Assembly: GCF_004022215.1 (NCBI RefSeq)
Contig: NZ_SAUZ01000034.1
Coordinates: 1-39,352, forward strand
DNA length: 39,352 bases
Source: Paenirhodobacter populi
GTDB taxonomy: Bacteria; Pseudomonadota; Alphaproteobacteria; Rhodobacterales; Rhodobacteraceae
Reading direction: 5' to 3'
Shown here: in pieces, positions 1 to 39,352 of the stretch
Layout of the letters: every line of letters starts with the position of its first letter
How positions within the stretch are numbered: the stretch's first letter is position 1
Translations under genes and position numbers: made by a program
The notes under the pieces: model-generated
Databases searched by the model: none
What the model was told of the DNA's origin: nothing
The model's input: only the letters and a program-made list of their open reading frames with translations

Positions 1-139
1 ATGTGAGCTTGAGCGCGCAGGTCTTTGACACGCGTTCCAACGGGGACCGGACCCGAGATCCGAAAAGTCAGAAGGAGAAAAGCCAATGATCCAATGAAAG
101 CCGCTTGATCCAATCCTCCTCATGTGAGCCGTTCGTCAA

Positions 140-694
140 GCGCCAGATCCTGCATCCGGTTGCGTCCTGAACATCGAAACCACGTCTGGTCTTATGACTT
201 CGTTCATTGCCGCACTGATGATGGCAGGGTGTTTCGGACGCTGAACATCCTCGACGCGTTCAGCCACGAATGCCTGACGATCAGGGTGCGGCGCAAGCTG
301 AACGCGACAGACGTGATCGATGCACTGACCGACCTGTTCATCTTGCGTGGCGTGCCGGCTTTCATCCGCTCCGACAATGGACCGGAGTTCATTGCCCTGG
401 CCATCCGGGATTGGATCGGCGCTGTCGGCGCCCGGACAGTTTATCGAGCCCGGCTCACCCTGGGAGAATGGCTATTGCGAGAGCTTCAACGCCCGCTTTC
501 GCGACGAACTGCTGAATGGGGAGGTCTTCTACAGCCTCCGCGAGGCACAGATCCTGATCGAGCAAGGGAGAAGGCATGACAACACGACCGCGCCTTGGGC
601 TATCGCCTGCCGGCCCCAGAAAGCCTCGTCCAGATGGACCAAAGGTCGATTATGCACTAACTTTCAAACTGGACCACTCAACTGGGGCTGATCA
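140..694 (+). pseudogene. IS3-family transposase orfB fragment, frameshifted
   Basis: This is the C-terminal (rve integrase) part of an IS3-family OrfB. The catalytic triad can be followed: an Asp in WSYDFVHC, an Asp in RSDNGPEF and a Glu in ENGYCESFNARFRDELL. The reading frame changes near 440 and again near 590, where LGYRLPAPES appears in the third frame, so the gene cannot make an intact protein. Homology starts at about position 145 (SCIRLRPEHRNH), so the 5' part is missing or lies in unrelated sequence. The right end, around 669-694 (GGACCACTCAACTGGGGCTG), resembles IS3-type termini and abuts an IS110 fragment, suggesting insertion into that older element. Confidence 0.85.
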
Positions 695-696
695 GT

Positions 697-852
697 GCCG
701 GCAGGATCTCTATAGTCCTCGTTCCGCGCGAGCATCGCCCAGATCATGCGCGCCATCTTGTTGGCGAGCGCGATCGCAACCAGCATGCGCGGCTTCCGCG
801 CGAGCATGCGGCTGCCCCTTTCGCCAGAACCGTGATGTCGCCCGAGACTCAA
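697..852 (-). pseudogene. IS110-family transposase C-terminal fragment
   Basis: The minus strand encodes the end of an IS110/IS1111-type transposase: RMLARKPRMLVAIALANKMARMIWAMLARNEDYRDP, the ALANK-MAR helix typical of the Transposase_20 C-terminus. Nothing of the N-terminal DEDD domain is present. The fragment is cut at the right end of the IS3 remnant next to it, so it is probably the older of the two insertions. Confidence 0.75.
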
Positions 853-1137
853 GAGGCATTAGCTCGCAATCACGATTTTGCTCTGGCTTTGCTGGGCACA
901 ACAAAGGTGAAAACTCGTTGGCGACCAGCATAACGTCATATCGACTTTTGAACGGCAGCCATACAAGGTTTGCGCCACTGAAGGATATATTATAACATAA
1001 ATACTGACTATAGAAATTCGTTTGGTGTAGATTTCATTTTTTGAAGCTGCTTCTTCGTTTCACGTCAGGCGCCTACAGACCCGCCATGAAGCCGGATCAG
1101 CGTCCGGTTCGCGACAGAAAGGAAGCTCATTTCGCTT

Positions 1138-1155
1138 TTGTGACCGCGGTCACAA
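1138..1155. promoter_or_regulatory. Perfect 18-bp palindrome, CRP-like operator
   Basis: TTGTGACCGCGGTCACAA is a perfect palindrome and contains TGTGA-N6-TCACA, the consensus half-site arrangement of CRP/FNR-family regulators. A LacI-type operator (central CG) is an alternative. Confidence 0.55.
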
Positions 1156-1249
1156 TCTGGCAACGCAGGTCATCTTGGCGCCGTCGCCACCACGAAAAGT
1201 CCCGTGCCTGACAATCTGTGATCGACCTGCCTGTTGCCCATTACATGTT

Positions 1250-1265
1250 TGTGGCCGCGGCCACA
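1250..1265. promoter_or_regulatory. Second related 16-bp palindrome
   Basis: TGTGGCCGCGGCCACA is a perfect palindrome matching the 1138-1155 site except for the symmetrical A/G change in each half-site. The centres are 111 bp apart, close to a whole number of helical turns, as for paired operators bound by one regulator. Confidence 0.45.
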
Positions 1266-1481
1266 GCTGCTCTTCACAGTGTCTGCACGGGCGAGCCAAG
1301 GATGCGGGTGCTAGCTTCGCATATACTAAATTTATTATAAATATCATATAGATATGTGAATTATGCTTGACCCCTTGGCACGATAGAGCTAAGTATCCGT
1401 TATGATGAAAGCTGTCCTTGTCACGCACGGCCAGCCATGGCAGCGACCGAGCGGTGGTGGCAGGTTAGCCAAAAAATTTGA

Positions 1482-2147
1482 TCAAATATCGGCGTATTCG
1501 ATACCAATTGCCTTGCCAATATCCCGGATTTCGTCCTCGACCGAGGGGGCTCTGATCGGCCGGGCAGGGGCCGTCTCCTCGAGGGCATCACTGCAACGGT
1601 CCCCGAAGAGGATCAGCGCAAACTCCGGGCCTGCCTGATAGGACGTGTAATAGATGCCCGCTGCCCAAGGGATGTATGCGTGGATAGCCTCGGCCCAGGC
1701 ACGCGTGGTTTGATAGTGCAGCGTGCCGCCGGCAAGAAGCGCATTCCCGATAAGTCCGATCGCGCGTTGTCCGAAAGCGGTCAGGTCAACGAGATCAAGC
1801 GCACGACGGCTTCGGACCACGGAATGCTGGTAGCTCTGATAGTCTTGCGGAGACACCACCGTGAGGGCTGACGGATCCGAAACCGCGTCCGGTGCGCGCA
1901 GGATGATTTCACAGGCGGCGCATTTGAAACTCTCCGCCGCGTAGATAGTGGGTATGATCTTTCCGTGCAGATCCTTGATCGGAGAGAACCGGGCACTTCC
2001 AAGGTTCGTGCCGTTGAACTCACAAGGCCCATGAGCCTGATTGTGGATCCGGTGCAGCTCTGCGCCGGATGGCAACTGAGTGCGCATTGGGTCCCGAAAG
2101 TTCTCAGGAGCCGGGTCGGCCAGCTCCATCTCGATCCGTGACGACAT
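1482..2147 (-). CDS. RES-domain toxin
   Basis: A 221-residue protein of the RES family, toxins that degrade NAD+ in RES-Xre (MbcT/ParT-type) toxin-antitoxin systems. The family pattern is visible: an N-terminal Arg in LHRIHNQAHGP, a Gly/Arg-Phe block (GSARFSPI), then TIYAAES followed by an acidic helix (CAACEIIL), and a C-terminal segment with conserved aromatic and acidic residues. The start codon overlaps the stop of the upstream gene by one base (TGATG), so the two are translationally coupled, as expected for antitoxin then toxin. Size is near the family's usual 150-230 residues and no truncation is seen. That it is active is inferred from the intact frame. Confidence 0.8.
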   Translation of the reverse strand: MSSRIEMELADPAPENFRDPMRTQLPSGAELHRIHNQAHGPCEFNGTNLGSARFSPIKDLHGKIIPTIYAAESFKCAACEIILRAPDAVSDPSALTVVSPQDYQSYQHSVVRSRRALDLVDLTAFGQRAIGLIGNALLAGGTLHYQTTRAWAEAIHAYIPWAAGIYYTSYQAGPEFALILFGDRCSDALEETAPARPIRAPSVEDEIRDIGKAIGIEYADI

Positions 2148-2854
2148 CAGCCGTGCGTTTCCGGCTCTATAGCTCGGCGGAACGCATCGAGGATCTCTTC
2201 ATCTGCCCGTCCCAGAAGCTCTGCGGGCGGGCGCCCGAAATCCGCATGCGCACGGCTGAGCCAGTAGCAGACACGCATATTGCTCCAATGCGTCGGTCGT
2301 AGACGGTTGATCTCGCTGATAACCGGATAGATCCGCCCGCCGTCCACATCGAACTGAAAGAGCGGATAGAAGGGCCTGCCGTCGCGGTCGATACGGATCA
2401 GTTCACCGCGGTCTTCCTTGCGGCGGAGCGTGGCAGAGGGGTTGGATCTGGAAAGGCCAAGCAGCTCGCAGGCCTCCCCTTGGTCCGCCATGTCCAACGT
2501 GGCAAGAAACTGTTCCTGGACCCTGACACGGTTCAGCGCTGTCTTGACCGCAAGGTTGCGTCCGGAAGGAAGCTCATCGCGGATCATCCTTCGATAGCTG
2601 TCGGCCAGCGTTCTGATTTCGGCGGAAAGCGCAGCTTCGACCACTTCCGCGTAATGCTCTACGCTGGGGCGCTCTGCAGCGTGAGCCTCACCCTGCAGAT
2701 CCCCGACAAGCACCAGAACCATGCCGCTTTCAGTGGCAAGGGCCTGCAACCGGTCATGGCTCACAAGACGCCGTGGACCTGGCCGACCCGGTCTGCCCGT
2801 CATCTCGGCGATGATCGTTGCGACGTCTTCGTTCGTCTGCAGGAGAAATTGCAT
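2147..2854 (-). CDS. Putative antitoxin partner of the RES toxin
   Basis: A 235-residue protein directly upstream of the RES gene and coupled to it by a TGATG overlap. The C-terminal 45 residues (MRVCYWLSRAHADFGRPPAELLGRADEEILDAF...) resemble the toxin-binding MbcA/ParS/Xre C-terminal domain (DUF2384): short amphipathic helices with a PAELL turn. The protein is longer than the usual RES antitoxins (about 130-160 residues). The extra N-terminal part includes a charged region (RRLVSHDRLQALATE...) and a segment SRSNPSATLRRKEDRGELI that may form a helix-turn-helix. The start is placed at MQFLLQTNEDV; an upstream in-frame Met exists but lies in the promoter region. Position and coupling argue strongly for an antitoxin; homology evidence is moderate. 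Confidence 0.6.
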   Translation of the reverse strand: MQFLLQTNEDVATIIAEMTGRPGRPGPRRLVSHDRLQALATESGMVLVLVGDLQGEAHAAERPSVEHYAEVVEAALSAEIRTLADSYRRMIRDELPSGRNLAVKTALNRVRVQEQFLATLDMADQGEACELLGLSRSNPSATLRRKEDRGELIRIDRDGRPFYPLFQFDVDGGRIYPVISEINRLRPTHWSNMRVCYWLSRAHADFGRPPAELLGRADEEILDAFRRAIEPETHG

Positions 2855-2865
2855 GGAACTGCTAC

Positions 2866-2890
2866 CTAGGATATATCTAGAGGATACATA
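2866..2890 (-). promoter_or_regulatory. Candidate operator of the RES TA operon
   Basis: Just upstream of the antitoxin start lies an AT-rich imperfect palindrome, CTAGGATATATCTAG, next to a second copy of the half-motif TATCCT. It sits where an autoregulatory antitoxin would bind. The assignment is by position and symmetry only. Confidence 0.35.
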
Positions 2891-3138
2891 GCAAATATAG
2901 CTCACGATTCCAAAATTGCAAGGCCAACCCTCAGCGCGGATGCACACGGGTGTAATTCACGGCCAGGCAAATCTGTCCTGGATATCGGCGGCGGCGCCCT
3001 CACATCTCAACGAACGTGTATCCGCCCTGACGTCGACGGCCCCGGCTCCGCGGGCTTGGGCTCTACGCGGCGCCGATATCAGTTCCTCCACCAACAACCC
3101 GGTCTGCGCCTCCGCTAGCAGCAGGACGACGCAGGCTT
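2891..3138 (-). other. Unassigned segment, possible gene remnant
   Basis: The minus strand carries an open frame of about 55 codons after the IS66 fragment (LLAEAQTGLLVEELISAPRRAQ ... DIQDRFAWP, then stop near 2966). It has no start codon and no recognisable domain. It may be the tail of a gene destroyed by the IS66 insertion, or chance. Confidence 0.25.
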
Positions 3139-3447
3139 GATCCGGTCGAGCGCCTCGCGGGCGATCTCGGATTTGGTAGACTGCCAGACATCATGGAAGT
3201 CACGGCGTAAATGCGCCCAGCAGGCAGCCTCGCGGAATCGAGCCGGGCTGCCGTCCGGCTCGGGGAGGTAGAGCTTGGCATAGCCTTTGTAGCCATCGGC
3301 TTGGAGGATGCCGCCGGACCGTCGCAGATGATGGCGGACATGTTCTTCCTTCCAGTCCGGCGCGAACTGGTAGGTGACGCCCGGCGGCGCCGCGCCGGAC
3401 CAGGGTCGTTGATCGCGGACATAGGCCCAGGTCCGGCCCTTCTTCAC
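3139..3447 (-). pseudogene. IS66-family transposase (TnpC) central fragment
   Basis: Minus-strand frame KKGRTWAYVRDQRPWSGAAPPGVTYQFAPDW ... GILQADGYKGYAKLY ... ACWAHLRRDFHDV is the DDE_Tnp_IS66 core, including the LQADGY aspartate and the CWAHLRRDF motif. It lacks the N-terminal zinc-finger part and the C-terminus, and ends at EALDRI before unrelated sequence. Confidence 0.85.
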
Positions 3448-3454
3448 GCCCTTG

Positions 3455-3577
3455 CTAGTGGAGCAGCATCTCAATCCGTGTCTCGGTCAGGGTCACGACA
3501 ATTTCCTCGAGTACGGTGCGCAGGATGCGCTTCCTGGTTTCTGCGGTGGTGCCGGGATACGACCAAGCCGCCTCGAG
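3455..3577 (-). pseudogene. Serine-recombinase C-terminal fragment inside IS66 debris
   Basis: The minus strand reads LEAAWSYPGTTAETRKRILRTVLEEIVVTLTETRIEMLLH then a stop. The pattern (L-x-x-W-x-x-P-x-x-x-x-x-x-RKRILR-x-V-x-EEIVV ... LLHWQGG) is the C-terminal region of large serine recombinases with a zinc-ribbon domain. It is fused in frame to the IS66 piece at 3578-3698 (HLPRERVIVGAD), forming a mosaic of two mobile-element genes. Confidence 0.65.
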
Positions 3578-3698
3578 GTCGGCCCCAACGATCACTCGCT
3601 CCCGCGGCAGATGCTCGGGGAATGACTTCTTGATCGGCTTGCGCCGCTCGAAGCCGGCGACCTTTGTCGTCTTCTCCGCAGTCTGCTCGGCCCGGATT
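3578..3698 (-). pseudogene. IS66-family transposase N-terminal fragment
   Basis: Minus-strand residues AEQTAEKTTKVAGFERRKPIKKSFPEHLPRERV match the zinc-finger-proximal part of IS66 TnpC, where the RKP...LPEHLPRERV segment is characteristic. The frame continues without a stop into the recombinase fragment at 3455-3577, and the zinc-binding cysteines that should follow are lost. Confidence 0.7.
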
Positions 3699-3798
3699 CA
3701 TGGACTGCTCGCTGGTATCCTGGCGATTGGAATACGAGCCGGCGGGAAAGCTGGCGGTTGCCGCGATCCGAAAATCGATGAGCGCCTGACAAGCCGTA

Positions 3799-4497
3799 TC
3801 AATCCGTCGCGGCGGTCACGCTGGCTCGTTCCGTCCGCATGACAAAGAGATACGCTCCGCCCGCAAGCAGGAGAGACGCCAGCATCAGGCCCGCCATGTT
3901 GAGCGCCGGATTTCCCGTTGGTTCAAGCGCGGCAACGAGGGCGCTTGCTATTGCGCCGAAAAGCATCTGGATGCAGCGCATGACGCCGGATGCGGAGCCT
4001 GCGACATGCCCCAGCTTGTGAAGCGCCTCATGGTTGGCGCTCGGCGTGATGAGACCGAAGCAGAAGATGACGATGGCGACCAGCGGCGCGATGATAAAGG
4101 CGCTGACGATCCCGGCGTAGACCAGCGCGAACAGCAGGCCGGCGCTGCTCCCCATGGCGGCAAGGCCAGAATTGATGATCCTGTGCGAAGGGACCTGTTT
4201 TCGGCTGAGGCGGCTGCTGAGAAGCGAGCCGAAGAGGATGCCGCATGATGTGACCGCGAAGATCAACGAAAAGGCCGTTTCCGATAGTTTCAATTCGCCC
4301 ATCAGCATGGAAGCGGAGCCGGAGATATAGCTGAACATGCAGGCAAAGCCGAACGAATAGACGAGAGTGAAACCGATGAATCTCTTGTCGGAAAGAACCG
4401 TGACATAGCTCGCGGCGAGCGGCCCGGGCGCCAGCGACCTCCGCTTTTTCTCCGGAAGAGACTCGGCAAAGCCAATGAAAGTGACGATGAATAGCAT
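3799..4497 (-). pseudogene. MFS drug-resistance transporter, C-terminal half
   Basis: A 232-residue fragment matching the second half of a Bcr/CflA-type major facilitator exporter: the end of TM6 (MLFIVTFIGFAESLPEKKR), the cytoplasmic loop, and TM7-12 (e.g. FTLVYSFGFACMFSYISGSASMLM, LLFALVYAGIVSAFIIAPLVAIVIF, LMLASLLLAGGAYLFVM). Family members have about 400 residues and 12 TM helices, so TM1-5 and most of TM6 are absent. The break coincides with the IS3 orfA/orfB remnant at 4504. The remaining frame is intact, suggesting a recent disruption; a functional transporter is unlikely. Confidence 0.8.
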
Positions 4498-4503
4498 AGG
4501 GAG

Positions 4504-4755
4504 CTGACGCTGGAGAACGATCCTCCGCAGGACTTACGCGGCCCCACAGGGGCCACGGTTCCTGCTACGATGTCCGGCGCGCTCGGCAAGGCAGGTCTGT
4601 TGCCATGCGCAAAAAGATGATCGATCCCACAGCCAAGCTGAGCCTCAGCCGTCAGACCGTCGTGCCGGGGATCAGCCGGGGGGCCTTCTATTACAAGCCC
4701 TCGCCCTGTGTCAGGTGCCGATCTGAGGCTGATGGCCGCATTGAGGGCCTGAATG
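4504..4755 (+). pseudogene. IS3-family orfA tail and orfB N-terminal fragment
   Basis: The plus strand carries LTLENDP (orfA end, LxxENDFL-type) followed by an orfB start MRKKMIDPTAKLSLSRQTVVPGISRGAFYYKP, the HTH_21-like N-terminus of IS3-type OrfB. A frameshift follows: ADLRLMAALRALN appears in another frame. Homology ends near 4755, where IS110 sequence on the opposite strand begins. This element removed the 5' half of the MFS gene. Confidence 0.75.
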
Positions 4756-4995
4756 TCGGTTCGAAAGTCGGCGCCATCGATCCACATCCGGTGCAAGATT
4801 CACCGCGATGCGTCGAGCAATCGCTACCATGGCCCGCTTGGCACCACGGCGCCGTGCAAGCTGGGCCCCCATGTTCTCAGCCGAGCGAAGGCAACCACGG
4901 TCATGGAACGCGGTATTTGCATTGCGCCGGAGCTTTGGATGCCGGACCGCGCGATGAATTCCATCTTCAGGGTGATCCACAGCAAGGCGTCGTCT
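4752..4995 (-). pseudogene. IS110-family transposase C-terminal fragment, frameshifted
   Basis: Minus-strand pieces in different frames give LARRRGAKRAMVAIARRIAV and then HRMWIDGADFR. Together they match the IS110 C-terminus (ARRRGMKRAIVAxARRLAVIxHRMWVDGTxFR). One frameshift separates the two, and the N-terminal catalytic domain is absent. Confidence 0.65.
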
Positions 4996-4999
4996 TGAT

Positions 5000-5020
5000 G
5001 CGCGTTCAGAGCAAACGCGC
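5000..5020 (-). terminator. Hairpin after the catabolic operon
   Basis: A perfect 7-bp stem (GCGCGTT / AACGCGC) with a 7-nt loop begins four bases past the stop codon of the last operon gene, reading on the minus strand. No U-run follows, so it may be Rho-assisted or a 3'-end stabiliser. Confidence 0.5.
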
Positions 5021-5023
5021 CTT

Positions 5024-6157
5024 CTACCGAATTTCGTTTGCGCCATTCGACCAGTCCCCACTGTCCAGAAAGCGCTCGATCATCGCCCGCCAGGGGGCGA
5101 TGTCAAAACCGTTCGCAGCCAGCCAGTCGGGGTTGTAATAGGTCTGTGCGTAACGGTCACCGCTGTCACAGACAAGCGTGACGAGAGATCCCTCGCGCCC
5201 TTCATGCATCATATTCGCGGCAACCCAGAGAAGGCCGAAGAAATTCGTCCCCGTCGACCCTCCGACCCGGCGGAAGAGCCGATCTGAGAGCACGTGCATC
5301 GCCGCGATGGAGGCCGCGTCGGGGACTCGGATCATGTGATCGATCACGCCGGGGATGAAGGATGGCTCCACCCTGGGGCGACCGATCCCCTCGATCCTGC
5401 TTCCTGGCGCGGTGACGTCGAGATCGCCCTCGCACCAGGCTGGGTAGAAGGCGGAGCCTTCGACATCGACGACACAGAGCCGGGTGGCGAGGTTCTTGTA
5501 GCGGATATAGCGCCCGATTGTGGCCGAAGTGCCGCCGGTGCCCGCACTCATCACCACCCATTCGGGGACGGGATGTGCCTCGCCCCGCATCTGGGCGAAA
5601 ATGCTTTCGGCGATGTTGTTATTGCCCCGCCAATCGGTCGCGCGCTCGGCATTGGTGAACTGGTCGAGGTAATGCCCGCCAGTCTCTGTCGTCAGCCGAT
5701 CGGCGGTCTCATAGACTTCGCCCGCGTGATCAACGAAATGGCAGCGCCCGCCGAAGCGCTCGATCGCCTCGATCTTCGCGGTGCTGGTCGAGCGAGGCAT
5801 GACGGCGATGAAGGGCAGATCGAGGAGATGGGCGAAATAGGCCTCGGACACCGCGGTGGAGCCGGAGGAGGCTTCGATCAATTTGGTTCCCTGCCCGATC
5901 CGGCCATTGCAGATCCCGTAAAGAAACAGTGACCGCGCGAGCCGATGCTTGAGGCTGCCGGTCGGATGGGTGCTTTCGTCCTTCAGATAAACCGAAATCC
6001 CCTTCAACCCCTTGAAGACAGGATTGACGAGATGGGTATCGGCCGAGCGGCGCCCATCGCCTTCGAGAAGCGCGATGGCGCGCCGCGCCCAGTCGCGATT
6101 GCGGCATTCGGGCAGGCCCGTAAGACCCTGAAGGCGGGATGTCGTGTGATCTGCCAT
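5024..6157 (-). CDS. PLP-dependent L-cysteine desulfhydrase-like lyase (Cds1 family)
   Basis: A 377-residue fold-type II PLP enzyme of the cysteine synthase/cystathionine beta-synthase superfamily. The block RRSADTHL ... [25 protein letters not shown] (PLP lysine K70), the substrate loop [15 protein letters not shown], and [24 protein letters not shown] are diagnostic of the Cds1 (L-cysteine desulfhydrase) subgroup rather than CysK/CysM. The phosphate-binding AGTGGT motif is also present. Cds1 converts cysteine to pyruvate, ammonia and sulfide. It is the last cistron of the operon, 11 nt after gntR with an AGGGG ribosome site. In this setting it may cleave an amino acid released by the hydantoinase/peptidase genes upstream; the true substrate could be another beta-substituted alanine. 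Confidence 0.8.
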
Positions 6158-6168
6158 CGGTGAAGCCC

Positions 6169-6858
6169 CTAAGCCCTTGAATCGCGCATATATATCATCG
6201 CGTAACCCTCACGGATCGCAGCGGTGATCTGCTCGCGCCTGCATTCGATATGGGCGTGCAGAAGTTCGTAGGCCCGCGCTCCGTCACGCGCGGCAACGGC
6301 CTCGAGGATCTGCGCATGCTCGGCCTGGGTCTGCCGTCGGCGGTCGTTCTCCATCGCAACCCAGCGCACGAAACGGATGCGCGCATTGATGCGGCGCAAC
6401 GTATCGACCAGCGCTTCATTGCCCGAAAGGCCCGCCAGCATGAGATGGAAGGTCTCATCGAGCTGCACGAGTTCATAAAGGCCGCGCTCGGGATCTTCCC
6501 GGCGGCTGACATCGATAAAGGCGCGGATCGGATCGATCTGCGCGGGCGTGGCGCGCTGGATGGCGAGGCCGGTTCCCGCAATTTCGAGCTGAAGACGCAG
6601 CTCGTACAAATCAACGATCTCGTTCACCTCGAGCGCGCGACGATAGAAGCCCTTGCCGGGACGCGAATCGAGGAAGCCATCGGCCGTCAGGCGATTGAGT
6701 GCTTCCCGCAGCGGCGTGCGCGACACGTTGAGCCGCGCGGCGAGTTCGACCTCGTTGATCCGCTCGCCGGGCAGCATGTCGAACCGGATCGCCAGCTCGC
6801 GCAGCTCTTCATAGACACGCTCGACGCTGCTCGATGCGACGGCCTTGATCACCGACAT
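6169..6858 (-). CDS. GntR-family regulator with FCD ligand domain
   Basis: A 229-residue regulator. Residues about 8-70 form the winged HTH ([32 protein letters not shown]), and the rest is an all-helical FCD domain. The FCD metal/ligand residues are visible: Asp and His in LDETFHLML, His in [10 protein letters not shown] and His in [11 protein letters not shown]. The start is set at MSVIKAV, 4 nt after the M24 stop with GGAG upstream; longer starts would overlap the preceding gene. Its position inside the operon suggests autoregulated control by a pathway substrate. A matching palindrome (TCTGTATACAGA, the TGTATACA type seen for several FCD regulators) lies before the first operon gene. Confidence 0.85.
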
Positions 6859-6862
6859 CCCC

Positions 6863-8098
6863 TTAAAGCTCCGCAAACAGGAAGTCGCGGGGCAGGGTCG
6901 TAAATTTCTCCGCCCCCGTTTCGGTGATAACGTAGCAGTCCTCGACCTGGAAGCCCCCGAGCCCCCGGATATAGAGCGGCGTTTCAAGCGCGATCACCAT
7001 GCCCGCCTCCAGTGGCCGGGTCTCCACCGGCGAAAGATAAGGCCCCTGCTCGCCCATGCCGAGGCCCATCGTATGGCCGATATGGCCGCGGGTATACCAA
7101 GGCAATCCATGCGCGCGCACGGCCTCGTGCCCGGCATGGAATACCTCGCACATCGGCGTGCCGGGGCGCAGAAGCGGCTCCGCCGCCGCCATTCCGGCGA
7201 TGACGGCATCGAGGAATTGACGCGCCTCGGACGAAGGCCGGCCGAAGGCAAGCGTGCGGCCGGTGTCGGAGCCGTAGCCATGAATCGAGGTCGCACAATC
7301 GAAGAACACCAGCTCCGCGCCCGTAACCCGCGCTCCCCCGGCGATGGTGGGCGAGATCGCCCCCCCGACCGAAGCCGTCACTCGGGTGCCGAGATATCCC
7401 CCCGTCCCGCGCGCAGCCGCGAAATCAGCGCAGGCCGCGTCATAGATCTGTTTCAATCCAGCCACGTCGCGACCACGCAATGGCGTCGCGGCCAGAATCC
7501 GAAGGCCATGTTCGGCCCCGAGCGTCGCCTCCTTGATACAGGCGATTTCCCACGGCGACTTATGGATGCGCAGATCGGTGAACACCGCTGCCGCTTCGAT
7601 CAGCCGCGCCGCGGGCAATGCGGTCGCAAGCTGCGCGAAGGTCGCGGCGCTGACGGCACCCATCTCGAGGCCGATCCGCCCGCGCTCAAGTCCGCGCGCC
7701 CTCAGCGCCTCGGCGATGCGCCGCATGTTCGCTCCGATGTCGTAGCGCGGGCTGGGTTTGGCGATGGTGGCCTGGGTGCCCGCACGGATCGCTTCGAGAT
7801 CGCCGATCTCAAGCCAGAGCGGAAAGGTCTCGATCTCGGTGATCCGGCTCGCGGCCGCGGCGGCATCGGCCATCCAGGCGGCAATCAGGATCATCGGCGG
7901 CTGCGCCGGATCGGCGGGGATCAGCGCGACCGAGGCGCCGGGAGCGTCGAAATAGTTCTGATATCCGGTGAGATAAAGGAAATTCGCGCCGCCGAAGGCC
8001 AGGATCGCGTCCAGCCCGGCGGCCTGCATCAGGCCGCGCAGCCGATCGAGGTCGCAGGGCCACTGCGCCGGAGAGACGGGAATGGGGGGTGGGGTCAT
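6863..8098 (-). CDS. M24-family metallopeptidase (creatinase/Xaa-Pro peptidase type)
   Basis: A 411-residue pita-bread enzyme with an N-terminal creatinase-like domain (about 20-150) and a C-terminal M24 domain. All five metal ligands can be assigned: Asp in LVFFDCA, Asp in GYGSDTGRT, His in RGHIGHTMG, Glu in VIALETP and Glu in FQVEDCYVI. Members hydrolyse Xaa-Pro peptides or C-N bonds of compounds such as creatine. ATG at 8098 overlaps the hyuB stop by one base (TGATG); a GTG one codon upstream is also possible. Placed between hyuB and gntR, it probably cleaves the linear amide or dipeptide product of the HyuAB step. The substrate is unknown. Confidence 0.8.
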   Translation of the reverse strand: MTPPPIPVSPAQWPCDLDRLRGLMQAAGLDAILAFGGANFLYLTGYQNYFDAPGASVALIPADPAQPPMILIAAWMADAAAAASRITEIETFPLWLEIGDLEAIRAGTQATIAKPSPRYDIGANMRRIAEALRARGLERGRIGLEMGAVSAATFAQLATALPAARLIEAAAVFTDLRIHKSPWEIACIKEATLGAEHGLRILAATPLRGRDVAGLKQIYDAACADFAAARGTGGYLGTRVTASVGGAISPTIAGGARVTGAELVFFDCATSIHGYGSDTGRTLAFGRPSSEARQFLDAVIAGMAAAEPLLRPGTPMCEVFHAGHEAVRAHGLPWYTRGHIGHTMGLGMGEQGPYLSPVETRPLEAGMVIALETPLYIRGLGGFQVEDCYVITETGAEKFTTLPRDFLFAEL

Positions 8099-10065
8099 CA
8101 CGCGGTTTCCTCCGAGGTCAATTCAGTGATCAGCGCTTCGATTCGGGTCCGGTCGGGGGGCGTTCCCGCGCGTGTCTCAGCCAGCACCCGCGCTTCGAGC
8201 CCGGTACGTAGCGTATCGCGCACCGCTGCCGGGCGCAGCAGCAGCGCGGCGATCAGCGCCTCCTGCACGGCTTCGGGCCAATCGGCCTCGAAGCGGGCGC
8301 GATGGCTGCCCTTGTCGATCCCGGCCTGCGCCGGCAGCGACAGGCGCAAAGCCTCGGTCGCAGCGACGTCGACGGCCCCGCCCCCGATCACCACGCCATA
8401 CCCGGCGCGCGCGGCGGCACATGTCAGATAGCCCTCTTCGACATCGCGCAGCACCGCTTCCGGCGCGCGCGCGCGCGGGTCACCGTAGCCGCCGCCGGAA
8501 GGCGAGAGGAAGTCGACCACATCACCGCGGTCCAGCTCGACAAGGTCGATCTGGCCAAGATCACGGGCCGCGCCCTCGGGATTGAGGCGGACCTGGGTGT
8601 TCGCCCCGGCCGCTCCGCCATGCAGGCCCCAGGCATTGAAGCGGAACCGCTCCAGCCCGCGCGCGGTCAGCACCGTCCCGGGCTGCAGGTTGCGGAAGCG
8701 GAAACGGACGGCGGCCCCTCCGCGGTGCAGACCAGCCGCCGCGCTGTCGGTTGCATAGCCGTATTCCTCGACGAGGATCGGCATTTCGGCTTCCAGAACT
8801 TCGTTGGGGACATTGCGCAGCCAGCCGCCGGTGAAGGAGGTGCCCTCGATTCCGTCCTGGCGCGGCCGCCCGCCGGACCCGCCCGACAGGGGCTGTGCCA
8901 CGGTGATGCGGCGCTGACCGCTTTTAGGATCGAAATTCGACAGCAGCACGATCGCGATTGCCCCCGCGCTGGCCGCAGGAGTCGCCTCGGGCAGAGCCTG
9001 ACCGAGACAGGCCATGATCACATCCATCACCCGGATGAAGGTCGCCGCACGCACGCCATAGGCGCGGCCCGGATCCGGGTTCACGATCGTGCCCTGCGGC
9101 AGGGTCATCTTCAGCGGCCGCGTCAGCCCGGAATTGTAGGGAATCTGGGGGTCGAGCGTGCGGAAGTAATTCAGCATCGCCAGCGACAGCATGTAATGCC
9201 CGGGCTGGCCATAGGTCGGCAGGTTGAAGGCCGCCTTGACCTGCAGGTCGGTTCCGGTGAAATCGAGGGCAATATCTTCGCCCGCCACATGCAGCGTCAG
9301 GGCGATGCGGATCGGGCGGGTGACGCCCGCCTCGATCTCCATGTAGTCACTGGCAGAATAGCTGCCGTCCGGGATCGTCGCGATGATCCGGCGCGCGCGG
9401 GTCTCGGCGCTGGCAAGCAGGTCGGTGATGCCATCGGCCACCGCCTGACGGCCATAGCGCTGCGCCAGCTCGCGCACCCGGCGATCGGCGGTGGCGAGCG
9501 AGGCAAGTTCGGCCTTGATGTCTCCCCAGTTGCCATCCGGGATGCGGCAATTGGTCAAGATCAGCTTCACGATATCTTCGTTGATCTGGCCCGCGCGCAC
9601 CAGCTTCAGCGGCGGGATGCGGATTCCTTCCTGCCAGACATCGGTGGCCACCGGCGTGATCGACCCCGGAACCCGGCCCCCCACATCCGAGGAATGGATG
9701 AAGTTGAAGGCGAAGGCGACGATCTCTCCCTCGACGAAGATCGGTCGCCAGACCCAGATGTCAGGCAGGTGGGTCGAGAGACCGCGGGTGGTGTCGGGAT
9801 CGTTGGCGATGCAGACATCACCTTCCTCGTAGCTGTCAAAGGCCTTCACCGCCTCCCATCCCGGCAGGCCCACCATCAGGGAAACCGAAGTCTCGGTCGG
9901 TGCCGCCAGCACCTCTCCCGTCGGTGCAACGAGGCAGGCGCCGAAGTCCGAGGTTTCCTTGACGAAGACGGTGAAGCTGGTGCGCAGGGTCACCGAGGCC
10001 ATTTCCTCGACGATCGCCTGGAAGCGGTTGCGAAAGATCTCGAGTTGGACGGGGCTGGTCTTCAT
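8098..10065 (-). CDS. hyuB: Hydantoinase B / oxoprolinase small subunit
   Basis: A 655-residue HyuB-type protein, the partner of HyuA in ATP-dependent N-methylhydantoinase, 5-oxoprolinase and acetone carboxylase families. Family landmarks include QLEIFRNRFQAIVEEMA at the N-terminus, NDPDTTRGLSTHLPDIWVWRPIF, FNFIHSSDVGGRVPGS and SPSGGGYGDPRARAPEAVLRDVEEGY near residue 560. The start is MKTSPVQLEIF at 10065, preceded by GAGGAG at a 9-nt spacing; an earlier in-frame Met would lie inside hyuA. The gene begins 13 nt after the hyuA stop and overlaps the M24 start. HyuA and HyuB together open a cyclic amide at the expense of ATP; the ring substrate cannot be read from sequence. Confidence 0.9.
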   Translation of the reverse strand: MKTSPVQLEIFRNRFQAIVEEMASVTLRTSFTVFVKETSDFGACLVAPTGEVLAAPTETSVSLMVGLPGWEAVKAFDSYEEGDVCIANDPDTTRGLSTHLPDIWVWRPIFVEGEIVAFAFNFIHSSDVGGRVPGSITPVATDVWQEGIRIPPLKLVRAGQINEDIVKLILTNCRIPDGNWGDIKAELASLATADRRVRELAQRYGRQAVADGITDLLASAETRARRIIATIPDGSYSASDYMEIEAGVTRPIRIALTLHVAGEDIALDFTGTDLQVKAAFNLPTYGQPGHYMLSLAMLNYFRTLDPQIPYNSGLTRPLKMTLPQGTIVNPDPGRAYGVRAATFIRVMDVIMACLGQALPEATPAASAGAIAIVLLSNFDPKSGQRRITVAQPLSGGSGGRPRQDGIEGTSFTGGWLRNVPNEVLEAEMPILVEEYGYATDSAAAGLHRGGAAVRFRFRNLQPGTVLTARGLERFRFNAWGLHGGAAGANTQVRLNPEGAARDLGQIDLVELDRGDVVDFLSPSGGGYGDPRARAPEAVLRDVEEGYLTCAAARAGYGVVIGGGAVDVAATEALRLSLPAQAGIDKGSHRARFEADWPEAVQEALIAALLLRPAAVRDTLRTGLEARVLAETRAGTPPDRTRIEALITELTSEETA

Positions 10066-10078
10066 CGCCGGTCGCTCC

Positions 10079-12157
10079 TCAATTGCCCTGTGCCGGGGGA
10101 CGCAGGCGCCCCAACAGGTTGCCACGCGCGTCGATCTCGGCCGTGAAATCGCCGGGCAGATAGATGGTGGTATCGGACGCCTCGACCACGGCGGGGCCCT
10201 CGATGACATGGCCGGGACGCAGGGTGCGGCGGTCGTAGAAGGCGGCCGTGACCTCCCGCCCCTGTTCGATCAGCGGGCCGATCAGTCGTGGTTCCGGCCG
10301 CGCGCCCGGAGCCGCCGGTTCGAGCGAGTCGGAGAGACGCGCTTTCGGCGTGACGCCCAGAACGGTCACCCGGGCGTTGGTAATCTCGATTGCGCCCTTC
10401 GGATCGGCGAAGCCGTAGATCACCGCATAGGCCGAATGGAAGGCCGCGATCAGCGCGGTCATCGTCTCGCCGCCGAAATCCTCGGTCGCCAGGACCGGCA
10501 CCGTCAGGTCGAAGGACTGTCCGCGGTAGCGGATGTCCGCCGCAAGCCTGACCTCGGTCGACAGCACCTGCACCGGCTCGGCCTGGAGCCAGGAACGCGC
10601 CTCGGCCGAGAGACGCCCGAAGGCCTCGCGCAGGATCTGCGGGCGGTCGATCACGCCGTGCGGCAGGCTCGCGATGAAGTCCTGCCGTAGATCCGCCCCG
10701 AGACTGCCCTGCGCGCAGAGCGTGCCCGGCGAGGCCGGAACCAGCACCGATTCCACACCCACCTCCCGCGCCAGCAGGAAGGCATGCTGCGCTCCGGCTC
10801 CGCCATAGGCCAGCAGCTTGAAATCGCGCGGCTCGAGGCCCTTGCGCGCCATCAGCGGCATGAATTGGGCGAACATGTTCGCGGTGGTGACGTCGAGAAT
10901 GCCCTGCGCGACCTCGGCCGTGGTCAGGCCGAGCGGCCCTGCCAGTTCGGCCAGCGCCGCTTCGGCCCGGGCCTGGTCGAGCCTGAGGCCGCCGCCCAGC
11001 ACCCGGTCGGGCGCATAAAGACCGATGCGCACATAGGCATCGGTGACGGTGGGCCGGTCGCCGCCACGGTCATAAGCGGCAGGTCCCGGCACGGCACCGG
11101 CGCTTTGCGGACCGACCTTCAGGATGCCCGAGTTGTCCAGCCAGGCAATGGATCCGCCGCCGGCACCGATGGACGAGATGTCGACCGTGGGCATGATCAC
11201 CGGAAAATCGCCGACCTGGCTTTCATTTGAATAGAGCATGTCGCCATCGACGATCGCCACATCGACCGAGGTGCCGCCCATGTCGAAGCCGATGAGCTTG
11301 TCATAGCCCATCGCCCGCCCGGTCATCAGCGCTCCCATCGCCCCCGAGGCCGGCCCCGACAGCAGCGTCTCGACCGGCGTCTCGGCGGCCGAGGCCGCGG
11401 TCATGATGCCGCCGTTCGATTTGGTGGTCATCAGCCGCGCGCGCAGGCCGACGCCCGCCATGTCCTCGTGCAGCCGGTCGAAATACCGCTTCATCGGCTT
11501 GCCGACATAGGCGTTGATCGCAGTGACGAGGCCCCGCTCGAATTCGCGCGCTTGCGGCCAGATGCGATGGCTGGCGCAGATATAGATCTCGGGGAAGGCC
11601 GCCTGCAGATGTTCCGCAAGCGCCGCCTCATGCCCGGGGTTCCGATAGGCATGCATCAGCACGACCGCGAAGGATTTGACGCCCTCGGCAACCTTCGCGG
11701 CCACTGCGGCTTCGGCTGCCGCGAGGTCGATGGGCGCGACCACCTGGCCGTGCACATCCATCCGCTCGTCGATCTCGATCACGTCGCGGCGGTTCACCAG
11801 CGGACGGATGCGCTCGACGTAATAGTTCGTCGGATCGGGCAGGCGCAGCCGCCCGATTTCCAGCAGGTCTCGAAAGCCCCTGGTGACCAGCAGGCCGGTC
11901 CGCTCGCCGTTGCGCTGCAGCAGGGTGTTGAGCCCGAGTGTGGTGCCATGCACGAAATAGGCGATGTCGGCCGGGGCGATCCCGTGCTCGTCGCGCAGGA
12001 TGGTCACCCCATTCAGCACCGCCCGCGCCGGGTCGGAGGGAACCGAGGGCGTCTTGAAAGCGATCATCTGCCCGGTGGCCTCGTTCAGGAGGGCAAGGTC
12101 GGTAAAGGTTCCGCCGATGTCGATGCCCAGGCGGTAGAGGGGTCTGGTCTCTGTCAT
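10079..12157 (-). CDS. hyuA: Hydantoinase A / oxoprolinase large subunit
   Basis: A 692-residue HyuA-family protein. The N-terminal ASKHA-like phosphate loop GIDIGGTFTD is near residues 11-20 and a second loop, GFDMGGTSVDVAI, near 290. The C-terminal oxoprolinase domain carries the usual LAYGGAGAQHA motif. It provides the ATP-dependent activation for opening of hydantoin- or oxoproline-like rings. The ATG overlaps the stop of the upstream permease by four bases (ATGA), tying the enzyme to the transporter. Length and motifs are normal. The distinction between N-methylhydantoinase, 5-oxoprolinase and acetone carboxylase subfamilies cannot be made here. Confidence 0.9.
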   Translation of the reverse strand: MTETRPLYRLGIDIGGTFTDLALLNEATGQMIAFKTPSVPSDPARAVLNGVTILRDEHGIAPADIAYFVHGTTLGLNTLLQRNGERTGLLVTRGFRDLLEIGRLRLPDPTNYYVERIRPLVNRRDVIEIDERMDVHGQVVAPIDLAAAEAAVAAKVAEGVKSFAVVLMHAYRNPGHEAALAEHLQAAFPEIYICASHRIWPQAREFERGLVTAINAYVGKPMKRYFDRLHEDMAGVGLRARLMTTKSNGGIMTAASAAETPVETLLSGPASGAMGALMTGRAMGYDKLIGFDMGGTSVDVAIVDGDMLYSNESQVGDFPVIMPTVDISSIGAGGGSIAWLDNSGILKVGPQSAGAVPGPAAYDRGGDRPTVTDAYVRIGLYAPDRVLGGGLRLDQARAEAALAELAGPLGLTTAEVAQGILDVTTANMFAQFMPLMARKGLEPRDFKLLAYGGAGAQHAFLLAREVGVESVLVPASPGTLCAQGSLGADLRQDFIASLPHGVIDRPQILREAFGRLSAEARSWLQAEPVQVLSTEVRLAADIRYRGQSFDLTVPVLATEDFGGETMTALIAAFHSAYAVIYGFADPKGAIEITNARVTVLGVTPKARLSDSLEPAAPGARPEPRLIGPLIEQGREVTAAFYDRRTLRPGHVIEGPAVVEASDTTIYLPGDFTAEIDARGNLLGRLRPPAQGN

Positions 12158-12981
12158 GATCCGTGCCTTTCGGATCCCATCATCTTCAGCAGGGCCTTGC
12201 CGCGCACTGCGAAAGGCAGGACGAGGGCGATCACCAGGGTGAAGAGGATGAGCAGCGTCGAGAGCGCCGCCAGCGTGGGATCCTGATATTGTTCGAGGAA
12301 GTGATACATCTCGACCGGCAGAGTGTTCACGGCCGGCTTGACGAGGAAGATCGTGGTTTCCACCTCGTCAAACGATGTGATGAAAGCGAAAAGGCCCGAG
12401 ACGACCAGCGCGCCCCGGATCTGCGGCAGCACCACGCGAAAGAAGGTCGAGACCGGCGCGGCACCGAGGTCGCGCGCGGCTTCCTCGACGATCGGGTCGA
12501 CCTCGCCGAAGCTGGCGGCAAGGATGGTGACCACAAAGGGCAGCATCAGGATCGCATGCGCGAGCACGAGCCCGGCGAAGGTGCCGTAAAGCCCCGCCCC
12601 CGTCGCGATAAACAGCACAAAGAGCGAAAACCCGATCGCAACCCGCGGCACCACGAGCGGCGCGAACAGGATCGCGCGGATCGCCGCAAGCCCGCGCAGC
12701 CGGAACCGGGCCAGCGCATAGGCAATGGGGGTGCCCAGCACCAGAACCAGCGCGGTGGACAGCAGGCCGACCTTGACCGAATTGATCGCGCCGGTCCGGA
12801 AATGCGGGTTCGCAAAGACCTTGCGATACCACTCGAGGGTGAAGCCGGTGGGCGGCCATGCATTGAAAGGCGAGGCGTTAAAGGAATTCACCACCACGAT
12901 CAGGATCGGGGCCAGCATGAACAGGATCACGCCGATCAGGATGACCTGCAGGGCCACGCGCTTGAAGAGAGAGTCATGCAT
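12154..12981 (-). CDS. ABC transporter permease, PotC/YdcV-like
   Basis: A 275-residue inner-membrane permease with about six TM helices (first: VALQVILIGVILFMLAPILIVVVNSF). The EAA loop that contacts the ATPase is clear: [26 protein letters not shown]. It belongs to the spermidine/putrescine/iron/thiamine (PotBC-type) class. The start MHDSLFKRV is chosen because the first permease stops 2 nt upstream and GGGGAC precedes it. It pairs with the permease at 12984-13856 to form the channel. Confidence 0.85.
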   Translation of the reverse strand: MHDSLFKRVALQVILIGVILFMLAPILIVVVNSFNASPFNAWPPTGFTLEWYRKVFANPHFRTGAINSVKVGLLSTALVLVLGTPIAYALARFRLRGLAAIRAILFAPLVVPRVAIGFSLFVLFIATGAGLYGTFAGLVLAHAILMLPFVVTILAASFGEVDPIVEEAARDLGAAPVSTFFRVVLPQIRGALVVSGLFAFITSFDEVETTIFLVKPAVNTLPVEMYHFLEQYQDPTLAALSTLLILFTLVIALVLPFAVRGKALLKMMGSERHGS

Positions 12982-12983
12982 TC

Positions 12984-13856
12984 TCAGTCCCCTTTCGCGG
13001 CATGGGTCGAACGGTTGACCCGCTCGAGCACGAAAAGCACGGCCAGCGCGGTCAGGAGCAGGACGATCGCCTGTACCGCCGCCATCGCCCACTCGATCAG
13101 CCCGATGTTTTCGTAGATCATCTGCGACAGGGTCTGCACCCGTCCCGCCCCCAGCAGGCTTGGCGTGACGAAGGCCGAGATCGAGAGCGCGAAGACGATT
13201 TCGGCGGCGACGACGATGCCGGGCAGCGTCAGCGGCAGCGTCACGCGGCGGAAAAGCGTAAAGCCCGAAGCCCCGAGATCGCGCGCAGCCTCGTTATAAA
13301 GGCCAGGGACCTGGGTCATGATATTCAGGATCGGCAGCACCGCATAGGGCATGATCACATGCACGATCGCGATGATGACCCCGGTCTCGTTGAAGATCAG
13401 CCTGTAGGGGCCCAGACCGAGCTGGCCGAGCAGCGCATTGACGAAGCCGGTCTCCGACAGAAGCAGCATCCAGCCATAGGAGCGCGACACAACGCTCATC
13501 AGCAGCGGCGAGAACAGCGCGACATAGGCGAGGCCTGTGAAAAGCGGGTTTCTCAGCCGCAGCAGCGCCGCCGCCGTGGGATAGGCGAGCAACAGGGTGA
13601 AGACCGTGGCGAGCGCGGCGATGCGCACGGAGGTCCAGATCACCTTCCAGCTGAACGGATCGCCAAGGAAGCGGCTCCAGACGTGAAACCCGGCGGCGCT
13701 GCCATCGGTGCTGTTGATGTTCAGGCTATAGGCGCCAAGTGTGGTCATGGCACCGAGAAACGGCAGCATCACCAGCACGAAGCCCGGCGCCACCAGCAAG
13801 CTCACCCGCATCCAGCGCGGCAGCGCGTTTCCCGGGCGGGCGGCGGCCCCGCTCAT
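12984..13856 (-). CDS. ABC transporter permease, PotB-like
   Basis: A 290-residue permease with six predicted TM segments (first: [22 protein letters not shown]; a large periplasmic loop follows). The EAA motif [27 protein letters not shown] is well conserved. ATG overlaps the ATPase stop by four bases (ATGA), so ATPase and permease are co-translated. It forms the heterodimeric channel with the downstream permease. Confidence 0.85.
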
Positions 13857-14929
13857 TCCGTATCCTCCGAAACGGTGGTGGCGCGGATCGGAACCGCGGC
13901 ATCCTGTGCGAAATCCAGGCCGACGGATGTGCCCCCGGCGAGGGGGGCGTTTCCGGCCAGAGCCTGCACCAGCAGGGTCGGCCCAGCGGCCAGAGCGACG
14001 CGGTAGAGCACGGTCGCGCCCATGAACTCGACCTCGGCGATCCGGCCCTGGGTCTGCCCCTGCCCCGCGCCGACGAGCGCGATCCGCTCTGGCCTCAACG
14101 ACAGCGCCAGCCGTTCTCCAGAGGTGGCGCCACCCGCGGGCAGCAGGAAGGACAGACCCCCGGCCTCAATCCGCGCCGCGCCGGCACAGACGGAGGCAAT
14201 GCGTCCCTCAAGCAGATTGGTGCGGCCGATGAAGCTGGCGACGAAGCTGGTCGCGGGCGCGAGATACATCTCGGCAGGTGTGCCGAGCTGTTCGATCCTG
14301 CCGCCGTTCATCACCGCAAGCCGATCCGACATGGTCAGCGCCTCGGCCTGGTTGTGAGTCACATAGATGAAGGTCGTGCCGGTCGCCTTCTGGATCTGGC
14401 GCAATTCGCGCTGGAGCCTCAGCTGAAGCTTGAGATCGAGCGCGCCGAGCGGCTCGTCGAGCAGCAGCACCGCGGGCTCGTTCACCAGCGCCCGCGCGAT
14501 CGCGACACGCTGCTGCTGGCCTCCCGAGAGGCCGGTGACCGGACGGGCGATAAAGTCTTCGAGGCTGACGACCGCCAGCATCGCCTCGACTTTGCGCCGG
14601 ATCTCGGCCCGCGGCATCCGCTTGATCGTCAGGCCGAAAGCCACGTTGTCGAAGACGTTCATATGGGGGAAGAGCGCCATTTTCTGAAACACCAGATTGG
14701 TGGCGCGCTTCTCGATCGGGACATCGTTGACCCGCTGGCCGCGGATCATCACATCGCCCGAGGTCGGGGCTTCAAGTCCGGCGATCATCCGCAGCGTGGT
14801 GGTCTTGCCGCATCCCGACGGGCCGAGAAGGGAGAAGAATTCCCCGCGCTCGACCTGCAGGTCGATGTCATCGACGACTTTGCCGGCGCCGAAGAGCTTG
14901 CTGACGTTTCTGAGTTCGACGTCGGCCAT
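13853..14929 (-). CDS. ABC transporter ATP-binding protein, PotA-like
   Basis: A 358-residue ATPase with Walker [10 protein letters not shown] (residues 36-44), Q-loop at FQKMALFP, signature LSGGQQQR (134-141), Walker B VLLLDEP (154-160) and H-loop [10 protein letters not shown]. Residues from about 240 form the TOBE regulatory domain (LEGRIASV ... [10 protein letters not shown]) typical of polyamine/iron/sulfate-class importers. It follows the substrate-binding gene after a 90-nt gap that holds a strong hairpin, and overlaps the first permease gene by four bases. It energises uptake of the substrate handled by HyuAB. Confidence 0.9.
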
Positions 14930-14985
14930 AATTCCTCCTGCCGTCCTGAGCCTGAAAATTGCCTGGGCCGGCCTGCGGGACCGGA

Positions 14986-15013
14986 GCGGGCCGGAGTCCA
15001 GGGTCCGGCCCGC
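14986..15013 (-). terminator. Intercistronic hairpin after the substrate-binding gene
   Basis: A perfect 10-bp stem (GCGGGCCGGA / TCCGGCCCGC) with an 8-nt loop, no U-run, lies between the substrate-binding cistron and the ATPase cistron. Such elements often protect the upstream message and lower downstream expression. Confidence 0.55.
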
Positions 15014-15019
15014 GCGCGC

Positions 15020-16105
15020 TCAGAGGTTGGCCTTCACGCGCCGCGCCCAGTCCTCGCCCCATTTCGCGCCATTCGCGGCAATTTTAGCGTAGTCGAGCTG
15101 GATGGCATTTGCGATGGCGTCGGGCTGGATTGCGGGATCGGACGCCATATCTTCGGGCAGGGCCACGTTGTCCATCAGCGGCACGACATAGGCGGTCTTG
15201 CAGTAATCGAGCACATTCTCGGGCGAGAGCGAGATCTCGAGCAGCTGCTTACAGAGCGCGGCCTGTTCCGGCGTGCCCCCCTTGACCAGCTGGAAGCCTT
15301 CGGGGAAGGCCACCTGCCCCTCTTTCGGCACGGAATAGCCAACCGACGCACCCTGCGCGATCCAGGGCAGGACCACGCCGCGGAACCCCGGGGTCAGCAC
15401 GACCTCGCCCGAGACCAGCAGTTGCTGAAGCTGCGAGTTCGAGGTGACGAGGGCCGCGATCTGCCCGTCCCTGGCCGCCTTTTCATACATCGCCATGGCG
15501 ACTTCGATGTCATCCTCGCTGCCGCCGTGCAGCTTGGCGATCGTCGGCAGGGCGTTGCCGGGCCAGAAGTTGTCCCAGAAGGCGATCTTGCCCTTGAGCG
15601 CCGGATCGAAAAGCATCTCCCAGCTGTCCGGGGCGGTCGAGAAGTGGTTGGTGTTATAGGCCAGCCCCACGACATCCATGCAGAAGAAGGCGCCAAGATT
15701 GTCCTTCTGCCGATAGGCTGGAAGGATATGCGAGACGGCCGGGACATCTTCGGAGGTGATCGGAGCCCAGAGGCCCGCCGCACGGCCGCGTTCGCTGGCA
15801 TCCATGTTGAAAAAGCCGAAGTTCAGCAGTGGTGCATTCGGATCTATCTGCATCGAGGCGGCGAGCTTGGGATAGGTCGCGCCGTTGGTACCAGCAATCA
15901 TCTCGATCATGACGCCCGAATTGGCTTTCATGAACTCTTCCGCGATCCGCCGCGGAACGGGTTCCTGTGCGCCGGTCCAGATGAACTGGGTCACTGTCGT
16001 CGAGGCGGCTGCGGCCGCGATGCGGGGCAGAACAGCTGTTGCGCCCAAGGCTGCGGCGCCCGCGAGCAGGGCACGGCGGCTTGGCGTGAAGGTCGTGGCA
16101 GTCAT
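15020..16105 (-). CDS. ABC transporter substrate-binding protein, PotD/Tat-exported type
   Basis: A 361-residue periplasmic binding protein of the polyamine-class (SBP_bac_8/PotD-like) family. The N-terminus reads TPSRRALLAGAAALGATAVLPRIAAAAA: a twin-arginine at residues 10-11, a hydrophobic core and an Ala-rich cleavage region, indicating Tat export. Family features include the N-terminal beta strand TVTQFIWTGAQEPV, the SWEMLFDPALKGKIAFWDN segment and the C-terminal YCKTAYVVPLMDNV. The start MTATTF is preferred (GGAG 9 nt upstream); an ATG four codons earlier is possible. Hairpins flank the cistron on both sides, consistent with higher expression of the binding protein than of the membrane parts. 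Confidence 0.85.
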   Translation of the reverse strand: MTATTFTPSRRALLAGAAALGATAVLPRIAAAAASTTVTQFIWTGAQEPVPRRIAEEFMKANSGVMIEMIAGTNGATYPKLAASMQIDPNAPLLNFGFFNMDASERGRAAGLWAPITSEDVPAVSHILPAYRQKDNLGAFFCMDVVGLAYNTNHFSTAPDSWEMLFDPALKGKIAFWDNFWPGNALPTIAKLHGGSEDDIEVAMAMYEKAARDGQIAALVTSNSQLQQLLVSGEVVLTPGFRGVVLPWIAQGASVGYSVPKEGQVAFPEGFQLVKGGTPEQAALCKQLLEISLSPENVLDYCKTAYVVPLMDNVALPEDMASDPAIQPDAIANAIQLDYAKIAANGAKWGEDWARRVKANL

Positions 16106-16143
16106 CTTCGTCTCCATCCATGTCTTTAACTGCGAGAGAGTGG

Positions 16144-16165
16144 CCGCCGCATCCGGGCGCGGCGG
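16144..16165 (-). other. Hairpin between TPP-enzyme and binding-protein cistrons
   Basis: A perfect 7-bp GC stem (CCGCCGC / GCGGCGG) with an 8-nt loop lies in the 83-nt gap. With the hairpin at 14986-15013 it brackets the binding-protein cistron. Confidence 0.4.
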
Positions 16166-16188
16166 GCGAAGTCAAGATCGGACCGGCC

Positions 16189-17901
16189 TCAGCCCATCCA
16201 CTTGCTGACCGGCGCCGCAGTGTCCTGCAGCGGCTGGCAGATAACATCGATCAGGGCAGGACCGTCGTGCGCGAGCACGGCAGCGATCGCAACATCAAGT
16301 TGATCCGGCGTCTCGGCACGGAAAGCCCTGATGCCGAAGGCTTCGGCCACAGCGGCATGATCCGTGCGCAGGAAATCGACCGAGAAATAGCGCTCGCCGT
16401 AGCCTTCCTTCTGGCTGGCCTTGATCCAGCCGAAGACCGCGTTGGAAAAGACGATCATCTTCAGCGGCACCTTGTGACGGCGGATGGTCTCAAGCTCGCC
16501 AACGGTGAAGCCGAAGCTGCCGTCGCCCATCAGCGAAAAGACCGTGGCTTCAGGGCGACCGAACCAGGCCCCGGTCGCCGCCGCCATTGAATAGCCGAGG
16601 GCGCCGTGGGCACGGTTGGTGATGTAGCTGCGGCCGGGTTTGCGCATTTCCAGGAAGGCCGAGGCATAGGGGCAGGGCGTGCCGGGATCGGCCACGACGA
16701 TCGAATCCTCAGGCAGAAGGCGGTTCAGCGCCTGCATCACACGCTCGGGCCGGATCGGCAGCTCCCCGGAGGCCGCGATCGCATTGAACGCCGCCCATTT
16801 CCGCGCCTTCGCCTCGGCGGCGAGCGGGGCACCGTCGCGTGCCGCCGCATCGCGCTCGGCCAGCCGCCCCGAGACCGCGGCGCAGAGCGCCTCGAGCGCC
16901 AGCCGCGCATCAGAGACGATCGCCACATCGGTCTGATAGTTGCACGAGATCGCCATCGGATCGACGTCGATGTGGATGATCGGAATATCTGCCGTGGGCA
17001 CCGTTCGATGCTCTGTCGTGGTCGAACCGGCGCGGCACGCGACGAAGATCACCAGATCCGCTTCGCACACCACGGCACGGGTCGCATCGACACCACCATT
17101 GGCCCCGACGACGCCGACTGCCAGCGGATGCGTCTCGGCAATGGCGCCCTTGCCGGTGATGGTGGTGCAGACCGGAGCCTTGAGCGCCACGGCCAGGGCC
17201 TCGAGCGCCCCGGTCGCGCCCGAGGTGACGACGCCGCCACCGACGATGAAGACCGGCAGACGCGCTCCGAGCAGCTTTGTCGCCGCTTGGGCGACAGCTT
17301 CGGGATCGGCTCCCATGCGCCAGGCGGGCACCGCGCCATGCCCGGCCTGCGCCCAGATGTCGTCGCCGCTGAAGGCCTGTTTCTGCAGATCGTAAGGCAG
17401 GCCGATATGGGCCGACCCCGGACGTCCGGTGGTCATCGCCCGGAAGGCAGCACGGATCACCTGAGGGATCTCGTTCACCGTGTCGATGACCTTGTTCCAT
17501 TTGGTCAGCGGCGCGAAGAGCCGGCTCTGGTCGAGCTCGGTCAGCGGGTAATGCCCCCGTGCGGTCACAGGAACATCGGTTGTGATCGACAGGACCGGCA
17601 CCGCGGATTCGTTCGATTCCACCAGCCCCGGCAAAATATAGGTGGCGCCGCCGCCGCTTGGCCCTTCGCAGACACCGACCTTGCCGGTCACGCGGGCGTA
17701 GCCATCGGCCATATAGGCCGCGCTGCGTTCGTCGCGGGTCAGCACATGGATGATGCCGTGCTCCAGTCTGGCCAGCGCGTCATAAAGCGGAAGGCTCGTA
17801 TCGCCGCAGAGGCCGAAGACATGGGTAACGCCATTGGCCTCGAGCATACGGACCACGGCTTCTGCCCCATTGAGCGCATTGATTTGCCCAGCCTTATTCA
17901 C
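16189..17901 (-). CDS. Thiamine pyrophosphate-dependent enzyme, acetolactate synthase-like
   Basis: About 570 residues with the three-domain TPP enzyme layout: N-terminal PYR domain (LNGAEAVVRMLEANGVTHVFGLCGD; catalytic Glu in RDERSAAYMADGYARVTG, near residue 58), a central nucleotide-binding-like domain (LPVFIVGGGVVTSGATGALEAL), and a C-terminal PP domain with the TPP motif GDGSFGFTVGELETIRRHKVPLKMIVFSN. The substrate group (synthase, decarboxylase or sulfoacetaldehyde-type) cannot be fixed. No ATG lies near the domain start. A GTG at 17901 is chosen because it gives normal length; the frame stays open upstream only through promoter and antisense IS256 sequence. It is the first gene of the operon. 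Confidence 0.75.
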   Translation of the reverse strand: MNKAGQINALNGAEAVVRMLEANGVTHVFGLCGDTSLPLYDALARLEHGIIHVLTRDERSAAYMADGYARVTGKVGVCEGPSGGGATYILPGLVESNESAVPVLSITTDVPVTARGHYPLTELDQSRLFAPLTKWNKVIDTVNEIPQVIRAAFRAMTTGRPGSAHIGLPYDLQKQAFSGDDIWAQAGHGAVPAWRMGADPEAVAQAATKLLGARLPVFIVGGGVVTSGATGALEALAVALKAPVCTTITGKGAIAETHPLAVGVVGANGGVDATRAVVCEADLVIFVACRAGSTTTEHRTVPTADIPIIHIDVDPMAISCNYQTDVAIVSDARLALEALCAAVSGRLAERDAAARDGAPLAAEAKARKWAAFNAIAASGELPIRPERVMQALNRLLPEDSIVVADPGTPCPYASAFLEMRKPGRSYITNRAHGALGYSMAAATGAWFGRPEATVFSLMGDGSFGFTVGELETIRRHKVPLKMIVFSNAVFGWIKASQKEGYGERYFSVDFLRTDHAAVAEAFGIRAFRAETPDQLDVAIAAVLAHDGPALIDVICQPLQDTAAPVSKWMG

Positions 17902-18130
17902 TTCTGCATTCCCAATGTAACACCGCTCTGTATACAGATGGAGGTATGGATAAATCTGGATCAAGCCCGTTTTGTGGAAATTGACCAAAAAATACCGATA
18001 TGCTCTAAAATTGAGCTGGAATTCAGTATAGAAATCCTGTTCGCCATCTCCTGCATGCTGAAATTTCGCAGCGAATCTGGTATCAATCCACGCTCTCATC
18101 ACCGAACGCCAGATCCGCCGTGCCTTTTTT
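17902..18130 (-). promoter_or_regulatory. Upstream region of the catabolic operon
   Basis: This 229-bp stretch is AT-richer than its neighbours and shows no coding frame of its own. It holds the operator palindrome at 17927-17938 and ends where the IS256-like element begins (inverted repeat near 18131). No clear -35/-10 pair could be chosen; TTGATC (minus strand, about 17963) is the best -35-like hexamer. Confidence 0.45.
17927..17938. promoter_or_regulatory. GntR-type operator before the catabolic operon
   Basis: TCTGTATACAGA is a perfect 12-bp palindrome 25 nt upstream of the GTG start of the first operon gene. The TGTATACA core is the kind of site recognised by several GntR/FCD regulators, and the operon itself encodes one at 6169-6858. 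Confidence 0.55.
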
Positions 18131-19565
18131 GACAGGGTGACGTCCCGTTTGGTGGTGTAGGTGTCAGTGGCCATCGGGTTTCTCGGTAGGGTCGGGTTGC
18201 GACAACCAACCTGAACCGAGGGACAGACCCGATGACCAAACCCATGATGGACCTCCGCGCACTGGTGGAGAAGAGCGGAGATGCCGATCTGCTGCGTGAG
18301 ATGATCGGCTTCGCCGCCGAACGTCTGATGGAGCTGGAGGTCGGCGCCAAGACCGGCGCCGACTACGGCGAGAAGAGCCCCGAGCGGCTGGCACAGCGCA
18401 ACGGTTATCGTGATCGCGATTGGCAGACCCGGGCCGGCGGTGTCGAGCTGCGCATCCCGCGCCTGCGCACGAGCTCTTATTTCCCGTCCTTTCGCGGGCC
18501 CCGGCGCTCGGTGGAAAAGGCTCTGACGGCTGTCATCCAGGACGCCTATGTTCATGGTGTGTCGACGCGGTCGATGGATGACCTCATGCAGGCGATGGGC
18601 GGCCCCGGCATCTCCAAGAGCCAGGTCAGCCGGCTCTGCGAAGAAATAGACGAGCGGGTCGACGCCTTTCTCACCCGTCCGATCGAGGGCGAATGGCCCT
18701 ATCTCTGGATCGACGCGACCTGTCTCAAGGTCCGCCAAGGTGGCCGGATCGTGTCTGTCGCCGTGACGATCGCGGTGAGCGTGAACACTGATGGCCGCCG
18801 CGAAGTGTTGGGCATGGCGATCGGTGCTTCCGCGGCGGAGCCGTTCGGGGCCGAGTTGTCTCACGCGATCTTGTCCGCCGCGGCCTCTCCGGCGCGAAGC
18901 TGGTGAGGCGTGAAGCTGGTGATCAGCGATGCGCATGAGGGCATCAAGGCGGCCACGGCCCGGGTTTTGTCCACCACCTGGCTAGCGCTGCCGGGTGCAT
19001 TTCCAGCGCAATGCCCTGGCCCATGCGGGCAAGAGCAGCCGCAGGGTGGTCTCCGCCTTCATCGCCACCGCCTTTGCCCAGCCCGACCATGCCGCGGCCA
19101 AGACCCGGTGGCGGCTGGTGGCGGACCAGATGCGGCCCAAGCTTCCGAAACGCGCCACGCTCATGGACACGGCGGAGGAGGACGTGCTGGCCTGCATGAC
19201 CTTCCCCGCCCAGCACCGCGCGAAATGACACAGCACGAATCCGATCGAACGCCTGAACGGCGAGATTAAGCGGCGCACCGGCGTCGTTGGCGTTTGGCGG
19301 GCAATCCTTCCACCGGAAGACTTGCTTTTCCGCCTCACTCCCCAACGAGGCCTCCATCCGCAGATTGGTGGGCGCGATCCTGATGGAGCAGACCGAGGAA
19401 TGGACCGTCCAGCGTGGACGTTACATGACACTGGAAACGCTCGCACCGGTCTGCGATGATGTCATGATCAGCCTGCCTGCCGCGCAGCGCGACTGACCTG
19501 CTCGGCCCGCATCAGAGCGCGAGGCCCACCGACAGCTACACCATCAGCTGGGACATCATCCTCGG
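18131..19565 (+). mobile_element. IS256-family element, decayed
   Basis: Boundaries come from imperfect terminal inverted repeats: 18135-18170 and the complement of 19526-19561 agree at 28 of 36 positions, sharing the core TGGTGTAG-TGTC-GTGG. The transposase inside is frameshifted. No target duplication could be recognised. The left end lies 230 bp from the catabolic operon start and might affect its transcription. Confidence 0.7.
18232..19496 (+). pseudogene. IS256-family transposase (mutator type), multiple frameshifts
   Basis: The first frame (18232-18906) gives the N-terminal part: MTKPMMDLRALVEKSGDADLLREMIGF, the RNGYRDRDWQTR motif, and the first catalytic Asp in YLWIDATCLKVR. A frameshift near 18903 moves the second Asp (KLVISDAHEGI) to another frame. 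Further shifts near 18985 and 19230 scatter MHFQRNALAHAGKSSRRVV, the Glu region NPIERLNGEIKRR, and the tail LVGAILMEQTEEW ... LAPV. All DDE residues survive as text, but at least three frame changes prevent translation. Confidence 0.85.
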
Positions 19566-19634
19566 GATTTTATTTTGCACAAATGTGTATCGACCCAGTG
19601 GAAATCTGCTCATGCTACAAGGGAGAACGTAGCA

Positions 19635-19949
19635 ATGAGTGTGACCATGGACGACAGTATCAAGCGCTGGACAGCGAAGCGTAAGACGGCGCTGGTTATC
19701 GAGATTATTCAGGGCAAGACTACGGTGGCGGAGGCCAGCCGATCCTTCGATCTGTCGCCCTCTGAGATCGAGGGCTGGATCGATGACGCCAAGCGGGGGA
19801 TGGAGAACTCCCTACGTGCGAACCCGCTCGACATTCGGGAACAATACGAGAAGCAGCTGAAGGATCTTCAGGAGGCCTATGGCGAGGCCATGCTGGAGTT
19901 GCGCGCGCGAAAAAAATACCAGGCCCTGCTGGATGCGGACGACAAATGA
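19635..19949 (+). CDS. IS3-type transposase OrfA
   Basis: A 104-residue HTH protein: SIKRWTAKRKTALVIEIIQGKTTVAEASRSFDLSPSEIEGWIDDAKRGMENSL is the DUF1153/HTH_Tnp_1-like domain of an IS3-group OrfA, followed by a leucine-zipper-like helix (YEKQLKDLQEAYGEAMLELRARKKYQALL). GGGAG precedes the ATG. The stop overlaps the orfB start by four bases (ATGA). The frame is intact, unlike orfB. Confidence 0.8.
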   Translation: MSVTMDDSIKRWTAKRKTALVIEIIQGKTTVAEASRSFDLSPSEIEGWIDDAKRGMENSLRANPLDIREQYEKQLKDLQEAYGEAMLELRARKKYQALLDADDK

Positions 19950-20857
19950 TCCAGAGCATCCATCAGGGCCTTCTCGCTGAGGGTATTACGGTGCCACTGA
20001 CAAAGCTTTGTGCCTGGTTTGGGGTGCCCCGCCGGACCGTCTATTACCGGCCAACCAAGGCGGCTCCGAAGGTCGATCCGCGCTTCGCCGAACCGATCAA
20101 GGCCATGATCGAGCAGGAACCGTCCTTCGGCTACAGGACGGTGGCCTGGCTTCTCGGCTTCAACAAGAACACGGTTCAGCGGGTCTTTCAGCTCAAGGGC
20201 TGGCAGGTTCGAAAGCGTCCCATCGGCATGCGTCCCCGCATCGAGGCAATCCCATCCGTGGCCACGGCCCCAAACGAACGCTGGTCGACCGACATGTGCC
20301 GTATCTGGGCCGGGCGGGATGGCTGGGCCACGCTGGCCGTTCGTCAGGAAAACGGTCCCCCGGACCGTTTTCTGATCTTCCTCACTCATCGATTGCCACA
20401 CACGCGAGCTGTTGGGCTGGCATATGTCGCGCTCGGGCAAAGCCACGACCGCCGCCAGTGCGTTGGAGCATGCGCTGATCACGTGGGTCTCGGCACCCTG
20501 GGCCGGGTGCCAGCTGCGTTCCTTCTGAGGTCGGACAATGGCCTGGTGTTCACCAGTCGCAAGTTCACCGCGCTGGTCCGCAGCTATGGCCTGAAGCAGG
20601 AGCTCATCACCCCACATTCGCCATGGGCCTTGAACCCGTGGCGGCACCATGGCTCATCCCGCAGCAGAATGGCATGGTCGAGCGCGTGATCCGGACGCTG
20701 AAGGAGCAATGCGTCCATCGCCAGCGCTTCGACAGCATCCAGCACGCAACACGCAACACGCGCTATCGGTGACTGGATCAGCTTCTACAACAACCGCCGC
20801 CCTCACCAGGCGCTTGCCATGCGCACGCCTGCCGAGGCATTCAGATTAGCAGCTTAA
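19946..20857 (+). pseudogene. IS3-type transposase OrfB with short palindromic insertions
   Basis: The N-terminal part is normal (MIQSIHQGLLAEGITVPLTKLCAWFGVPRRTVYYRP ... NERWSTDMCRIWAGRDGWATLAV, first catalytic Asp). At about 20343 roughly 45 bp of foreign sequence containing an 11-bp-arm palindrome is inserted. The frame then resumes (LRSDNGLVFTSRKFTALVRSYGL, second Asp). A second insertion of about 40 bp at about 20624 separates ITPH from PQQNGMVERVIRTLKEQC (Glu). A run of CAACACG repeats near 20740 shifts the frame again before IGDWISFYNNRRPHQALAMRTPAEAFRLAA. The product is inactive. Confidence 0.85.
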
Positions 20858-20890
20858 CCTGAGCAGATTCCGCTGGGTCGATACAAATGT

Positions 20891-21417
20891 GGCAAGCCGC
20901 ACGAGTTTTTCCGGACATATTCGCAGACCGGATAAAATCCATATTAAATGATTTCAGATATTTGAGCGAGCACCATCTTCTCGAACATGCGGCATTCGAG
21001 CCCATCTAAAAACTTCTCTCACAGAACAAGGTCCAAAAAATTACCCGGCCCGATAATATGGAATGTCGACACAAAAATGCCCGAACGTCGGCTCGAAACA
21101 TTATTATCGGTCAGAAGATGAACCCGGAAAACCGCAGTCTGTTCATCCGATGCCCATGCCCCACAACCGCCTTGCAGTCATGCCGGACATTGATCCTGCC
21201 CGATCATTCCCATCCCGACCCATAAGCCGACACGGTCGTAGTGGCCAAAGTCGCACCGTCCATCAATCGCCCTCTGCACGACGATTGAGGTCTGGGCAGA
21301 TCGCTGTTCCGAAGACCAGCCCGCCATTCAAGCCTCCAGATATGTCCAACCGACTCGCCACAGGCTGTCATCATGCCACCGCACGAATCCAACAAAAGTT
21401 CCTCGCCATGGCTGTTC
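20891..21417. other. Gene-free stretch
   Basis: No supported gene. A 9-bp inverted repeat (CCGATAATA at 21050-21058 and its complement at 21102-21110) is the only clear structure. The downstream Slam-like gene (minus strand) ends at the right edge, so part of this is its 3' region. Confidence 0.5.
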
Positions 21418-22473
21418 TCATCGAACCCGAAACCTCCAATCAAAGCTCAGGCCAAACTGGCTGTCATCATAGAATGCCACGTTGCTGTAGGTCTTCGCCC
21501 CATAGGCAGAAACGCTGATGGTCTCGCTGACCTGATACGACAGGCCCACCGACCAGATGCGTTTGTCGAGACCCTCGCCGAGGAAACTCCCGCCCCGGTT
21601 CCTCTGGGTGCCGATCATGATCGAGGCCGGGTGCTCGAGGAGCCCGAAGCCCGCACCGATCCAGATCCGTTCCCGCATCACGTTAACCCGGTCGATCTTC
21701 TCCGCAATGTGGATGCCCACCGCGAAAGCGTATCCGCCGGAAAGAGCAGAGGTTAGCGAAACGCTTCCAACGTTCTGATCATAAACGCGCCCTGCATCGT
21801 GCCGGTTGTGCTGGACCTCGACGGTGACCTCATGGATGCCGACCCCCGAGAAGAAGGCATGGTTCACGCCCGCCCGCGCCCCGTATCGACCGGTCTCGCC
21901 AAGATCGATCCGCCGCCAGCTTGCGTCCAGGCATCCGTAACCCCAGGTAGCATAGCTGACCATGTGGTTGACGCAGGCCGAAACGCCAGAGGACAGCTTT
22001 CCCATGTCATGCTCGGGCGCCCAGGCGGCACTGGCATTTGCGGCGAACGCAAGCCCGGTCTGACCGCCAAGCGCCATTCGCAAGGCCCCACTGAGGCTGC
22101 CTCCAATCAGCACCCCGCCAACAGCATAATAGCGGTCGTCGATCGAGAACGGCAGCCCGGCGAAGGTGAACCCCGAATTGCCATAGCCGCCGTTGATGTT
22201 GCTGTCCCAGGTCAGAACCGGGGCGAAGGTCAGGCTGCGCCGCGTCACGGCTCCCGCAGCACCCCGCACTCCCATCCCCAGCAGGATCCGTTCGCGGGCC
22301 GCGCGGGCCGGCCCGGGCAGACCGGGATCGGAGAACGCAAAGACCATCATCCGCTCCGTGCCGCCGAGCCGGATTGCCTGAATCATATCAGCGAAACGAA
22401 GCTCCGCTCGCGCTGGACGGGCGGGCAGAAACTGGATCAGGGCGCAGAACAGCAGGATTATGAGACGAAGCAC
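21418..22473 (-). CDS. Slam-like outer-membrane beta-barrel (DUF560 / SlipAM domain)
   Basis: A 351-residue protein from a GTG start. MLRLIILLFCALIQFLPARPARA is a signal peptide. From about residue 80 the sequence is a run of alternating, Gly/aromatic-rich strands of a barrel. LTFAPVLTWDSNINGGYG and the C-terminal SYQVSETISVSAYGAKTYSNVAFYDDSQFGLSFDWRF match the pattern of surface lipoprotein assembly modulator barrels (dSNIN near the start, SNxxxYD and a final aromatic strand). Slam proteins carry surface lipoproteins across the outer membrane. The usual N-terminal TPR domain (about 170 residues) is reduced here to about 55 residues. It is divergent from a lipoprotein gene at 22617, the expected client arrangement. 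Confidence 0.6.
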   Translation of the reverse strand: MLRLIILLFCALIQFLPARPARAELRFADMIQAIRLGGTERMMVFAFSDPGLPGPARAARERILLGMGVRGAAGAVTRRSLTFAPVLTWDSNINGGYGNSGFTFAGLPFSIDDRYYAVGGVLIGGSLSGALRMALGGQTGLAFAANASAAWAPEHDMGKLSSGVSACVNHMVSYATWGYGCLDASWRRIDLGETGRYGARAGVNHAFFSGVGIHEVTVEVQHNRHDAGRVYDQNVGSVSLTSALSGGYAFAVGIHIAEKIDRVNVMRERIWIGAGFGLLEHPASIMIGTQRNRGGSFLGEGLDKRIWSVGLSYQVSETISVSAYGAKTYSNVAFYDDSQFGLSFDWRFRVR

Positions 22474-22521
22474 GGGATTTCCGGGATCAGGATGAACACC
22501 CGATCCCTATATCCCGGCCCC

Positions 22522-22553
22522 GCAGAAATACATATCTTAGTGTGTATTTCTGC
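22522..22553. promoter_or_regulatory. Operator between the Slam-like and lipoprotein genes
   Basis: A perfect 11-bp inverted repeat (GCAGAAATACA / TGTATTTCTGC) with a 10-nt centre lies in the divergent promoter region. Its middle (22530-22546) matches 14 of 17 bases of a motif upstream of the XRE regulator at 24316. Confidence 0.6.
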
Positions 22554-22616
22554 TTGATGCCTGACAGATTATCGGAGACAGATGGGGAACCATCGCCATT
22601 CAGATTGAGGCTCCGC

Positions 22617-23393
22617 ATGATGTTTTCCCCGAAAATTCTGGCAATTATTCCGCTTTCTGTTCTGGCTGCCTGTGGGGGCGGTGGGAGTGGCGGAAACGGC
22701 TCGGGCAGCGCCTCGGTCACCCCGCCGGTCAATGGCACGGTCACTCAACCGACATCGACCTCCTCGGCCGATCTGATCAGCTTCCTCGAACAGGGGGCGA
22801 CGACGGTCAACAGTCCCTACGGTTCGGACAAGGATATCTCCCGCGTTCAGCGAACGACGAGCTCGAACGGCGAAACCGTCACTGTGACCGCGGACAGGTT
22901 CGCGGATGGCAGCTACGGACTGATCCAGTATGTCTCCGGCGACGACACCCGTCTCTACACGCTCGACGACGGTCTGGTCGCGACGACGAAATCGCCTGAC
23001 GGCCGCTACAACGGCACCTTCGAGGTCAACTATACCGTTGACGGCGGCACCACCTGGAATGTCGGAACGGGCGATTCGATCATCGTGCTCGACACCGAAA
23101 AAGGCACGGCCGATTTCGGTGGCATGGCCACCGCTTACAATGGCACCGGATCGAACTCGATCGAGTATTACGGCGGCAGTTCCCTGCAGAACGGAGCATT
23201 CGCGGACGCCTCGGCCTCGGTCCATTACCGGGAAAACGGCGCCTATGTCTCGTCGCACACCGGCACGATCGACGGCACCGCGATCGACGTGGGCGATACG
23301 CTCGGCGTGGTCGGACTGGTCGGCGGTGATGACGGTGTGTTCCAGGCGAATGGCGGGTTCACCTCGATCTGGCAGGCGGACAAGGACAGCTGA
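22617..23393 (+). CDS. TbpB-like surface lipoprotein
   Basis: A 258-residue lipoprotein. MMFSPKILAIIPLSVLAACGGGG has a lipobox (LAAC) followed by a Gly/Ser linker, so it is lipidated at Cys about residue 19. The rest is beta-rich. TADFGGMATAYNG ... SSLQNGAFADASASVHYRENG ... TGTIDGTAIDVGD ... VGLVGGDDGVFQANGGF follows the strand/turn rhythm of transferrin-binding-protein-B-like barrels, which are typical Slam clients. The start is chosen at the second in-frame ATG region (GAGG eight bases upstream) because earlier Met codons would precede the signal peptide by 25 residues. The ligand is unknown and iron or haem binding is not shown. It is divergent from the Slam-like gene and shares its operator. 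Confidence 0.6.
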   Translation: MMFSPKILAIIPLSVLAACGGGGSGGNGSGSASVTPPVNGTVTQPTSTSSADLISFLEQGATTVNSPYGSDKDISRVQRTTSSNGETVTVTADRFADGSYGLIQYVSGDDTRLYTLDDGLVATTKSPDGRYNGTFEVNYTVDGGTTWNVGTGDSIIVLDTEKGTADFGGMATAYNGTGSNSIEYYGGSSLQNGAFADASASVHYRENGAYVSSHTGTIDGTAIDVGDTLGVVGLVGGDDGVFQANGGFTSIWQADKDS

Positions 23394-23413
23394 TCTTTGC
23401 CCCCACGTCTGGC

Positions 23414-23442
23414 GATCCGGGCCTGACAGCACAGCCCGGATC
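23414..23442 (+). terminator. Hairpin after the lipoprotein gene
   Basis: A perfect 9-bp stem (GATCCGGGC / GCCCGGATC) with an 11-nt loop starts 20 nt after the lipoprotein stop, between convergent genes; no T-run follows. Confidence 0.55.
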
Positions 23443-24040
23443 AGCCTCTGCGCTCCGCGGCGAGGCCGAGGAACCTGCCCCCCACGATCAACCCCGCGCC
23501 GCGATCAGCGTGGTGGGCGTCGCGGGCTCCGACAGCAGCATCCAGGCCAGTGCGAAGCCGAAGAGCGGCTCGGTCCCCATCAGCAAGCTCACGCGGGTTG
23601 GGCTGGTGCGCCGCACCGCGCTGTTCTGCACGTAGAACACGCCGATGGTGCAGAACAGCGACAGGAAACCGACGGCGGCCCAGAACCCCGGCCCGGTATG
23701 GATGACCAGACCTGTCGGACTGACCTGCGCCAGAAGCACGGCCAGCGTCAGCCCGGCCACCGTGGCCGCCTACACCGCCGTCAGCGCCGCCGAGGACAAT
23801 CCGCGCCCCGCCATCAGGCGCTTGGTCCGAAACCACCATCACCGCGCGCAGGCCCGCCGCCGCCAGCACCAGCAGATCCCCCGCCCCGAGCACCGCCACG
23901 CCGGCGACGGCAATGTCGGCCCTGGCGATGATGCCGGCGGGCGGCAATCGCCGTCGCAAGCCGAAATCCAGAAACGGCGTGAACACCGTGCAGAGCGAGA
24001 TGATCAGCGCGGTATTCGTCGCCGTGGTCATCCGCCTCCC
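23441..24040 (-). pseudogene. DMT-family (EamA) transporter, truncated and frameshifted
   Basis: Minus-strand pieces of one EamA exporter are spread over frames: TALIISLCTVFTPFLDFGLRRR and GDLLVLAAAGLRAVMVVSD; then LMAGRGLSSAALTAV, a TAG stop, and AGLTLAVLLAQVSP...GFLSLFCTIGVFYVQNSAVRRTSPTRVSLLMGTEPLFGFALAWMLLSE; then GLIVGGRFLGLAAERRG in another frame. EamA proteins have 10 TM helices in two repeats; the first two or three are missing and two frameshifts plus a stop are present. The 5' end is joined to an unrelated signal-peptide fragment near 24037. Confidence 0.75.
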
Positions 24041-24209
24041 TGTAGGCGGGCGTGCGCTTCGCCAGATTTTCGAAATCCGGCTGTCCGCCGTAGAGCGACT
24101 TCGACAGTCCCAGCCAAAATTCATCGTCGGGGAACTCGATCACCTCGGCGGAGGCGGTGATGCCAGAACATGTTAGGGCGGCGGAAAGGAGAAGGGATTT
24201 CAGGGTCAT
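24037..24209 (-). pseudogene. Signal-peptide-bearing gene fragment
   Basis: About 58 residues: MTLKSLLLSAALTCSGITASA is a clear Sec signal peptide, followed by EVIEFPDDEFWLGLSKSLYGGQPDFENLAKRTPAYREA. The frame then runs into the DMT remnant, where it stops making sense. It is the 5' end of a secreted protein truncated by recombination; the family was not recognised. It is divergent from the XRE gene, with the shared 17-bp motif between them. Confidence 0.5.
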
Positions 24210-24264
24210 GTGTCGGCAATGCCTTTGATGCGGATGGCGGGAAATGATGCCCGCCTCGCGCTCA

Positions 24265-24281
24265 ACACATTTTAGTATGTA
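24265..24281. promoter_or_regulatory. XRE-promoter copy of the shared 17-bp motif
   Basis: ACACATTTTAGTATGTA matches ACATATCTTAGTGTGTA at 22530-22546 at 14 of 17 positions and is itself partly symmetric (ACA...TGT). It lies 34 nt before the XRE start codon. Confidence 0.55.
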
Positions 24282-24315
24282 AAAAAGAAAAGCCCGAACT
24301 GCGATCCATGCCTGC

Positions 24316-24531
24316 ATGGATATGCGCAAGCTCGTCGGTCACAATTTCGCGCGCCTGCGCCAGCAACAGGGGCTGACGCAGGAGCAGGTCGAGGAACGTT
24401 CAGGCTTCAGCCAGCAATACCTGAGCGATCTCGAACGCGGCAAGCGCAACCCGACGATCATCACCCTCTACGAGCTCTCGCTCGCCCTCGGCGTCAGCCA
24501 TATGGAATTGGTCAGGCCCCCGGAGGAATAG
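24316..24531 (+). CDS. Small XRE-family transcriptional regulator
   Basis: A 71-residue protein that is almost entirely one HTH_3 domain: VGHNFARLRQQQGLTQEQVEERSGFSQQYLSDLERGKRNPTIITLYELSLALGVS. The LTQEQVEERSGFSQQYLSDLERG block is the recognition helix-turn-helix. No ligand domain is present. The start could be either of two Met codons two residues apart. With the motif at 24265-24281 in its own promoter and a second copy between the Slam-like and lipoprotein genes, it is likely an autoregulator that also controls that pair. Confidence 0.85.
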   Translation: MDMRKLVGHNFARLRQQQGLTQEQVEERSGFSQQYLSDLERGKRNPTIITLYELSLALGVSHMELVRPPEE

Positions 24532-24669
24532 CGGGGAAGATAAACTACGCTGCTGCACCGGCGGAGAATCGAAGACCATCGCCGCAAAGCCCCAGACTGT
24601 GCACGCCGGGCCGTAAAGAACTTCGCTATGTTCCTGAGGTCTCCACCGGATACCGCCATGCCGGGAGAA

Positions 24670-25563
24670 TTACGCGCTTATTGGCGCGGCGCTCTCACCC
24701 AGCCTCGAGACGGCCCACGGCCCCGCATGACCTTTCCGCAGCCAGGCCGCGACCAGTTGGAAACCGCTCTGCGGCCAATCCTTCGGCGTGTCGATCCTGA
24801 CCAGCTCGGCGATCCCAAAGCCGTTCTCCTCCAAATCTCGCAGCCGGGCCCGCGTCGTCAGGTTGGTCAGCGGCGCCAGCCAGACGATGTTCGGGGCGAT
24901 CCTCATCGCATGCTGGCTGAAGACCCGCAGCCGGGACCAGGGCGGGTTCGTCATCACCCAGTCGACCGGCTGGCTCCAGTCCAGGAAATCCCGCCCTTCG
25001 CCGATCTCGCACCAGTGTCGCTCGAGATGCGCCGGAAACCGGTCATGGAACGCGCCCTGCCCCTTTGCCGGATCCAGCACGCTGCCCGTCATCCGGGGCG
25101 CGAAATGGGCTATGATGGCTGCCGCCAAATCCGGCGGCGTCATCACCAGATCCCGCTCGGGCGCATTCGTCGCCGGCACCAGCCCGCCGCGACCGGTGGC
25201 AACCGGGCGCAAGGCGGAACGCAACCCGAGAATGGCAAGGGCACGCACGAGCGTCGCCACCGTCCCGACAAGATCCTGCTCCAGCGCGATGATCGTAGGC
25301 CGACTGCAGCCGACACGGCGCGCCAGATCCGCCTGGCTCAGCCCCCGCGCCCGACGCCGCCCGGCGAGCTCCGAGCCGCCGCCATCCATCTCGCGTGCCC
25401 AGGCCCAGCGCAGATCCAGCACCGCCATCACCACGACGAGCGACCGGATGCTCCCTTCGCCGCGTTCGAGCGCCCGGACCGTCGGCACGCTGACCCCGGC
25501 CGCCTGCGCGACATCGGATTGCGTCATGCCGCGCGCGCGGCGGGTTTCGAGGAGGAGTTTCAT
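24670..25563 (-). CDS. Double-XRE helix-turn-helix fused to adenine-methyltransferase-like domain
   Basis: A 297-residue protein with an unusual layout. Residues 1-52 form an HTH_3 domain (TRRARGMTQSDVAQAAGVSVPTVRALERGEGSI). Residues 66-115 form a second (LAGRRRARGLSQADLARRVGCSRPTIIALEQD). From about 138 a Rossmann-type methyltransferase segment follows: TPPDLAAAIIAHF, motif I VLDPAKGQGAF (162-172), an acidic residue in WCEIGEG, and motif IV TNPPW (205-209), the [DN]PP[YFW] signature of N6-adenine or N4-cytosine methyltransferases. There is no separate target-recognition domain, so the HTHs may give specificity. No restriction enzyme lies next to it. An imperfect inverted repeat and the 8-bp tandem array lie just upstream. 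Confidence 0.7.
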   Translation of the reverse strand: MKLLLETRRARGMTQSDVAQAAGVSVPTVRALERGEGSIRSLVVVMAVLDLRWAWAREMDGGGSELAGRRRARGLSQADLARRVGCSRPTIIALEQDLVGTVATLVRALAILGLRSALRPVATGRGGLVPATNAPERDLVMTPPDLAAAIIAHFAPRMTGSVLDPAKGQGAFHDRFPAHLERHWCEIGEGRDFLDWSQPVDWVMTNPPWSRLRVFSQHAMRIAPNIVWLAPLTNLTTRARLRDLEENGFGIAELVRIDTPKDWPQSGFQLVAAWLRKGHAGPWAVSRLGESAAPISA

Positions 25564-25570
25564 GTCAAGA

Positions 25571-25604
25571 ATCGTTTGCCTTTAAGCCGCAAAAAGCAAA
25601 TGAT
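25571..25604 (-). promoter_or_regulatory. Inverted repeat upstream of the XRE-methyltransferase
   Basis: ATCGTTTGC (25571-25579) and GCAAATGAT (25596-25604) form an inverted repeat with one mismatch, 8 nt before the start codon. It is a candidate autoregulatory operator for the gene's own HTH domains. Confidence 0.45.
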
Positions 25605-25686
25605 TGTTTACATGATATGCGGTGCCTGACGTAGGCGTGCCGCTTTTTTAAGAACCTGGCTGTGGTCGCCACGGGCAGATAGAGTC

Positions 25687-25821
25687 CGTCCAACGGTCCA
25701 ACGGTCCAACGGTCCAACGGTCCAACGGTCCAACGGTCCAACGGTCCAACGGTCCAACGGTCCAACGGTCCAACGGTCCAACGGTCCAACGGTCCAACGG
25801 TCCAACGGTCCAACGGTCCAA
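25687..25821. repeat. 8-bp tandem repeat (GGTCCAAC), about 17 copies
   Basis: Fifteen perfect GGTCCAAC units (25695-25814) are flanked by one copy with a first-base change and a partial final copy. Because 8 is not a multiple of 3, all frames stay open and yield repeating peptides (TVGPLDRW on the minus strand), which are artefacts. Such arrays expand and contract by slippage. It lies about 125 bp upstream of the XRE-methyltransferase start. Confidence 0.95.
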
Positions 25822-25963
25822 GAAGACCATCCGAGAAATATCGCGCTCGGCAATTCAAAATATGGCATGGCGATGCGATAAAACCAGCGGCATCCAAACC
25901 GGAAAATGTTGGAGAGGGCGGTAAGCGGCCTGATGGCAGTGTCGAGTGGTCGCTGCGGCGACG

Positions 25964-26210
25964 TTAAAAGAGCTGCCACTCGCGCCAAGCGCAGCGAAAA
26001 ATATTTGCGAACCGATTACAAAGTCGGGAGCAGTCAAAAGAGTGGATCGCCACGTTGCGACTACGGCTTCTTGGCGATGCGGCTACTGAAGCCTTTTGGT
26101 CGCTCGTCACGGCACCGTCAACCTTGCAACGCATCGCAGAATACATGCATATGACGACCGTGAATCTCACTAAATACCCTTTGCCTGATCTGAGCGGGAA
26201 CAGAGAATAG
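25964..26210 (+). pseudogene. Truncated gene upstream of the uracil-DNA glycosylase
   Basis: A plus-strand frame without a start codon reads QAQRKIFANRLQSREQSKEW ... LRLRLLGDAATEAFWSLVTA ... LQRIAEYMHMTTVNLTKYPLPDL and ends at TAG 26208-26210. The sequence has normal amino-acid composition and continues to a stop 10 nt before the glycosylase ATG, an operon-like spacing. An in-frame TAA near 25965 limits it upstream, and GC-rich or repetitive sequence replaces its 5' end. It seems to be the C-terminus of a partner gene lost by recombination; the family was not recognised. Confidence 0.4.
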
Positions 26211-26220
26211 GAACGCAGCA

Positions 26221-27087
26221 ATGACCTTAAAAGACACCATGGCCAATGCACTTGAGGCCGGATGGGCCGATGCTGTTCCGTTAAGCTGGAGACAGGAGTT
26301 TGATAATGTTAGTCCAGACTTCACGGCGCACGCACTTAATAAGGTTCAGGAAGGTGAATTTTCTTCACCATATCCGTCACTGTTGCCCGATCAAAATCAA
26401 CGACACCTGTTCCGCGCATTCCGTGGGATCGCTCCAAATCAAGTTCGAGTCTGCGTTATTGGGCAGGATCCATATCCCGAACGGGATCGCGCCACGGGTC
26501 GAGCCTTTGAGGATGGTGCGGCCCACAGCGGTATCGCAATTAGCTTGAGGCGACTCCTTCAATCAGCCGTTACGGTATCGAATCAAAATCAGAAGGCGGA
26601 CGAAAATGCGTCGGGGTGGAGTCTAATCAGAGATGATGCAGATCAATATTTTTCCGAAACAGAGGCAATGACAATGTACTTTGACAGATTGGCAGAAGAG
26701 GGGGTTCTGTTTCTAAACGCTGCTTGGACCTTCACCGAAAGCGCGCCCCTTCCTAGCAAAAAAGAGCTAAAATATCGTCGCGATCGAATTCAGCGCGCGC
26801 ACGCTGCGCTCTGGAAGCCTGTAACTCTGCGGCTAATAAAGCGTTTGGCTGAGAGAGATGATCCACCAGTTTTTCTATTGCTTGGAAAGAAAGCCAAGAA
26901 AATCCTTTCTACGGCCACCAAGCGTGATAAAAAGGAAATTCCCAATGTTTACTGTCCTCATCCAACAGCGAGAAAAGGCGCCTATTTTAATCACCGAAAT
27001 CCTCTCGCTCAAGTAAACGAAATATTGAAGCCTGCAGCAGCAGTTAAGTGGTCTCCGTTTGATGATGAAATCAACGAGCACGCCTGA
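26221..27087 (+). CDS. Family-1-like uracil-DNA glycosylase
   Basis: A 288-residue UDG-superfamily protein. Motif 1, VCVIGQDPYPERDRATGRAF (GQDPYP at 81-86), holds the catalytic Asp and the Tyr that excludes thymine; family 1 normally has GQDPYH. LFLNAAWTF (163-171) corresponds to the uracil-binding Asn motif LLLNTVLTV. HPTARKGAYFNHRNP (247-261) is the minor-groove/His loop (HPSP in Ung). It is longer than Ung (about 225) because of an insert around 118-145. Lower G+C than the flanks suggests acquisition. AGGAA precedes the ATG. Whether it acts in repair or in defence against modified DNA is open. Confidence 0.7.
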   Translation: MTLKDTMANALEAGWADAVPLSWRQEFDNVSPDFTAHALNKVQEGEFSSPYPSLLPDQNQRHLFRAFRGIAPNQVRVCVIGQDPYPERDRATGRAFEDGAAHSGIAISLRRLLQSAVTVSNQNQKADENASGWSLIRDDADQYFSETEAMTMYFDRLAEEGVLFLNAAWTFTESAPLPSKKELKYRRDRIQRAHAALWKPVTLRLIKRLAERDDPPVFLLLGKKAKKILSTATKRDKKEIPNVYCPHPTARKGAYFNHRNPLAQVNEILKPAAAVKWSPFDDEINEHA

Positions 27088-27089
27088 TT

Positions 27090-28137
27090 GGCTTTGTCCC
27101 GCTATTCGGGTTTTGGCTGGACGTATCTCTTTCCCAGATATCTTCAGCGCATGCGGACGGTCTCGGGCGTGCCGAGTGAGGTAAAGCGGTTCATGAGTGC
27201 GATGCGGATCTGAACCTCTGCATCCTGCCTGTCGAAGTCTCTGGCCATGATGCGCTCGCCCAGGAGCTTGACGCATCTCATCTTGGCTTCCACGCGACTT
27301 CGTCAGTGATATCCGGACCATTTCTTCCAGTGGGTCCGTCCGAACCATTTGGAGGCACGTAGCGCTTTGTTTTGCGCCTGCGGGCCGGGATCGTGCCCTT
27401 TCCAGGCCCTGGCATTTCGTCGCGGGAGGTAGTGAGGGCACGAACGCCATCGGTCCGAGAGAGTGCCCGAACGGCATCGGCGCCTCGGGCCGCGATGGCG
27501 CCGTGGCAGCCCTTGGTGTCATAGATACCATCGGCGGTAACGCTGTCGATCCGCTCTTCAGCTGGTATCTGCGCCAGTAGGCCGGGCAGAACGGGTGCAT
27601 CCCGATGCGGTTACTGGTCATCTCCACCGCCCGCACTTCAGTGTATCAGCGTCGATACCGATGTGGATCTTGCGCCACTGGCGACGGCGGCTGGTCCCAT
27701 GCTTGCGGACCTTCTACTCGCCCTCACCAGAGAACTTGATCCTCGTGCTGTCCACCAGCAGATGCAGCGGCCCGGACGCGGCACGATATGGGATCTGTAC
27801 CTTCAGGTGCTTCTGCCTGCGACAGATCGTCGTGTAGTCAGGCACCGGCCAGTCGAGACCGGATAGGCTCAGCAGGCTCTCTACGAACCCAGTTGTTTGT
27901 CGGAGTGGTAGTCCGAACAGCACCTCGACCGACAGGCAAAACTGTATGGCCGCTGCCGAAGACCTCTCAGGATGACCCGGCTTTCCGTTCGGGACTGCGA
28001 ACCATGACATCTCCGGGTCAAACCACACCATCAGAGAGCCACGGCGTTTCAGAACCTGACTGTAGCTAGACCAGTTCGTCGTGCGGAAAAGGGGATGGGC
28101 TTGCTCATGCGGTCAATCTAACCCGCTGACTCACAAA
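27090..28137 (-). mobile_element. IS5/IS903-type element, degenerate
   Basis: The minus strand carries an IS903-group DDE transposase. The N-terminal part is intact in one frame (MVWFDPEMSWFAVPNGKPGHPERSSAAAIQFCLSVEVLFGLPLRQTTGFV ... PDYTTICRRQKHL ... PLHLLVDSTRIKFSGEGE, first catalytic Asp in VDST). Further pieces lie in other frames (RRQWRKIHIGID; SRVEAKMRCVKLLGERIMARDFDRQDAEVQIRIALMNRF). Ends are approximate: GGCTTTGT near 27090 resembles an IS903-type terminus. It abuts the stop of the glycosylase gene. Confidence 0.8.
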
Positions 28138-28273
28138 CATGAATCCGCCGACCAGAGAGAGCGCAACAAAGCCCTTCAAGATCATTCGGTATAGCCACGG
28201 CTGTCGGGTTATTGCTTGCGTATCGTATACTAAGTATCATGCGGCGGGATCACTTATACTCTTTGGGCAAGCA

Positions 28274-29926
28274 ATGGACCTAGAATACGAAAAGGAACAG
28301 CAGCGGAGATTGGCTATTCTGATTGAGGAACTGAAAGCAGGCAAGATCCATTTTTCCTCCCATCTCCACGCCAAAATGTCTGCATCCGTTGATGCTATTC
28401 GAATTAAGCCGGACGGCACCGTAGATTTGTCGACGGTGGACGCTTCGGTTCGCTCAATGGCCTTTATGTCGTCTATAATGAGGGATCGCGAAGACATGAA
28501 GGCAGAGATCTCCATCTACGAGATCAACAAGATGTTCTACGATTTTCTAGAACTGAACATGGGTTGGCTTATCAAGGGTGCCAAAGAGCGCGGCATGGAC
28601 GCTCACGAGGTTGGATTGGCATTGAGTTCCTCAGCTGCCTACGTGGAAAATATTATCCCTAGCATTCGCAAATGTATGGAGATGCTAGATGATTTCTGGG
28701 AGAGCTTGACCGCAGTATGCCAATATCATCTTCAAGACTTTGATGGACTAAAGGCGGTATTTGGTGGTGATCTCTTCCCTTCTTATCAACAGAACATTGC
28801 ATCTAGTTCAGGGCTATACTTGGATGTGATCGCCCTTAACGATCCTTTTTCAAAATCCAGGCACGTCTTTGAATCTGGAAGTTATAAGCAGGCTGTATAT
28901 ATATTCGCCAAACATGTAATTAACTTGATGGATTACAAAGAGCTAGCCCTATGCGATGAGCATATGCCGCTCGTTGCCATAGTGCCGCCAACAAAGTTCG
29001 ATGAATCCAACCGTGAGTGGCTAGGATCAATGATCAGATCCGATACCACGAAGCATTTGTCCACCGCTTTCGGCCGCACGTTCAATGACATTGATGAGGT
29101 CGAAGACTTTTTGAAGGGCGCCGCCGAACCTGAGGACCTAGTCAAGTTGATCGTTAGGAAGGAAATGATCCTTTTCGACGTCGAATGGGAGGGCGACCTC
29201 CTAGCTCAGATGAAGCGAGCCATGGCGAACACCGATCTTAGAGTAGCCTCTCCGACACACGCAGGACGCTTTCTGACGGGCATTATCTTTGGGCGCATGG
29301 GGCAGGCTACCGACATTCTGCAGAGAAGCCGAGACTTCGGCAGCATTCCACTTCTTGATGCACCAACCTCTTGGCGGTATTTCAATTTCGCGCTGGCGCA
29401 CCAGTCCACAGATAACCTGGCCTATGATCGCAAGGAGCTTCACATGGTGCATGGCCTGCAACGTGCTGCGGCGACTGATGCTGAGTGGCTTGGAAATATT
29501 CCTCCCTCAGCGCTGATAGAAATGCGAAAGCAAGGGGCCATGCCAGAAATCAGGGAGATGCTAAGTAAAGGAATTTCAGAGATCGCAGTAGCTAATCCAG
29601 ATGGCTTCTACAGAACGGCCGATCAAGTAGTTGCGAACGTCCAAGAAGCTTTCGATCTGCACAAGCAGAACATAGAGGCTCTTAAGAAAAAGCGCTGGAA
29701 GTTTCTCGGCCATGACATTGGAGGCTGGCTCGTAACCGGATCATTGGAAATCGGAGCAGCGGTGCTTGGAACTCCGGCCATAGGATTAGGAGCCCTCGTA
29801 GCGCAAAATGCCTTCGATCTACCCAAGCTGAAAGATCTTCCGAAGAGAAATCGAGAGACAAAATCGGCATTGGATTATGCCAAGCGTTCGCCGATCGGCC
29901 TTCTTTTCAGCCACGGGCCAAAGTGA
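28274..29926 (+). CDS. Hypothetical protein, 550 aa, unrecognised family
   Basis: An intact, mostly helical and charged protein in a lower-G+C region. No known motif was identified. The centre contains GLYLDVIALNDPFSKSRHVFE and HMPLVAIVPPTKFDES. The C-terminal 70 residues have a Gly/Ala-rich hydrophobic stretch (GGWLVTGSLEIGAAVLGTPAIGLGALVAQ), possibly membrane-interacting, followed by a basic tail. The start MDLEYEKEQQ is preferred; upstream codons include an in-frame ATG at 28139, but the 45 extra residues overlap a likely promoter (TTGCTT, 17-bp spacer, TATCAT at about 28211-28239). It lies between an IS5 remnant and an unrelated orphan gene, so it may be a cargo or defence gene; this is inference only. 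Confidence 0.6.
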   Translation: MDLEYEKEQQRRLAILIEELKAGKIHFSSHLHAKMSASVDAIRIKPDGTVDLSTVDASVRSMAFMSSIMRDREDMKAEISIYEINKMFYDFLELNMGWLIKGAKERGMDAHEVGLALSSSAAYVENIIPSIRKCMEMLDDFWESLTAVCQYHLQDFDGLKAVFGGDLFPSYQQNIASSSGLYLDVIALNDPFSKSRHVFESGSYKQAVYIFAKHVINLMDYKELALCDEHMPLVAIVPPTKFDESNREWLGSMIRSDTTKHLSTAFGRTFNDIDEVEDFLKGAAEPEDLVKLIVRKEMILFDVEWEGDLLAQMKRAMANTDLRVASPTHAGRFLTGIIFGRMGQATDILQRSRDFGSIPLLDAPTSWRYFNFALAHQSTDNLAYDRKELHMVHGLQRAAATDAEWLGNIPPSALIEMRKQGAMPEIREMLSKGISEIAVANPDGFYRTADQVVANVQEAFDLHKQNIEALKKKRWKFLGHDIGGWLVTGSLEIGAAVLGTPAIGLGALVAQNAFDLPKLKDLPKRNRETKSALDYAKRSPIGLLFSHGPK

Positions 29927-30662
29927 CTGACGGATTCGTAGATTCGAGCGTGTCAGCCGCATAGGCTTAAAAGAGATGTTTGTAGACTGACACCCAGTCT
30001 ATATATCTAGGCGTTTATATCAGCGAATGTCTGGAATGTCACGCATCACTACAAGCCCTCCCGCGTGTCATGCTGCGTCACGCCTCGAAGGGCGGCTTTG
30101 GAGAATGCGGCAATGCAGCATTCTGGGAAGCTGAGTGGCGACTATGGGCCGCATCACATCCAATCTTGCTGGTTGTTTGCTACGGATCAAGACGAAGGGC
30201 AGCTTCCGGGAATGCGGCCACGCAGCATTGCTCGGGGCCGACCGGCCGTAGTGGGCCGCCCTTGCCTGCGCGCCTAAGGTCAGTTCAGCCTAGAAAAATC
30301 TGCTGGGTGCTATGCCGTAGCATGTTGCTCGGGGAGCCATCGCCGACGCTCAGCTAGGTTGCAGCGAGTTCATAGGCAGCGCAGATGAGACATCAGGCGG
30401 GACCCTTCGCGGCCATTCAGAGGCGAGCCCATTCAGCGGTGCGGATTTTCCGGAGTGGCCGTTCCTGTTTGCCGCTGCGATGCATTTTGAGCAAGGTCAG
30501 TCGGCAGGTGCAGAACTACAGCAACGCAGCGCGTACATCGGAGCGGCCTCCACCTTGCGCGGCAACCCCGGTCACATCGACCAGCTTATGTCCTGTACGG
30601 GGCGTGCACCGTTCATCTTTCCGAGCTCACCGATTTCCTCTATCTCTTGACGAAACGAGAAC
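29927..30662. other. Gene-free stretch with degenerate dispersed repeats
   Basis: No supported gene. Two diverged copies of one sequence are seen at about 30086-30122 (GAAGGGCGGCTTTGGAGAAT...) and 30194-30230 (GAAGGGCAGCTTCCGGGAAT...), both continuing as GCGGC-A-GCAGCATT. A related copy occurs near 31769. Open frames here are short, overlapping and without domains. Confidence 0.5.
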
Positions 30663-31535
30663 ATGAGCGAATTTCGGTCTATGGCTTCACATTTCGGATC
30701 AGTTAGGGATTTTCAAGGCTACTCCGCTGAAGAAGTGGGTGCGATGAGTTCTCAGGAACAAGTCGCGATGATGGTCGAGTGGTTCAACCAGCAGTTTGAG
30801 GACCCCCAAAACGATACACCATACAACAAGGACATGGGCGGGTACGTATACCTCTGGGGTGGACCCTTCGACGCCAGTGACCAAATCCAAGCTGAGTTCT
30901 CAGACGCCGTGGACTTCGATACGATGATGCTTGCGGTTGATCGTGTGCAGGGAGATGGGACGCTAGAATGGGCACCAACGACCGGTGGCGATTTCTACGA
31001 ACACCCGGAAGACGACCGTGTTGAGGCGGGAGAGATTGTTGACGGGGACGGTGAATGGCCTCCCGTAGTCGCGGATCAGGTACCAGTGCCGCCGGAGCCT
31101 GAAGCGCGCGCCGAGGTGATCCGCCGCCTGGATGAATTGGAAGCAATAGTCCAACCGCTTCTGGATAGGTTTGAGGCCGAACCTCAAGCCCCCCCTATGA
31201 TGGGCCACAACAATCCACCAGAGGAACTGGAAATCGTTCAAGCCGTTTCTCGGGACGAATGGCAGCAGGTGAAGGCCGCGATTGATGAAATTCGCCAGCA
31301 AACGCAAGTAGAAGAACCGGACATTGTGAGCGTGGAGCAAGGCAATAATCGCCTGTTCGCTGCGGCGACTGCCTTGGCCGGGTGGATTCAGAACCGGGTT
31401 AACGCAGCAATTGATGCCGGAGCCGCCATCGGTGTCGCGTATGGCATTGCAAATCCTGAGGCAGCAAGAGCAGCGCTTATAGGTGCGGCTCAAGCGGTTC
31501 AAACGTGGTTGGCCTCAATGCCTTGGCCGTTCTGA
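30663..31535 (+). CDS. Hypothetical protein with YVYLWGGPFDA motif, 290 aa
   Basis: The N-terminal region (residues 20-85) contains SSQEQVAMMVEWFNQQFEDPQNDTPYNKDMGGYVYLWGGPFDASDQIQAEFSD. The YxWGGPxDAxxxIxxxF pattern recurs in uncharacterised accessory-genome proteins. An acidic, Pro-rich linker and a helix pair (ARAEVIRRLDELEAIVQPLLDRF; WQQVKAAIDEIRQQTQ) follow. The C-terminus (ALAGWIQNRVNAAIDAGAAIGVAYGIANPEAARAALIGAAQAVQTWL) is Ala-rich and may be membrane-associated. The frame is intact with no strong ribosome site. Function is unknown. Confidence 0.6.
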   Translation: MSEFRSMASHFGSVRDFQGYSAEEVGAMSSQEQVAMMVEWFNQQFEDPQNDTPYNKDMGGYVYLWGGPFDASDQIQAEFSDAVDFDTMMLAVDRVQGDGTLEWAPTTGGDFYEHPEDDRVEAGEIVDGDGEWPPVVADQVPVPPEPEARAEVIRRLDELEAIVQPLLDRFEAEPQAPPMMGHNNPPEELEIVQAVSRDEWQQVKAAIDEIRQQTQVEEPDIVSVEQGNNRLFAAATALAGWIQNRVNAAIDAGAAIGVAYGIANPEAARAALIGAAQAVQTWLASMPWPF

Positions 31536-32039
31536 TGTCCACACGGATCGAGTCTACACTCCGCAAAAATCTGGCGAAACTGTTCCCTGCGCGGTGCTCG
31601 GTCTGCCCATACTCGGCAGGATAGGAAGTACCCTCCTCGACGGCGTCATTTTCAGCGACCGCCTCGTCGGTGGCGGCGCAGTCCATTCGTGAGTGTCGCG
31701 GCGAATGTCGGCTCTCCGCCCTGTGGGGCAAGCTTCGGCGGAACGGATCTTATCCGTGTGCTGCACCAGCGAAGGGCGGGAATGTCCCGCTTCGCTACCA
31801 TCATGGCCGAGTTCTTGCTGCGTCACCAGCCGAACGGCTGCTAAGCGGAATTCGCCCCTGCAGCATGAGTCCTCGCCGACCCGCAGCTTTGGGCCGCTCA
31901 TGCCGTTGACCGAACGGAGAGTGTATCGATACTCATCTTCGTCTCGAAACTGGCCTGCCGGCCGGGGTTCCGCAGCAGCGGCCAATCCCCTGGCTTCGCT
32001 GCAAGCCTTTCCCCTGATCCTCCCGGACGGAGCCGAACC
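31536..32039. other. Gene-free stretch before the flavin reductase
   Basis: No supported gene. It contains a third diverged copy of the GAAGGGCGGGAATG repeat (about 31769) and the candidate promoter at 31906-31933. Confidence 0.5.
31906..31933 (+). promoter_or_regulatory. Candidate promoter and operator of the flavin reductase
   Basis: TTGACC (31906-31911), a 16-bp spacer and GATACT (31928-31933) form a sigma70-like pair. The perfect palindrome GTATCGATAC (31923-31932) overlaps the -10, as for a repressor site. Confidence 0.45.
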
Positions 32040-33140
32040 ATGAGCAAACTCTTCACCCCTATCGCCGCAGGCAGCCTTTCGATGCCGAACCGCGTGGTCA
32101 TCGCGCCGATGTGTCAGTATTCGGCCGAGGAAGGCCGGATGACCGACTGGCACATGATCCATCTTGGTCAGCTTGCATTGTCGGGGGCGGGGCTTTTGAC
32201 CATCGAGGCCACCGCGGTCAGCCCCGAAGGGCGCATCACCTATGCCGATGTCGGCCTGTGGGATGACGCGACCGAAGCCGCCATGGTCCCGGTCCTGAAG
32301 GCGATCCGGCGATGGTCGGATATTCCGGTGGCGATCCAGCTTGCCCATGCCGGGCGCAAGGCCTCGACCGACAAGCCCTGGCAGGGCGGGGCGCAGATCC
32401 CGCCCGGACGGCCGAACGGCTGGCAGACCGTCGCCCCCTCTGCGCAGCCCTTCGCGCCTGACGAGAACGCGCCCGAGGCACTGGACAAGGCCGGGATGGA
32501 TCGCATCCGAGATGCGTTCGCCGAGGCGGCCCGGCGCAGCCTGCGTCTGGGCATCGACGCGATCCAGATCCATGCCGCGCATGGCTACCTGTTGCACCAG
32601 TTTCTCTCGCCTCTGTCGAACCATCGCGAGGATGCGTATGGCGGCAGCCTCGAAAACCGGATGCGCTTTCCGCTGGAGGTCTTCGACGCGGTGAAGGCTG
32701 TCGTGCCGGACGACTATCCGGTCTCGGTCCGGATCTCGGGCACCGATTGGGTCGAGGGTGGCTGGGACATTGGCCAGACCATTGCGCTGGCGCAGGAACT
32801 GCGCGCGCGGGGTTGCGCGGCCATCCATGCCTCCAGCGGCGGGCTGGATCCGCGACAGCAGATCCCCGTCGCACCGGGCTATCAGGTGCCGCTGGCCCGC
32901 GCGGTCAAGGCTGCGGTCGACATGCCGGTGGTGGCGGTGGGGCTGATCACCGCTTTCGACCATGCCGAGTCCATCGTGGCGACGGGAGATGCCGACATGG
33001 TCGCCCTTGCGCGCGGGATCCTCTACGATCCGCGCTGGCCCTGGCACGCAGCGGCGCATCTGGGCGTACAGGTCCACGCCGCGCCGCAATACCTGCGCTG
33101 CCAGCCCCGTGCCCACCGGGCGTTGTTTCTCGATACCTGA
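32040..33140 (+). CDS. Old-yellow-enzyme reductase, YqjM-like
   Basis: A 366-residue FMN-dependent NADPH dehydrogenase/ene-reductase (TIM barrel) that reduces activated C=C bonds. Thermophilic-like (YqjM) OYE residues are seen: PNRVVIAPMCQYSAEEG with Cys25 and Tyr27, QLAHAGRKAS (flavin contact), the substrate-binding His pair in IHAAHGYLLHQFLSPLSNHREDAYGG (H178/H181), and FMN-phosphate binding VAVGLI ... ADMVALARGILYDPRWPW. Length is as expected. GGAG lies upstream of the ATG. It stands alone between repeats, with its own promoter-like sequence. Confidence 0.9.
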   Translation: MSKLFTPIAAGSLSMPNRVVIAPMCQYSAEEGRMTDWHMIHLGQLALSGAGLLTIEATAVSPEGRITYADVGLWDDATEAAMVPVLKAIRRWSDIPVAIQLAHAGRKASTDKPWQGGAQIPPGRPNGWQTVAPSAQPFAPDENAPEALDKAGMDRIRDAFAEAARRSLRLGIDAIQIHAAHGYLLHQFLSPLSNHREDAYGGSLENRMRFPLEVFDAVKAVVPDDYPVSVRISGTDWVEGGWDIGQTIALAQELRARGCAAIHASSGGLDPRQQIPVAPGYQVPLARAVKAAVDMPVVAVGLITAFDHAESIVATGDADMVALARGILYDPRWPWHAAAHLGVQVHAAPQYLRCQPRAHRALFLDT

Positions 33141-33381
33141 GGTCGGGAGGGGGCGCCATCATAAGCCTCCAGCGAATTGAGACGTGAAGTGTAGGTTGCC
33201 TGCTTCCGGGTGAATGATCGCTTGCGTCCAGAAAAGGGGTTCGGCGACATTCCACGCTGTATCAAATTCGAGCGTCGGCTTCGGGGAGTGCTGCAGGGTA
33301 GCAAAACCAAACGGTGGCCGTCCAATATGGGCCGACCTTGACTGCCGGCCCTCACAAGGGCTGAGCAGGCACATCCCTCAA

Positions 33382-33549
33382 TCAAGCATCGGGAGCCGTC
33401 ATTTCCAGCCATTGTACCAGCGCCCGACGGATCATCTCCGGCCGTGTAGGCAAGTCCTTTTCAACGCGCCGACGATCATCAATCGCTGCGATGAGTTCCC
33501 GAGGGAGACGGAGATTTATCGCCTCGGTATCCTTTTTTGGGGGAGCCAC
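33382..33549 (-). CDS. Ribbon-helix-helix protein, 55 aa
   Basis: A short minus-strand gene from a GTG start: APPKKDTEAINLRLPRELIAAIDDRRRVEKDLPTRPEMIRRALVQWLEMTAPDA. The beta strand INLRLPRELI followed by two helices, with TRPEMIRRALVQWL as helix B, is a CopG/RHH fold, a small dimeric DNA binder. An in-frame stop upstream and lack of ATG make GTG 33547-33549 the only plausible start. It is divergent from the 33673 gene; an inverted repeat in the shared promoter region is the likely operator. It may regulate the module to the right or act in partition or TA-type control. Confidence 0.65.
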   Translation of the reverse strand: MAPPKKDTEAINLRLPRELIAAIDDRRRVEKDLPTRPEMIRRALVQWLEMTAPDA

Positions 33550-33571
33550 AGAATTTATCCAATCTCGATAT

Positions 33572-33595
33572 TGACACCATTATTCTAATGTGCCA
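33572..33595. promoter_or_regulatory. Inverted repeat between the RHH gene and its divergent neighbour
   Basis: TGACACCATTA (33572-33582) and TAATGTGCCA (33586-33595) form an imperfect inverted repeat in the divergent promoter region, 22 nt from the RHH GTG. Confidence 0.5.
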
Positions 33596-33672
33596 TATTA
33601 AGCGAGCGAAGGCAAGGGATCCGACCCCCTCGCCTTGCTCTAACCACACTGATCTCGGATAAGGAGACCACC

Positions 33673-34203
33673 ATGGCTGATTTCACGCCTATCACCGTTC
33701 CCGTTGTTTCGGAACCCATCAGCTATTTCCGTCCCTCGCCGCTGAGCGCGCAGTTCACGGCCCTGCTGCCGGTGCTGTCGGCGCATATCGAGGCGGAGCG
33801 CGATCTTGCGCATGTCGACCGGTGGGACGTCGCGTTCATCGACTGGCTCGCGGAAGCCGAACAGACCCGCGCCGACCTGGAAGCCGCGCTGAATACGCTG
33901 TGCGAGACCGAGGTCCAGCGGCGGGAGGACAAGCCGCTGCTGCGGATGGCGATGCTGACCCGCATGATGCTCGCGAGCGAAGATGCGCAGGAGTTCCTCC
34001 AGCTGCACAGCCTGCCCCAGCGGATGCCGTCGATGTTCCGCTGTGCCGGAGATCATCCGGTTGCGGCGCGGACGAACCTCTTGCTGAGCGAAGTGCTGAT
34101 CCGACTCGATGCGCTGGCCTCCCTGCCGGATTATCTCGATCCGATCGAGGTCGAGGCGGAGGCTCCCGTCGCGGACAGCCTCGCCTTCGCCCCGGCGCTG
34201 TAA
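33673..34203 (+). CDS. Hypothetical protein, 176 aa, first gene of AAA/nuclease module
   Basis: An intact, acidic, mostly helical protein (PLSAQFTALLPVLSAHIEAERDLAHVDRWDVAFIDWLAEAEQTRADLEAALNTL) with no recognised domain. AAGGAG precedes the ATG. High G+C and codon use match the following PD-(D/E)XK and AAA/M41 genes, and all three run in the same direction, each with its own strong ribosome site. Function is unknown. Confidence 0.65.
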   Translation: MADFTPITVPVVSEPISYFRPSPLSAQFTALLPVLSAHIEAERDLAHVDRWDVAFIDWLAEAEQTRADLEAALNTLCETEVQRREDKPLLRMAMLTRMMLASEDAQEFLQLHSLPQRMPSMFRCAGDHPVAARTNLLLSEVLIRLDALASLPDYLDPIEVEAEAPVADSLAFAPAL

Positions 34204-34225
34204 ACAGCCCTGACCTTCCCGCCTT

Positions 34226-34276
34226 CTGACCGGTGTCGCTGCCAGCTCCTCTTCGGGGCGAGCGCACGCCGGTCAG
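34226..34276 (+). terminator. Long hairpin after the 176-aa gene
   Basis: CTGACCGG (34226-34233) pairs with CCGGTCAG (34269-34276); imperfect pairing continues inward. It begins 22 nt after the stop codon and has no T-run. Confidence 0.45.
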
Positions 34277-34459
34277 GCCAAATGTTCCGGCACACGCCAA
34301 TCCCGACCAGATTTTCCGTAGCACTCCGAGCCCGTTCAGACCGCACGCCCCGGCATTTTTCAGCCCCCAAAGCTGGATTTTCCACGGTCTCGGACGCCGT
34401 TCAGGCTGCACATATCGGATTTTCCATGACCCCTCCCCCTTCCCAAGGAGTTCCGCTCC
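34277..34459 (+). repeat. Degenerate intergenic repeats (GATTTTCC / TTCAG type)
   Basis: GATTTTCC occurs at 34310, 34376 and 34418, and TTCAG-x-CxGCAC at 34334 and 34400 (66 bp apart). No gene is present before the AAGGAG site of the next gene. Similar elements recur at 35062-35163 and near 39150. Confidence 0.5.
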
Positions 34460-35038
34460 ATGACGTTTCAACCATTGCTCCCCGGGCTGCTGCCCCGGCC
34501 GCCGCTGTGTCTGCCGCCCGGATCGCATCATCTCTGGGCTTTCCCGGACCTGTCGCGCGAAGACCGCTGCCGCCATGCCAAGGCGCTTGGCCTCGCCGGC
34601 GAATGCCTCGTCGACAGCCTCCTGCTGCGCTACGGCCTGTCGGTGATGCGGCTGCCCGAGTTCACCGCCGTCGACCGGCTGATCCTGCATCCCGAGCAGA
34701 TCCTGCGGCTGCAGGTGAAGACCACCACCGCGCGCCAGAACGGTGCCTGGTTTTTCAACGCCCATCATGGCTATGGCCGCTCGCCACAGGGCCTGCGGCC
34801 CTATGAGCCCGATGCGTTCGACCTGCTGGCGCTGGTGGTGCTGCCGGAGAATGCGGTGGTCTTCACTGCTGAACGCCGGAGCCGCCACCGGGTCCGCGAT
34901 GCCGAGCTCGCCATGATCAAGGCCGATCCCCGGCTGAGCCTCGAAGCCGCGTTCTGGTCCTTGGGCCTGTCCGTGCCCGGCCCGGACGGACCAGTTCTGG
35001 GCGAAGCGCTGGAACCGGACGCGCCCTCGATACCCTGA
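34460..35038 (+). CDS. PD-(D/E)XK nuclease-like protein
   Basis: A 192-residue protein. The core reads KALGLAGECLVDSLLLRYGLSVMRLPEFTAVDRLILHPEQILRLQVKTTT: Glu in AGE (48), Asp in VDRLI (72) and Q-V-K (85-87) give the E...D...QxK catalytic pattern of the PD-(D/E)XK superfamily, close to the group-I-intron endonuclease/Holliday-junction-resolvase-like subset. The C-terminal third (DAFDLLALVVLPENAVVFTAE) completes the alpha/beta fold. AAGGAG lies upstream of the ATG. Placed between a 176-aa unknown and an AAA/M41 protease gene, it may be the DNA-acting part of that module. The target is unknown. Confidence 0.65.
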   Translation: MTFQPLLPGLLPRPPLCLPPGSHHLWAFPDLSREDRCRHAKALGLAGECLVDSLLLRYGLSVMRLPEFTAVDRLILHPEQILRLQVKTTTARQNGAWFFNAHHGYGRSPQGLRPYEPDAFDLLALVVLPENAVVFTAERRSRHRVRDAELAMIKADPRLSLEAAFWSLGLSVPGPDGPVLGEALEPDAPSIP

Positions 35039-35061
35039 TCGGCGCCAGACAGATTGGGCGA

Positions 35062-35163
35062 TTTTTTCTGGATCAAGCAGGAACGTATCTGGCTTTTTTC
35101 TGGATCGCGCAGGTTTGGAGCCGGATTTTTTTCTGGACCGTTCAGAGCCGTATCCGTTTTTTT
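35062..35163 (+). repeat. Four imperfect ~32-bp repeats with oligo-T runs
   Basis: Units begin with T6-T7 runs at 35062, 35094, 35126 and 35157, mostly followed by CTGGATC or CTGGACC. The spacing is 31-33 bp. They follow the PD-(D/E)XK gene and may act as serial terminators or as a protein-binding array. Confidence 0.6.
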
Positions 35164-35376
35164 GCGACGCGCCCCGTCACAGAAAATCCGGAGCCACACG
35201 CCGACCTCTCAGGTGGATACCTTCAAAGGACACTGTTTTCGCTGACATTTTGTAAAAAACCGAACGCTCTCGGTCTGTCCCTATCCCGATCTTCCCGCTT
35301 TTTCCCCCACCCCTCACAAAACCCTCTCCCCGGCCCACTCCGGGAAGACCGCCCCCTTTTTCCTCGGAGGTCAGCC

Positions 35377-37731
35377 ATGACGCCGCACCCGACCCAACCC
35401 GTTCCGATGAACACCACCGCGGATACCGCACCCACCCCGGCAACTCTGGCGACCGCATCCACTCCGGCTGCCCCAGCCTCCACGAGGCCCACCTCGCGGC
35501 CGGCGTGGTGGAGCTTCGCCCGCTCGGCGGTCGAACGGCTGCGCCAGCACACCGCCGACAGCGTTGGCACCTGTTTCTCGCCCTTCGAGATGTCCGATGA
35601 CATCGGCGACACGATCCCGGCCTCGCCAGAAGCCCCCAAACCCTCGGTCCTCGAGCTGCTCGGCGAAGGCCCGGGCCTGACCGATCTCCCCGACGAGATC
35701 GCGCAAACCCTGCGCGACGAGGGCGGCGATCCTTTCGCGGTCTCGGTGACCGGGACCGACGCGCCCGCCATTCCGCTCCCCGCCGGCGCCCTGCTGACGG
35801 TGGTCCGCCTCGCCGCCAGCTTCGGCACTGACGGTATCGCGGCGGCGCTGCGCCCGGGCGCGGTCACCGTGTTGCGCGGCGTTCTCCCCGATGACACCGA
35901 GGCCCTGCGGAGTTTGCTGGCCCATCTCCTGCCGCCCGGCTGGCAGGTAAAAAACCCGGTGCGCGGCGTCCGCGTGGGCCCGAACACGCTGGTCTTCCTG
36001 GAGACGACCCGTGACAGCAAGGGCAAGCTCAGCGAGCTGGCCGTCTTCGAACTCCGGCGCAAGATCCGCGACGCGCTGGACAGCGCGACGCCGGTGCTGA
36101 TCGCCCTGCCCCCGGATCTCGACCTGCCGCCGGCCCTGATGCCGCAGGCGCTGGACCAGAGCCGGTTCGTGCCGGTCAGCGCCGATATCCTGATCGCGGC
36201 GCTCTGCGCCAGCCATTCGGCGACGCGGCGGATCGACGAAGAGGCGGTCCGCGCCGCCCTGCCCTCGGAGGTGCTGCTCGCCGATCTGCCGATGCTGGGC
36301 TTTGCCCTCGCGATGCAGGCGAAGACGGCGCGGGCCGTTGCCGAACGGATCGCGGCGATGGTGGCTCAGGCGGCGCCGGGTCCCGACACCGGTCCCTGGC
36401 TCGAGGACATCCACGGCGACACGCCCGCGCTCCGGGCCGCGCGCCAGATCGTGCGCGACCTGCGCCGCTGGAAGACGGGCGAGGTCGCCTGGGCAGACCT
36501 GACCCGCACCCTGCTGCTCTATGGTCCGCCCGGCACCGGCAAGAGCTGGATCGCCCGCGCGATGGGGAACAGCGCAGGCTTCTCGGTGGTGACCGGCACT
36601 TTTGGGCAATGGCAGGCGGCGGGGCATCTCGGCGACATGCTGCGCGAGATGCGCCAGACCTTTGCGGATGCCCGGGCCAGCGCCCCGAGCGTGCTGATCA
36701 TCGACGAGATCGATGCCGTGGGCTCGCGCGAAGGTAGCGACACGCATGGCAGGTCCTATCGGACCCAGGTGATCAACGCCTTCCTCGCCGAGATGGACAG
36801 CATCGCACGCGAAGAAGGCGTGATCGTCGTCGGCACCTGCAACCATCCCGAGTTGATCGACCCCGCCGTGCTGCGGGCGGGGCGGTTCGACATGAAGGTC
36901 GCCCTGCCGCTCCCCGATGCCGATGCGCTGTTCGGCGTGTTCCGGCACGGCCTGCCGGACTGGTCGGAAGCCGTGCTGCGCGATCTGGCGTCGCGCGCCG
37001 TCGGCTGCTCCTCGGCCGATGTCGACGCTGTCATCCGGCAGGCCCGGGCGGCAGCGCGTGGGGCCGGGCGCGACCTCACGCCCGAAGACCTGCGCAAGGT
37101 CTTTGCCCCGCCGCAGGATGCCGCGATCGACCACCGGATCGCGCTGCACGAATGCGGCCATGCCATCGCCTGCGCCGCGCTCGGGATCGGCCCGGTGCAG
37201 CGGATCCTGATCGAGCGCGAGGGCAGCGGCATGACGATGATCGATGCGGCGCCCAAGCACGGCACGCTTTCGGACATGCGGGACCGGCTGGCGCAACTCA
37301 TGGCCGGCCGCGCCGCCGAGCGTCTGGTGCTGGGCGATGTTTCCGCCGGTGCCGGAGGCGGGCCGAACTCCGACCTCGCGTTGGCGACGGGGATCGCCAC
37401 CGCGATCCATACCCAGTTCGGCCTCGGCCTGCACGGCCCCGCCTGGCTTGGTGAGAACGACACCCAGAACCTGCGCGATCCGGCCCTCCGCGCCCGCGTT
37501 CAGCGCCAGATCGAGGACGCCGAGCGCCGGGCCGCGCAGATCCTCACTGCCAATCGCCCCCTCCTTGAGGAGATGGCCGGGGCGCTGATGCAAATCAGGG
37601 ACATGGATGCCGGAGACGCCGGGGAATGGCTGGAGCGGGTTCGGACGGAGGAGGTGGGCCCGGCACCCGAAGATATCTCCACACCCGACAGTGTCGCGAC
37701 GACGGTGACGGAAGGAAGCACTCCTGAATGA
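35377..37731 (+). CDS. Soluble FtsH-like AAA+ ATPase / M41 zinc protease
   Basis: A 784-residue protein with a long N-terminal region (about 1-340) lacking the two membrane helices of FtsH. The AAA+ domain has Walker A GPPGTGKS (383-390), Walker B VLIIDE (439-444) and the arginine-finger region LRAGRFD (499-505). The M41 domain has the zinc motif HECGH (591-595) and third ligand Asp666 in GPNSDLALAT. The pore-loop position normally FVG in FtsH aligns with AAG (WQAAGHLG), so the aromatic substrate-gripping residue is missing. GGAGGT lies before the ATG. It is probably an ATP-dependent protease acting on soluble targets, perhaps partner proteins of this module. Confidence 0.8.
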   Translation: MTPHPTQPVPMNTTADTAPTPATLATASTPAAPASTRPTSRPAWWSFARSAVERLRQHTADSVGTCFSPFEMSDDIGDTIPASPEAPKPSVLELLGEGPGLTDLPDEIAQTLRDEGGDPFAVSVTGTDAPAIPLPAGALLTVVRLAASFGTDGIAAALRPGAVTVLRGVLPDDTEALRSLLAHLLPPGWQVKNPVRGVRVGPNTLVFLETTRDSKGKLSELAVFELRRKIRDALDSATPVLIALPPDLDLPPALMPQALDQSRFVPVSADILIAALCASHSATRRIDEEAVRAALPSEVLLADLPMLGFALAMQAKTARAVAERIAAMVAQAAPGPDTGPWLEDIHGDTPALRAARQIVRDLRRWKTGEVAWADLTRTLLLYGPPGTGKSWIARAMGNSAGFSVVTGTFGQWQAAGHLGDMLREMRQTFADARASAPSVLIIDEIDAVGSREGSDTHGRSYRTQVINAFLAEMDSIAREEGVIVVGTCNHPELIDPAVLRAGRFDMKVALPLPDADALFGVFRHGLPDWSEAVLRDLASRAVGCSSADVDAVIRQARAAARGAGRDLTPEDLRKVFAPPQDAAIDHRIALHECGHAIACAALGIGPVQRILIEREGSGMTMIDAAPKHGTLSDMRDRLAQLMAGRAAERLVLGDVSAGAGGGPNSDLALATGIATAIHTQFGLGLHGPAWLGENDTQNLRDPALRARVQRQIEDAERRAAQILTANRPLLEEMAGALMQIRDMDAGDAGEWLERVRTEEVGPAPEDISTPDSVATTVTEGSTPE

Positions 37732-37742
37732 TCAACTGAACC

Positions 37743-37770
37743 GCCCCGGCGCAGACGCCCGCGCCGGGGC
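37743..37770 (+). terminator. Terminator-like hairpin after the AAA/M41 gene
   Basis: A perfect 10-bp stem (GCCCCGGCGC / GCGCCGGGGC) with an 8-nt loop lies 11 nt past the stop codon; CTCTCT rather than a T-run follows. Confidence 0.65.
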
Positions 37771-37785
37771 CTCTCTGGTGCCGCC

Positions 37786-38320
37786 CATCATCGCCAGGCC
37801 ACCAGGGTCAGGAGCGGCAAAAAAAAATCCGCAGATGATATTTTCCAGGAAAGGGATCGATGAACACATCATCAGCGCAGCCCCATGACGCCTGTAACGC
37901 AATCTTCTGTTTTGCGCGCAAAATGCGTTACGCGCGCTCCGGAAAGGCCAGGATCACCGCCTCATGCCGCAGTCTTCCGGTCCCGGTGCCCGCACCGGAT
38001 ACGCCCCGGGATCAGCCATCATCGCCAGACCGCTCTGGGCAATCTGTAACGCAAAACGCAAGCAGTAACGCAGAGCGCGTTACGAACGCGGGGAATGCAA
38101 AGCACTGTTTTGCGCGCAAAATGCGTTACGCGTGCTCCAGAAAGGCCAGGATCACCGCCTCATGCCGCAGCCTTCTGGTCCCGGTGCCCGCACCGGATAC
38201 GCCCCGGGATCAGCCATCATCGCCAGACCGCCAGGGTCAATCCGTAACGCCAAACGCGGGCAATAATGCAGGGAACGATAGCACCGTTGTTTTTCCCGGA
38301 TGCGTTACGGACCTGCTCCA
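37786..38320. repeat. Direct repeats (198-bp period) with GTAACGC/GCGTTAC boxes
   Basis: Two near-identical blocks of about 140 bp (about 37905-38045 and 38103-38243) are offset by 198 bp, and part of the unit (ATCATCGCCAG-CC-CCAGGGTC) also appears at about 37789. Eight GTAACG/CGTTAC boxes lie at 37894, 37924, 38046, 38065, 38076, 38122, 38244 and 38301, in both orientations. Each block begins with the perfect palindrome TTTTGCGCGCAAAA (37910-37923, 38108-38121) next to TGCGTTAC. The 189-codon frame that spans it is considered non-coding. It could be an iteron/origin region or a regulator-binding array. Confidence 0.8.
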
Positions 38321-38447
38321 AAGCCCCATCGGCTTGACGAAAGCGTGGCACTTTTCAGGACAGGCGGGAACAGGCTTCAGGAGGAACATCTCAACACTGG
38401 AGTGTCCGGAAAGCCCTCCGCCCACCTGAGCGCCCTCCCCCAAACGC

Positions 38448-38475
38448 CCGAAGGCAGCCCTTGGGCTGCCTTCGG
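38448..38475 (-). terminator. Strong hairpin downstream of the Cys-rich gene
   Basis: A perfect 13-bp inverted repeat (CCGAAGGCAGCCC / GGGCTGCCTTCGG) with almost no loop lies 34 nt past the stop codon of the minus-strand gene. Confidence 0.65.
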
Positions 38476-38509
38476 CAAACGTGGTGTCAAAGGCCGGGCC
38501 GGAGACCCG

Positions 38510-38704
38510 TCATTCAGCTGCGAACTTCGTCGCGAACTCGCCGCACCAGTCGGTCGGCTTGACGACAGGCCAGAAGCCGCGGCTGTCGGCGTCCTTCTGG
38601 GTCACCGGCGGGTTGGCGCGGCACAGACCGGCATCGGAGAGCTGGCTGTCGGAGTTGGCGGCATGGATTTCATAGAACGCGCAGGCGTTGCAGTTATGGG
38701 CCAT
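38510..38704 (-). CDS. Small Cys-rich conserved protein, 64 aa
   Basis: [64 protein letters not shown]. Four cysteines (CNAC, GLC, WCGEF) could bind zinc or an Fe-S centre. The pattern C-x2-C ... GLCRxNPPV ... WPVxxxTDWCGxF recurs in small Rhodobacterales proteins of unknown function. The start is fixed by a perfect AGGAGGT five bases upstream; a longer frame exists but lacks this signal. A clear promoter lies at 38774-38802, and a strong hairpin follows the gene. Confidence 0.75.
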
Positions 38705-38773
38705 GATGACCTCCTGGCTGGCAAAATGTGGATCGCTCGCTGGCTTTCGGCTGGCTTGCTGTCTCTTGAACCC

Positions 38774-38802
38774 CATATAGGCAGCGCGTCAGGCACCGTC
38801 AA
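38774..38802 (-). promoter_or_regulatory. Sigma70-like promoter of the Cys-rich gene
   Basis: On the minus strand, TTGACG (38802-38797), a 17-bp spacer and TATATG (38779-38774) match the sigma70 arrangement, 70 nt upstream of the start codon. Confidence 0.65.
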
Positions 38803-39228
38803 GTTTTTTCTGTTTATTATCATATAATTGAGTGATTTCATCGGCGATTTTCATCTGAGGTTTTAGGTCAGGTTTGGATATGGGAGGAGGAAGAATGAGG
38901 ATGATCTGCGGGATGGGAGAAGGGGCACAACACGGCGCGGCTCCTGAACGCCGGGCAGTTTTGGCGCCCCTGTCGTCAGCGCATGCGCACCGGTCTCTCG
39001 ATCGTCCAGAGCGCCGGAGATTGCCAAAAAATCGCAGTCTTACGTAAGATTCCGAAAGACCTGAGCAAATCCCTGACCGCAAGCACAGGATTGACGGATC
39101 GGGCAGAGCAAAATCCGTTTCACATCCGCGGTTCACCTCCCAATCGGGTCCATTCCGGCCAGTTTTCCACAATCACGCGCATTCAGAGCCCTTCTCCGCG
39201 GCTGTTTCCATGCCCGAGGCCCCTGCCG
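38803..39228. other. Gene-free stretch
   Basis: Only short frames without domains are seen. Near 39158-39210 the order CAGTTTTCC, ATTCAGAGC, GGCTGTTTCC resembles the degenerate repeats at 34277-34459. Confidence 0.4.
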
Positions 39229-39352
39229 ATGCCCTATAATCCTCTCAACGAGCACGGGAGCTTTCCCGATCAGGATCATCATCAGAGAACGCCCCGGAAC
39301 AGCCGCCGGGAGCGCGGGGAGAACCTTTGCCAATGGCACGGGACCGGAGAAG
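39229..39352 (+). CDS. Possible partial gene at the window edge
   Basis: An ATG at 39229 opens a frame (MPYNPLNEHGSFPDQDHHQR...) that stays open to the end of the window, 41 codons. GAGG lies nine bases upstream. It has no recognisable domain and is too short to judge. Confidence 0.2.
   Translation, partial: MPYNPLNEHGSFPDQDHHQRTPRNSRRERGENLCQWHGTGE

Follow-up and report, generated by a model that had tools for sequence, protein, structure and literature searches.

Organization of the cassette

The window analysed here, a 39,352-nucleotide stretch of Paenirhodobacter populi DNA which is contig C27 in a draft assembly of 4.78 Mb and 91 contigs, carries four neighbouring genes that represent a widespread cassette apparently without a name, whose protein-degrading machine is associated with one of several interchangeable DNA-cutting enzymes. 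Gene 1 (33382..33549, minus strand) encodes a 55-aa RHH (CopG-like) DNA-binding protein (Pfam RHH_1, E = 7e-6) and is divergent from the other genes, all on the plus strand. These are preceded by a promoter-like sequence, TTGACA-17 bp-CATATT (33571..33599, plus strand), read directly and present in similar form in relatives, which could drive the gene 2 operon, and by a structured RNA leader (about 33603..33672, plus strand) made of a long hairpin, a CUAACCACA box and a second hairpin with the ribosome site, followed by AUGGCU. Gene 2 (33673..34203) encodes a fast-evolving protein of 176 aa, all-helical in its AlphaFold2 model. Gene 3 (34460..35038) fills a nuclease slot with a PD-(D/E)XK-like protein (E48, D72, Q85-x-K87), and gene 4 (P0004; 35377..37731) encodes a 784-aa fusion of an AAA+ ATPase and an M41 zinc protease (AAA, 4.7e-31; Peptidase_M41, 3.6e-15).

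The four genes lie where the original prediction had placed them, and its RHH, AAA and M41 identities were borne out by Pfam; the RNA leader upstream of gene 2 had escaped it. The G+C content, formerly described as uniformly high, is 57% in the RHH gene, 65.5% in gene 2, 68% in the nuclease gene and 71% in the protease gene, with 47-62.5% in the gaps between them. The strong ribosome site attributed to each gene is found for genes 2 to 4 (AAGGAG, AAGGAG and GGAGG) and is not evident for the RHH gene (ATCGAGATTGGATAAATTCTGTG). Among the repeats reported in the spacers, a conserved counterpart was found for the heptamer CCCGTTC only, present in 15/53 gene 2-nuclease spacers vs 4/336 background pieces.

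A second cassette is present in the same genome (contig C36), its protease sharing 93% identity with that of the window, and a third, damaged protease relative with two TAG lies at a contig end (C49). The window and C36 match at 85-91% from position 33328 up to the end of the C36 contig, and over a separate 1-kb piece at 24694-25701. Downstream of gene 4 extends an array of GTAACGC/GCGTTAC boxes with a 195-bp repeat (37894..38308). These boxes are real, with eight exact copies in the array and 10 in the whole window vs 2.1 expected, an excess largely explained by the repetition of the 195-bp unit at 87%, but this array is not conserved along with the cassette and, contrary to what had been proposed, the module does not end in it. 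The repeat unit occurs at three places in the genome, all beside its two cassette copies, and GTAACGC is absent from the listed k-mers enriched after other cassettes; an array confined to the flanks of this genome's two cassettes was therefore rejected as part of the system.

The AAA+-M41 protease

Gene 4 displays a Walker A motif at residues 383-390 (K389), E444, R503, HECGH at 591-595 and D666. Among 79 aligned family members, the window and its copy included, HExxH is found in 77, Walker A in 78 and the Walker B pattern in 76, and conservation of the individual residues is of the same order (K389, 78/79; E444 and R503, 79/79; D666, 77/77). A crude hydropathy scan detected no clear transmembrane segment in gene 4, the highest 19-residue value being 1.59 at residues 131-149; values of at least 1.6 occur in 25 of the 79 family members, with a maximum of 2.04. 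As far as hydropathy tells, the enzyme would be soluble.

Residues 341-767 match FtsH chains of the PDB, and about 340 N-terminal residues fall outside the listed PDB matches. The secondary structure of residues 136-340 would fit a degenerate AAA domain, for a region modelled poorly (mean pLDDT 49.3) and with an hhalign probability of 3%. The protein shares with FtsH the fusion of AAA to M41, the HExxH motif and a conserved acidic residue (D666, a candidate third ligand). However, FtsH has an N-terminal membrane anchor whereas gene 4 shows none by hydropathy, the score of gene 4 is 178 bits against an NCBIfam equivalog cut-off of 600 bits, and gene 4 shares its operon with a nuclease.

Exchange of the nuclease

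Judging from sequence comparisons, the nuclease slot is interchangeable, occupied by a GIY-YIG protein with zinc sites, a PD-(D/E)XK protein (as in the window) or a CoiA-like protein, and with three kinds of occupants the nuclease is not the fixed component it had been taken for. GIY and PD-(D/E)XK were never found together in 85 AAA loci, a collection gathered via AAA, PD-(D/E)XK or GIY and in this respect not unbiased. On a FastTree phylogeny of 79 proteases, with SH-like support and no bootstrap, the GIY and PD-(D/E)XK labels need 10 changes; its strongly supported branches force at least 8 changes for PD-(D/E)XK and at least 11 for GIY against all others, and we estimate that about 8-10 nuclease switches would have occurred. 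The window protease itself groups with the copy from its own genome and with the GIY-bearing loci L006, L010 and L150 (support 99).

The protein encoded by gene 3 has no Pfam match at cut-off and no PDB sequence match; it matches PHROG 5018 (E = 2.9e-6), whose function is unknown. The E...D...(Q/E)xK signature of the PD-(D/E)XK superfamily is nevertheless conserved in its family, with E48 in 19 of 21 members and D72, Q85 and K87 in all 21. The GIY proteins were assigned to the GIY-YIG superfamily from a domain match together with conserved Y, R and E: the residues Y, K, G, R, E and the E of EIY are present in 54/54 proteins each, S in 53/54 and H in 51/54, and the ten zinc-ligand-like C/H positions tested are kept in 54/54 throughout. 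Their Pfam matches remain below cut-offs (MUG113 0.002 and T5orf172 0.0095 in L008, 0.049 in L006, none in L059), and they match the PHROG 681 endonuclease at 3e-7; one of them gives a weak match to PADLOC PDC-S57 (E = 0.037). At L053 the slot protein resembles DUF7830 below cut-off (3e-4) and, more weakly, CoiA_nuc and DUF6035. The nuclease and protease residues pointed out in the original prediction are thus kept in homologues, and selection has maintained these enzymes in an active-looking state. At L009, an open frame after the protease gene reads like the start of a GIY-YIG protein, without Pfam support.

Distribution and gene order

Conservation of the four genes in the same order, suggested beforehand as a check, was verified: they form a conserved unit in Rhodobacterales, arranged as in the window, and this co-occurrence is supported from three query directions (protease, PD-(D/E)XK and GIY-YIG). 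The protease search across 295 genomes of the family retrieved 29 places in 23 genomes at E <= 1e-60. All 29 neighbourhoods were read, window included, three being cut by a contig end (L038, L052, L056). In 23 of the 26 uncut neighbourhoods a nuclease lies directly upstream of the protease, namely 17 GIY-YIG (L042 as a fragment only, at a contig end), 5 PD-(D/E)XK and 1 CoiA-like; no recognised nuclease was found in the remaining three (L054, L055, L058).

The cassette is common within the order, the GIY profile (A2; E <= 1e-10) matching 49 and the PD-(D/E)XK profile (A1; E <= 0.001) 20 of 390 genomes, two of the latter weakly; some rows of profile A2 begin before the likely start codon. Profile A1 detected 26 places, of which 25 were examined, the weakest (G130, 7e-4) being left out. 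As L093 lies at a contig end, 24 loci could be assessed, and the protease is downstream of the nuclease in 23, at L104 as a fragment only; none was found at L110 (E = 3e-14). For GIY-YIG, 38 loci were fetched and two end at the nuclease (L148, L162); the protease is present in 35 of the other 36, at L149 as a fragment only, and absent at L168 in the stretch examined. The RHH profile matched in 55 of the 85 AAA loci mentioned above, a set that includes loci truncated by contig ends.

Beyond the order, the GIY profile matched a single one of 299 genomes of the phylum, and this genome belongs to the window's own family, while in one genome from another family of the class (L220) a weak PD-(D/E)XK match precedes the protease. 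The GIY gene was also found on 16 plasmid records, all from Rhodobacterales genera. Among the 12 plasmids looked at, eight carry the protease beside it (L006, L007, L008, L010, L184, L186, L187, L218) and four carry a GIY cassette without protease in the stretch examined (L185, L188, L189, L190); the latter have an RHH gene, a gene of gene 2 size and a full-length GIY match, with a gene 2 profile match in L185 only. Three single-protein scans of viral contigs revealed no relative, and among phages two Vibrio phage proteins match the GIY protein with 29% identity over 61%.

A structured RNA leader

Leaders were found in 65 loci and not in 9 others; removal of two near-copies and one short sequence left 62 for analysis. 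The second hairpin, of the GAUC...GGAGAUC type, spans the ribosome site and its pattern is present in 52/62 leaders. RNAalifold predicted no pairs from a plain alignment of 59 leaders (L051, L161 and L165 left out), which counts against structure by that method. Because the arms slip in such an alignment, a self-versus-cross pairing test was used on 48 thinned leaders, three others having no anchor and some visibly misplaced anchors being retained. The 5' and 3' arms of the same leader pair better than arms from different loci (-11.3 v -8.0 kcal/mol), a value as low being reached in 0 of 2000 permutations, and a leader's own 3' arm ranks best of 48 in 9 cases and among the top three in 18. The leader stem is preserved through compensating changes.

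The best Rfam match at the window leader is RF00043, the R1162-like IncQ RNA, at 25.3 bits, below the gathering threshold of 55. Sub-threshold matches of 27.4, 30.8, 31.5 and 33.9 bits were also obtained at the leaders of four other loci (L095, L092 from the same genome, L093 and L096), and RF00043 did not come up at those of L041, L099, L164, L165 and L148. Both RNAs combine a hairpin, CUAACCAC, a ribosome-site hairpin and AUGGCU. They differ in that the cassette leaders score 25-34 bits against the threshold of 55, and in location: the IncQ-type consensus lies at the junction of repressor F and RepA (3 of 5 records listed out of 156), whereas the cassette leader precedes gene 2. This likeness may reflect either kinship or convergence.

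Gene 2, a variable companion of the protease

The AlphaFold2 model of gene 2 contains a helical core at residues 21-150 (block pLDDT 86-96); searches of Pfam (at cut-off), PADLOC and the PDB (E <= 0.001) returned no match. In each bin of protease identity below 70%, no gene of the cassette is less conserved than gene 2; in the top bin the RHH protein falls below it (0.647 v 0.69). Its identity between loci with different or the same nuclease type is 0.201/0.207, 0.241/0.248, 0.279/0.294 and 0.405/0.461 in the successive protease bins. The last comparison, that of the 50-70% bin, includes 6 different-type and 7 same-type pairs, and there gene 2 is somewhat more alike when the nuclease type is shared. 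After exclusion of L143, L145 and L041, covariation gave partial r of 0.36 with the protease and 0.35 with the nuclease in 30 GIY loci, and of 0.61 and 0.21, respectively, in 13 PD-(D/E)XK loci.

These sequence comparisons suggest that gene 2 largely follows the protease rather than the nuclease type. With an identity almost independent of that type, it is probably not a nuclease-type-specific antitoxin, a role which we consider largely unsupported, with the reservation of the partial r of 0.35 in GIY loci. A sensor or adaptor of the protease is the best fit and its probable role, although gene 2 could alternatively be an inhibitor.

Genomic surroundings and movement

ORFs within 4.5 kb of the cassettes were scanned in 64 right flanks (the 145 largest of 152 ORFs) and 48 left flanks (139 ORFs), leaving out the duplicates L143 and L145 as well as L146, L009, L053 and the window. 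Pfam identified serine recombinase domains in 12-13 right ORFs, relaxases in four, phage integrases in two right and three left ORFs and DUF927 in three left ORFs. With phmmer, a serine recombinase relative was detected downstream in 26 of the 75 loci having more than 1.5 kb of right flank, some of these matches being weak or cut off (L007, L176, L097).

The flanks also contain several known defence genes, in agreement with the defence setting originally considered. At E <= 1e-8, PADLOC models of 139 families matched on the left and 40 on the right, counts that are inflated, as a single defence gene matches several models. The 25 families listed per side include PycC (Pycsar cyclase, 2e-173), MzaE (2.5e-167), LmuB (Lamassu, 3.8e-166), Drt8 (1.5e-156), short-Ago (8.6e-145), PDC-S01 (3e-91) and NsnA (8e-68), with one ORF each, and further listed models are E2, reverse transcriptase, PD-T4-2 and SoFic, mostly with one ORF each. 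The control, unmatched for mobile DNA, gave 10 families in 133 of 149 ORFs (six control ORFs were left out) from 20 stretches at positions that we chose on contigs, mostly large, of the same genomes. They include mad3 (five ORFs; also near cassettes), mad8, WYL (2.5e-56), GlgB, QueC, ZorB/MotB and caspase, and in our judgement these control matches are probably mostly housekeeping look-alikes. A TIR-NLR match was noticed in the flank of L142.

The DnaA-box-like sequence TTATCCACA is present in 24/67 right flanks v 1/54 left flanks and 4/246 background pieces. It was rejected as an end of the element: a similar box precedes the serine recombinase gene in 21 of the 26 loci with such a gene (counted by hand), showing that it goes with the recombinase, and the G413 copies carry the box in different sequence outside the copied block. 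By eye, the last bases of the window resemble the stretch preceding the serine recombinase in both G413 copies, so that a recombinase may follow the contig end.

Near-identical copies within one genome were found in G374 and G413. The G374 copies (4299 bp, 99.6%) end 74 bp before the RHH stop on one side and 35 bp after the protease on the other, and those of G413 (4657 bp, 99.98%, plus one unlike 376-bp match at 67%) reach 410 bp beyond the cassette on the RHH side and 124 bp on the protease side. Two Antarctobacter plasmids have 5.1 kb in common at 96%, a stretch running about 0.8 kb beyond the protease, as well as two further short pieces, and the two copies of G013 are 93% identical over 3.7 kb. 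Since near-identical copies span little more than the cassette, it seems to travel as a unit. Inspection by eye of the G374 and G413 pairs showed no target duplication and no termini common to both, the G413 copies ending with a 6-bp inverted GGGCAA...TTGCCC. By eye, the G374 copies adjoin a tyrosine integrase and what looks like the 3' end of a tRNA.

Comparison with known systems

In line with the original statement, no named system of this composition was found in PADLOC 2.0.0 or in full-text searches of the open literature (bioRxiv and most subscription papers lie outside it), nor did these sources show an immune system built around an M41 (FtsH-type) protease. The PADLOC matches of gene 4 are restricted to its AAA domain (IetA, TRIP13 and mad8 models). 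The anti-phage system IetAS consists of the AAA ATPase IetA and the subtilisin-like protease IetS, and resembles the cassette by the broad AAA class and the presence of a protease, IetA being the best PADLOC match of gene 4 (7e-26). However, this match reaches 83.7 bits for a cut-off of 510, the protease of the cassette is of the M41 type and fused, with a nuclease, an RHH protein and gene 2 in addition, and no Pfam subtilase match was found among the four genes. Type II toxin-antitoxin systems have an RHH antitoxin co-directional with a small toxin, whereas the RHH gene of the cassette is divergent.

In SNIPE, a GIY-YIG nuclease is the anti-phage effector within a single membrane-anchored protein with DUF4041, and becomes toxic once the anchor is removed (PMC13190303). 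The likeness to SNIPE concerns the GIY-YIG nuclease of the cassette relatives, the window having no GIY gene; unlike that protein, the GIY protein of the relatives carries zinc sites and is one of several cassette components. DUF4041 was not found in a Pfam scan of three cassette GIY proteins.

Possible function

We favour, with a probability of roughly 0.55, a defence-type cassette of modular build, borne by plasmids and integrative elements in Rhodobacterales. Its chassis, formed by the divergent RHH gene, the RNA leader, gene 2 and the AAA+-M41 gene, is, as far as sequences tell, conserved while nucleases are exchanged with their catalytic sites preserved, and the cassette is often located near known defence genes and integrases, a proximity which also fits addiction or mobility cargo. 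Because the nuclease is swapped and the gene 2-protease pair kept, the nuclease would be the effector and the pair the sensor. A possible course of events, whose order we propose only tentatively, would start with the RHH protein, probably an autoregulator, and the RNA leader keeping expression down. A recognition unit would consist of the AAA+-M41 enzyme and gene 2, the latter as its variable sensor or adaptor. Once the cell is infected or foreign DNA enters it, the protease would remove a component that holds the system back (the RHH protein, gene 2 itself or a protein of the invader), after which the operon and the nuclease would turn active and the nuclease would cut the invading, or the cell's own, DNA. 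The protease had been suggested to control the nuclease or the RHH protein. The four plasmids with a GIY cassette devoid of protease count against a protease always restraining the nuclease and speak against an obligate brake; the protease may control the RHH protein.

The cassette could instead act in addiction, in the manner of a toxin-antitoxin system, with a nuclease toxin kept in check by gene 2 or the protease and self-killing upon loss of the element, thereby stabilising plasmids and islands. Its frequent location on plasmids (the 16 GIY records) and near recombinases, its small RHH regulator and its RNA leader would suit this role. Yet the RHH gene points away from the others and encodes just 55 aa, almost wholly RHH domain, gene 2 largely does not track the nuclease type as a cognate antitoxin would, despite the GIY partial r already mentioned, GIY persists without the protease, and four genes including an ATP-dependent protease are unlike the classical pairs, which makes addiction unlikely in our view. 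Still less probable is that the cassette moves on its own as a small element, whose nuclease would open target DNA for homing or transposition and whose AAA protease would remodel the complex. Homing and Tn7-type enzymes do use GIY-YIG and PD-(D/E)XK folds, and the copies in G374, G413 and the Antarctobacter plasmids, with the inverted ends seen in G413, point in this direction; against it stand the failure to see, by eye, a target duplication or termini common to the G374 and G413 pairs, and the serine recombinase relatives downstream of 26/75 loci, which could explain the movement.

These recombinases, with the TTATCCACA-like box before them, and the resemblance of the leader to an IncQ replication RNA could also be taken as signs that the protease and nuclease control an adjacent integrase or plasmid replication. 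This appears very improbable, as 49/75 loci have no such recombinase in the flank examined, the G374 copies neighbour a tyrosine integrase instead, and the box belongs with the recombinase gene (21/26).

Returning to the defence reading, the cassettes might represent an undescribed modular immune family, a proposal that we hold at slightly less than even odds, in which a soluble AAA+/M41 enzyme and a fast-evolving helical adaptor would command interchangeable nucleases (GIY-YIG, PD-(D/E)XK, CoiA-like) and perhaps, in Hyphomicrobiales, metallophosphoesterases, the whole being restrained by the RHH protein and the leader and handed from one mobile element to another as a single cassette. If immunity is indeed the function, FtsH-type proteolysis would be a new principle of sensing or release in bacterial defence, and the swapped nucleases would predict that recognition resides in the gene 2-protease pair irrespective of the nuclease.

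The Hyphomicrobiales loci are located on plasmids and hint at a wider class: a related AAA-M41 gene has a metallophosphoesterase gene adjacent or one gene away in 4/4 loci looked at, but the 9-kb stretches gave no profile match for RHH, gene 2, GIY or PD-(D/E)XK. The metallophosphoesterase gene follows the protease in three loci, and in Methylorubrum it lies directly before it and again two genes after. One of the Hyphomicrobiales AAA-M41 loci is situated about 3 kb from a CBASS cyclase gene.

Repeats, leader and motifs associated with the cassette

Within its own genome, the 195-bp repeat rich in GTAACGC/GCGTTAC was found only 3' of the two cassette copies; it is arranged in tandem at 37888-38280 after the window cassette. 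The second gene of the cassette is preceded by a conserved structured 5' leader (33603-33672), also present in relatives, which is similar to the IncQ R1162 RNA (RF00043) with a match below threshold. According to motif counts, the spacer between this gene and the nuclease gene (34204-34459 in the window, together with the same spacer in relatives) is enriched in the heptamer CCCGTTC, retrieved in 15/53 spacers vs 4/336 background pieces.

Flanking regions

Of the 26 loci that have a large serine recombinase frame, 21 carry a TTATCCACA-like motif, resembling a DnaA box, ~230-400 bp upstream of it. The motif occurs in the right flanks in a single orientation, as exemplified by L144 and L145, where it lies outside the near-identical copied block. 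Upstream of the window cassette, ~1 kb (24694-25701) shares 92% identity with positions 7468-8477 of C36, the contig of the same genome that likewise bears the second cassette; its 333-aa frame had no match in a Pfam scan at E 0.001. A uracil-DNA glycosylase superfamily protein (1.9e-8) is encoded at 26221-27084, ~6 kb upstream of the cassette.

Gene content of related loci

The CoiA/DUF6035/DUF7830-like protein placed between gene 2 and the protease in locus L053 (6411-7946) is a third kind of nuclease in this slot. The regions of note on L009, a Thioclava plasmid carrying AAA-M41, are 3397-4961 and 9829-10416: a Tox-REase-5/Imm52 pair lies close to the AAA-M41 gene, and a gene 3' of the latter looks GIY-YIG. 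Metallophosphoesterase genes adjoin the AAA-M41 genes of Hyphomicrobiales, or sit one gene off, in all four loci viewed (L214:2156-7042, L215:3536-6348, L216:3509-6231 and L217:3323-6579).
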